A DNA stretch of 37,377 nucleotides from IMG/VR virus record IMGVR_UViG_3300037042_000468, positions 1 to 37,377 of that record; one strand, written 5' to 3'. This DNA is from a virus. A model generated the notes under the pieces. It saw only the letters and a list, made by a program, of their open reading frames with translations. It searched no databases and had not been told where the DNA came from. Position numbers and translations under genes: made by a program. This document shows, one piece after another, positions 1 to 37,377 of the stretch (position 1 is its first letter; every line of letters begins with the position of its first letter).

Positions 1-153
1 GTTCAGACCTACAGCCCGCTAGAAGTTGAGACTGATGTTCGCAAACCTTTCTACTTGCCGTATGAACACGGCGAACCACCTTTCGTAGATTTCCCCTATG
101 AGTTGACAGGGGGCGGTTGGTATAGTCCTCGCGGAGTTGCAGAAATCCTCCTC
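1..153. repeat. Terminal direct repeat, left copy
   Basis: Bases 1-153 match 37225-37377 over the full length except position 27 (T here, C at 37251). Both copies lie in the same portal reading frame. The simplest reading is the closing overlap of a circular or circularly permuted genome, with the single difference a population variant. A physical short terminal repeat is less likely because it would cut the portal gene. Confidence 0.9.
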
Positions 154-1164
154 CCTGGCGAGAACCTATTAAATAAGCTCAAAAATTCCCTAAGCGACTA
201 TGTGGAGCTGGCCAACCGACCCGTCTTTGAAGCGCAGAATCCGATCTCGCTCAATACAGCGAATCTGAAGATGCAACCTGGTCAGATCCTTCCACAAGGA
301 TTAAAACCAGTTCAGTTCAGCCAACCTCCATTCGACTTCCAGAAGCTTATGCTCGAAGAGCGTATGCTTGCGGAACAGCGGATGGGTAGTCCTGACTTTG
401 GTGCTGGCTCGCAATTCCAAGTCTCGGATCGTAAGACCGCGACTGAGATTGCAGCAGTCCAAGCGCAGGCGGCAGCCTCTGGTGACTTGCGTAATCGTAT
501 TTTCCGAATGAGCCTAGCTCACTTGTTCCGTCAATGCTGGTCGTTGTACGTCCAGTACGCGAAGCAAGATTTGATGTATCGGTATGCGGAAGAAACTGGC
601 GAGATGGTTCCGGAGGGAATCCACGACCAGTACGCAATTGAACCCAAAGGTGGACTTGACTTTATAAACCGCCAGTTTGCCCTGCAGAAATCAGTGGCGC
701 GCATGCAGATGTTCCAAAATAATCCTTTCATTAACCAAGGAGAACTTGTAAAGTCGGTGCTTGAACAAGATGATCCCTCGCTGGTCCGCAGACTCTTCCA
801 AGATCCAAACGCAGCCTCTGGCGATCAGGCTGAAGATCAAGCGACTGAAATCGCGACTATGCTTGCAACTGGATTCCCAGTCGCGATCAAACCTAGCGAT
901 GATCACAAAGCGCATATATCCGTTCTGTTCGCGTTTAACCAAGCGGCTCAACAGCGGCAGCAAGCGGTCGATCAGAGTGCAATGCAAGTTCTGATGGCTC
1001 ACTTACAACAGCACTTGGCAGCCTTGGAACAGGTTGACCCGAATACATCCCGCGCAATCCAGAAACAACTTCGCGATGCGGCTAAAGCTCAAATGCAACA
1101 GCAGGGACAGCAATTGCCTCCCGAAGCTATGCAGGCTCAACAAGCTGGTCCGATGGTTGCTTGA
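1..1164 (+). CDS. Portal protein, C-terminal part (gene continues from window end)
   Basis: The frame is open from base 1 to the TGA at 1162-1164 and has no start here, because the gene begins at 36511 and crosses the circular junction. Joining the parts gives 625 residues. The portal forms the dodecameric ring at one capsid vertex through which DNA is packaged and ejected. The segment holds the end of the portal core (short motif ELTGGGWYSPRG), then a helical region and a Gln/Ala-rich tail (many QQ and AQ pairs), as expected for the crown/barrel of P22- or SU10-type portals. Position between terminase and scaffold/capsid supports the call. The next gene's TTG start overlaps its stop. Confidence 0.85.
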   Translation, partial: VQTYSPLEVETDVRKPFYLPYEHGEPPFVDFPYELTGGGWYSPRGVAEILLPGENLLNKLKNSLSDYVELANRPVFEAQNPISLNTANLKMQPGQILPQGLKPVQFSQPPFDFQKLMLEERMLAEQRMGSPDFGAGSQFQVSDRKTATEIAAVQAQAAASGDLRNRIFRMSLAHLFRQCWSLYVQYAKQDLMYRYAEETGEMVPEGIHDQYAIEPKGGLDFINRQFALQKSVARMQMFQNNPFINQGELVKSVLEQDDPSLVRRLFQDPNAASGDQAEDQATEIATMLATGFPVAIKPSDDHKAHISVLFAFNQAAQQRQQAVDQSAMQVLMAHLQQHLAALEQVDPNTSRAIQKQLRDAAKAQMQQQGQQLPPEAMQAQQAGPMVA

Positions 1165-1724
1165 TAGAACAATTCGATACAAGAGATTTGATGGTTGATG
1201 CCTTCGTTAAGGAAGGCATGGCTGGTGCGGAGATCGGAGTGTTTGCAGGTGACTTCTCTGCTAAATTAAGAAGCAAGAATCCAAGCGTACTTTACTTGGT
1301 TGACCTATTTGAAGGCAGATGGCCGTCCGGTGACGTTGACGGAAACAATTTAAGGCATATCGACCTAAACGAATCGCTTGTGGCGTTACACGACAAGTAC
1401 CACAAAGATCCAGTAGTTAAGCTTGTCAAAGGTCCGTCATTCTTCTTTATGGCTAGTTTGCCAGATAATTTGCTTGATTTTATCTACCTTGACGGCGACC
1501 ACTCCTACCCAGGTGTAAAGATTGATCTTGAGATGGCTAGGATCTTGGTAAAGCCAGATGGCTTAATTATGGGTCACGACTACTCAATGAATATGGATAA
1601 AGCCAAGACACACTATGAGTTTGGGGTCAAGAAAGCAGTTGACGAGTTTTGTACAAGGCATAGCTTGGCGATCAAGGCTATTGCAAATGACGGATGTACA
1701 TCATTCTGCATAGTCAATAAATAA
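1161..1724 (+). CDS. Class I SAM-dependent methyltransferase (Methyltransf_24-like)
   Basis: A 187-residue Rossmann-fold methyltransferase. Motif I is AEIGVFAGDFS (residues 23-33), followed by an acidic strand end VDLF (47-50). The motif IV/post region FIYLDGDHSYPGV (107-119) and GHDY (138-141) are typical of family-24 methyltransferases that act on sugars or small molecules. The TTG at 1161 overlaps the portal stop; an in-frame ATG at 1191 is an equally good start (177 residues). Neither has a strong ribosome site. It sits with an HNH gene between portal and scaffold, a place where cargo genes are often inserted. Substrate unknown; a role in decorating phage or host glycans is only a guess. 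Confidence 0.75.
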   Translation: MIEQFDTRDLMVDAFVKEGMAGAEIGVFAGDFSAKLRSKNPSVLYLVDLFEGRWPSGDVDGNNLRHIDLNESLVALHDKYHKDPVVKLVKGPSFFFMASLPDNLLDFIYLDGDHSYPGVKIDLEMARILVKPDGLIMGHDYSMNMDKAKTHYEFGVKKAVDEFCTRHSLAIKAIANDGCTSFCIVNK

Positions 1725-1729
1725 TAGCT

Positions 1730-2179
1730 ATGAGATATAAAAGAGGCAGCGTAAGGCAAGATGGAATGATATTTTGGTCATATAGATACAATAACGAAAT
1801 TTGGCTGAAGCCAGAAAATTTTATAAAACGTCATTATAAAAAACTTGCATGGCAAAGAAAAAATGTTGATCCGATACAGAACAGAAAAAATGTAATGGAA
1901 TGGTCAAAAAACAATAAATCACGCAAAATGGCTAATGTTAGGAAATACCAGGCAATCAAGAGAAATTCAAAAGTATTGTGTGGAGATAGCAATATAATTA
2001 AAGTTTTTTATGATGCAGCCAAAAGAGTCGGGAAATGCATTGGAGTTAAGTTTCATGTAGATCACATTGTACCGCTTTCATTGGGAGGATCTCATCATCA
2101 AAATAATTTGCAATGGGTTCCGTACATGTGGAATTTATCTAAACATAATAGAGAAAGTGGAAAAATATTTTCATTGTAA
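1730..2179 (+). CDS. HNH endonuclease (free-standing homing type)
   Basis: A 149-residue basic protein ending in a clear HNH module: HVDHIVPLSLGG at 109-120, then NNLQ at 125-128 and the distal N135/K138/H139. These are the beta-beta-alpha-metal residues that bind a divalent ion and cut DNA. The N-terminal half is Lys/Arg-rich. The gene is visibly more AT-rich than portal and capsid genes, which points to recent acquisition. Such genes commonly spread as mobile homing endonucleases in phage structural operons. No intron halves are seen in portal or scaffold, so it looks free-standing. Confidence 0.8.
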   Translation: MRYKRGSVRQDGMIFWSYRYNNEIWLKPENFIKRHYKKLAWQRKNVDPIQNRKNVMEWSKNNKSRKMANVRKYQAIKRNSKVLCGDSNIIKVFYDAAKRVGKCIGVKFHVDHIVPLSLGGSHHQNNLQWVPYMWNLSKHNRESGKIFSL

Positions 2180-2186
2180 ATTATTT

Positions 2187-2513
2187 ATGATCAGAGCATT
2201 AAAAGCATTAAAATTTTTCATACGGAACTATGAATGGGTTAATGAGCCTAAATGGGAACATGAAGATGAGAAGGCATGGACTGGATTTCTTGCAACTCCA
2301 ACAGGCCGCAAGTTAAGCCTTATTTTGCTTAATCTTACTATGCGTCAAAATGCATCTGCTGTTATGAATAAATCTGATGAACTTGCAAACTCATGTGGCC
2401 ATGCTAAAGGATTTCGAGGTTGTGTAGCGGTTCTCGAATCGCTTGCAGCCTCAAAACTAAACTCAGCCATCCAAGACGGCATGGATGGATCTGATGAAAC
2501 TGCCGTCAACTAA
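2187..2513 (+). CDS. Hypothetical protein, 108 aa, upstream of scaffold
   Basis: Not recognised. The start at 2187 lies eight bases after the HNH stop; the frame is open further upstream but would overlap the HNH gene. The protein begins with a short basic/hydrophobic helix (ALKALKFFIRNY), carries several aromatic residues and ends acidic (MDGSDETAVN). Two Cys (SCGHAKGFRGC) are spaced like a possible metal or disulfide pair. Small proteins of this size are frequent between portal and scaffold genes. A hairpin with arms CTACAG/CTGTAG follows at 2520-2540, before the scaffold ribosome site. Confidence 0.6.
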   Translation: MIRALKALKFFIRNYEWVNEPKWEHEDEKAWTGFLATPTGRKLSLILLNLTMRQNASAVMNKSDELANSCGHAKGFRGCVAVLESLAASKLNSAIQDGMDGSDETAVN

Positions 2514-2562
2514 CCTGTTCTACAGAATGACTCCCTGTAGGGCGGTGTAAGAAAGGGTCAAA

Positions 2563-3537
2563 ATGGCGGAATTGAATAACCCAACCGAGGCGGAAGTCTT
2601 GGCTTTGGCTAGAGCAGCAGATGAAGGCGTGGATTACACACCAGCACCAGTTGCTTCAGTTGAAACAAGCGGAACCGAATCGGAGAAGGCCAGCGGAGAT
2701 AACTTGGAGCAACCCGCGACTCCCGAAACCACCGAAACCAAATCCACGTCGATTGATGTGGTGACGGATGAGGTCCCTAAGACTGAAACCGTTTCAACCA
2801 AAAGTTCTTTAACAGAGCAATCTGATGAACCCAAGTCAGAGTCGGCTTCCGAAGAAAAGAAGCCAAGCAAGTACCAAAGGGCTCAGTCTCGACTCGCAAA
2901 GGAGTGGGACGATGTCAAAGCGGAACGAGCAAGACTCCAAGCTGAAAGGGAGGCACTTGAAGCAGCCAAGGTTGCAAAGGCTAGTCAAGCGTCTTCTGAA
3001 GCAGAGACAAAGGGAAACAGTCGCAAGTTTAGCGCGGAAGATTATCGGGAAGCGGCAAAAGGCTACCGTGATGAAGGCCGTGACGATCTTGCGAAACTCG
3101 CTGAAAACAAAGCCAGCGAGATTGAGGTAGAGGAAAAGAAGGCGTTTGAGCAGAAGGTGCAGACTGAAATGAAGTCTGCCTGGGATAAGAACCTCATGGA
3201 AGAGGTCGATTCCAACCCTGAACTCAAAGACTCTTCAACTCCACTCTACAAAGCTGTTTCCGATCTGCTACAACGGCACGCGATTCTGCGGAACTATCCC
3301 GCTGGAATCAAAGATGCTGTTGGTTTGGCTAAGATGCATTTGAAGGCGGAAACCGCCTCTGGCTTGGAAAAGAAGATTGCGCAGTACGAGTCCGAACTGA
3401 CTCGACTGAGAAAAGCTACGACTCCGGCGAACAGTCAGCCTTCGGCTCCTGCACGTCAGAAGCAGTTCCATGAACTTTCCAGCAAGGAACAGGAAATGGA
3501 ATTGCTGAAGATGGCAGCAGAAGCTGATCGTGCCTAA
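2563..3537 (+). CDS. Capsid scaffolding protein
   Basis: A 324-residue, highly charged, low-complexity protein just before the major capsid gene. The N-terminal 100 residues are acidic and rich in Thr, Ser, Glu and Pro. Residues about 100-170 form a strong predicted coiled coil (runs such as ERARLQAEREALEAAK), and a second helical, Lys-rich segment sits near the C terminus, where scaffolds usually bind coat protein. Composition, length and position all fit a scaffold that shapes the procapsid and leaves before or during packaging. The start is preceded by AGAAAGGG at a good distance. Confidence 0.8.
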   Translation: MAELNNPTEAEVLALARAADEGVDYTPAPVASVETSGTESEKASGDNLEQPATPETTETKSTSIDVVTDEVPKTETVSTKSSLTEQSDEPKSESASEEKKPSKYQRAQSRLAKEWDDVKAERARLQAEREALEAAKVAKASQASSEAETKGNSRKFSAEDYREAAKGYRDEGRDDLAKLAENKASEIEVEEKKAFEQKVQTEMKSAWDKNLMEEVDSNPELKDSSTPLYKAVSDLLQRHAILRNYPAGIKDAVGLAKMHLKAETASGLEKKIAQYESELTRLRKATTPANSQPSAPARQKQFHELSSKEQEMELLKMAAEADRA

Positions 3538-3568
3538 TCGTTGGATCTAGCAGAAAGATAATACTACA

Positions 3569-4597
3569 ATGGCTAATGTAACTACTGGGTCTGTCTCTGC
3601 ACAGTTTCAGACCTACTTCTCGAAACAACTCCTAGAACGGCAGATCCCCTTGCTCCAGATGGAGCAGTTTGCCCAAAAGGTTCCTTACCCGACGAAAACT
3701 GGCGGCAACAAAACCGTCCGTTTCTTCCGGTTTGATAACCCCAGCATCAGCTCGATCACCACTCTCTCCGAAGGAACGACTCCTTCTGGCGGATCTGGTG
3801 AACGTCAGTTGACCCTGACCACGGTTGAAGCAACCCTCGTTCAGTACGGCTCCAGCATCGTTCTCACGGACGTGTTGCTTGCTACCGAACTCTTCAACCA
3901 CTTGGCGCAGGCCACGAAGCAACTCGGTGAAGACGCTGCTCTGCACGCTGACACCCTGTCGCATCGCGCGTTGGTCTTGAACACGACTGACTCCACGACT
4001 GCTGGAACAACCGTCTCTACTGCGGCTTATACCCGCTATGCTCAGAACGGAACCAACGGAACCAACTTCCATAGCGCATCGGCGGCTAACGCCTCGATGA
4101 CTGCTCTTGACTTGTTGGATGCCGCGACCTCACTCAAAGTGAACCGCGCTCCCAAGATCAAAGATGGTTACGTCCTCGTTGCTCCTCCCCAGGTCACTCG
4201 TGACTTGATGAACGACGATGACTTCCTCCGTGTGTCCTCCTACTCTGCTCCGGATGCTATCTTCCGTGGCGAAGTTGGTCGGCTCTTCGGCGTGAGCGTG
4301 ATCGAAACCACCAACAACTTGACGGCTGGAACGGCTGCTTACGGTGTTAACACCGAAGCTACTGGCTCCAACTACGCTTCCATCGTTCTCGGTGGGCAAG
4401 CCTTCGGCGTGCCTCACTTGACGGCGGTTGCTGCTACCGGATCGCCTTACGCTCCTAAGGTAACGATTCTGGATGCTCCCGACAAGAGCGACATCTATGG
4501 ACAGCGCACCTATGCGTCGTTCAAGACGTTCTACACTGCCAAGCAGTTGAACCCTGCGTTCTACCGCGTGGTGTGGTCGAAGAGCAACTTTAGCTAA
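3569..4597 (+). CDS. Major capsid protein, N4-gp56 family type
   Basis: A 342-residue HK97-fold capsid protein. The N terminus (QTYFSKQLLERQIPLL) leads into a strand-rich region with the family-like stretch TVEATLVQYGSSIVLTD (about residues 88-104). This is the E-loop/P-domain border of the N4-gp56 family. The A-domain follows, with alternating Gly/Ala/Thr strands, and the C terminus is FYRVVWSKSNFS. The protein builds the icosahedral shell. It follows the scaffold gene by 31 bases, and a strong hairpin lies 48 bases after its stop, as expected for a highly expressed gene with its own attenuator. Confidence 0.88.
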   Translation: MANVTTGSVSAQFQTYFSKQLLERQIPLLQMEQFAQKVPYPTKTGGNKTVRFFRFDNPSISSITTLSEGTTPSGGSGERQLTLTTVEATLVQYGSSIVLTDVLLATELFNHLAQATKQLGEDAALHADTLSHRALVLNTTDSTTAGTTVSTAAYTRYAQNGTNGTNFHSASAANASMTALDLLDAATSLKVNRAPKIKDGYVLVAPPQVTRDLMNDDDFLRVSSYSAPDAIFRGEVGRLFGVSVIETTNNLTAGTAAYGVNTEATGSNYASIVLGGQAFGVPHLTAVAATGSPYAPKVTILDAPDKSDIYGQRTYASFKTFYTAKQLNPAFYRVVWSKSNFS

Positions 4598-4605
4598 AGA
4601 TCCTA

Positions 4606-4953
4606 ATGGGAACCATGCTCGTTATCGGTATGGGTCCTCGGAAGGCTGGGGAGGATAAAACCTCCCCAGCTTCTTCCAAAGAGAAGTCTATGCCCAAGGA
4701 AGGTCTTGTTCGTCTTCCCCTATCTATGCTTGAGATGGATGGTGGAGAAGGCGAAATGACTGCTCCAGAAGCAGGCGACTCCGTGGAACTCAGTGGCACA
4801 GTCGAAAAGGTGGATGGTGACGTTGTTCATGTTCGCGTCAATGATGCGATGATGGAGAACGAATCCGAGAAGCCCGAAGAAGAGCCAATGATGTCCGAAG
4901 AGGATAAAATGCGTAAGTTGGCAGAGTCAGCCGACGAGGAAAGCTATAGCTAA
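4606..4953 (+). CDS. Small acidic protein downstream of capsid gene
   Basis: 115 residues if started at 4606, 112 from ATG 4615, or 87 residues from ATG 4690 (MPKEGLVRLPLSML). The last start lies beyond the perfect hairpin at 4645-4670 and behind AAAGAGAAG, so it may be the real one. The protein has a short strand-rich core (VELSGTVEKVDGDVVHVRV) flanked by very acidic, Met/Glu-rich tails. Not recognised; position suggests a capsid-associated or capsid-completion protein. Its stop overlaps the next start (TAATG). Confidence 0.65.
   Translation: MGTMLVIGMGPRKAGEDKTSPASSKEKSMPKEGLVRLPLSMLEMDGGEGEMTAPEAGDSVELSGTVEKVDGDVVHVRVNDAMMENESEKPEEEPMMSEEDKMRKLAESADEESYS
4645..4677 (+). terminator. Strong hairpin after the capsid gene (attenuator/terminator)
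   Basis: Perfect 10-bp inverted repeat GCTGGGGAGG (4645-4654) / CCTCCCCAGC (4661-4670) around a six-base loop, extendable by a G-T and an A-T pair, followed by TTCTTCC. The U tract is imperfect, so partial termination is more likely than full. Placement just after the capsid gene fits a device that raises capsid mRNA above downstream genes. It falls inside the long form of the 4606 frame, which may therefore start later, at 4690. Confidence 0.6.
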
Positions 4954-5234
4954 TGCCGATCTACCAGTACACCGACACCCGAAATGGATCAGTCGTTGAA
5001 CTGGAGAAATCGGTTGCTAGTCGGGATTCAGTTCCCAAGCACCTCAAAAGGTTTACTTTTCCACAACGCTTGGCAGTATTTGGAACCGGAGAATCCCCAT
5101 CCGATCCCAGGCTGTCGAGTACATCAACAATTATGAAGGGGTACTACAAACAAGAACAAAAGCTTGGGAGTAGGTTCAAAAGCAACTTCAGCGCGGATCA
5201 AGTGAAACGTGCATGGAGTCGCAAAGGAGATTAA
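4953..5234 (+). CDS. Small protein resembling a cysteine-less FmdB zinc ribbon
   Basis: 93 residues. The start MPIYQYTDTRNG has the shape of FmdB-family zinc ribbons (MPIYEY...G), which are often found among phage structural genes. Here the Cys pairs are absent, so zinc binding is unlikely. The remainder is basic and not recognised. The ATG overlaps the preceding stop as TAATG, so the two are probably translationally coupled. The FmdB likeness rests on about ten residues and is tentative. Confidence 0.6.
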   Translation: MPIYQYTDTRNGSVVELEKSVASRDSVPKHLKRFTFPQRLAVFGTGESPSDPRLSSTSTIMKGYYKQEQKLGSRFKSNFSADQVKRAWSRKGD

Positions 5235-5236
5235 CT

Positions 5237-5443
5237 ATGGCTACTGCTTCTCAGGAATATCGTCGCCGTGCGGTTCGCGCAAAAGGGAAAGTTCTTTCCT
5301 TTGACAGCGCGGATCAAACCAGTGCGCTTGGATTCACAACGACTGCAACTCTTGGCACGTTCTCAAGTGCCGTGACTTCAGCAGGTGCGTTAAAAATCGA
5401 CGTAAACGGAACGACCTACAAAGTCGCCCTTTACACGGTTTAA
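5237..5443 (+). CDS. Small structural-type protein, 68 aa
   Basis: Starts at ATG 5237, 7-12 bases after AAAGGAGA, in preference to an in-frame ATG at 5213 that lies inside the previous gene. The N terminus is basic (YRRRAVRAKGK); the rest is Thr/Ala/Gly-rich beta-type sequence ending in VNGTTYKVALYTV. Not recognised by family. Composition and place among head genes suggest a minor capsid or head-completion protein. Confidence 0.65.
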   Translation: MATASQEYRRRAVRAKGKVLSFDSADQTSALGFTTTATLGTFSSAVTSAGALKIDVNGTTYKVALYTV

Positions 5444-5446
5444 TTT

Positions 5447-5692
5447 ATGGGGCGCGCTCTATCAAGAATTGCGCTAGGTGATGCTGGCACGACCATCGGA
5501 ACATCTGCGTCTACATTCACAGGTGATTACGATGGCGTGTCGGCGTTGTCTACTGGAACCATTGGTCTTACGATTAGCAACTCCACTTATACTGGCCTAG
5601 CAATCGCTGCTGGATCGACTGTGACTGGAGACATTACTCAAGTCGTCGTTTCTTCCGGCGGACCATTTGCAATCTACAAGCGTTCGGTTTAA
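5447..5692 (+). CDS. Small Gly/Thr-rich protein, 81 aa
   Basis: Begins three bases after the previous stop. Apart from a short basic start (MGRALSRIALGD) it consists of Gly/Ser/Thr-rich strands (TGTIGLTISNSTYTGL) and ends VVVSSGGPFAIYKRSV. Both it and its upstream neighbour end in a Tyr-containing basic/hydrophobic strand, so they may be distantly related beta proteins. Likely virion component by context; no specific family recognised. Confidence 0.6.
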   Translation: MGRALSRIALGDAGTTIGTSASTFTGDYDGVSALSTGTIGLTISNSTYTGLAIAAGSTVTGDITQVVVSSGGPFAIYKRSV

Positions 5693-5700
5693 GGCTCTTT

Positions 5701-6108
5701 ATGGGCTGGCAGACACAACGTATCTTGGAGACTATTGGTACTGCTACTGGCGGTACGCAAAGCATTAACTACAACCTCGAAGCAATCGAGGCTTTGATGG
5801 TTACGTTGCAGGCTGATGTTGCGGATGGTATTCGTCCACCGAATGCTACGGCTGGAAGCAATTCTGAATTTACATCTACGTCATACGGAACGATTTCGAC
5901 AGCGAGTACGGCCAGACTTGGATGCACCGTTTTCAATACTGGTCCAGGCAACCTGCATATTATGTTGGGAACAGCTACTGCAACTACATCTTCTTTTACT
6001 GTAAGATTGAGTGCCGGAGATTATTACGAGGTTCCAGCAAACTTTACTGGCTTGATTGGCGGTATCTTTGCAACGGCTGGAACTGCTGAAGTGACCACAC
6101 TCAGTTAG
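5701..6108 (+). CDS. Predicted beta-sandwich virion decoration protein
   Basis: 135 residues. A helical N terminus (MGWQTQRILETIG, and NLEAIEALMVTLQADV at about 26-41) is followed by a beta domain with the pattern FNTGPGNLHIMLGTA...RLSAGDYYEVP. This resembles small phage head- or fibre-associated beta domains in which a glycine-rich loop precedes a YEVP-type strand. Likely an external head or tail decoration protein. Ends in TAG, showing TAG is a normal stop in this phage. Confidence 0.6.
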   Translation: MGWQTQRILETIGTATGGTQSINYNLEAIEALMVTLQADVADGIRPPNATAGSNSEFTSTSYGTISTASTARLGCTVFNTGPGNLHIMLGTATATTSSFTVRLSAGDYYEVPANFTGLIGGIFATAGTAEVTTLS

Positions 6109-6117
6109 GAGTAGGCG

Positions 6118-6762
6118 ATGCCTCTTACTCAAGCGAAAGACAAGATTTTTGGAGATCTTGCAGTGCCATCAGACAGATGCGTTGCTCCACTTGTTGCATA
6201 TGGGGCTAGTGCAAATGCGCTTACGATAATTAGTTCTTATGCCTCATTTACTCCAATTTACACAAATGTTCCCAAAGTAATTACAACACTACAATTTATT
6301 GTTACTACGGCTGCTTCTGCCACTGGAACCCCGTCTATTCAAATTGCAATGTATAATTGTAGACCAAACCAACTAGCTCCAAGCACAAGAATAGAAAACA
6401 CGCTCACAACTGGAATTGTGGCTACAACAACTGGAGTTAAAACAGTGACATTTTCCCCAACTTGGGTTTTACCAAAGGGCATAACTTTCTTTTCAATTAA
6501 CGTAAAAGCAACATCAAGCAATAACACTTGCCAAATCAGAGGTTTTGATGGTACTGGAAGGGAAGGAGCATTCCTTGGTAGCATTGGTTCTGGTTTTGAC
6601 GGCACAAACCCAACAAATCAATATTCTCAAGCAGGCGTTCCATATATTATTATTGGTGAAAATACAGATCTATCAAGTGATTATAGTTCTACTGGCATAA
6701 ATTTCGGGGCTACTGGGACTAGCAGAGTAGACACAAGTTATCCAGGAGTATTCCTGAAATAA
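6118..6762 (+). CDS. Putative tail/receptor-binding beta-protein, 214 aa
   Basis: A strand-rich protein with few charged residues, many Thr, Ser, Asn and Gly, and two Cys (YNCRPNQ; TCQIRGFDG). The pattern is that of carbohydrate-facing virion proteins. The gene starts nine bases after the preceding stop behind GGAGTAGG. Its AT-rich codon use differs from the capsid genes upstream, which suggests exchange of a surface-exposed module. No specific family recognised; fibre or decoration role inferred from context. Confidence 0.55.
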   Translation: MPLTQAKDKIFGDLAVPSDRCVAPLVAYGASANALTIISSYASFTPIYTNVPKVITTLQFIVTTAASATGTPSIQIAMYNCRPNQLAPSTRIENTLTTGIVATTTGVKTVTFSPTWVLPKGITFFSINVKATSSNNTCQIRGFDGTGREGAFLGSIGSGFDGTNPTNQYSQAGVPYIIIGENTDLSSDYSSTGINFGATGTSRVDTSYPGVFLK

Positions 6763-6763
6763 T

Positions 6764-7060
6764 ATGCCACGCCAAGAACACTATCAAGATGGGCAACTCG
6801 TAAGAGTTGAGGATACTAGGACACTTTCCGAAGCTATTGAGGAGCGAAAGGAAGTATGGGCAGAGCTAACCACAAAACTGATCCGAACTAAAGTAACCGA
6901 AACTGACGAGCGTAACTGTGCCAACGGCATCTATGAGGGAGAAAAGAAGGCACAGATTCTAGGCTGGATTAACGAGTGCCGAAACAAATATCTGGCCTGC
7001 AAGGCGATTGCGTTAAACTGCATGACTAATGAAGAAGTCGATGCAATTCGGTACGAGTAA
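6764..7060 (+). CDS. Hypothetical protein, 98 aa
   Basis: Mostly helical and charged (SEAIEERKEVWAELTTKL), with four Cys in the second half. Begins one base after the previous stop. The N-terminal stretch MPRQEHYQDGQLV could be a short strand segment of a fibre-associated protein. No family recognised. It leads into a cluster of three short genes with membrane or lipoprotein features. Confidence 0.55.
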   Translation: MPRQEHYQDGQLVRVEDTRTLSEAIEERKEVWAELTTKLIRTKVTETDERNCANGIYEGEKKAQILGWINECRNKYLACKAIALNCMTNEEVDAIRYE

Positions 7061-7180
7061 ATGCCCCTCCTCCTCCTAGCCCTCTTGCTTTGCTCCTGCT
7101 CGCCAAAGCCAGCGGATAACAACGTACTACCTCGCTACTCCGATATGGGCGCAGCAGAAGATGCTGGCAAGGTTAAATGA
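7061..7180 (+). CDS. Very small predicted lipoprotein (39 aa), o-spanin-like
   Basis: The ATG follows the previous stop directly (TAAATG). The peptide is a Leu-rich signal (MPLLLLALLL) ending in a lipobox-like LLLCSC, so Cys11 or Cys13 could be lipidated, then a short polar tail with Pro. This is the form of Rz1-type outer-membrane spanins or other phage lipoproteins, though only about 25 mature residues remain. Its stop overlaps the next start as ATGA. A second lipoprotein at 36302 is the better spanin candidate. Confidence 0.55.
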   Translation: MPLLLLALLLCSCSPKPADNNVLPRYSDMGAAEDAGKVK

Positions 7181-7458
7181 GAAAGATTTATTCATGGATG
7201 TTCAGGACAGGTTTGCGTTTATTGCTGACTCCACACGACTACGCTTGTTTCAACGAGGCGTGGAAGTGCGCGGAAGCGAACAACCGCCTGTCGGGGGAAA
7301 CCAGGTATATCGGGGCTGTAAAGCATCTTTTAAGCGTCAACCGTTCTATCAAACGAATGGTGGCAGACGGCCACAATCGGGACGAGCTTGTTGCGGCTGT
7401 TGTGCATCTTGCGGTCAGCCTTCGGTATCTGGAAAGTAGGAAACATGGGAACGGATGA
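7177..7458 (+). CDS. Hypothetical protein, 93 aa
   Basis: Starts on the ATGA overlap with the lipoprotein gene. The N terminus is basic and hydrophobic (RKIYSWMFRTGLRLLL); the rest is helical (ELVAAVVHLAVSLRYLESRK). It overlaps the next gene by 14 bases. No family recognised. Packing between a lipoprotein and a membrane-anchored coiled-coil protein suggests a role in lysis or at the membrane, but this is inference only. Confidence 0.5.
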   Translation: MRKIYSWMFRTGLRLLLTPHDYACFNEAWKCAEANNRLSGETRYIGAVKHLLSVNRSIKRMVADGHNRDELVAAVVHLAVSLRYLESRKHGNG

Positions 7459-7675
7459 CCAGATTGGCGACTTGCGGGAGAGGCTGGCAAGGATGGAAGA
7501 GAGGCAACTCTCTCTGTATAAAATGGTTGAAACCAGCTTGTCAAACTACGCAGATGTGGTAAATAGAATCTCTTCCCTGGAGCATCTCCGGACGAAGGCT
7601 CTGGCTATTGCAGGGGTTGTTGGTCTAATATGTTCAATGGCCTGGGACTTACTAAAAAATCGTTTAAGCAACTAG
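7445..7675 (+). CDS. Membrane-anchored coiled-coil protein, XhlA/holin-like
   Basis: 76 residues. An N-terminal amphipathic coiled coil (QIGDLRERLARMEERQ) is followed by one transmembrane helix near the C terminus (ALAIAGVVGLICSMAWDLL) and a short basic tail. This two-part layout matches XhlA-type haemolysin/holin accessory proteins. Start chosen at ATG 7445 behind AGTAGGAAAC. Together with the upstream lipoprotein it may form a small lysis-related cassette; a structural role cannot be excluded. Confidence 0.6.
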   Translation: MGTDDQIGDLRERLARMEERQLSLYKMVETSLSNYADVVNRISSLEHLRTKALAIAGVVGLICSMAWDLLKNRLSN

Positions 7676-7683
7676 GAGATTAA

Positions 7684-8376
7684 ATGGCAACACTCGGAAC
7701 ACAGCTAATCAGCACAAGCTACACACAGCTTATCAAGACCCTTGGAACAGGCGGTCTTGATGGCTCGTTGCAGGTTATTACTGATGGCGATGACACGCAA
7801 AGCGCGCTTTCCTTGTCAACCTCTGCTGTAAGCAGCACAGGCTCTTTCTCGGTTGCAGGATCATCCACCTTTACTGGTGCAGTAACATTTTCAAATAGCA
7901 TTGCTGCATCTACTGGTACGGCTACGATTGGAACGTTGTTCGTATCTGGCCCAGCCACATTTGGAACTAGCATTACAGCTTCTACTGGTACTGCAACCCT
8001 AGGCACGATTGCATCCACGACCATTAACAATACTGGATTGGCAACAGTTGGTACGCTTGAGATTGGTGGTTTGGCTGGACCAAAAATAACAAATGTTTCC
8101 TATGGCACATTTGCCTTCTCTGGCGGAACGGTTCAGACGCACGCTGCCAACGATACCACGTTTGGAACATTTGCGTTGCCTTGTCAGCTTGGCGATATTG
8201 TGATTGCCTCAATCGATAGCCTTGGATCTACTACTGGCACTGGAGCTTTGATTTCAACAAACTTCTTTCCAATAGCAACGAATGTTGTCGAATACAACAT
8301 AATCGGCAAAGGTACAACCGCAGGCACAATTCCAGCAGGAACAATCTTCGCAACCGCAATGAGGTTTACAGCTTAA
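7684..8376 (+). CDS. Tail fibre protein with Ser/Thr-Gly-Thr repeats
   Basis: 230 residues. The N terminus (MATLGTQLISTSYTQLIKTLG) resembles virion-attachment ends of short fibres. Then come degenerate repeats around ASTGTATIGT (about residues 75-130), suggesting a trimeric beta-helical shaft, and a C-terminal globular beta domain from about residue 137. The next gene shares the same shaft style. Likely a tail fibre subunit. A clear AGGAGAT precedes the start. Confidence 0.7.
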   Translation: MATLGTQLISTSYTQLIKTLGTGGLDGSLQVITDGDDTQSALSLSTSAVSSTGSFSVAGSSTFTGAVTFSNSIAASTGTATIGTLFVSGPATFGTSITASTGTATLGTIASTTINNTGLATVGTLEIGGLAGPKITNVSYGTFAFSGGTVQTHAANDTTFGTFALPCQLGDIVIASIDSLGSTTGTGALISTNFFPIATNVVEYNIIGKGTTAGTIPAGTIFATAMRFTA

Positions 8377-8377
8377 T

Positions 8378-9910
8378 ATGGCAAACATAATCAATCGCCA
8401 GCAGACTTTTGCTACCAATGGAACTGTTGATGCAGCCAGCCTGCATAACCTTATTGATAGTGCGCTTATCAATTCAGCTATCATCAAGAACCAGGACGAA
8501 ATAACAACAATTGGTACTTCTGATTTATTGCTGATTGCGCCCAGTAGCGTTGATTCTGCCTTGGCTCCAAGGAAGGTTACTGTCCAGAATCTTGTTGAGG
8601 ATGCGCTTACATTAGGAACTTATGTAAATTTAAGTTTAAGCGGAAACCTTACCTATGCAACAGCCACAGGGAATAATACTATCAGCACAAGTGCCACCAT
8701 TACGAATGGTACGATTACAAATTTAAGCAATACATCTGGAACGATTGCAACGCTAAACAGCACAACTGGAACAATTGCAACCTTAAAAAGCACTACCGGA
8801 ACAATCACAACATTAAATAGCACCACCGGAACGATTGCCACACTAAATAGCACTACTGGAACAATTACGACTCTTAACAGCACAACTGGAACTATCACCA
8901 ACCTATCCACAACCCTAGCTGGCGACTTCACGATTAGTTCTGGCACTGGCACACTTGGTACTACTGGGGTGACTGCGGGGACTTATGGTGGCGCAACCTC
9001 TGTGCCAGTTTTAACTCTGGATACCAAAGGAAGAGTAACCACGGCCAGCACATCTGCAATTACTTCAAATACTGGCTTCCGCAACCGCATCATCAATGGC
9101 GATATGCGGATCGATCAGCGCAATGCTGGGGCGAGTCAGACATTTACTGCTGCTGCTGCCTTGGCTTACTCGGTAGATCGTTTTTATGGTTACTGCACTG
9201 GTGCTAATGTAACTGGAGCAAGGGTAGCTGGAACAGCACCAAACGAGTTTGCCTATCAGTTTACTGGCGCGGCATCTGTTACAGGAATTGGATTTGGAAC
9301 TAGGCTTGAGGCAACCAATACAACTGATCTTGCTGGATCTACAGCAACTCTATCTGTTCAGCTTTCCAATAGCTTGCTAACATCCGTAACCTGGACTGCC
9401 TATTACGCAACTACTGCTGATGCTTTTGGCACACTAGCCAGCCCAACCCGAACACAGATTGCTACTGGAACATTTACGGTTACATCCACGCTGACTACCT
9501 ACAGCGCGCAAATCTCAGTTCCTTCAGCTGCTACTACTGGAATTGAAATTGTGTTTACGGTTGGAGCGCAAACCAGCGGAACTTGGACGATTGATAATGT
9601 CCAACTCGAAGCAGGCTTAACCGCAACCGAATTTGAGCGCAGGCCGATTGGGACGGAGTTGGCGATGTGTCAGAGGTATTATTGGGCTGGAAATCTTCCA
9701 ATTATGAGAAATTTTACTGGAGGAAGTATTTCTGTTTCCTCATCAATAGGATTTCCAGCTACTATGAGAACAACTCCATCAACTGTAACTGTTGCAAGTG
9801 GAACGCTAGAAACTGCATACACTTCAGCAATTTCAGCGTATTCATCTACTGGAATTGCATCTGGTCAAGCGTATACGCCTGGAGTCGCAACAGCAGCAGC
9901 AGAGCTTTAA
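8378..9910 (+). CDS. Tail fibre / host-recognition protein
   Basis: 510 residues. After an N-terminal attachment region come six tandem 10-residue repeats (consensus LNSTTGTIAT, residues 116-175). A collar-like segment TAGTYGGATSVPVLTLD follows, then the widespread fibre motif FRNRIINGDMRIDQRNAG, which introduces a C-terminal jelly-roll/carbohydrate-binding-like domain. The second half is rich in Thr and Gly with aromatic patches and ends in a short AT-rich stretch unlike the rest, perhaps a swapped tip. It probably contacts the host surface. The start is one base after the previous stop. Confidence 0.8.
   Translation: MANIINRQQTFATNGTVDAASLHNLIDSALINSAIIKNQDEITTIGTSDLLLIAPSSVDSALAPRKVTVQNLVEDALTLGTYVNLSLSGNLTYATATGNNTISTSATITNGTITNLSNTSGTIATLNSTTGTIATLKSTTGTITTLNSTTGTIATLNSTTGTITTLNSTTGTITNLSTTLAGDFTISSGTGTLGTTGVTAGTYGGATSVPVLTLDTKGRVTTASTSAITSNTGFRNRIINGDMRIDQRNAGASQTFTAAAALAYSVDRFYGYCTGANVTGARVAGTAPNEFAYQFTGAASVTGIGFGTRLEATNTTDLAGSTATLSVQLSNSLLTSVTWTAYYATTADAFGTLASPTRTQIATGTFTVTSTLTTYSAQISVPSAATTGIEIVFTVGAQTSGTWTIDNVQLEAGLTATEFERRPIGTELAMCQRYYWAGNLPIMRNFTGGSISVSSSIGFPATMRTTPSTVTVASGTLETAYTSAISAYSSTGIASGQAYTPGVATAAAEL
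8723..8902 (+). repeat. Six tandem 30-bp repeats in fibre gene
   Basis: Six consecutive in-frame 30-bp units, each encoding ten residues: LSNTSGTIAT, LNSTTGTIAT, LKSTTGTITT, LNSTTGTIAT, LNSTTGTITT, LNSTTGTITN. Units differ at third positions as well as at replacement sites, so the array is not newly made. Length change by unit gain or loss would keep the reading frame. Confidence 0.9.
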
Positions 9911-9911
9911 T

Positions 9912-10064
9912 ATGAAGACATATATTCTTACAAGTGATGGATTATTTGCAAGACTTGTTATTGACGGAGTTAAAACTCAAGTTTGGCATAATACGGAAAG
10001 TAACCAAGAATACCTAAAATGGCTTTCTGAAGGCAACACTCCGCTTCCTCCAGACCAAGAGTAA
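9912..10064 (+). CDS. Small fibre-associated protein, 50 aa
   Basis: Begins two bases after the fibre stop. The C-terminal pattern NQEYLKWLSEGNTPLPPDQE has the look of a motif common at the ends of phage fibre proteins or in separate small proteins beside them (N-x-x-Y-x-x-W-L-x-x-G-N-T-P). It may be a fibre assembly factor or a split-off fibre terminus. Start chosen at ATG 9912, because an upstream in-frame ATG at 9855 lies inside the fibre gene. Confidence 0.65.
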   Translation: MKTYILTSDGLFARLVIDGVKTQVWHNTESNQEYLKWLSEGNTPLPPDQE

Positions 10065-10067
10065 TAA

Positions 10068-10763
10068 ATGACCCTAACTGAAATCGCCCAATATGCGGGT
10101 GAGAAGGTTGGCAAGACCGACTCGGACACGCTTACCTTCTTGCAGAAGTCAGCATCGCTGAACTATAGGCGAGTGTGGAACTTTGCACCCTGGCGGGAAA
10201 CAGTAACAAACTCAACCTATACGTTGTCCACAGGAACGCGCACAGTTAGCCTTGGCTCTTTGGTCGAGAATCCATTGTCTGTCGCTTATGATAATAGTGA
10301 GCTACAGCCAATGGATTTGGCCACGATTGTAAGCCAGGATGCAAACCTACTTAATTCTGACACAACCGGAACTCCATCGTTTTATTACTTTAAGGGAAGA
10401 AATACAGGTGGTACGGCTCAAATCGACATTTTCCCAACCCTTCAAACAAGCAGCACTGCTGTTTTGCAGGTGATTGAAAAGCTTCAATGTCTTACACGAA
10501 GTAACTATCAAGTTGATTTTCCACCATCCCAAAGTTCTCTTAACGACGAGCTTCGCCTTCCTCACGTTAATCACGTTGTTCTATCCCTAACCCACGCAGA
10601 CGCACTTGAGCGTGAAAGGCAGTATGGCAAGGCACAGGTTGTGACGCAGGCAGCGAATGCCGATCTGGCTGCTATGGCCAATTACGAGTTGAGCCAGGTT
10701 GGAGGAATGAAACAGATTACACCAAACAGCCTTGGTGAATTGACAATCGAAGAGATCATTTAA
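10068..10763 (+). CDS. Head-to-tail adaptor protein
   Basis: 231 residues. The N-terminal helices (LTEIAQYAGEKVG...LTFLQKSASLNYRRVWNFAPW) match the alpha-helical core of T7 gp11/P22 gp4-type adaptors, in which an N-terminal bundle ends in a W-x-x-A/P-W turn. A middle strand region (residues 50-130) would contact the nozzle, and C-terminal helices return at 165-215. It should form a dodecameric ring under the portal. Position directly before the nozzle gene supports the call. Confidence 0.7.
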   Translation: MTLTEIAQYAGEKVGKTDSDTLTFLQKSASLNYRRVWNFAPWRETVTNSTYTLSTGTRTVSLGSLVENPLSVAYDNSELQPMDLATIVSQDANLLNSDTTGTPSFYYFKGRNTGGTAQIDIFPTLQTSSTAVLQVIEKLQCLTRSNYQVDFPPSQSSLNDELRLPHVNHVVLSLTHADALERERQYGKAQVVTQAANADLAAMANYELSQVGGMKQITPNSLGELTIEEII

Positions 10764-10766
10764 GCT

Positions 10767-12617
10767 ATGCCGTACTTTGTTGACGCAACGGACGATGTCC
10801 TGACGTTTGACGGCATCCGTAATTTTACAGGAGGCCAAGCCAGCGGTCTTCAATCAGACCTATTAGCGGACAATCAAGTCCAGGAGCTGTACAATATGAC
10901 CCTTTCTCCAAAGGGCAATCTTGAGACTCGCGTTGGTGCAACCAGTTTCGCAACTGGTGCAACCAGCGGTACTGGATCGGTTGGAGGTATGCGGTACTAC
11001 GAAACTGGCTCAACTGCCCAATTATTGACTGTTACTGGCGGAAGATTCTACAGCATCAATTCCAGCGGTAGTGCTACACTCCACGCACCGGATCGGGTTT
11101 GGGGTACAACAAGCACGACATTTTCATCTACAATCGGACAATGGAGAGATGGATACGATGTGGCTCAAGACATTGAAGTGTCTTTTGCACAATTTGTTGA
11201 CAGAATGTATTTCTCGGATTTAGACAGCGATCTTCATTATTGGGATGGGAATGGAGTTACTAGGCAAGGTGGTAAGGTAAGAGCGATCACAGTAACAACA
11301 GCAGGAAGCGGGTACACCAGCGCGACGGCAATTATTACCGGACCAGACCTTGGCGGAACGATGCCAGAACTTATTGTTAATGTGGCTGGCGGTGCAGTTA
11401 CTGGTGTTACTGTTGTTAATGGCGGATCTGGGTATTCAGGCGCACCTACTGTTACAATCATTGGGAACGGAACTGGTGCTACGGCAACAGCCACAGTAAG
11501 TTCTCCTCCATCACAATTAAGGATTTTGGTTAACGCCGAAAATAGATTGTTCGCAGTTGGATCTGGTGTGAATAGAAACACGCTGTATGCGTCTGACCTT
11601 CTTGATCCCTCCGTATGGGATTTAACAAACAGCATTGTTGTAAACGGCGATGACGGAGATCAGATTACGGCAGTTGTGCCTTACTATAAAAATAGGCTGA
11701 TTGTATTTAAGAAACGCAGAGTGTTCCAGGTTGATATTCCAAACGATGCCACATCTGCTGCGGACTGGATTGTTTCAATTATTTCAAACAATACTGGATG
11801 CGTGGCAACTGGAACGGCAGTCCAAGTGAGCAGCGACATTCTATTTCTATCCGACAACGGAATCAGATCGCTAGTTCGTTCTGCCGCAGACGATTTTAGT
11901 TCAGTTGGAATACCACTTTCAGAGATAGTTAAGGATGTTATTCAAGAGATAAACACCGAGTCTATCAGAGTTGCCACAGCAATTTATTACGACAACAGAT
12001 ATTTTCTGGCCATACCAACAGGCTCCAATGATTACAACGACACGCTGTTGGTTTACAATACGGCATTAAACGCATTTGAAGGAACCTGGAGTCCGCAGGT
12101 AATGCAGTTCACGCTTACAAATTTCAATCAAGAAGGCTCTAGGGCGATGTTCAAGAAGACGAATGGAATCATTGAGAAGTACGCTGGATACAAGTCTCCG
12201 GCTGGCACAACAGCTCAAGACTACCAGGACAATGGACAGGATTATTCATCTTATGTTAGGTCGAAAGACTTTAACTTTGGCGATCCTTTCTCGCTAAAAT
12301 ACGGCTCGCATTTCGAGGTCATCTTTGACGACTCCTTCTCAACTGATGCGACAATTACAATCCAGCGCGATGTTGACGTTGGCGACATTGACGTTGCCTC
12401 CAACATAAATATCGCAAGTTCAGTTCTTACCCTTCCATTCACGCTTCCAGCCGTACTTCCAACATCGGTTAAGAAGAAGCTTGCAAGTGATCTTCGCAAG
12501 TATGAAAAATGGCGGTTAATAAATATCAAGATTTCAAGCACTGCAAACAAGATGGCTATCCGCCAAATTATGGCAGCCGCAAATCCAGATACCATTGAGA
12601 TTCAAAAGTCAATATGA
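10767..12617 (+). CDS. Tail nozzle / hub protein (beta-propeller) with inserted GGSGY domain
   Basis: 616 residues. The start (MPYFVDATDDVLTFDG) and repeated blade-like segments (NRLFAVGSGVNRNTLYASD, KNRLIVFKKRRVFQVD) fit T7 gp12/P22 gp10-type nozzles that close the short tail. An insertion at about residues 170-247 carries the repeat pair AGSGYTSA and GGSGYSGAPTVTI, a small beta module seen in many phage surface proteins; propeller sequence resumes after it (SQLRILVNAENRLFAV). The C terminus is a strand/helix domain. The next gene starts on its ATGA stop. Confidence 0.78.
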   Translation: MPYFVDATDDVLTFDGIRNFTGGQASGLQSDLLADNQVQELYNMTLSPKGNLETRVGATSFATGATSGTGSVGGMRYYETGSTAQLLTVTGGRFYSINSSGSATLHAPDRVWGTTSTTFSSTIGQWRDGYDVAQDIEVSFAQFVDRMYFSDLDSDLHYWDGNGVTRQGGKVRAITVTTAGSGYTSATAIITGPDLGGTMPELIVNVAGGAVTGVTVVNGGSGYSGAPTVTIIGNGTGATATATVSSPPSQLRILVNAENRLFAVGSGVNRNTLYASDLLDPSVWDLTNSIVVNGDDGDQITAVVPYYKNRLIVFKKRRVFQVDIPNDATSAADWIVSIISNNTGCVATGTAVQVSSDILFLSDNGIRSLVRSAADDFSSVGIPLSEIVKDVIQEINTESIRVATAIYYDNRYFLAIPTGSNDYNDTLLVYNTALNAFEGTWSPQVMQFTLTNFNQEGSRAMFKKTNGIIEKYAGYKSPAGTTAQDYQDNGQDYSSYVRSKDFNFGDPFSLKYGSHFEVIFDDSFSTDATITIQRDVDVGDIDVASNINIASSVLTLPFTLPAVLPTSVKKKLASDLRKYEKWRLINIKISSTANKMAIRQIMAAANPDTIEIQKSI

Positions 12618-12982
12618 CGGCTATTGAATATATTGAAGAAAGCGGTGTTCCAGAGGCTATGTGGCCTAACTTGGCGCAGTGGTATGGCTGGTTCGATAGG
12701 CAGGGGATGGTAGGCGTGGTTGAGGATAAGGACGGCATAGCTGGTGTGGCTTTGGCTAGGTGCATAAAAGATGGCCAAAAGCCTGACCATTATGTGCATA
12801 GCGAAGATGGCGAGAATGTGTTTGTTGATTTGACTATATCCTCAAAAGGTGCTAAATCCTTGAGATGCTTGCTGTTGCTCCTTTGGGAGCGTTTTGGTCC
12901 CCGCAAGCGGATCACCTTTAATCGTTCTGGCAAACCAAGGAGTTACGACTATATGACATTTATGCGAAAGGCTAGGGTTTAA
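12614..12982 (+). CDS. Hypothetical protein, weakly acetyltransferase-like
   Basis: 122 residues, starting on an ATGA overlap with the nozzle gene. The order GVVEDKDGIAGVALARC, FVDLTISSKG, a Leu-rich helix (RCLLLLLWERFG) and a final basic strand resembles the beta-beta-alpha core of small GNAT-like folds found next to tail genes, but no acetyl-CoA loop (R/Q-x-x-G-x-G/A) is present. Function unknown; the GNAT idea is tentative. Confidence 0.6.
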   Translation: MTAIEYIEESGVPEAMWPNLAQWYGWFDRQGMVGVVEDKDGIAGVALARCIKDGQKPDHYVHSEDGENVFVDLTISSKGAKSLRCLLLLLWERFGPRKRITFNRSGKPRSYDYMTFMRKARV

Positions 12983-12984
12983 CA

Positions 12985-13470
12985 ATGGGTGGCGGTCCAT
13001 CTATTCCTGCACCTCCTCCTCCGCCCGATCCAGCGGCGGTAGCGCAGGCCAATGCAGAGGCATACAAGAAGAATATTGAGACTTATATTGAAAAAGCACC
13101 AGAGATGGCACAGCTTGAAAATAAACTTCGCATTCAATATCTACCTCAACAGCGTGGTTTAGAACGCCAGTTATCGGCCTTAGACCAGCAGGCAGGGGTA
13201 CAGGCTGGGATGCAACTAGAACGTCAGTACGGTCCTCAAAGGACGCTAGAGAACTTGCGCAGATCCTACGAGCAAAGTCCGCAGGCTTATGCCTTGAACC
13301 GTGGTCTTGGTGATCAGATGACACGCCAGTTCGAGCGTCTTTACGGAACCAGCCCATACGGATCGGTTGAGTCAAATGTGGCAATGAACCGTCAACCTGG
13401 CCCGGTTGACCTATACGGAACATTTGGGACTGAAATTTCAAATCCAAGTTTAACCCTGGGGACCAAATAG
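12985..13470 (+). CDS. Internal virion protein, Pro-rich N terminus
   Basis: 161 residues. It opens with MGGGPSIPAPPPPPDPAAVA, a hallmark of small internal/ejection proteins in podovirus-like genomes, then a helical Gln/Arg-rich region (LERQLSALDQQAGVQAGMQ) and a Tyr/Gly-rich end. It heads a run of four genes with spacings of 1, 3 and -1 bp that likely encode the ejected proteins forming a channel across the cell envelope. Ends in TAG. Confidence 0.65.
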   Translation: MGGGPSIPAPPPPPDPAAVAQANAEAYKKNIETYIEKAPEMAQLENKLRIQYLPQQRGLERQLSALDQQAGVQAGMQLERQYGPQRTLENLRRSYEQSPQAYALNRGLGDQMTRQFERLYGTSPYGSVESNVAMNRQPGPVDLYGTFGTEISNPSLTLGTK

Positions 13471-13471
13471 T

Positions 13472-15004
13472 ATGGCAAGAGATTTTGGAACAACTTTATC
13501 AAGGTACCCGCCAAGATACAGAATTAAAGAAGATGGCTCCATTGAGACTCTTAATCTTGGTCCTGCTAAAGGCCCCGGAGAAAGGCAAGTTTACGACAGG
13601 GCCGTTCCGGATTATCCGTACACAAATTTAGCTGATGCAGAAACTCAATCTAAAATTATTGGGTTACAATCAAAAGTTACAAACCTTCAAAATACTTACG
13701 AAAAACAATTGGCCGATCTTACCAGCCAAGAAACTACCCGCAACTCTCTTGCCTCACAGATCCAAGCATTAACTGCTGGGGGTATGGGAATGCAGAATCC
13801 AAATGCTGGTCCAGAGTTTAACCAAGCCTTAACCCAGCTTTCTGCTGCTCGTAACTACGGATCGTCTGACCTTGGCACGATGTTAAACTTTCAGGTGTCT
13901 GATCAGCAGATTGTTGACGATTACAATAACTCCAAGCTATCCAGCCTAAACAACGTAATTGAGCGTGGCAACGCTCAAATTACTGGAATCAAGGAACGTC
14001 TTGACACAGCCAATAAGCTTCTTGCCGATCTTCCCGCTGGTTCAGCGCAACGAACATCATCAGAGGCATTCGTAAAGCAACTCAACGATGACTTAAAGAG
14101 CGTGACTAGCGCGGTCACAGACGCTCAGAATATGCAAAAGAATTTCACGCCCATTGGCTTGGATAGCCCCGAAGGGCTAAAGGAGATCACATCCTTCCGT
14201 ACCTTTGCACAGCTACCAGAGGAGCGTGCCGCACAACAACTTTACCAGATTGATCCAGATTCCTACCGCACTGCGGTTGGATTGGGTCAGCAATATCGCC
14301 AGATGGCAACTGAGCCAATTGGTGCTACGACTACGCCAGAGACTGAGCAAATCCGCAAGACCATCGAGGACGAGGCTATTAACCAGCTTCGCCTTGGATC
14401 GACAATTGGTGCGGAAGAACGGCGTGGATACGAGCAAGCCGCAAGAGCAGCACAGACTGCGCGTGGTAACATCTTTGGAATCGGACCAGCAGTACAAGAA
14501 GCCGCACAGATCGGTGCTGCCGGAGAACAACGCAAGCTTGCACGCTACGGAGCAGCACAGCAGTTCCTCGGATCTGGCTTGTCAACTGGTGATGCTCTCA
14601 AAGCTGATTTAGCGTTCCGTGATTCACTTCGGCAAAATAGGCTTGGGTCAGCAGCTAACTTCATTGCTGGTGGACCTTCAATTGGAAACTTGTCGCAAGC
14701 CAGAACAGCCCAGCAACAAGGTGCGTTCCAGAACTACATCCAAGCCAATCAAGCATTACCTGGTGGATTTAACCAACAACCTTCTACGGCTGCTAACTTC
14801 TATCAGACTGTTGATCCTTCAGCCCCAATCGCACTTACCAATGCGTTTAATGAGCTTTATAGGTCGCAGTCCAATTACCAAGCCAGCACCTACGGTGCGC
14901 AGGTTGGGGCGCAAGCCGCAACATATACATCACCTTCCAGAGCGTTTGCCAACATTGCTGGCGGACTTTCTGGATTTATGCCAAATCTTAATTTTGGAGC
15001 GTAA
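13472..15004 (+). CDS. Internal virion (ejection) protein, 510 aa
   Basis: Long helical protein. Residues about 55-95 and 125-215 form coiled-coil segments (SKVTNLQNTYEKQLADLTSQ). The rest is Ala/Gln/Gly-rich (residues 290-480), typical of DNA-ejection proteins that unfold to leave the capsid. No enzymatic motif seen. Position after the nozzle and before the muramidase-like gene supports assignment as one of the internal core proteins. Confidence 0.65.
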   Translation: MARDFGTTLSRYPPRYRIKEDGSIETLNLGPAKGPGERQVYDRAVPDYPYTNLADAETQSKIIGLQSKVTNLQNTYEKQLADLTSQETTRNSLASQIQALTAGGMGMQNPNAGPEFNQALTQLSAARNYGSSDLGTMLNFQVSDQQIVDDYNNSKLSSLNNVIERGNAQITGIKERLDTANKLLADLPAGSAQRTSSEAFVKQLNDDLKSVTSAVTDAQNMQKNFTPIGLDSPEGLKEITSFRTFAQLPEERAAQQLYQIDPDSYRTAVGLGQQYRQMATEPIGATTTPETEQIRKTIEDEAINQLRLGSTIGAEERRGYEQAARAAQTARGNIFGIGPAVQEAAQIGAAGEQRKLARYGAAQQFLGSGLSTGDALKADLAFRDSLRQNRLGSAANFIAGGPSIGNLSQARTAQQQGAFQNYIQANQALPGGFNQQPSTAANFYQTVDPSAPIALTNAFNELYRSQSNYQASTYGAQVGAQAATYTSPSRAFANIAGGLSGFMPNLNFGA

Positions 15005-15007
15005 TCT

Positions 15008-16150
15008 ATGCCTATCAATATAAACATTGAAGGCCCAGAAGGTAAGAAGAAGAGGCTTTTACAGGAGCAAGAGCAGGAATTAAGATCAAGAGTATTGGAG
15101 GCTCAACTAAAGCAACTCCAACCAGATTACGAAGCAAAACTTGCTGGCGATATTGCAGAAAAAACAAGCCAGCTACAAGAAACCCTAAACTTAAACCAAG
15201 CTCAAAGAGCTGGAATAAGTCAGCGGCTTGGAAACATAGCTTCTGCATCAGCACCACTTGATGTTGATGTCTCTGGTCCGGTTATGCCACAGCAGGCAGC
15301 AATGCAGGCTGGTCAAGGACTTGTTTCTGAAGAGAATCTATTAAACGCTCAAAGGACAAGAATGACGGCAGAGCTTGAGGCGTACAGAAAGAGGCAAGAA
15401 GGTCTTGTTGGAACAGTAAATCTTGGCGAAGCTTATGGCACTGCCCCCGCTGGAGGTAGTGCAGATGTACTGAGAAGGCGTGTTCAAGAACAAGCCAATG
15501 CATTCCGAGAGGCTGATGATTTTGTAAAAGCCGCACAAACTCCAGAAGAGGCTCAATATAGGGCAAACGCTGTAAGCGTGAACAAGGCATACTTTGATGC
15601 TCAAACAAGAGAGGAAATGAAGAACGCAAGGAAACTCCCAGGGCTTGAAGGTATGGCAAAAGATGATGAGGCAGCCAAAAAGATGCGAGAAAGGCTACCC
15701 ACATTTGTGCAATCAATAGCGTCTATTGATAATTTGATAGAGCTTGGTGGGTTATATAGGAATGCTGCTGCCGCAGGAAATGCAATAGAAGCCGCAAAAT
15801 ATAAGGCTCAAGCACAACAAGCAAGAATACCTTTGATTGCAGCACTCCGAATCCCACTTACTGGTGGTGGCCAAATGAATCCGCAGGAATTGCAAATGCT
15901 GAACGACGCTGTTGCAAACCCAGCGGTATTTCTTGACATAACGCAAACTGAAAGATTGAAGTCCCTAAAGAGAACAGTTGGATCTGAATTTGCATCAGCA
16001 GCTAGAGCCTATGGATATGGCGTGAAAAGTCTGCAATCAGTTATTGATTCAAATTCATCTCCAGAAGATATAAATAATTTTGGCATAAAGAAATCAACCC
16101 CACAACCAGCAGCTAAATACAATCCTAAAACCGGATTGTTTATGAAATAA
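15008..16150 (+). CDS. Internal virion (ejection) protein, 380 aa
   Basis: Helical, highly charged protein with a strong coiled coil at residues about 8-65 (KKRLLQEQEQELRSRVLEAQ) and Ala-rich helices later. A Gly-rich turn (RIPLTGGGQMNPQELQML, residues 277-294) precedes a conserved-looking helical pair. The C terminus is short and basic (KYNPKTGLFMK). The next gene starts on its stop (TAATG), so translation is coupled. Ejection role inferred from place and composition. Confidence 0.62.
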   Translation: MPININIEGPEGKKKRLLQEQEQELRSRVLEAQLKQLQPDYEAKLAGDIAEKTSQLQETLNLNQAQRAGISQRLGNIASASAPLDVDVSGPVMPQQAAMQAGQGLVSEENLLNAQRTRMTAELEAYRKRQEGLVGTVNLGEAYGTAPAGGSADVLRRRVQEQANAFREADDFVKAAQTPEEAQYRANAVSVNKAYFDAQTREEMKNARKLPGLEGMAKDDEAAKKMRERLPTFVQSIASIDNLIELGGLYRNAAAAGNAIEAAKYKAQAQQARIPLIAALRIPLTGGGQMNPQELQMLNDAVANPAVFLDITQTERLKSLKRTVGSEFASAARAYGYGVKSLQSVIDSNSSPEDINNFGIKKSTPQPAAKYNPKTGLFMK

Positions 16151-18315
16151 TGGCTAGGTACGAAGAAGTCCCAGGCGTAGGTCTTGTTGAGTTTCCAGAT
16201 GACACGCCACAAAACGTAATTGATTCTGCAAAGTCTGGTAAAATAGGCTTTGAGGAACAAGGCCAACAAGCCAGCCAACCACAAGAAGGATTTTCTCCAG
16301 CAAGAGCTGCTGGCATTTTGACAAGAGGCGGGATAAGTCCAGCGACTGTGGCTGGAGGTGTTGGTGCTGCTGGGGCAGCCGCCGTTGGTGCGCCAGTTGC
16401 TGTTGGCGCAGGAATAGCCGCGCTGGCTGGCGGATTGCTTGAACTTGGTGCAAGGGCATACAACTCTGAAATGGCTCAAAAGTATGGTGTCAGAGGCGAA
16501 GATTCAGACAAATTAAAGCTTCCGAGCGAATATCTTGACCAGATCAAAGATTTGATTGGATTGCCAAAAGCACAAACAACTGGCGAGCGAGTTCTTGAGG
16601 CAGGTGCTGAAACTGCTGGTGAGGCATTGGCAACGATGGGTGCTGGACAGGTTCTTGCTGGCGCAAAGTACGCACCGAAGGCTGTTAAGGCATTGGGTGG
16701 TATTCTCAAGGCAGAACCAGCAATGCAAGTGGCACAATCTGTAACTGGCGGAATGGCTCAACAAGCAGCCGAGGAGGCTGGTGCTGGCGGTGCTGTACAG
16801 ACGATTGCTGGTGCTGGTGGAGCTATTGCTCCAAGCTTGCCAGCAATTGCAAGAGCTGGAGTAACATCAGCCGCAAGAGGATTTGCAAGTCCAGAAACTA
16901 TGCTTGAAAACATTCAAGCTATGAGGGGAGCTGGAACAGAAGCAACCCTTGGTCAAGCTACTGGCGCAAAACCAATCCAATATATTGAATCAGCACTTGG
17001 CATCACTCCTGGTGCTAGTGGGTATATGGCAAAGAAGGGTGCGGAACAGCAGGCTCAAATTGGATCAAAGATTGAGCAGATTTCCCAAGAGCTTGCCCCA
17101 GGTGCAACCGAATTAAGTGCTGGGTCTAAAATTAGGCGTGGACTAAAGGATGTATTTCTTCCAGAAGCAAGAAAAGTCCAGAACGATCTCTACGCAAATG
17201 TTGATAAATATATACCCAAAACAGCAGATGTGGATTTATCAAATACAATAAATTTATTGAATGAATTAACCGCACCATTAAGCGGACTAAAAGAAACATC
17301 CAAATCAAAACTTGTTACAAATGATTTAATCAAGAACTTAACATCTGGATTAAATATCGACATTCTGCCTCCTCCGCAAAAATTGATTCTGGATAAGAAT
17401 GGTGTTCCTTTTGTTTTGCCACAAGCACCAGCCAAAATTCCAATAGAAAGCGCAAGGATATTAAGATCAAGAATTGGCGATCAGCTTGGAAAGTTTCAAA
17501 TGGATTCGGATTTTCCAAGGGCTGAACTATTGAGAATTTATGGTGCGCTGTCTGATGACGTTGGCAGAGTTGTCGATGCGGCTGGACCAGATGCTAAAAG
17601 AGCTAAAGAAATTGCCGACGAATATACAAAGAAGTTGCACGACAAGATGGATTTGCTTCAACCGATTATAGATAAGGCAACACCGGAGAAGATATTTAAC
17701 GCAGCAATGGGTGGGCAAAAGGCTGATACGACAATTTTAGGCACAGTTATGAACGCTCTACCACAAGACGCTCGTAAGGAGTTTGTGGCCGCATTCCTAA
17801 ATAAAATGGGAAGGGCGGTATCGTCAACGCAGGATGTAACTGGTAATGTATTCAGCACGGAAACATTCCTTACAAACTGGGACAAATTGCGTGGATCTCC
17901 GAAAGAACTGCTTTTCGGAAACTTTGGTCAATCCTTTAAGAACGATATGGATAAGATTGCGAAGGCCACAAGCATTATGCGTACTGGCTCGCAACAATAC
18001 AGAAACCCAAGCGGATCTGCCCAAAAGCTTGTTGCGGCTGGAACAATAGGTGGCGGTATTATGGCGTTGCTAACTGCCCCAGCCACCCTTATTCCTGCGG
18101 CAAAGGCTGCTGGAATAGCCAACCTTTCGGCTCGCGCAATGACAAATCCTAAATTTGTTCGTCTATTGGCAAAGCAATATGACGCTCCCACATCATCCAT
18201 CCCAGCGTTTATATCAACATTGGCAACGCAGTCCGAGCGTGATAACGATCCAGAGTTGAAGGACATTGCTGACGAACTTAGGAACCAAGCGATAGAATCA
18301 GACTTAAAACGATAA
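16150..18315 (+). CDS. Large internal virion (ejection) protein with membrane-active segments
   Basis: 721 residues, the longest protein here. A short beta N terminus (YEEVPGVGLVEFPDDTP) is followed by two Gly/Ala hydrophobic stretches at about 56-97 (GGVGAAGAAAVGAPVAVGAG) and another at about 621-655 (GTIGGGIMALLTAPATLIP). They could insert into the host membrane during genome entry. The centre is helical and charged (residues 290-600). The N-terminal DDTPQNVIDSAKSG pattern is common at the start of phage internal proteins. No enzymatic motif recognised. The GH108-like gene follows on a TAATGG overlap. Confidence 0.68.
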   Translation: MARYEEVPGVGLVEFPDDTPQNVIDSAKSGKIGFEEQGQQASQPQEGFSPARAAGILTRGGISPATVAGGVGAAGAAAVGAPVAVGAGIAALAGGLLELGARAYNSEMAQKYGVRGEDSDKLKLPSEYLDQIKDLIGLPKAQTTGERVLEAGAETAGEALATMGAGQVLAGAKYAPKAVKALGGILKAEPAMQVAQSVTGGMAQQAAEEAGAGGAVQTIAGAGGAIAPSLPAIARAGVTSAARGFASPETMLENIQAMRGAGTEATLGQATGAKPIQYIESALGITPGASGYMAKKGAEQQAQIGSKIEQISQELAPGATELSAGSKIRRGLKDVFLPEARKVQNDLYANVDKYIPKTADVDLSNTINLLNELTAPLSGLKETSKSKLVTNDLIKNLTSGLNIDILPPPQKLILDKNGVPFVLPQAPAKIPIESARILRSRIGDQLGKFQMDSDFPRAELLRIYGALSDDVGRVVDAAGPDAKRAKEIADEYTKKLHDKMDLLQPIIDKATPEKIFNAAMGGQKADTTILGTVMNALPQDARKEFVAAFLNKMGRAVSSTQDVTGNVFSTETFLTNWDKLRGSPKELLFGNFGQSFKNDMDKIAKATSIMRTGSQQYRNPSGSAQKLVAAGTIGGGIMALLTAPATLIPAAKAAGIANLSARAMTNPKFVRLLAKQYDAPTSSIPAFISTLATQSERDNDPELKDIADELRNQAIESDLKR

Positions 18316-19145
18316 TGGCCACCCCAGTTCTGTCATCAAGAATACAGAATCGGGTAGAAGGCAACGCGATTCGCAAGGAAATTGAGTCTGATTATACTGC
18401 TCCAGCAGTCAATACGGATGCTGGCTATGTTGATGAAAAGGGAAGAAGGCTTGTTGAAATGCAGGATAGGATGCGTTCCGCAGCTAGGTTTTCAGAAATG
18501 GAGGACAAGATGAGCAAGGATAAGCTTGAGAAATCATTATTTGAGTCAAAACCAGAATTTGTTGGTCCAAAATCAATGCAAGTTCCAATGGCAGATTACT
18601 CCAACCTAACCAACGCTGGAATGAAAACAGTAGATTGGGAGGGGCGAAAAGATAAGGATGGGAATCTAGTGGTCTATAAGTTGCCATCCGGAGATATGGG
18701 TGGAAACTATGAAGTAGCTGGAATCAATGACCGATACCATCCAGAAGCGTTTAAGCGAATCTCGTCGTTGCCTCCGCAAGAAAGAGCGAAAGCAGCGGCA
18801 GAGTACATCCAAGGATATACCGCACCACTCGTCTCAAAACTTCCGCAAGCAATCCAACCATTCACACAGGATCTCGCGTTTAATCGTGGGCTGGGCGGTG
18901 CAACGAAATACATCCAGCAAGGATTGAATGCACTGGGTCAGAATGTTGCTGTTGATGGAGGTATGGGACCTAAAACATTGCAGGCGATTAACCAGGTAGA
19001 TGCAAAATCCTTGATGCGTGAGACAAGCAAGGCTCAACTTGATGACGAATATCGCAGAGCATCAGAGAATCCAGAACGCAAAAAGTTTATTGGTGGATTG
19101 GAATCTAGGATTAGAAATAGATTGGCTATATTCGGACAGGGCTAG
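18315..19145 (+). CDS. Virion-associated GH108/peptidoglycan-binding-like protein
   Basis: 276 residues. The second half reads like a GH108 muramidase with its peptidoglycan-binding tail. SGDMGGNYEVAGIND (about 127-141) sits where the GG-x-T-x-x-G-I-T segment should be. LAFNRGLGGATKYIQQGLNAL (about 188-208) matches the D/N-x-G-x-x-x-A-x-x-x-L-Q helix, and VDGGMGPKTLQAINQ (about 213-227) matches the DG-x-x-G-P-x-T motif. The usual catalytic E-G-G at the domain start is not obvious; E119 in DWEGRKDKDG is the nearest candidate. It probably digests or binds the cell wall during DNA entry. The first 110 residues are a separate charged region. Confidence 0.65.
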   Translation: MATPVLSSRIQNRVEGNAIRKEIESDYTAPAVNTDAGYVDEKGRRLVEMQDRMRSAARFSEMEDKMSKDKLEKSLFESKPEFVGPKSMQVPMADYSNLTNAGMKTVDWEGRKDKDGNLVVYKLPSGDMGGNYEVAGINDRYHPEAFKRISSLPPQERAKAAAEYIQGYTAPLVSKLPQAIQPFTQDLAFNRGLGGATKYIQQGLNALGQNVAVDGGMGPKTLQAINQVDAKSLMRETSKAQLDDEYRRASENPERKKFIGGLESRIRNRLAIFGQG

Positions 19146-19513
19146 GGTTTTCTCATGCTGGTACTTAATCCAGTAGCAACAATGGCTGGTTCTCCAGCTC
19201 CAAAATATAATGCGCCAGCAGCAATCCTTGTTCCATCTCTGCCAGTAAAAACATCCTTGTCTTGAACAACTATACCATCCCTTCCAGAGTATGTTCCTCT
19301 ATCATTTGAATATGCACCCTTCGGAGTTATATAAACATCTTTGTCGCGCAGGATTAGCTTACCATTTACAAGAGCAGTATCTTTGTCCAACACAACTGCA
19401 AATCCTCCCTCGCGATAAACACCGCCAACAAAGGCTTCCATTGCGGATTGATCTTCAGCCAAACCCGATGCCATCAGCATCGCCGTCAATGTTATAGTTA
19501 TTATTGCTTTCAT
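19142..19513 (-). CDS. Secreted/periplasmic protein on the minus strand
   Basis: 123 residues with a clear signal peptide (MKAIITITLTAMLMASGLAED; likely cleavage after the Ala near residue 19). The mature part has an internal repeat: LRDKDVYITPKG and VQDKDVFTGRDG, with NDRGTYSGRDG between them, which looks like a small beta-repeat protein. It is the only minus-strand gene between the terminase and 31.8 kb, and its stop shares CTAG with the converging gene. This looks like an independently expressed 'moron' that acts on the host envelope, but the family is not recognised. Confidence 0.65.
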   Translation of the reverse strand: MKAIITITLTAMLMASGLAEDQSAMEAFVGGVYREGGFAVVLDKDTALVNGKLILRDKDVYITPKGAYSNDRGTYSGRDGIVVQDKDVFTGRDGTRIAAGALYFGAGEPAIVATGLSTSMRKP

Positions 19514-19551
19514 TGGGAAAAGTCTCTAGCACAAACCGAAAGCCGTCAAGC

Positions 19552-19935
19552 ATGAAATTAACATCACGCCAAGTTGGAGCAGTAGGGGTGGCTCGCGTCA
19601 CCGGAGCTTTGTTGCGGTGTGGCTACAATGTGCTTACACCATACGAGGATTTTGCAGGGTACGATGTGGTGGCCGAGAAGAGTGGTAAGTTCTATCGCAT
19701 CCAAGTTAAGACTGCTCAAGCCGTAGAGCCTGGGCGTACCAAGTATCGGTTTACAACCAGCGTAGGCAATGGCTTCAATATCCCCAAGCGAGCGATTAGT
19801 GGCGTGGATTATGTTGCGTGTTGGGGAATGAGTGATGACCTTTTCTGGCTATTGCCAATCGCCAAGTGCAGATCGTTAACAACCAAACTTTGTCCATCGA
19901 CAGGCGGTGGCTGGCGTGTATTTAAGAATCTGTGA
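19552..19935 (+). CDS. PD-(D/E)XK nuclease-like protein
   Basis: 127 residues from ATG 19552; an in-frame start at 19504 would overlap the divergent minus-strand gene. Core pattern: G10-x-x-x-x-A-x-V-T-G-A-L-L, then GYDVV (D38) and FYRIQVKTAQ (Q51-V-K53), the D...(E/Q)-x-K signature of restriction-like nucleases. Gln in place of the usual Glu is accepted in several families. Divergent from the secreted protein, it heads the long plus-strand operon. Likely a resolvase or DNA-processing nuclease. Confidence 0.6.
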   Translation: MKLTSRQVGAVGVARVTGALLRCGYNVLTPYEDFAGYDVVAEKSGKFYRIQVKTAQAVEPGRTKYRFTTSVGNGFNIPKRAISGVDYVACWGMSDDLFWLLPIAKCRSLTTKLCPSTGGGWRVFKNL

Positions 19936-20111
19936 ACGAGAAAGAGGCGTGGGCTAAGTTTGAGGCTGGACTGAAGGATACAGAATCCTTCGATGAGGCT
20001 GTGGCTTGGGTCAAGCAGAACAAGAAGATCGTAGAGAAGCTGACCATGATGGCAATGATTAGAAGATTTAATGAGGATATTAGCAAAGCTAATAGAACTT
20101 GGCGGAACTAA
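19932..20111 (+). CDS. Small helical protein, 59 aa, GTG start
   Basis: Starts with GTG on a GTGA overlap with the preceding stop and is open to TAA at 20109-20111. Composition is strongly helical and charged (KEAWAKFEAGLKDTESF, WVKQNKKIVEKLTMMAMIRRF). No recognised family. Overlap-type coupling, coding composition and lack of any other gene in this interval support it as real. Confidence 0.55.
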   Translation: MNEKEAWAKFEAGLKDTESFDEAVAWVKQNKKIVEKLTMMAMIRRFNEDISKANRTWRN

Positions 20112-20155
20112 AATATATCTCGACGCTAGTGGGGGTTGACAGCTAAACCCAGTTG

Positions 20156-20617
20156 ATGGGCAAAATAAATAGTCGAGCAAAGGGTGCAGCGGGGGAGCGA
20201 GAATTAGCGAATTACCTACGAGAACAAGGCTGGCAGAAGGCCAGACGCACACAGCAATATGCTGGCAATCCAGAGGGTGGTAGCGGGGATGTGGTTTGCG
20301 AGAACTTTCCTTTCCATATAGAAGGCAAGCGTTGCCAAGCACTCAAACCCGAAGAATGGATGGAACAATCAAAGCGGGATTGTCCAGCGGGCAAGATCCC
20401 AGCGGTATTTTTCCGCCGTAACGGACGCAAAGAATGGCTGGTCATATTGACCGCAGACAGCGTGTGCGAATTAGCTCGACAGATCGCACCAGCCAATGTG
20501 AAGATTGAATATGCACAAACAAATCCAGCACACACAGCAGTTGGTGCTGGCTTTTGGGTGCAAAGTCCAAATCAACTTAACCCGACATACATACAACCAA
20601 TAAACCCAAATAAATAA
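20156..20617 (+). CDS. Holliday-junction-resolvase-like PD-(D/E)XK endonuclease
   Basis: 153 residues. Restriction-like nuclease core in order: GERE (E14 and E16 within residues 13-16), GSGDVV (D45) and HIEGKR (E56-G-K58). Such small phage enzymes cleave branched DNA before packaging or act in recombination. Basic flanking regions (KARRTQQY, RRNGRKEW) could bind DNA. Preceded by a 44-base gap containing TTGACA at 20137-20142 but no convincing -10 box. It sits with an ssDNA-binding-like protein and a RecB-like exonuclease. Confidence 0.7.
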   Translation: MGKINSRAKGAAGERELANYLREQGWQKARRTQQYAGNPEGGSGDVVCENFPFHIEGKRCQALKPEEWMEQSKRDCPAGKIPAVFFRRNGRKEWLVILTADSVCELARQIAPANVKIEYAQTNPAHTAVGAGFWVQSPNQLNPTYIQPINPNK

Positions 20618-20629
20618 AGGAGAAATAAC

Positions 20630-21271
20630 ATGGCACTAACCCTAAGTGAATCGCAGAAATCAGAACGCAAGTTGCCCGAAGCCGGAGCAACCGTAGGCGT
20701 TCTCTACTCATTGGTCGATCTTGGCCACCAGAAGACCAACTGGGACAACCAGGAGAAGTGGACTCCCAAAGTTCGCTTGACCTTTGAGTTGCCAGACCAG
20801 ACAGACGAGTACGAGGTTGAAGAGAAAGGTAAAGTTACCAAGATCAGCAAGCCTATGGTCGTATCCATTGAGCAGACCCGCAGCCTTGGCGAGAAAGCCA
20901 GCTTGCGGAAGTTGCTTGAGCAGTGGAGGGGTCAAACCTTCACGGCAAAGGAACTGCAATCGTTCAGCCTAAAGAACCTATTGGGCAAGCCAGCTATGCT
21001 GACGCTGATCCACAAGACCAGCCAGCAGGGACGGCAATACTGCGCCATCGCAGGTGCATCCAAGCTTCCCAAAGGTATGACTGCTCCAGCCAAGACTGCC
21101 AACGATCAGTTGTATTACGAGATCGAGCAGGGTGAGGCTGGCCAGTTCAACGATATGCCGGAATGGTTGCAAGAGAAGATCCGTGGTTCCAAAGAGTTTG
21201 CGACTGCTGCTGGTAAACCCACGGCAATCAAGGCAGAACTTGACGCAGACGGCAACCAAGTGCCGTTCTAG
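20630..21271 (+). CDS. Putative phage single-stranded DNA-binding protein
   Basis: 213 residues. It starts with ALTLSESQKSERKLPEAG, then strands (VGVLYSLVDLG, PKVRLTFELP), then a helical segment (GEKASLRKLLEQWRGQTFT) and LLGKPAMLTLIHK. This order matches a common phage family in replication/recombination modules thought to be OB-fold ssDNA-binding proteins. The C terminus is acidic (AELDADGNQVPF), as in many SSBs where it recruits partners. A strong AAGGAGAA precedes the start. Assignment by pattern memory; not certain. Confidence 0.6.
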   Translation: MALTLSESQKSERKLPEAGATVGVLYSLVDLGHQKTNWDNQEKWTPKVRLTFELPDQTDEYEVEEKGKVTKISKPMVVSIEQTRSLGEKASLRKLLEQWRGQTFTAKELQSFSLKNLLGKPAMLTLIHKTSQQGRQYCAIAGASKLPKGMTAPAKTANDQLYYEIEQGEAGQFNDMPEWLQEKIRGSKEFATAAGKPTAIKAELDADGNQVPF

Positions 21272-21276
21272 GTTAT

Positions 21277-22110
21277 ATGGCACTTACTATTACAAGTAAG
21301 TGGGATAGCTCCTCGGCTAGTTCCAGATTGGTTACTGTTGAAAGCAGTGGCCATTGGTACGATGCCGAGGGGCGATCTGCCCACGTTATTCTTGGGAAGA
21401 ATGGGAAGGAAAGAAACACTACTGTTGCTGACGCTAGAAAGATGGGGTTGCTTCCGTCGGTAACTAGTGTCCAAGGAATTTTACATAAAGAGCAACTTGT
21501 GTCTTGGAGAATTGAACAAGCCATAATGTCTGCATTAACTCTTCCGAAAGAGGAAGGAGAGGATCTAGGTGAATATGCAAAAAGAGTCGTTAAAGACAGC
21601 AGAGAGCAAACAACCAAAGCCGCAGACCACGGATCGGCTATGCACGTCTGTATGGAGGACATCCTCCTTGGAAGAACAGTATCCGGAGATGAAACACTTG
21701 CTCCGTATATCAAGACGTTTACTGAATGGGCAGAAAAGAATGTCGAGAAAACGTATTGGTGCGAAAAGGGTCTTGTCGGCGCAGGCTATGCGGGAAGGTG
21801 TGATGCCTACGTCAAGTTACGCGGTATTGGTGACGCTATCATCGACCTAAAGAATCGTAAGGTAAACAAGAAGTATAACACGCCTCCATTCTATCCAACC
21901 GATGCGCAACAACTTTGGGCTTACAGAAATGCGAGCGAGAATCCTAAAGCAGCCTGCGTGTCAGTTGTTTTGGCATCGAATGATCCAGAATATATAGAGC
22001 ATCATCAGTGGGATGAGGACGAACTCTACCAGGCTGGAATCGCATTCTGTGCGATGCAGAAAGTCTGGTCTTGGGTGAAAGGATACACTCCACCTGGGAT
22101 GAAGTTATGA
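21277..22110 (+). CDS. RecB/Cas4-like PD-(D/E)XK exonuclease
   Basis: 277 residues. Motifs in order: DHGSAMHVCMED (117-128; the G-x-x-x-H helix), AGRCDAYVK (172-180; D176), IIDLKNRK (188-195; D190-L-K192) and DAQQLWAYR (209-217; Q-x-x-x-Y). This is the full set of the RecB/Cas4-type nuclease fold. It probably resects double-stranded ends for recombination, working with the ssDNA-binding-like protein just upstream. The stop is shared with the next tiny gene as ATGA. Confidence 0.75.
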   Translation: MALTITSKWDSSSASSRLVTVESSGHWYDAEGRSAHVILGKNGKERNTTVADARKMGLLPSVTSVQGILHKEQLVSWRIEQAIMSALTLPKEEGEDLGEYAKRVVKDSREQTTKAADHGSAMHVCMEDILLGRTVSGDETLAPYIKTFTEWAEKNVEKTYWCEKGLVGAGYAGRCDAYVKLRGIGDAIIDLKNRKVNKKYNTPPFYPTDAQQLWAYRNASENPKAACVSVVLASNDPEYIEHHQWDEDELYQAGIAFCAMQKVWSWVKGYTPPGMKL

Positions 22111-22178
22111 TCGACCCGGCGGATGTCTTATGGCTAGAGGAGTTGCTGGATCAAGTCTATCGGAGTCTTGCCAAATGA
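22107..22178 (+). CDS. Tiny coupled ORF, 23 aa
   Basis: Starts on ATGA with the exonuclease gene and ends on ATGA with the next gene, so it exactly bridges the two with four-base overlaps on both sides. The peptide (MIDPADVLWLEELLDQVYRS plus LAK) is an acidic amphipathic helix. It may be a functional micropeptide or merely a ribosome conduit that keeps translation coupled. Confidence 0.4.
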   Translation: MIDPADVLWLEELLDQVYRSLAK

Positions 22179-22471
22179 ACGCTCCAACGATCCAAGAGAT
22201 GGGCAACGCTGCACAGGAGATCGTGTGGCGTGTGATGGGCAAAGGATCGGATAAGTCTGCCTACGGCGATTGGTTGCTGAAAGATCGGCCTACCCACGAT
22301 TACCACATTGCCAGAGCGATCCGGCACCTAGCCACGGCACAGATGCAACTCCATAAGTCAACTCCTTGTCCTGACAATAACGGAGAAACAAGTGTTGACC
22401 ATTTGGAGCGTGCGCTGGTACGATGCTTGTTCACGTTGGCACAAATAAAGAAAGAGGTAACAAGACTATGA
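22175..22471 (+). CDS. Hypothetical helical protein, 98 aa (DUF5664-like?)
   Basis: Start chosen at ATG 22175 because it forms ATGA with the tiny upstream ORF and the next gene forms ATGA with its stop. The pattern YHIARAIRHLATAQ ... ETSVDHLERALVRCLFTLAQI, two helices with His/Asp, resembles the core of DUF5664 (dATP/dGTP diphosphohydrolase-like) proteins. The match is weak and the metal-binding set is not complete. Confidence 0.55.
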   Translation: MNAPTIQEMGNAAQEIVWRVMGKGSDKSAYGDWLLKDRPTHDYHIARAIRHLATAQMQLHKSTPCPDNNGETSVDHLERALVRCLFTLAQIKKEVTRL

Positions 22472-22740
22472 TTATGGAAGATGTAAGTGTTGATTTTGAA
22501 TTTAATGGAGAAAAGTATACTGCGTATGGCAACGCAGAGATTGATACTATCACCGAGGATATTGGTCCAGTTGGCTACAGAGAACATTGCTTTGCCGAGG
22601 TTGTCAACAATGTGACTATGTCAAAGATTGAAATCTCAACTGCTACTGAAGACATAAAGAATCCAAGCAAGGATTTGCTGGAAAAGGCTGATGACCTTTT
22701 GTCTATTCAAGCAACAGAAGATTTTGACTCTAGGCAATGA
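22468..22740 (+). CDS. Hypothetical acidic protein, 90 aa
   Basis: Not recognised. Starts at ATG 22468 (second ATG at 22474), behind AAGAGGTAAC, overlapping the previous stop. Predicted strand-rich N-terminal half (VDFEFNGEKYTAYGNAEI) and acidic C-terminal helix. Another member of the chain of ATGA-coupled small genes from 22.1 to 24.4 kb. Confidence 0.55.
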   Translation: MIMEDVSVDFEFNGEKYTAYGNAEIDTITEDIGPVGYREHCFAEVVNNVTMSKIEISTATEDIKNPSKDLLEKADDLLSIQATEDFDSRQ

Positions 22741-22913
22741 AACAAACCCTATCTTGGATTCTTTATTACTTGGGGGACATGATCAGCAGGACGATTTTAC
22801 GGCATGGATATGGTTACGGATTATACAAGACTCTGATGCTTTGGTCGGTGGATCTGGATGACAAGTTTAATGTGTGGAAAGAAATTAAACCTAAACGGAG
22901 GAAAAGGAAATGA
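22737..22913 (+). CDS. Small conserved-type phage protein, 58 aa
   Basis: Opens on ATGA with the previous gene and closes on ATGA with the next. The pattern LSWILYYLGDMISRT ... LYKTLMLWSVDLDD resembles a small protein seen in many phage early regions (W-x-x-Y-x-L-G-x-x-x-S ... L-M-x-W-S-x-D-L-D). The C terminus is strongly basic (KPKRRKRK). Hydrophobic N-terminal helix, perhaps membrane-associated. Function unknown. Confidence 0.6.
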   Translation: MKQTLSWILYYLGDMISRTILRHGYGYGLYKTLMLWSVDLDDKFNVWKEIKPKRRKRK

Positions 22914-23098
22914 AGCTGGGAACAATCACGTTCGGTAAGTCACGCACTGCGCCTAGGCAAGTGTTGGTTGACGTAACAATGGAAGACAAGACTAAACAAG
23001 AATTATACAAGATTGGATTGAAGCTATTAAAGATTGATAAAGATGCCGTTGTTGCGTATGTCATTGCGGAAGCCTTAAAATACGCGGTCAAGAAATGA
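22910..23098 (+). CDS. Hypothetical protein, 62 aa
   Basis: ATGA-coupled on both sides, behind GGAGGAAAAGG. The N-terminal half is strand-like (MKLGTITFGKSR...RQVLVDVTME). The second half is a helix pair (KTKQELYKIGLKLLKID, AVVAYVIAEALKYAVKK), a layout reminiscent of small ribbon-helix-helix or regulator-like proteins, but there is no clear signature. Confidence 0.55.
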   Translation: MKLGTITFGKSRTAPRQVLVDVTMEDKTKQELYKIGLKLLKIDKDAVVAYVIAEALKYAVKK

Positions 23099-23772
23099 AA
23101 CGCGCTGTCGTAACTATGGCATTTGGGACGGAGTGGGAGAAGATCCTTGAACTAACCCATCCTCGCATTGATGACTTTGCCAAGCGGAACAAGATGGATT
23201 TTCTTGTAATGAACAGATCCGTTATGGACCCAAAGGATTACAACAAGTCAATGATTGCCCACATTATTGTAGGCAAGAAGTATGACCAGATAATCTATAT
23301 TGATTGCGATTGCCTTGTCACAAAGGACTGCGATGACTTTGCCAATCCGGCCGAGGCTGGCAACGGAGGGTTTATTGCATTTGACGAAGGTGACTTTCTT
23401 GATCGCAAGGAAGGAATGAAGAAGCTGGCAGCGGAGTTTGGTGGGATTATTACGCCAACCTATTACTTTAACTTTGGTGTGTTTGCGATGACAAGAAAGC
23501 ACCTTGGTTTGCTTGCGCTTCCTCCTCTTGGAGTTGTTCCGAACCATTTTGGTATGCAGACCTGGGCGAACATTCAGGCACACTTTTGGGACATCCCGCT
23601 ATCTGGAATGGACCCAGCGTACAACTGCATGACCAGCGTTGAGCAGCACTACGGATTGGATCGCCACAAGGATGCAATGATTATTCACTATGCTGGGCAG
23701 TCCGGCGATATGGCAAAGCTGGCCGAGCAGATCAAAGCTGACGACGCAAAGCTAGTAGAGCTGGGACGATGA
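23095..23772 (+). CDS. GT-A glycosyltransferase (GT8-like)
   Basis: 225 residues. The DXD metal/nucleotide-sugar motif is YIDCDCLV (69-75; D70-C-D72) after KKYDQIIYI, followed by FNFGVFAMTR (125-134) and the closing HYAG (198-201) that usually supplies the third metal ligand. This is the arrangement of GT8-type retaining enzymes. Acceptor unknown: modified phage DNA, virion proteins or host glycan are all possible. It lies 1.3-5 kb from an oxygenase, a cytosine methyltransferase and a GT9 enzyme. Confidence 0.75.
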   Translation: MKRAVVTMAFGTEWEKILELTHPRIDDFAKRNKMDFLVMNRSVMDPKDYNKSMIAHIIVGKKYDQIIYIDCDCLVTKDCDDFANPAEAGNGGFIAFDEGDFLDRKEGMKKLAAEFGGIITPTYYFNFGVFAMTRKHLGLLALPPLGVVPNHFGMQTWANIQAHFWDIPLSGMDPAYNCMTSVEQHYGLDRHKDAMIIHYAGQSGDMAKLAEQIKADDAKLVELGR

Positions 23773-23981
23773 CCGAGATCAAAGTCGTCGCGGAGTGCGG
23801 AAAGTTCCGCCTACACACGATGGCTGGCAATGTGATTGGTCCGAGGTTGCTTGGGTCAAGGCCACCAAAAGGATTCCCACCTCTTACTGATTTATTCGAC
23901 TCACAAGAAGAAGCAGATTTGGCTTGCCAGGAATGGAACGATTATGCGAAATGGCATAAGGCACAACGCAAACGCAAATGA
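23769..23981 (+). CDS. Hypothetical protein, 70 aa
   Basis: ATGA-coupled to the glycosyltransferase. N-terminal strand pair (IKVVAECGKFRLHTMAGNVIG), a Pro-rich centre and a helix with a basic tail (CQEWNDYAKWHKAQRKRK). No recognised family; a small nucleic-acid-binding protein is possible from the charge. Confidence 0.5.
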   Translation: MTEIKVVAECGKFRLHTMAGNVIGPRLLGSRPPKGFPPLTDLFDSQEEADLACQEWNDYAKWHKAQRKRK

Positions 23982-24298
23982 GGTCAACACATTTAACCAA
24001 GGGAAACTATGATGAAAGACTTCAGCAGTTGGCCGGAGAGGTTGCGTTGCAGGCGATCCGTGATCTACGGATGTTACGCAAGCGAGGAATGGTTAAGGGT
24101 ATGAAGATCATCAAGGATCACCAAGGCGTGCCACTCAACGATGCTTTGGAGTATAAGAACTCGCACGAGGTGCAGAAGTTGTTGCGTGATTTCAAAACTG
24201 GCGTGATTGCTTGGTGGTGCAGAGCCAGCGGGGTTGCAATTGATAATCGAACCTTACTGCGGAAAATAAGGGAAAACGACTATGTTCTGCCTACTTGA
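23978..24298 (+). CDS. Hypothetical protein, 106 aa
   Basis: Starts on an ATGA overlap. Basic and helical (LAGEVALQAIRDLRMLRKRG), with a central VQKLLRDFKTGVIAWWCRASG segment. Perhaps DNA-binding by charge; no motif that would fix a function. Overlaps the start of the next small membrane-protein gene by 17 bases. Confidence 0.55.
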   Translation: MRSTHLTKGNYDERLQQLAGEVALQAIRDLRMLRKRGMVKGMKIIKDHQGVPLNDALEYKNSHEVQKLLRDFKTGVIAWWCRASGVAIDNRTLLRKIRENDYVLPT

Positions 24299-24428
24299 TA
24301 TTGCTGGGGTCGTTTGGGTTATTTCTTCTTTTGTTCTTTACAGCAGCCTAATTCTTTCGGCAATCTATTGCGCAGGTTACTTGATCTTCAAGTTAATCGA
24401 AATAATAAGAAAGGAACTGGATCTATGA
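24282..24428 (+). CDS. Small membrane protein, 48 aa
   Basis: One or two closely spaced transmembrane segments (GVVWVISSFVLYSSLILSA, then YCAGYLIFKLIEII) and a charged C-terminal RKELDL. The gene overlaps the previous one by 17 bases and shares ATGA with the oxygenase gene. Small inner-membrane peptides of this kind in early operons often alter host membrane functions or exclude other phages, but nothing here proves that. Confidence 0.5.
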   Translation: MFCLLDIAGVVWVISSFVLYSSLILSAIYCAGYLIFKLIEIIRKELDL

Positions 24429-24997
24429 ATGAGTTTAAGCAGAAGGTTTTAACGGCCTCGGTAGATCGCTATGTGCTGACACCTACGCAGTGTATGATGC
24501 TACGCCAAGACGCAGAGATCATCGGAATGAAGCGTGCGCCTGTGCTGTCCAAGGACGGAGTGACACGGACTGTATCACGCACCCGCACCTGCTCATCGTG
24601 CTGGATTCCATTTGCAAAACATTACGAGTGGATATACAAAGTGATGCGAGAGATTACGGAAGGCATCAATGCCGAGCAATGGCGTTTCGACATCCAAGGC
24701 ATCCAACAGTTGCAGATCCTTCGGTATCGACCACTACAGAAGTTCTCCTGGCATTGGGATACCTACACATCCGAAGCACCAGTTCGTAAGTTGACAGCGG
24801 TGGTTAATCTGTCCGATCCCAGCGAGTATATGCTGGGCGGGTTGCAGGTTAAGGCCGATATGGAGAACAGCGTATTCATAACGCACCAAGGTGCCGGATG
24901 CTGGTTTCCGTCCTACATAGAACACAGAGCGCGTGCGCCTATATGGGGAACGCGTTGGGTGTTGGTGGCTTGGTTTACTGGACCAGCTTGGCGATGA
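24425..24997 (+). CDS. 2-oxoglutarate/Fe(II)-dependent dioxygenase (P4H-like)
   Basis: 190 residues; start at ATG 24425 by ATGA coupling. The double-stranded beta-helix signature is complete: H110-W-D112 (after RYRPLQKFSW), distal H167 (YIEHRAR), and R177 (WGTRW) for 2-oxoglutarate. The Y-x-P-x-Q-x-F-x-x-H-x-D form is that of prolyl-hydroxylase/PKHD-type enzymes rather than TET/JBP enzymes. Such oxygenases hydroxylate proteins or nucleobases. Neighbours include two glycosyltransferases and a C5-cytosine methyltransferase, so base modification is worth testing. Confidence 0.8.
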   Translation: MNEFKQKVLTASVDRYVLTPTQCMMLRQDAEIIGMKRAPVLSKDGVTRTVSRTRTCSSCWIPFAKHYEWIYKVMREITEGINAEQWRFDIQGIQQLQILRYRPLQKFSWHWDTYTSEAPVRKLTAVVNLSDPSEYMLGGLQVKADMENSVFITHQGAGCWFPSYIEHRARAPIWGTRWVLVAWFTGPAWR

Positions 24998-25584
24998 CCC
25001 ACGCTGCCAATCTACCACGACACTTGTACGTCAAGTGCGATATGGAGTTTGTGTCTGACGGAGAGAAGCAGGGCATAGAGGATGCTGTCTGGTTCGGACT
25101 AACCGCGATTCCTGGTCGAGCTTGGGGATGCACAGTTATGCTCAAGTGTGGCGCGCTGTACCGAGGCTTGCCACTACACGCTCTGGCTCACGGCGAGATA
25201 GCAATTATGGATTGGGACATTAACGATGCCCAACGCTGGGATTGCTTTGGCTGGAACTTCACGACAATTGAATACGAGTATCTGATTGGGTTGTCTTGCC
25301 GAGTGTGGATCGCAAGCAAGAAGGATTGGGAGGTTGGTCGTTACCTATTCACAGCCGAGCCTTATGGTGATGGATTCTCTATGGCTCCGGAACAAACCAA
25401 GTCACACCATTTCATTGCACTTAACAATGGACGGATGACTGCTGTTCCAGGTAATAATGTTCTATGGAAAGAATCAAGCTTCACCACTCCAAGCGAGAAA
25501 CCCAACTGGTTGCGGACGCAACATCAGGTCTGGCATGGAGAGCAAGCCACATGGGATGATGTGGTTGGTGAGGAAACAGCATAG
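24994..25584 (+). CDS. Conserved-looking phage protein of unknown function, 196 aa
   Basis: Starts at ATG 24994 (ATGA with the oxygenase gene) rather than an upstream in-frame ATG at 24898. Rich in Trp, Gly and acidic residues, with a strand-like layout (YVKCDMEFVSDGEKQGIEDA; WGCTVMLKCGALYRGLP; HGEIAIMDWDINDAQRWDCF). No enzymatic motif recognised. The tight coupling suggests it works with the 2OG oxygenase, perhaps as substrate or partner. Confidence 0.6.
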   Translation: MTHAANLPRHLYVKCDMEFVSDGEKQGIEDAVWFGLTAIPGRAWGCTVMLKCGALYRGLPLHALAHGEIAIMDWDINDAQRWDCFGWNFTTIEYEYLIGLSCRVWIASKKDWEVGRYLFTAEPYGDGFSMAPEQTKSHHFIALNNGRMTAVPGNNVLWKESSFTTPSEKPNWLRTQHQVWHGEQATWDDVVGEETA

Positions 25585-25593
25585 GAGGTCATA

Positions 25594-25773
25594 ATGCCAC
25601 TAGGTAAAGACGTATCGAAGAACATAAGTGAGTTAGCAGCGGATAACCGCAAGAAGGGTAGCGAGCGTGGAGCAGGCGGTAAGGCTCGCTCGCGTCAGCA
25701 GATGATTGCGATAGCACTCTCTGCTGCTGGGAAGAGTAAGCCACGCAAGTTTCGGATGCGGTCTGGTTCGTAA
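25594..25773 (+). CDS. Small basic protein, 59 aa
   Basis: Behind an excellent TAGGAGGTC site. Sequence pattern SKNISELAADNRKKGSERG ... RQQMIAIALSAAGKS matches a small phage family with the 'S-K-N-I ... I-A-I-A-L-S' core. Strongly basic; DNA- or RNA-binding is plausible. The next gene starts on its stop (TAATG). Confidence 0.6.
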   Translation: MPLGKDVSKNISELAADNRKKGSERGAGGKARSRQQMIAIALSAAGKSKPRKFRMRSGS

Positions 25774-25952
25774 TGCAAGTCGAGGCCAGAGATCGCCTCA
25801 AGTGGGCGCGCGATTGCCTTCTCAATGCTCGCAATAGGCTGGCAGTTGAGAGGGATCGCGCGACTCACGGAAGGTCAATTGACATTATCCAGATCATTAC
25901 TCTGGTTGATGCTGCTTCTTTGGTATGCAAGGAGGTCATAGGAGAACAATGA
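25773..25952 (+). CDS. Small helical protein, 59 aa
   Basis: ATG overlaps the previous stop as TAATG; the stop overlaps the methyltransferase start as ATGA. Sequence (VEARDRLKWARDCLLNARNR ... ITLVDAASLVCKEV) is two amphipathic helices. Not recognised. Couplings at both ends support it as coding. Confidence 0.55.
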   Translation: MQVEARDRLKWARDCLLNARNRLAVERDRATHGRSIDIIQIITLVDAASLVCKEVIGEQ

Positions 25953-27007
25953 AATACTTATCCGTATGTTCTGGTATTGAGGCAGCGTCAAAGGCTTGGG
26001 AGCCTATCGGATGGTAGCCTGTTGCATTTTCAGAAATAGAACCCTTTCCGTCAGCGGTGCTGAAGCATCATTGGCCGGAAGTACCAAACCTAGGAGATAT
26101 GAGTAAATATGAACAATGGAATATACAAAGCGGATCAGTTGACCTTCTGGTCGGAGGAACGCCCTGCCAATCCTTTTCAGTCGCAGGACTTAGGCAAGGA
26201 CTCAAAGACCCAAGAGGAAACCTTATGCTTACATACCTTGCAATCGCTGAACGTTTCAAACCTAGATGGCTTGTCTGGGAAAATGTCCCTGGTGTCTTGT
26301 CATCTAACGGAGGAAAAGATTTTGGTTCCTTCCTCGGAGCGTTGGGGGAGTTGGGGTATGAGTGGGCATACCGAGTGCTGGACGCTCAATGGTTCGGAGT
26401 GGCCCAAAGACGCAGACGTGTGTTCGTTGTCGCACATCTTGGAAAAGGGAACCTTGCCGCAAAGGTTTTATTTGAGTCCGAAAGCGTGTGCAGGGATACT
26501 GCGCCGAGCCGAGAAGCGGGGCAAAGGATTGCCACAGATGTTGAAGCAGGCGCTGGAAGCGGTGAAGGAGTAGGTGCATTTAGGATGCAGGCTTTCGGTG
26601 AGTACGCCGATGATGGAACTGCCTCGGCCATGAAAGCTAGGGATTACAAGGATGCGACTGATTTGATCACGTCGCCAGTGGTAATTGACCGCGCGGCATT
26701 CAACCAAGGTCAGAACGCGCAATACAAACCGCATATTGAGCACAGCGAGACGATGGATTCGTTGGTGGCTAGGGGGCCGCATGCAGTTTCTGTCCCGGCG
26801 GATCGGATGGCCGTCCGCCGTCTCACGCCAAGAGAATGCGAGCGACTGCAAGGATTTTCCGATGACCACACTTTAATCCCTTGGCGCAACAAGCCAGCGG
26901 ATCAATGCCCCGATGGGCCACGATACAAGGCTCTTGGAAACTCGATGGCTGTGCCGTGCATGGCTTGGATTGGAAAAAGGATTGACGCGGTTGAGAAAGC
27001 TAAATAG
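25949..27007 (+). pseudogene. C5-cytosine DNA methyltransferase interrupted by an amber codon
   Basis: The frame from ATG 25949 (behind GGAGGTCATAGGAGAAC) encodes the phage Dcm start MKYLSVCSGIEAAS...EPIGW, then meets TAG at 26015-26017 (codon 23), then resumes with PVAFSEIEPFPSAVL. All remaining motifs are intact: GGTPCQSF (catalytic Cys at codon 73), WENVPG (codons 110-115), QRRRR (153-157), a variable target-recognition region, and RRLTPRECERLQGF...KALGNSMAV at the end. Only motif I is cut off. A restart at GTG 26057 would lack the SAM-binding loop and should be inactive. A sequencing error, a real nonsense mutation or host amber suppression are all possible. Confidence 0.75.
26109..26573 (+). 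CDS. Overprinted ORF inside the cytosine methyltransferase gene
   Basis: A 154-residue frame, +1 to the methyltransferase, with ATG 26109 about a dozen bases after AGGAG. It is not a random shadow: NNGIYKADQLTFWSEERPAN at the start and PQRFYLSPKACAGILRRAEK near the end resemble a protein I recall from many phages beside or within Dcm-type genes (pattern L-T-x-W-x-E-x-P, then S-x-K-A-C-x-G-I-L-R-R-A-E-x-R-G). Meanwhile the methyltransferase frame over the same bases keeps its own motifs. Function unknown; C-terminal basic helices suggest nucleic-acid or methyltransferase binding. Recall of the family is unverified. Confidence 0.6.
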   Translation: MNNGIYKADQLTFWSEERPANPFQSQDLGKDSKTQEETLCLHTLQSLNVSNLDGLSGKMSLVSCHLTEEKILVPSSERWGSWGMSGHTECWTLNGSEWPKDADVCSLSHILEKGTLPQRFYLSPKACAGILRRAEKRGKGLPQMLKQALEAVKE

Positions 27008-27019
27008 AAAGGCAGCACA

Positions 27020-28165
27020 ATGAAACTATGGAATAACAACACAAACGGAGTCCACATTGTGGACGATAACAAGCTGTGGCCACGTTGTAGCTACATCCTT
27101 CCAGACGAGTTGGTCAACGCTCCATTCAATGAAGCCGTCCCAGTTCCACACAAGATCAAGCCTTACTATCCTGGGCGAGCCGAGGGCGGTACGACTGCCG
27201 TGTATCGTGCTGGTGCAATTGGTGACGCGATTATGGCCACCGGAATCATTCGTTACCTAGTCGAGACTTCGGGTGGGGGCGTGGACATTTACTGTCCTGC
27301 TCGCAATATGCCGATCTACGCTGGACTAGGTGCAAGGATTCTTCCGTTGCCACCCACAGTCGAGGCGTGGGATTCTTACGATGCTCACGTTCCACTTGAC
27401 GATTTGTTCTCTGGTAAGGTCGGAGGAACAGAACTGGGAACTGGTCCAGGCAATCACTATGACCGCATCTACCTATGGATGGGTGCGGAAGGCATACTTG
27501 CTGACATCTCTGGCAGAGTGGGTGATGTCAAGCGAGTGGATGAGAAGTACAAACGACCACACTTGTACGTTGTCCAGCCTGACCACGATGAGCTGATTAA
27601 GATGGGTAGGTGGCCGTTGCCAGATAAGTATTTTGTTTATCACGTCAGCAGTTCGGGACCTACACGCACCTACCCGCCACAGCTAGGCAAGAAGGCGGTT
27701 GAGGCGTTGCTTGAGGAGTTTAAGGATTATCACGCTGTCATCGTCGGGCTGGATCGCAGTCTTGATTTCAAGATTGATCATCCCAATGTGATTGACTTGT
27801 TCAACGCAACCTCAAGCATCCGCAGTCTGTTCCCAGTAGTGCAAGGTGCTGACTTCGTTGTTGCCCCAGACTCATCGGTCAACCACATGGCTGCTGGATT
27901 GAACACAGCCTGCATATCCCTTTGGGGTAGTTATCATCCCGATGATCGGGTTAAGTATTATCCAAAGTCATACCCGCTGTTCGCACCGGAAGTATGCCCA
28001 CACGCACCTTGCAGACCGCAGGGTGGGTTGCCCCAAGCAAAGTGTAAGGATGCAACCAATCGAACACCTAAGACGCAACTATGGTGCAACGCACTTCGCA
28101 ACATCACAGCCGAGATGATTGTTGATGCAGCGAAGAAGGCGGTGGAGTTGGGGGAGAGCAAGTGA
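27020..28165 (+). CDS. GT9-like glycosyltransferase (heptosyltransferase type)
   Basis: 381 residues, GT-B fold. RAGAIGDAIMATGIIRYL (63-80) is the N-terminal G-x-G/I-G-D loop of ADP-heptose/GT9 enzymes; VAPDSSVNHMAAGL (281-294) and CISLWGSYHPDDR are the C-terminal donor-binding segment. A Cys-rich stretch follows (CPHAPC..., CKD, LWC), perhaps a metal site or disulfides. Acceptor unknown. Phage GT9-like proteins are common in cyanophage- and freshwater-type genomes. A good AAAGGCAGC lies before the start. Confidence 0.75.
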   Translation: MKLWNNNTNGVHIVDDNKLWPRCSYILPDELVNAPFNEAVPVPHKIKPYYPGRAEGGTTAVYRAGAIGDAIMATGIIRYLVETSGGGVDIYCPARNMPIYAGLGARILPLPPTVEAWDSYDAHVPLDDLFSGKVGGTELGTGPGNHYDRIYLWMGAEGILADISGRVGDVKRVDEKYKRPHLYVVQPDHDELIKMGRWPLPDKYFVYHVSSSGPTRTYPPQLGKKAVEALLEEFKDYHAVIVGLDRSLDFKIDHPNVIDLFNATSSIRSLFPVVQGADFVVAPDSSVNHMAAGLNTACISLWGSYHPDDRVKYYPKSYPLFAPEVCPHAPCRPQGGLPQAKCKDATNRTPKTQLWCNALRNITAEMIVDAAKKAVELGESK

Positions 28166-28626
28166 AGACAATAGAGAGGATGGCCTTCAATAAGCTTGCT
28201 ACAATTATGCCAGATCTTAAAAGGTCTGGACTTAGGTCAACAATAGAGGCTGCAATTAGATGGGGGCATGATGAAGAAAATTACTTTGATGACGAGTTGC
28301 TTGCTTTTGAAAAACCTCCGTTCATTCCTGACGCTACAAGATTTAGGAAGATGATTAGGAGTGGTGGTTCAAAGAGAGAGCCAATAGTTGAAATTTGGGA
28401 GATTGAGGATTCCAGTAAAATAACTCACGATAAGATGGAGAAAATGCTTGAATGGTGGTCTCATTGTTTTGATGGGGCAGCAATACCTTTCTTTGAATTG
28501 TGGACTACCGACAGATGGGGCAACAATAGAAACAAAGTATGGTCAGATTATGAGGATATTTATGGAAGACGCATTGAAACATTTATGCCATTTGAATCTA
28601 TTGGGATGGAGGCTTTATTGATTTAA
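28162..28626 (+). CDS. Hypothetical protein, 154 aa
   Basis: GTG at 28162 overlaps the previous stop (GTGA); an in-frame ATG at 28180 behind AGAGAGG is an alternative start. Sequence is acidic and Trp-rich (EKMLEWWSHCFDG, FFELWTTDRWGNN), with a helical first half. No recognised family. AT-rich compared with the GT9 gene before it. Followed by a 121-base non-coding gap with two hairpins. Confidence 0.55.
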   Translation: MKTIERMAFNKLATIMPDLKRSGLRSTIEAAIRWGHDEENYFDDELLAFEKPPFIPDATRFRKMIRSGGSKREPIVEIWEIEDSSKITHDKMEKMLEWWSHCFDGAAIPFFELWTTDRWGNNRNKVWSDYEDIYGRRIETFMPFESIGMEALLI

Positions 28627-28644
28627 CTAACTGGCGTTGTGGTA

Positions 28645-28701
28645 CGCAGGGAGATCCTGCGGCGGGATTATGCCTGACCTAGTTTTCATTCGCTAGGTTT
28701 T
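28645..28701 (+). terminator. Two hairpins in the gap before the primase gene
   Basis: Hairpin 1: CGCAGG (28645-28650), loop GAGAT, CCTGCG (28656-28661). Hairpin 2: ACCTAG (28677-28682), ten-base loop, CTAGGT (28693-28698), running into TTTT at 28698-28701. The second could be a weak intrinsic terminator; the pair could also be a structured leader for the primase mRNA. This is the only sizeable gap in the plus operon between 20.1 and 30.7 kb. No tRNA could be folded from it. Confidence 0.35.
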
Positions 28702-28747
28702 CAGATGGTGTTGTTCTCCTCTTGAATCAGAGCCAGTTTGAATTTTT

Positions 28748-29677
28748 ATGACCGAAGCACAACGTCACGCTGAAGCGGTAGTCGGAGCTGTCGATTGGCA
28801 GTCTGAGAATCACGGGCTGTGCAAATGTCCAGGTGAAGCTGCACACACCAGCCACACACGAGTTAGGGATACGACTGTGTTCGTTGACGGCGCACCCACG
28901 ATCTTCTGTTGGCATACCAGTTGCACGCCGTATCGGGATGAGGCTAATCGCAAACTTCGCAAGGCAATTTTCAACGACCCGCTGTATCGCCCGATCAACA
29001 TTATGTCGGTTGGATCGTCTGCACCTATTCGCCTAGTCAAAGATCCAGAGGCCGAGGTGTTGGAAAGACTTAAAACAATTGCAGAGTCAAACAGACAGCG
29101 ATACTTGACACACTACAACTGGGACCCAGCGGATATGTTTGAGGAGTCACCAAAGAAGCTGGAAGATCCGGCGGATGATTATTATTCTTTCCTATCGTTG
29201 TTTAACATTGCTGACAATATCTGGATCGGGGATGTCAAGGACAGCGGAAGGCATCCACAGAACTTCCGAAGTGTTTATGAGTGGAAGAAGCTGGATGGTC
29301 CGATAGGTCAGTTCACAACTGGTGCAACCTACAAGCAAGGCACGATCAGCAGATCCAACGATGCGGTTGAGCATAGGGTGTTCCTCGTTGTCGAGTCCGA
29401 TGTGCTGGCCAAGCCAGAGATCGGGGCGGTGTTCCAATTGATGCGTGATCTATTCCGAATGAAGCTTTACGCGGTGGTTGACACAGGAGGCAAGAGCCTG
29501 CACGGATGGTTCGAGATGCCGCAAAAGAATGAGTGGTTGGAACAATTAAAAGCTTTCCTTGTTCCGTTGGGATGCGACCCTGCAACTTTCAAACCAAGCC
29601 AACCAGTAAGGATTCCTGGGGCAAAAAGAAACGACAAAACACAGAGCCTTTTGTGGTTCTGCAAGGAGGGTAAATGA
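28748..29677 (+). CDS. Zinc-finger AEP-type primase-like protein
   Basis: 309 residues. N-terminal zinc motif: C25, C27, H33 ... C54-W-H56-T-S-C59. Then a linker and a C-terminal archaeo-eukaryotic-primase-like core: FLVVESD (E216/D218 as metal ligands), VDTGGKSLHGWFE (H252 in the s-x-H motif) and VRIPGAKR (288-294). Known AEP primases carry just this D/E-x-D, s-x-H, basic triad. It should make primers or extend DNA for replication with the helicase that overlaps its stop (ATGA). No DNA polymerase gene is present. Confidence 0.7.
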   Translation: MTEAQRHAEAVVGAVDWQSENHGLCKCPGEAAHTSHTRVRDTTVFVDGAPTIFCWHTSCTPYRDEANRKLRKAIFNDPLYRPINIMSVGSSAPIRLVKDPEAEVLERLKTIAESNRQRYLTHYNWDPADMFEESPKKLEDPADDYYSFLSLFNIADNIWIGDVKDSGRHPQNFRSVYEWKKLDGPIGQFTTGATYKQGTISRSNDAVEHRVFLVVESDVLAKPEIGAVFQLMRDLFRMKLYAVVDTGGKSLHGWFEMPQKNEWLEQLKAFLVPLGCDPATFKPSQPVRIPGAKRNDKTQSLLWFCKEGK

Positions 29678-30687
29678 TAGAGCCAGCAGTAGCTTTGGGA
29701 GTAAAGCCAAAGGTGGACGAATGGCCACCGATCAAGTCATACGCAGAGTTGGTCAGAGATAACATACCAGCACCGGAAGTGTTGATTGAGGGGATGCTGC
29801 ACAGAGGTGGCAAGCTTCTGCTTGGAGGAGGTAGCAAAGCGTTTAAGAGCTGGAGTCTGATTGACCTAGCCCTTTCGTTACACGCTGGTGTTCCGTGGTG
29901 GGGTCAGTCTTGCAAGCAAGCAAGGGTGCTGTTCATCAACTTTGAGATTCAAGAGTGGAGTTTCCGCAACCGACTCGCAGATGTTATCAAAGCAAAGCAA
30001 CTGGAAGGTAAGGTTGACGATTTCGATGTGTGGACGCTGAGAGGTTATGCTGCCGACTTGACGCTGATCCGGCCTATGATTGAGAAGCAGATCGAGGGGC
30101 GGGGATACCAGGCGATCATACTTGATCCAAACTATATGCTGATGGGTGATCGGGACGAAAACTCAGCGGGGGATATGTCAACGCTGATGAACGAGTTCGA
30201 GTACCTAGCCACCCGCCACAATCTGTCAATCATTCTGTCACATCACTTCAGCAAGGGTAACAAGAGTGGGTCAGAGGCTATTGATAGGTTTAGCGGTAGC
30301 GGTGTATTCGCCCGCAACCCCGATAGCTTGGTGGTTTTGACACCGCATGAAGAGGACGAGCGTACCTTCACTTGTGAGGTAACACTCCGCAACTTCTCCC
30401 CAATGGACGCATTCGTTGTCCAATGGTCTTACCCGCTGTTTCGGCAGAACTTTGGACTCAATCCAGATAGGCTAAAGAAACCAGGCGCACAGAAGTCAAT
30501 GGACGATGATAGGTTCCTTGGCGAGATGGGTAGCAAGGAGTGGCAGGCTGGCGATTTGGCCCGTCACATCGTCGAAAAATGCAAGGTGAGTGAAAGTACG
30601 GCATACCGCTACTTAAAGAGGCTGACGAAGGCAAAGAAGATATTGTCAGCCAACGGCTTATATACAGCAGACCAGTCTGCTTTTTAG
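29674..30687 (+). CDS. RepA/AAA_25-type replicative helicase
   Basis: 337 residues. Walker A is GGGSKAFKSW (51-60), a form typical of RepA-like ATPases with F before KS; a strand FINFEIQ (88-94) supplies the acidic residue; Walker B is AIILDPNYML (147-156; D151); LSHHFSKGN (188-196) is the sensor-like loop. A winged-helix-like tail (ARHIVEKCKVSESTAYRYLK) follows. Likely hexameric helicase loading at the phage origin, coupled to the primase. The repeat-rich segment just after it may be that origin. Confidence 0.75.
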   Translation: MIEPAVALGVKPKVDEWPPIKSYAELVRDNIPAPEVLIEGMLHRGGKLLLGGGSKAFKSWSLIDLALSLHAGVPWWGQSCKQARVLFINFEIQEWSFRNRLADVIKAKQLEGKVDDFDVWTLRGYAADLTLIRPMIEKQIEGRGYQAIILDPNYMLMGDRDENSAGDMSTLMNEFEYLATRHNLSIILSHHFSKGNKSGSEAIDRFSGSGVFARNPDSLVVLTPHEEDERTFTCEVTLRNFSPMDAFVVQWSYPLFRQNFGLNPDRLKKPGAQKSMDDDRFLGEMGSKEWQAGDLARHIVEKCKVSESTAYRYLKRLTKAKKILSANGLYTADQSAF

Positions 30688-30748
30688 TTCTGTCATATTG
30701 ACTGTCATTTCTTGAGTGTCAGACTCCTATATATATATGAATATATAT
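30688..30748. other. Short direct repeats and AT tract after helicase (origin-like)
   Basis: CTGTCAT at 30690-30696 and 30702-30708, and a related GTGTCAG at 30716-30722, spaced 12 and 14 bases apart, are followed by an alternating A/T tract (30729-30748). Iteron-like repeats beside an AT-rich segment next to a RepA-type helicase are a typical plasmid/phage origin layout. No protein is encoded in this 255-base gap (30688-30942). Confidence 0.4.
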
Positions 30749-30825
30749 CACGAAGGGAAAGTAGCAGGTAGGACTCCTTAGTCCGTCCTACCTACTACCG
30801 CTACGCTCTTTCCCGTAGTGTTTTT
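30749..30825 (+). terminator. Long-stem intrinsic terminator
   Basis: Outer arms GGGAAAG (30755-30761) and CTTTCCC (30808-30814) enclose inner arms AGGTAGGAC and GTCCTACCT with further GTAG/CTAC pairing. TTTTT follows at 30821-30825. The stem is long and the T run good, so it should end the 19.5-30.7 kb operon. The same large inverted repeat could also act in replication. Confidence 0.65.
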
Positions 30826-30899
30826 CTGTTCCGGAAAATGAACTGAAAGCTGGCTGGCAGCCACGCTGGGCTGGCTGGGCATCCTCACACCTGCTGAAG

Positions 30900-30936
30900 A
30901 ACGAAGTTCGTTATTAGGTGGGGGGTGTGGTATAAT
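30900..30936 (+). promoter_or_regulatory. Extended -10 promoter with palindromic operator
   Basis: TATAAT at 30931-30936 is preceded by TG at the extended -10 position (TGGTATAAT). No good -35 box is seen, but a perfect 13-base inverted repeat AACGAA-G-TTCGTT (30900-30912) covers the -35 region. This is what a repressor- or activator-controlled promoter looks like. The next start codon is seven bases after the -10, so the transcript would be nearly leaderless unless initiation differs. Confidence 0.5.
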
Positions 30937-30942
30937 CGCAAA

Positions 30943-31077
30943 ATGAATAACTCTAAACCTGGATTGTATGCAAACATCAACGCCCGCCGTAAGGCTGGCA
31001 CTAGCCGTAGCAAGAAGAACAGCACCATCAAGCCGAAGGTATGGCGGATGATGAAAGCAAAGAAGGGTGGCTTTTGA
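30943..31077 (+). CDS. Small basic protein, 44 aa
   Basis: Sequence pattern KPGLYANINARRKAGTSRSK resembles a small basic phage family (K-P-G-L-Y-x-N-I). Over a third of residues are Lys or Arg. Directly after an extended -10 promoter. Overlaps the next gene by 37 bases in another frame. Probably nucleic-acid-binding or virion-packaged; function unknown. Confidence 0.6.
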   Translation: MNNSKPGLYANINARRKAGTSRSKKNSTIKPKVWRMMKAKKGGF

Positions 31078-31352
31078 ATCAAGATCGGGAGCAATTGAAG
31101 CTGGCGAATAGATTTATTGGCCTACTTCAAAGAGAAAATGCACAGTTGCATAGTGTTTTAAGACTGCTAGGGCAGTTGATAGACGATATGAACGCAAATT
31201 GCTCCTTTGAGGTGTTTGAACACCAATGGAAGGGTCTGACAGATGAGGTTGAGAGGCTGTCGTGCTTCTTTCAGAGCCACCAGAAGGCACTAAAATCGCT
31301 TCAGGATGCTTGTCCTGACGTCTTTGATGCCGATGAGGTAGATGAGTCGTGA
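31041..31352 (+). CDS. Coiled-coil protein, 103 aa
   Basis: A helical acidic protein with coiled-coil heptads (NRFIGLLQRENAQLHSVLRL, LTDEVERLSCFFQSHQKALK) and an acidic tail. ATG 31041 has GAAGG close upstream and overlaps the previous gene; its stop forms GTGA with the next. Not recognised. Confidence 0.55.
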   Translation: MADDESKEGWLLNQDREQLKLANRFIGLLQRENAQLHSVLRLLGQLIDDMNANCSFEVFEHQWKGLTDEVERLSCFFQSHQKALKSLQDACPDVFDADEVDES

Positions 31353-31585
31353 ACCCAAGAGATTTACCCTGTAATTCACCCCGCCGGACTCCTGGTGGAC
31401 CTAAAAAGTTCGTTGTGAGGGCTTGCCAAGGAGGCGAAAGCAAGACAATCCGCTACGGCGACCCGAAAATGACCATAAAGAAGAGCAATCCAGCCAGAAG
31501 GCGTAGTTTTAGGGCTAGGCACGGTTGCGACAGCAAACCACCCAGCAAAATGACCGCTAGGCACTGGTCCTGCAAGAATTGGTGA
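31349..31585 (+). CDS. DUF5872-like basic protein, 78 aa
   Basis: GTG start on the GTGA overlap. The pattern CNSPRRTPGGPKKFVVRAC ... IRYGDPKMTIKKSNPARR ... SFRARHGCD ... ARHWSCKNW matches a protein widespread in marine and freshwater phages (K/R-S-F-R-A-R-H-x-C-D ... T-A-R-x-W-x-C-K), known to me as DUF5872. Five Cys, of which four sit in two pairs, and His suggest a metal-stabilised fold. Possibly virion-associated; function not established. Confidence 0.72.
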   Translation: MNPRDLPCNSPRRTPGGPKKFVVRACQGGESKTIRYGDPKMTIKKSNPARRRSFRARHGCDSKPPSKMTARHWSCKNW

Positions 31586-31590
31586 CAAGT

Positions 31591-31746
31591 ATGGCTAAAA
31601 AGAAGCGTCAGGATGCCTCAAAATCGAGCAGAAATGCCCTTTCTAAGCGTCTTCGCGCGAAAGCTGATGCCCCAGACCTTCCGGTGGTCAAATTTAAGGT
31701 TGAGGAGCTAGGGAATCGAGCTTGTTGCTGTCGGATAGGTCGCTAG
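31591..31746 (+). CDS. Small basic protein, 51 aa
   Basis: ATG 31591, five bases after the previous stop, behind TGGTGACAAGT (weak site). N terminus MAKKKRQDASKSSRN is strongly basic; then KRLRAKADAPDLPVVKFKVEE. Contains a CCC triplet near the end. Not recognised. Last plus-strand gene before the minus-strand cluster. Confidence 0.5.
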   Translation: MAKKKRQDASKSSRNALSKRLRAKADAPDLPVVKFKVEELGNRACCCRIGR

Positions 31747-31783
31747 GCTTCCGTTTATACCCCCCCATACGCGCGAAAGCTGG

Positions 31784-31963
31784 CTACGCTTCCGTTTTGG
31801 GTGGTTGCCCTTCCGTTTGCTGACGCTCTCGATACTTTTCCCACCGGATGGCTACTGCCTTCTGATAGTGTTCCCTGGGTCGAACCTTCTGCGGCCCCTT
31901 TACGCTCCCGCCTTTCCTACCCAGGCGCGAAAGGTAAGATTTTATAATTTGTTGTTCGTCCAT
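31784..31963 (-). CDS. Small basic protein on the minus strand, 59 aa
   Basis: Read on the minus strand from 31963, behind a strong AGGAGGCAA site. Sequence MDEQQIIKSYLSRLGRKGGS ... KVRPREHYQKAVAIRWEKYR is basic and helical, ending KTEA. A plus-strand frame over the same bases (31805-32071) lacks a ribosome site and coding character. Last gene of the minus-strand cluster; its 3' end carries short repeats. Confidence 0.6.
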   Translation of the reverse strand: MDEQQIIKSYLSRLGRKGGSVKGPQKVRPREHYQKAVAIRWEKYRERQQTEGQPPKTEA

Positions 31964-31986
31964 TTGCCTCCTATGTCTGTGCTGCC

Positions 31987-32062
31987 GTTTGTTAGGATGT
32001 CCAGGCGAAAGCCTAAATCCATCCTCCGTCCACCTCCGTTACGAGGTGGAACGAGGAGAGAC
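31987..32062 (-). promoter_or_regulatory. Structured leader A (shared with leader B)
   Basis: On the minus strand this 101-base gap holds GTCTCTCCTCGT (32062-32051), an 8-bp hairpin (arms at 32029-32036 and 32043-32050), a small AGGC-TTTC-GCCT hairpin (32014-32003), and CCTAACAAAC (31996-31987), followed by the ribosome site of the 31963 gene. The first and last elements are identical in leader B. Confidence 0.45.
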
Positions 32063-32064
32063 TA

Positions 32065-32250
32065 TCAGTAAAGGTTGCAAGCCTCTTCGACATCTTGACG
32101 CACCACAATAAACCCAGCACGCCTACCTCCTAATGATTTCAACTCCTTATCGGCTTCCTCTTTAGTGTATAGTTGCACTTCTAGGGTTTCAGAGTCTTTC
32201 AAATCGGACCATTGTCCAAATACTGCTTCAGTTTGTATTTTCCATTTCAT
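32065..32250 (-). CDS. Small protein on the minus strand, 61 aa
   Basis: Starts at ATG 32250 behind AAAGGAAAC. Sequence KWKIQTEAVFGQWSDLKDSE ... YTKEEADKELKSL ... GFIVVRQDVEEA has the fold pattern (strand, helix, strand) of small phage proteins that begin 'W-x-I-x-T ... W-x-D' and end with 'R-V-V'. Function unknown. Two structured leaders flank it. Confidence 0.6.
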   Translation of the reverse strand: MKWKIQTEAVFGQWSDLKDSETLEVQLYTKEEADKELKSLGGRRAGFIVVRQDVEEACNLY

Positions 32251-32271
32251 AGCGTGTTTCCTTTCTTTTCT

Positions 32272-32330
32272 GTTTGTTAGGCCATCCCAAGCGGGTTTGA
32301 CCTCTCCTCCCCTCAATTACGAGGAGAGAC
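32272..32330 (-). promoter_or_regulatory. Structured leader B (shared with leader A)
   Basis: On the minus strand: GTCTCTCCTCGT (32330-32319), arms CTCTCCTC/GAGGAGAG with an 11-base loop (32328-32302), AAACCCGCTTG (32298-32288) and CCTAACAAAC (32281-32272), then a purine-rich stretch to the ribosome site. Two motifs are exact copies of those in leader A at similar distance from the gene. May be an RNA element, operator or processing site. Confidence 0.45.
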
Positions 32331-32340
32331 GAGGGAAAAC

Positions 32341-32424
32341 TTATTTCCAAAGCAACTCGATCCAGTTTGCTAGGCTCAATCCTAACAAAATCCCAAACAT
32401 CAAAATGGTATAAGCCTTAATCAT
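32341..32424 (-). CDS. 27-residue membrane micropeptide
   Basis: Minus strand from ATG 32424, preceded at ideal distance by AAAGGAGGTG, one of the best Shine-Dalgarno sites in the window. The peptide is a single transmembrane helix (YTILMFGILLGLSLA) with K3 and a terminal Lys. It overlaps the end of the preceding gene by eight bases. Site strength and composition support translation; function unknown. Confidence 0.6.
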   Translation of the reverse strand: MIKAYTILMFGILLGLSLANWIELLWK

Positions 32425-32551
32425 TCCACACCTCCTTTCTGATTACAAAGTTTTGGATGCCGTGAAACCTCCTCCACATTTCTGCCAGGCGGCGGTCATC
32501 AAAACGACAAACGAAGGAACCGGATCGGGAGTAAATGGAGAAGCAGATCAT
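32417..32551 (-). CDS. Small protein on the minus strand, 44 aa
   Basis: Starts at 32551 on an ATGA overlap with the upstream minus-strand gene, behind GAGGGGAAAA. Sequence ICFSIYSRSGSFVCRFDDRR and AEMWRRFHGIQNFVIRKEVW looks like strand-strand-helix-strand. Not recognised. An upstream in-frame ATG at 32611 would lie deep in the preceding gene. Confidence 0.55.
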   Translation of the reverse strand: MICFSIYSRSGSFVCRFDDRRLAEMWRRFHGIQNFVIRKEVWND

Positions 32552-33066
32552 TTTTTCCCCTCGGTGTATCGGTACACCTCCACGCTGTCTGTATGCGTGA
32601 TTCGCTCCCAAGTTCCTCCGATTGCCTCCGCTATTTTAGAATAACAGCCTTCGCCAATTCCTCCTTCAAAACAATGCAACCACTTCTCTCCTTCTTTTGG
32701 AAGACTTATTCCATATGGCCTACCAAAACCAAAACGATTGAGAATCTTTTGATCGTAGAGCTTATGGCGTAAGAATTGGTTAAATAGATCGGCGATTACA
32801 GTTGACCGCTTACAATATCCGCAACCGCTTGCCTTGGCTGTTCCCACTAGTCTAAATCCGTCTTTAGTTATGGCCTCACCAGTAGCGTGAGGATTCATTC
32901 CCCAAGTTTTGCTTTTCTTCCACTCAATCGTGATCGTGAGGGATTCGAGCTTGGGCTGTGCCTTTACTTCATCAACTCTTTTCTGATGTTTAACCGCTTC
33001 CCGAACTGCCTTGCGTTCCTCTGCTCTTTGTTTCTTTGCGTCATTGTCAATCGTTGCTGTCATCAT
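32548..33066 (-). CDS. Conserved-type hypothetical protein, 172 aa
   Basis: Start at 33066 (second ATG at 33063) behind AAAAGGAAACAC. N-terminal charged helix (residues 9-40), then a beta-alpha domain: LTITIEWKKSKTWGMNPHAT, GFRLVGTAKASGCGYCKRST, FNQFLRHKLYDQK, PYGI and GGIGEGCYSKIAEAIGG. I recall this pattern from phages and plasmids with no known function. Four Cys in the body may bind metal. Confidence 0.65.
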   Translation of the reverse strand: MMTATIDNDAKKQRAEERKAVREAVKHQKRVDEVKAQPKLESLTITIEWKKSKTWGMNPHATGEAITKDGFRLVGTAKASGCGYCKRSTVIADLFNQFLRHKLYDQKILNRFGFGRPYGISLPKEGEKWLHCFEGGIGEGCYSKIAEAIGGTWERITHTDSVEVYRYTEGKK

Positions 33067-33115
33067 ATTTGTGTTTCCTTTTCTTTTTGGTTTCTTTTGT
33101 TTCCAGCCTATCGGC

Positions 33116-33154
33116 CAGACCGAAACACACTCCTTCGAATGTGTTCGGGGTCTG
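33116..33154 (-). promoter_or_regulatory. Hairpin in leader of the 172-aa gene
   Basis: Outer arms CAGACC/GGTCTG (33116-33121, 33149-33154) and inner arms AACACA/TGTGTT (33124-33129, 33140-33145) with TTCGAA in the loop. It lies in the 93-base gap between two minus-strand genes. It may end transcription from the promoter-proximal pair, or be part of the leader of the next gene. Confidence 0.4.
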
Positions 33155-33159
33155 ATCGC

Positions 33160-33561
33160 CTAGGGTTTTAAGATTTTGTAATTCTCCCCAAATATCTCAA
33201 CCAACTCCTCGTGATTGAATCCATAATCTTTTTCGGGGTCTGCCTCGAATCTTCCGCAGTCAGACTGAAAAGGATTAGTCACGAAGATTCCTTTATGAGT
33301 AAACCCGCAGACTTGGGAGCAATGGCCGTCTAAAGAATATAAACCAAACTCATCCGCTTCCGCATTGTCGTAATCTTCCACATCTCCTCCTTGCTCCTCA
33401 CAGATTTTCTTTAACTGATTAAATGTGGCTTTATCAACTCGGACGCAGTCCCAGCCGTTCCAAGTTTCCCCAGCATAATAACCGACAAAGAAAGCGGGGT
33501 CATCATATCTAAAAATCACTTTATTATCTCCACAATCGTCTGGTGTTTTGACTTTGCTCAT
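33160..33561 (-). CDS. Hypothetical acidic protein, 133 aa
   Basis: Acidic protein rich in Asp, Glu, Gly and aromatics (YDDPAFFVGYYAGETWNGWD; CGRFEADPEKDYGFNHEEL), resembling small globular phage early proteins. Starts on a four-base overlap (33558-33561) with the upstream gene. No family recognised. Confidence 0.6.
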   Translation of the reverse strand: MSKVKTPDDCGDNKVIFRYDDPAFFVGYYAGETWNGWDCVRVDKATFNQLKKICEEQGGDVEDYDNAEADEFGLYSLDGHCSQVCGFTHKGIFVTNPFQSDCGRFEADPEKDYGFNHEELVEIFGENYKILKP

Positions 33562-33824
33562 TTGCTTACAACCTCCTCAAACTCAACAAACCCAACTCTC
33601 CTACCCTTTGCATCCTCGAAGTGATCCTTCCGAAGTCTGGTGATCATAAACTTTTCACCATCGGAAGAGCGAGCGATGAGATAAACTGGTTGTCCGTAGA
33701 AACCACGATCAACCACTATCATTTCCTCGCAGATCACATCGACAAAGCCGTGATCGTTTATTGATTTCATATAGTATCGTTTTCCAACCTCTAGGAGATT
33801 GGCCGTTAGTTGTGTGTTATTCAT
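33558..33824 (-). CDS. Hypothetical protein, 88 aa, first gene of minus cluster
   Basis: Starts at 33824. Strand-rich SH3-like pattern (LEVGKRYYMKSINDHGFVDV, VYLIARSSDGEKFMITRLR) suggests a small beta barrel. Not recognised. It would be the first gene transcribed from the promoter region between it and the terminase small subunit. Confidence 0.6.
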   Translation of the reverse strand: MNNTQLTANLLEVGKRYYMKSINDHGFVDVICEEMIVVDRGFYGQPVYLIARSSDGEKFMITRLRKDHFEDAKGRRVGFVEFEEVVSK

Positions 33825-33835
33825 ACGAGCAAACT

Positions 33836-33877
33836 AAACCCGCTTGCCTATAAGCACAATACTTTTTTTTTGTTCAA
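33836..33877 (-). promoter_or_regulatory. Divergent promoter region
   Basis: The 56-base gap between divergent genes has an A9 tract (minus strand) flanked by TTGAAC (33877-33872), a -35-like box, and TATAGG (33852-33847) or CTTATA (33854-33849) as -10-like boxes at 19 or 17 bases. AAACCCGCTTG (33836-33846, plus strand) is an exact inverted copy of 32288-32298. Matches to consensus are modest. Confidence 0.35.
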
Positions 33878-33880
33878 AGT

Positions 33881-34525
33881 ATGGTAGTAGTTGAACTTAT
33901 GGATGACGCAGCGGACTCCACCGCACCTACGGAAAAGAAAGCTGGCCGACATTCCACACTCACGCCAGAGATTCACGAGAAGATTCTAGGGTTTGTTCGC
34001 AAGGGTTTGACCTACGAAAAAGCTGGTGAGGCTTTGGGAATATCACCAGCAACAATCCAGAATTGGCAACACAGAAACAAGGCATTCAACGAGTCTCTGC
34101 AAAAAGAGCGTAGGCAACTAGAGGCGAACCTTCTCGACTCAATAAACCAAGCTGGAGAGAAGAGCTGGCAAGCTAGAGCGTGGATTCTGGAAAGATCGTT
34201 CCAGTATTCACAACCCTCTGCCAGACTGCAAGTTAGCCAGGATGTCACGCACGGAATATCGGGAAACCTTGCACAACTTCTGGCGGGTATTGCGATGAAA
34301 AAGAAGGCACAAGTTATTGATACGAAAGCAGTTGTGGAGAATCCAGTGCCTACAATTAAATACAATAGCTATTATGCGACAAATGGTACGCAAACTATTG
34401 TCACTCCAACGCCTGGAAAAATTTCTAGGCCTAGGAAATTGAGCATGAGGCGACGCAAGCCAAGGGCGGAAAGCTTGGCCAAGTACACCACCACGCCCCC
34501 CGCCACGCCCCCAGCCCCGATTTAA
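33881..34525 (+). CDS. terS: Terminase small subunit
   Basis: 214 residues from ATG 33881, or 208 from ATG 33899; neither has a good ribosome site. The N-terminal DNA-binding domain is a clear helix-turn-helix: IHEKILGFVRKGLTYEKAGE, then ALGISPATIQNWQHR (about residues 48-62). Coiled-coil helices (KERRQLEANLLDSINQAGE) for oligomerisation follow, then a basic, Pro-rich tail that may contact the large subunit. It recognises the packaging site. The large subunit follows after 61 bases. Confidence 0.75.
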   Translation: MVVVELMDDAADSTAPTEKKAGRHSTLTPEIHEKILGFVRKGLTYEKAGEALGISPATIQNWQHRNKAFNESLQKERRQLEANLLDSINQAGEKSWQARAWILERSFQYSQPSARLQVSQDVTHGISGNLAQLLAGIAMKKKAQVIDTKAVVENPVPTIKYNSYYATNGTQTIVTPTPGKISRPRKLSMRRRKPRAESLAKYTTTPPATPPAPI

Positions 34526-34586
34526 TTCGCATAACCCCCCCCAAATTATTGTGGCTCAAAACAAAAAGAGGTCTTAACTCACACTA

Positions 34587-36011
34587 ATGCCAAAGCCTCC
34601 CAAACGTAGCCAGGACGAGATCCTTGAAGACCTCTCCAAACCAGCCGCATTCGCAGCTAATGTGTTGGGCATCAATCTTTATGATTGGCAAAGGAAGGTG
34701 TTGCGTGATTTAGAGGCAAAGGACTGTCGCGTAGCCTTGCGTGCAGCCAACGGCTCTGGCAAGACCAGCACAGTAATTTCAGCGATTCTGATATGGCACG
34801 CACTCGTTTTTCCACGCTCAATTGCCGTAACAACCGCTGGAGTTTTCCGACAAGTTGAAAGCCAGCTCTGGCCTAGCCTACGCAATCACATTGCCAAGCT
34901 AGGCGGCGCGTGGGAGGTCACGTCCGGCGAGATCCGCTACCTACACGCAAACGGCAATACTAGCCGTATCATAGGCTACTCAGCCACCGACCCTGGTAGG
35001 GCTGAAGGTTGGCACGCAGAAGACCACGAATACCATCCATTGCTGATGGTGGTGGACGAAGCCAAGACTGTCGCAGACCCGCTGTTTGAGGCTATCAGCC
35101 GATGTCAACCAACCCGCTTGCTAATCGCATCCAGCCCTGGCGGATCTAGTGGTGCGTTCTATCGAGCGTTTACCAAGGAGGCAGCGATGTGGCAGAAGCA
35201 CGCTGTCACGGCGTTTGACTGCCCTCACATTACGCAGACACAGATTGATGAGGTAATCCAGCGGTACGGCGAGAAGCATCCTCTGACCCGTTCTATGATC
35301 TACGGCGAGTTTGTGGACGTAGGTGCGGAAAGCTTGGTCATCAACCTAACCCAGCTACAGAACTGCCTAACCAGCCCACCTGACTTCAAGCCTGGTGTTA
35401 GGATGGCAGGCGTGGACTTCGCTGCGGGTGGAGACTGCAACGTGCTTTGCATTAAGGACGGCAACAAAGTGCTACCTATGATTGCATGGCGCGAAAGGGA
35501 TACTATGGCTGCGGTTGGCAGATTCATTGTAGAGTTTAAGAAGGCTGGGTTAAAACCAGAGAACATCTACGCTGACGCAAGCGGTCTTGGAATGCCTATG
35601 TGCGATGCTTTGGCTGAAGCTGGCTGGGAGGTCAATAGGGTCAACTTTGGGTCAGCAGCATACGACACCGACGCTTATACCAATAGGGCAGCCGAGATGT
35701 GGTACAACATGGCCAAGAAGATTGAGAGTTCCGACATCATACTGCCGGAGGATGAGGACTTGACGGCGCAGTTGACTTGCAGGCGAACTATCACCAACAG
35801 CAAGGGCAAGCTTGGTGTGGAGTCCAAGGACTCAATGCGTTCCAGAGGACTTGCCTCACCAGATAGGGCTGATGCCTTGGCATTGTGCCTAAGTGGTGGT
35901 AATGTAGGCTTGGACTTGACTTTCCCAGTAGAGCGTCCAAGCTGGAGACTTCTTAGCCAAATGATGGAGTCGCATGACCCTGTTATGGCTGGCTTTGATG
36001 CAGGAGGATAA
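34587..36011 (+). CDS. terL: Terminase large subunit
   Basis: 474 residues. ATPase domain: Walker A AANGSGKTS (53-61), Walker B LLMVVDEA (152-159) with catalytic Glu158, and the coupling motif ASSPGGSSG (181-189). RNase H-like nuclease domain: VDFAAGGD (D277), YADASGLG (D330) and SPDRADAL (424-431). This motor cuts and pumps DNA into the procapsid through the portal. A ribosome site AAAGAGGTC lies upstream. Length and motif order are normal. Confidence 0.92.
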   Translation: MPKPPKRSQDEILEDLSKPAAFAANVLGINLYDWQRKVLRDLEAKDCRVALRAANGSGKTSTVISAILIWHALVFPRSIAVTTAGVFRQVESQLWPSLRNHIAKLGGAWEVTSGEIRYLHANGNTSRIIGYSATDPGRAEGWHAEDHEYHPLLMVVDEAKTVADPLFEAISRCQPTRLLIASSPGGSSGAFYRAFTKEAAMWQKHAVTAFDCPHITQTQIDEVIQRYGEKHPLTRSMIYGEFVDVGAESLVINLTQLQNCLTSPPDFKPGVRMAGVDFAAGGDCNVLCIKDGNKVLPMIAWRERDTMAAVGRFIVEFKKAGLKPENIYADASGLGMPMCDALAEAGWEVNRVNFGSAAYDTDAYTNRAAEMWYNMAKKIESSDIILPEDEDLTAQLTCRRTITNSKGKLGVESKDSMRSRGLASPDRADALALCLSGGNVGLDLTFPVERPSWRLLSQMMESHDPVMAGFDAGG

Positions 36012-36016
36012 ATACT

Positions 36017-36187
36017 ATGAACATCTGGAATTGGATTACCGCAAATTGGCAAGAGATCGTAGCCGCTGTTGGTGGCATCGTTCTTGCCGCACGCATTATT
36101 GTTAAGCTCACCCCGACTCCGGCGGATGACTCGTTCTTGGAAAAGATCGTGAACTTCCTCAAGACAGTCGGTCTGAATATCAAATAA
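36017..36187 (+). CDS. Holin-like small membrane protein, 56 aa
   Basis: Behind AGGAGGATAAATACT. One transmembrane helix (EIVAAVGGIVLAARIIVKL) is followed by TPTPADDSFLEKIVNFLKTVGLNIK, an amphipathic tail seen in a common phage small-protein family (P-T-P-x-D-D-x-F ... L-N-I). Position before an overlapping spanin-like pair suggests a lysis cassette, so a holin role is likely though not certain. Confidence 0.6.
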   Translation: MNIWNWITANWQEIVAAVGGIVLAARIIVKLTPTPADDSFLEKIVNFLKTVGLNIK

Positions 36188-36195
36188 GTTTATTT

Positions 36196-36384
36196 GTGCT
36201 GCGTGCAATCCTTGAGATCATCGCAGCAGTGTTTCGCATCATTCCAGGTTGGAAAGAAAAGCGGACACAAAACATCGAAGGTGAGTGGCGGGATAACCGC
36301 AATGCTATTGAGCGTGATCTGCGTGGCGAGTCTTGGTGGTTGCGCAACAACGACACCAGTAACCCACACGACAGGGATAGTTGA
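36196..36384 (+). CDS. Putative inner-membrane spanin (Rz-like), 62 aa
   Basis: GTG start. A hydrophobic N-terminal segment (MLRAILEIIAAVFRIIPG) is followed by a charged helical domain (WKEKRTQNIEGEWRDNRNAI). The next lipoprotein gene begins inside it in another frame, as in classic overlapping Rz/Rz1 pairs. Short for an Rz protein and without an obvious long coiled coil, so the assignment depends on the architecture. Confidence 0.5.
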   Translation: MLRAILEIIAAVFRIIPGWKEKRTQNIEGEWRDNRNAIERDLRGESWWLRNNDTSNPHDRDS

Positions 36385-36514
36385 AGAACTAATGAAAGAT
36401 CCTACTTACATTGAAATCCGCCGTGGTACTCCTGGTACTCGCGAGTGGGCAAGGAAGGCATTGAATGCCGTCAACGATCTTTCGTATGAACTAAAAGTGG
36501 AGCGTAACAAATGA
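36302..36514 (+). CDS. Outer-membrane lipoprotein, o-spanin-like (Rz1-like)
   Basis: From ATG 36302, inside the 36196 gene in another frame: MLLSVICVASLGGCATTTPV carries a signal and a good lipobox (SLGGC), so Cys14 should be lipidated. The mature protein is polar and helical (TREWARKALNAVNDLSYELK), about 57 residues. Rz1-type o-spanins are small lipoproteins with this position. The stop overlaps the portal start as ATGA. Confidence 0.62.
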   Translation: MLLSVICVASLGGCATTTPVTHTTGIVEELMKDPTYIEIRRGTPGTREWARKALNAVNDLSYELKVERNK

Positions 36515-37377
36515 AGAATCTCGAAGCACGCGACGGTTATCACATGAGGATCATTGACTGCTTGAACCAGCGTGAGACTTGGGAGAATCGTCAACGGCTG
36601 TTTTACCAAGCTCGCTACTTTGGTGTTCGCCGCAAGATGAAGCCTTGGCCGTCTGCGGCTGATCTTCACGTCCAGTTGATTGACGGAGCGATTGAGAAGC
36701 TAAAGCCTTCCTTCGTCAACAGCGCAATCGGCAACGACATCCTTTCCAGCTTTGTACCTATGCGCCAGCAGTTGACCCCGCTGACCGTATCTGCCGAGCG
36801 TTGGTTTGATTACAAGATGCGCGAGCAGTCAAACTTCCAGAAAGAGATTGTCTCGGTTATCGACAACTTATTGTTGTATGGCCGTGGCGTATCCAAGGTT
36901 CTTTGGAACGAGGACAAGAAGCAGATTAGCTTTGAGGCGATTGATCCGTTCCACCTAGTCGTGCCTGCATACAGCAAGAGCATGGCAGAGGCTGACTTCA
37001 TCGTTCACATCATTCTTGTTTCGGTTGATTCCTACAAATCCAATCCGATGTACAAACAGGATAAAGATTTTGTCTCCAAGATCAGCGGTAAGGTTAATCA
37101 GTCCGTCGGTCTGCGTAGCGAGATTCAAGACGAGATTTATCGTCGTGAAGGCATTACGCAGGAATCCGGCAACGATACCATCATCTTGTGGGAACTTTAC
37201 ACTCCGTCCGACAAAGGCTGGAAGGTTCAGACCTACAGCCCGCTAGAAGTCGAGACTGATGTTCGCAAACCTTTCTACTTGCCGTATGAACACGGCGAAC
37301 CACCTTTCGTAGATTTCCCCTATGAGTTGACAGGGGGCGGTTGGTATAGTCCTCGCGGAGTTGCAGAAATCCTCCTC
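36511..37377 (+). CDS. Portal protein, N-terminal part (continues at base 1)
   Basis: From ATG 36511 (ATGA with the lipoprotein gene) the frame stays open to the window end and joins the frame at base 1. This part gives 238 unique residues. Key stretch: RRKMKPWPSAADLHVQLIDG (residues 41-60), as in P22/SU10-type portals where a helical 'W-P-x-A-A/S-D/N' segment opens the portal core; then VIDNLLLYGRGVSKVLW (about 115-131). Full length, 625 residues, lies between T7-like and P22 portals. Confidence 0.85.
   Translation, partial: MKNLEARDGYHMRIIDCLNQRETWENRQRLFYQARYFGVRRKMKPWPSAADLHVQLIDGAIEKLKPSFVNSAIGNDILSSFVPMRQQLTPLTVSAERWFDYKMREQSNFQKEIVSVIDNLLLYGRGVSKVLWNEDKKQISFEAIDPFHLVVPAYSKSMAEADFIVHIILVSVDSYKSNPMYKQDKDFVSKISGKVNQSVGLRSEIQDEIYRREGITQESGNDTIILWELYTPSDKGWKVQTYSPLEVETDVRKPFYLPYEHGEPPFVDFPYELTGGGWYSPRGVAEILL
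37225..37377. repeat. Terminal direct repeat, right copy
   Basis: Second copy of bases 1-153 with one difference (C37251 versus T27). The changed base is the third position of a Val codon (GTC/GTT), so the protein is the same. It shows that the sequence closes on itself. Confidence 0.9.

Follow-up and report, generated by a model that had tools for sequence, protein, structure and literature searches.

The C5-cytosine DNA methyltransferase gene (alpha) of the viral contig IMGVR_UViG_3300037042_000468, whose 37,377 bases are called the window here, contains a second gene, beta, that is nested within it in the +1 frame. Comparison among its relatives shows beta to be a real gene, with purifying selection acting on both frames. 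Phages commonly have this arrangement, which is almost never annotated. We consider it likely that the locus encodes a C5-cytosine methyltransferase made of two polypeptides from nested out-of-frame genes, with beta completing alpha in trans. This subunit model is proposed because of the nested homologous frame, the constraint on both frames, the exclusive co-occurrence of the two proteins, the complementary distribution of one protein segment and the loci in which beta is naturally fused to the methyltransferase half with motifs IX-X. The features of the locus are collected in Table 1.

Table 1. Features of the nested methyltransferase locus (window positions unless another record is named)
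Feature	Position	Strand	Remarks
alpha, C5-cytosine DNA methyltransferase gene	25949..27007	+	ATG start; TAG at codon 23; PF00145, PHROG_116
In-frame TAG in alpha	26015..26017	+	codon 23; unique to this record
alpha downstream open frame	26057-27007	+	316 aa
AGGAG, possible beta ribosome-binding site	26092..26096	+	12-nt spacer; also codes alpha L-G-D
beta, nested gene	26109..26573	+	154 aa, ATG; +1 frame relative to alpha; PHROG_16143 E=1.5e-14
alpha motif IV (PCQS, catalytic Cys)	26162..26173	+	read from translation; conserved in A2
alpha motif VI (ENV)	26279..26287	+	read from translation
alpha motif VIII (QRRRRV)	26405..26422	+	+1-frame DILE segment of beta starts directly behind
beta residues 106-142 (SLSHILEKGTLPQRFYLSPKACAGILRRAEKRGKGLP)	26424..26534	+	one-chain methyltransferases carry segment in frame, motif VIII to target-recognition domain
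alpha motif IX (RRLTPRECERLQGF)	26816..26857	+	read from translation
P1 beta-like +1 frame within dmt	L087 2246-2737 (P1 66710-67201)		ends in beta signature

The alpha frame matches the C5-methyltransferase profile PF00145 (E=8.2e-47) and PHROG_116 (E=3e-79), and motifs IV, VI, VIII, IX and X can all be read in it. The first-pass annotation of this DNA, made from the letters alone, had named the ENVPG and QRRRR motifs, both of which are present, but had started the gene too late, at 26057; the frame begins with the ATG at 25949, though it is interrupted at codon 23. Because a TAG intervenes there, motif I is cut off from the remaining motifs, and in this record it does not share an open frame with the rest of alpha. 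Motif I is intact in those relatives whose alpha was read.

That two plus-strand frames are open at once over 26109-26573 is borne out by the ORF and by the alpha translation, while the +2 frame of the same stretch holds 10 stops. To gauge chance, synonymous codons of alpha were permuted and the +1 frame was then checked for stops. It stays open over the overlap in 0.24% of shuffles of the window alpha and in 0 of 5,000 shuffles for each of MM1, CHPC1175, K453, Drs3, P0092 and SpSL1. The corresponding figures are 15% for Sinorhizobium NV1.1.1 and 8% for Phoebus, which means that a GC-rich case taken by itself should not be given much weight. The AGGAG that had been suggested as a ribosome site for beta is present and is kept in close relatives, but its spacer is long and its bases double as the codons of the conserved alpha L-G-D, so it is only partly independent evidence. 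An ATG with a Shine-Dalgarno-like match occurs at the beta start in 144 of 223 loci, and a start codon of some kind in 221. The protein pattern that the first-pass annotation had associated with phage genomes, LTxWxE.P ... ACxGILRRAEKRG, does exist: ACxGIL[RN]RA is matched by more than 600 IMG/VR stretches that encode relatives.

Selection was assessed in 42 distinct close sequences by sorting the distinct changes according to their effect on alpha and beta. The rate was 0.498 for changes silent in both frames, 0.138 for those silent in alpha but altering beta, 0.106 for those altering alpha but silent in beta, and 0.034 for those altering both; in the upstream flank that codes for alpha only, the silent rate was 0.375 and the altering rate 0.057. 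Changes that alter beta show about 3-fold suppression regardless of their effect on alpha (P=1e-6 and 1e-3, approximate values that count distinct alleles as independent), and those that alter alpha are suppressed 4- to 5-fold. Heterozygosity at alpha third positions is 0.235 upstream versus 0.095 in the overlap among 47 close relatives, and 0.295 downstream of it in 10 sequences; at alpha first positions, which are the third positions of beta, diversity goes up from 0.055 upstream to 0.097 in the overlap. In 13 distant lineages the similarity of the +1 frame to the window beta exceeded that of synonymous-codon shuffles (z 2.1-7.1), and in 11 of these none of 1,000 shuffles reached the observed value. 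The P1-like dmt genes gave a weak signal in the same direction, with a rate of 0.099 for changes silent in alpha and altering beta versus 0.198 for silent changes in the upstream flank. The codon-substitution check that had been proposed thus points to constraint in both frames and not in alpha alone; together with homologues found without exception in the +1 frame of Dcm-type genes, this supports the original suggestion of dual coding. To our knowledge, long same-strand overlaps with demonstrable constraint on two frames have rarely been documented in dsDNA phages.

Homologues of beta are abundant, and each occupies the +1 frame of a Dcm-type gene. With the window beta as tblastn query, matches were found in 211 phage records and in 532 plasmids, mostly of P1 type, and a Lactococcus-phage beta as query found 238 phage records. 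The hosts of the phages with beta belong to the Proteobacteria, Firmicutes, Actinobacteria, Cyanobacteria and Verrucomicrobia, and include an archaeon. When HMMs were used for both proteins, beta lay in the +1 frame of a C5-methyltransferase at 166 of 166 loci and never alone, which supports the idea that the two genes are locked together; the annotated phage records that were inspected agree, and most of the methyltransferases sampled by way of alpha have a beta. A candidate free-standing beta in CHPC1042 was rejected as an internally deleted remnant. Among close relatives, only one has a stop in beta, a TAG at codon 15 with alpha intact (L024, 2501-2962). CobraSix has another stop within the N-terminal half of beta, and P1-type betas do not have the N-terminal part, so this part, at least, is dispensable.

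Among the records inspected, both frames are annotated only in MM1, P0092 and pST. The dmt genes of P1, P7, SJ46, RCS47 and a Leclercia plasmid contain an unannotated +1 frame of 160 or more codons that ends in the beta signature; the P1 record gives the cytosine activity of dmt only as 'perhaps'. In Streptococcus phage MismyG (L173, 1763-2845), a CDS called 'IS1595 family transposase' overlaps a beta match in its +1 frame and is therefore a methyltransferase gene, the label being a likely misannotation. PHROG_864, a family named 'DNA primase' with 1064 positions, matches alpha at 691-864 (E=3e-48) and is probably either a primase-methyltransferase fusion or a mislabelled family. The literature that was searched gave no account of such nesting in phages, an absence that is not proof of novelty. 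As far as that literature shows, what is new here is the breadth of the arrangement, the two-frame constraint, the complementary segment distribution and the hidden betas of P1 dmt and SpSL1.

The first-pass annotation had called beta an unknown partner, which is wrong: the protein is already catalogued as a beta subunit, and a structural role is likely for it. The profile of PHROG_16143, a family named 'DNA methyltransferase' that corresponds end to end to MM1 orf14 (E=1e-83), matches residues 30-125 of the window beta, and beta has the nesting in the +1 frame of a C5-methyltransferase that goes with the MM1 type. Searches of beta against Pfam, NCBIfam, PDB sequences and Foldseek gave nothing significant at the levels tested, and matches to histone and kinetochore proteins were dismissed as chance. 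The N-terminal two thirds of beta resembles nothing known and is likewise constrained. An AlphaFold2 model of beta alone is confident only at residues 107-153, a helical C-terminal stretch of 47 residues, and is of low confidence over the remainder; no fold match for the model was found. Low confidence outside the C-terminus would be expected if the remainder folds on a partner, though a shallow alignment would account for it too.

A clue to the role of beta comes from its C-terminal signature, LSDILE-(V)-x-x-(F/Y)(F/Y)LS-xx-AC-x-GILRR-AEKRGK-x-LP. Across 239 loci with a recognisable motif VIII, the DILE...YYLS motif was present in the +1 frame only at 203, in the alpha frame only at 12, in both at none and in neither at 24, although many of these loci are close relatives and do not amount to 215 independent observations. 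In the +1 frame the distance between the motif and the motif VIII start is 7 residues at 200 of the 203 loci. Alphas without a beta carry LxDILE..VDEKYYLS in the same chain, 28-56 residues behind motif VIII. When the one-chain enzyme L252 is aligned to M.HhaI, the segment falls on HhaI VKDLLLPDSEVEHLVID (about 190-208), which lies between motif VIII and the recognition domain. The beta C-terminus resembles the in-frame segment over a short stretch only (HMM, 15-18 bits). The best explanation of these sequence relationships would be that the C-terminus of beta is the segment that one-chain methyltransferases hold between motif VIII and the target-recognition domain.

Variant arrangements bear on this assignment. 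In L122 the alpha frame (2024-2704) ends behind motif VIII, while the beta ORF (2202-3179, 325 residues) extends in frame across the recognition region as far as motifs IX-X; in L263 the beta ORF likewise continues in frame to motif IX-X, in part, and the alpha frames of both are without motif IX. These fusions place the beta C-terminus where the subunit model puts it. PHROG_1008 was suspected from its matches to be a fusion of beta with the C-terminal half, but it is not matched by the fused protein of L122. Lucky2013 and Phoebus also have a C-terminal methyltransferase piece in the beta frame, there as an ORF of its own. Loci of the Staphylococcus phage IME-SA4 type (L166 and L202) have DILE in the alpha frame, yet keep about 114 codons of a beta-like +1 frame upstream; they look like an evolutionary intermediate and could also be a reversion. 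The m5C gene of SpSL1 is active in vivo, with 102 of 113 sites methylated in phage DNA (PMC6755750). This gene (cds15; its record prints the site as RCRGC) contains at the corresponding position a beta that is intact but unannotated (L343, 1390-1887), so that an active enzyme with an intact beta frame gives indirect support for function.

The likely scheme is as follows. On the alpha chain lie the SAM-binding and catalytic motifs I-VIII, then a variable target-recognition region, and after it motifs IX-X. We infer that beta is initiated inside alpha from its own ATG in the +1 frame, overprinting the motif IV-VIII region, and that it most likely associates with alpha to complete the junction of the catalytic and recognition domains in trans. 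Both chains would then be needed for methylation, as in M.EcoHK31I, and the likely use of the complex would be the modification of phage DNA against host restriction. The arrangement may go back to an out-of-frame deletion behind motif VIII by which the segment was shifted to the +1 frame, accompanied by internal initiation.

It seems rather improbable that beta is an independent protein, such as a methyltransferase regulator or an anti-restriction factor, that simply rides on the alpha gene. Such a protein would fit with a constrained N-terminal part unlike anything known and with the beta-like frame kept by the IME-SA4-type loci even with DILE in alpha. Against it stand the exclusive occurrence of beta with C5-methyltransferases, the fact that other methyltransferases contain, as a piece of their own, the part of beta that is conserved best, and its fusion to motif IX-X in two loci. 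Programmed ribosomal frameshifting near motif VIII could also give a fusion of alpha motifs I-VIII to DILE with no internal initiation, and the fixed distance at which DILE directly follows motif VIII speaks for it. However, about 100 codons of the +1 frame upstream of motif VIII are open and constrained, which frameshifting would not need, and the start codons and Shine-Dalgarno-like matches at the head of beta also speak against it; we regard this explanation as very improbable. That the +1 ORF is a by-product of alpha codon bias and conservation, and not a gene, draws on the open +1 frames often seen in GC-rich methyltransferases, as in Sinorhizobium NV1.1.1 and Phoebus. It is already refuted, and we give it next to no credence, unless all the tests above were misled by alignment or sampling: silent and altering changes in the beta frame differ at a fixed effect on alpha, 13 lineages exceed their synonymous shuffles, and low-GC Firmicutes phages have open frames where none of 5,000 shuffles does.

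A separate question is whether the locus works in this phage. It is possible, though somewhat doubtful, that alpha is a dying gene here and the locus non-functional in this phage, whatever its role elsewhere. The TAG in alpha is found in this record alone, its position being a sense codon (E, K, Q or R) in all relatives with the N-terminus read; no suppressor tRNA was found in the window; and a product restarted at GTG 26057 would be without motif I. On the other hand, the TAG is a single-base change within a metagenome assembly, where a sequencing or assembly error is equally possible, and beta, which is unaffected by it, and all sequence 3' of it are intact. Stop-codon reassignment was rejected, as no tRNA genes of any kind were found in the whole 37,377-base window and relatives have no TAG there. 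The codon is treated as a local mutation or an error, either a recent inactivating lesion or a fault of sequencing or assembly.

The odds seem even that these enzymes form a very old and widespread phage class, among them the enzymes of P1 and SpSL1 and of many phages of streptococci, vibrios and mycobacteria, that was made obligately two-chained by out-of-frame deletion and internal initiation. If so, hundreds of annotated 'single' phage methyltransferases are half-annotated, and a recoded alpha expressed alone would wrongly score as inactive. Since nearly all records checked annotate alpha only, phage methyltransferases studied from a codon-optimised alpha alone may look dead. The second frame would also gain a concrete structural role, and P1 dmt and SpSL1 make the role of beta directly testable.

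Among known systems, the closest is that of Streptococcus phage MM1 1998 (DQ113772, orf13/orf14), in which alpha and beta subunits of a C5 methyltransferase are annotated and beta occupies the corresponding +1-frame position inside alpha. These subunit labels are the annotation of the record. MM1 beta is homologous to the window beta (tblastn E=5e-10; PHROG_16143 as in Table 1), but MM1 belongs to a Firmicutes branch and its alpha is about 38% identical to that of the window in the overlap. The window locus is filed with the MM1-type alpha/beta pair and not with the M.EcoHK31I family because its alpha has a motif IX of its own. Lee, Kam and Shaw reportedly described in 1995 that the small gene of M.EcoHK31I lies inside the large one in a different frame. 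In M.EcoHK31I (YGGCCR) two polypeptides are needed for methylation, the larger holding motifs I-VIII and X with the target-recognition domain, and motif IX is found only on the small one (PMC3404938); its likeness to the window locus lies in the two-polypeptide layout, compared by description only. One-chain enzymes (M.HhaI and phage L230, L231 and L252) share the motif order of alpha and carry a DILE-type segment in the same chain, but their +1 frame is not open and they have no beta. M.AquI (CYCGRG) is also a C5 methyltransferase split into two chains (PMC3404938), but its small chain is the C-terminal half, whereas in the window motifs IX-X belong to alpha, and beta lies nested within it. 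Only L122 and L263, whose beta frame runs on to motif IX-X, resemble the M.AquI split in having these motifs on the small chain.
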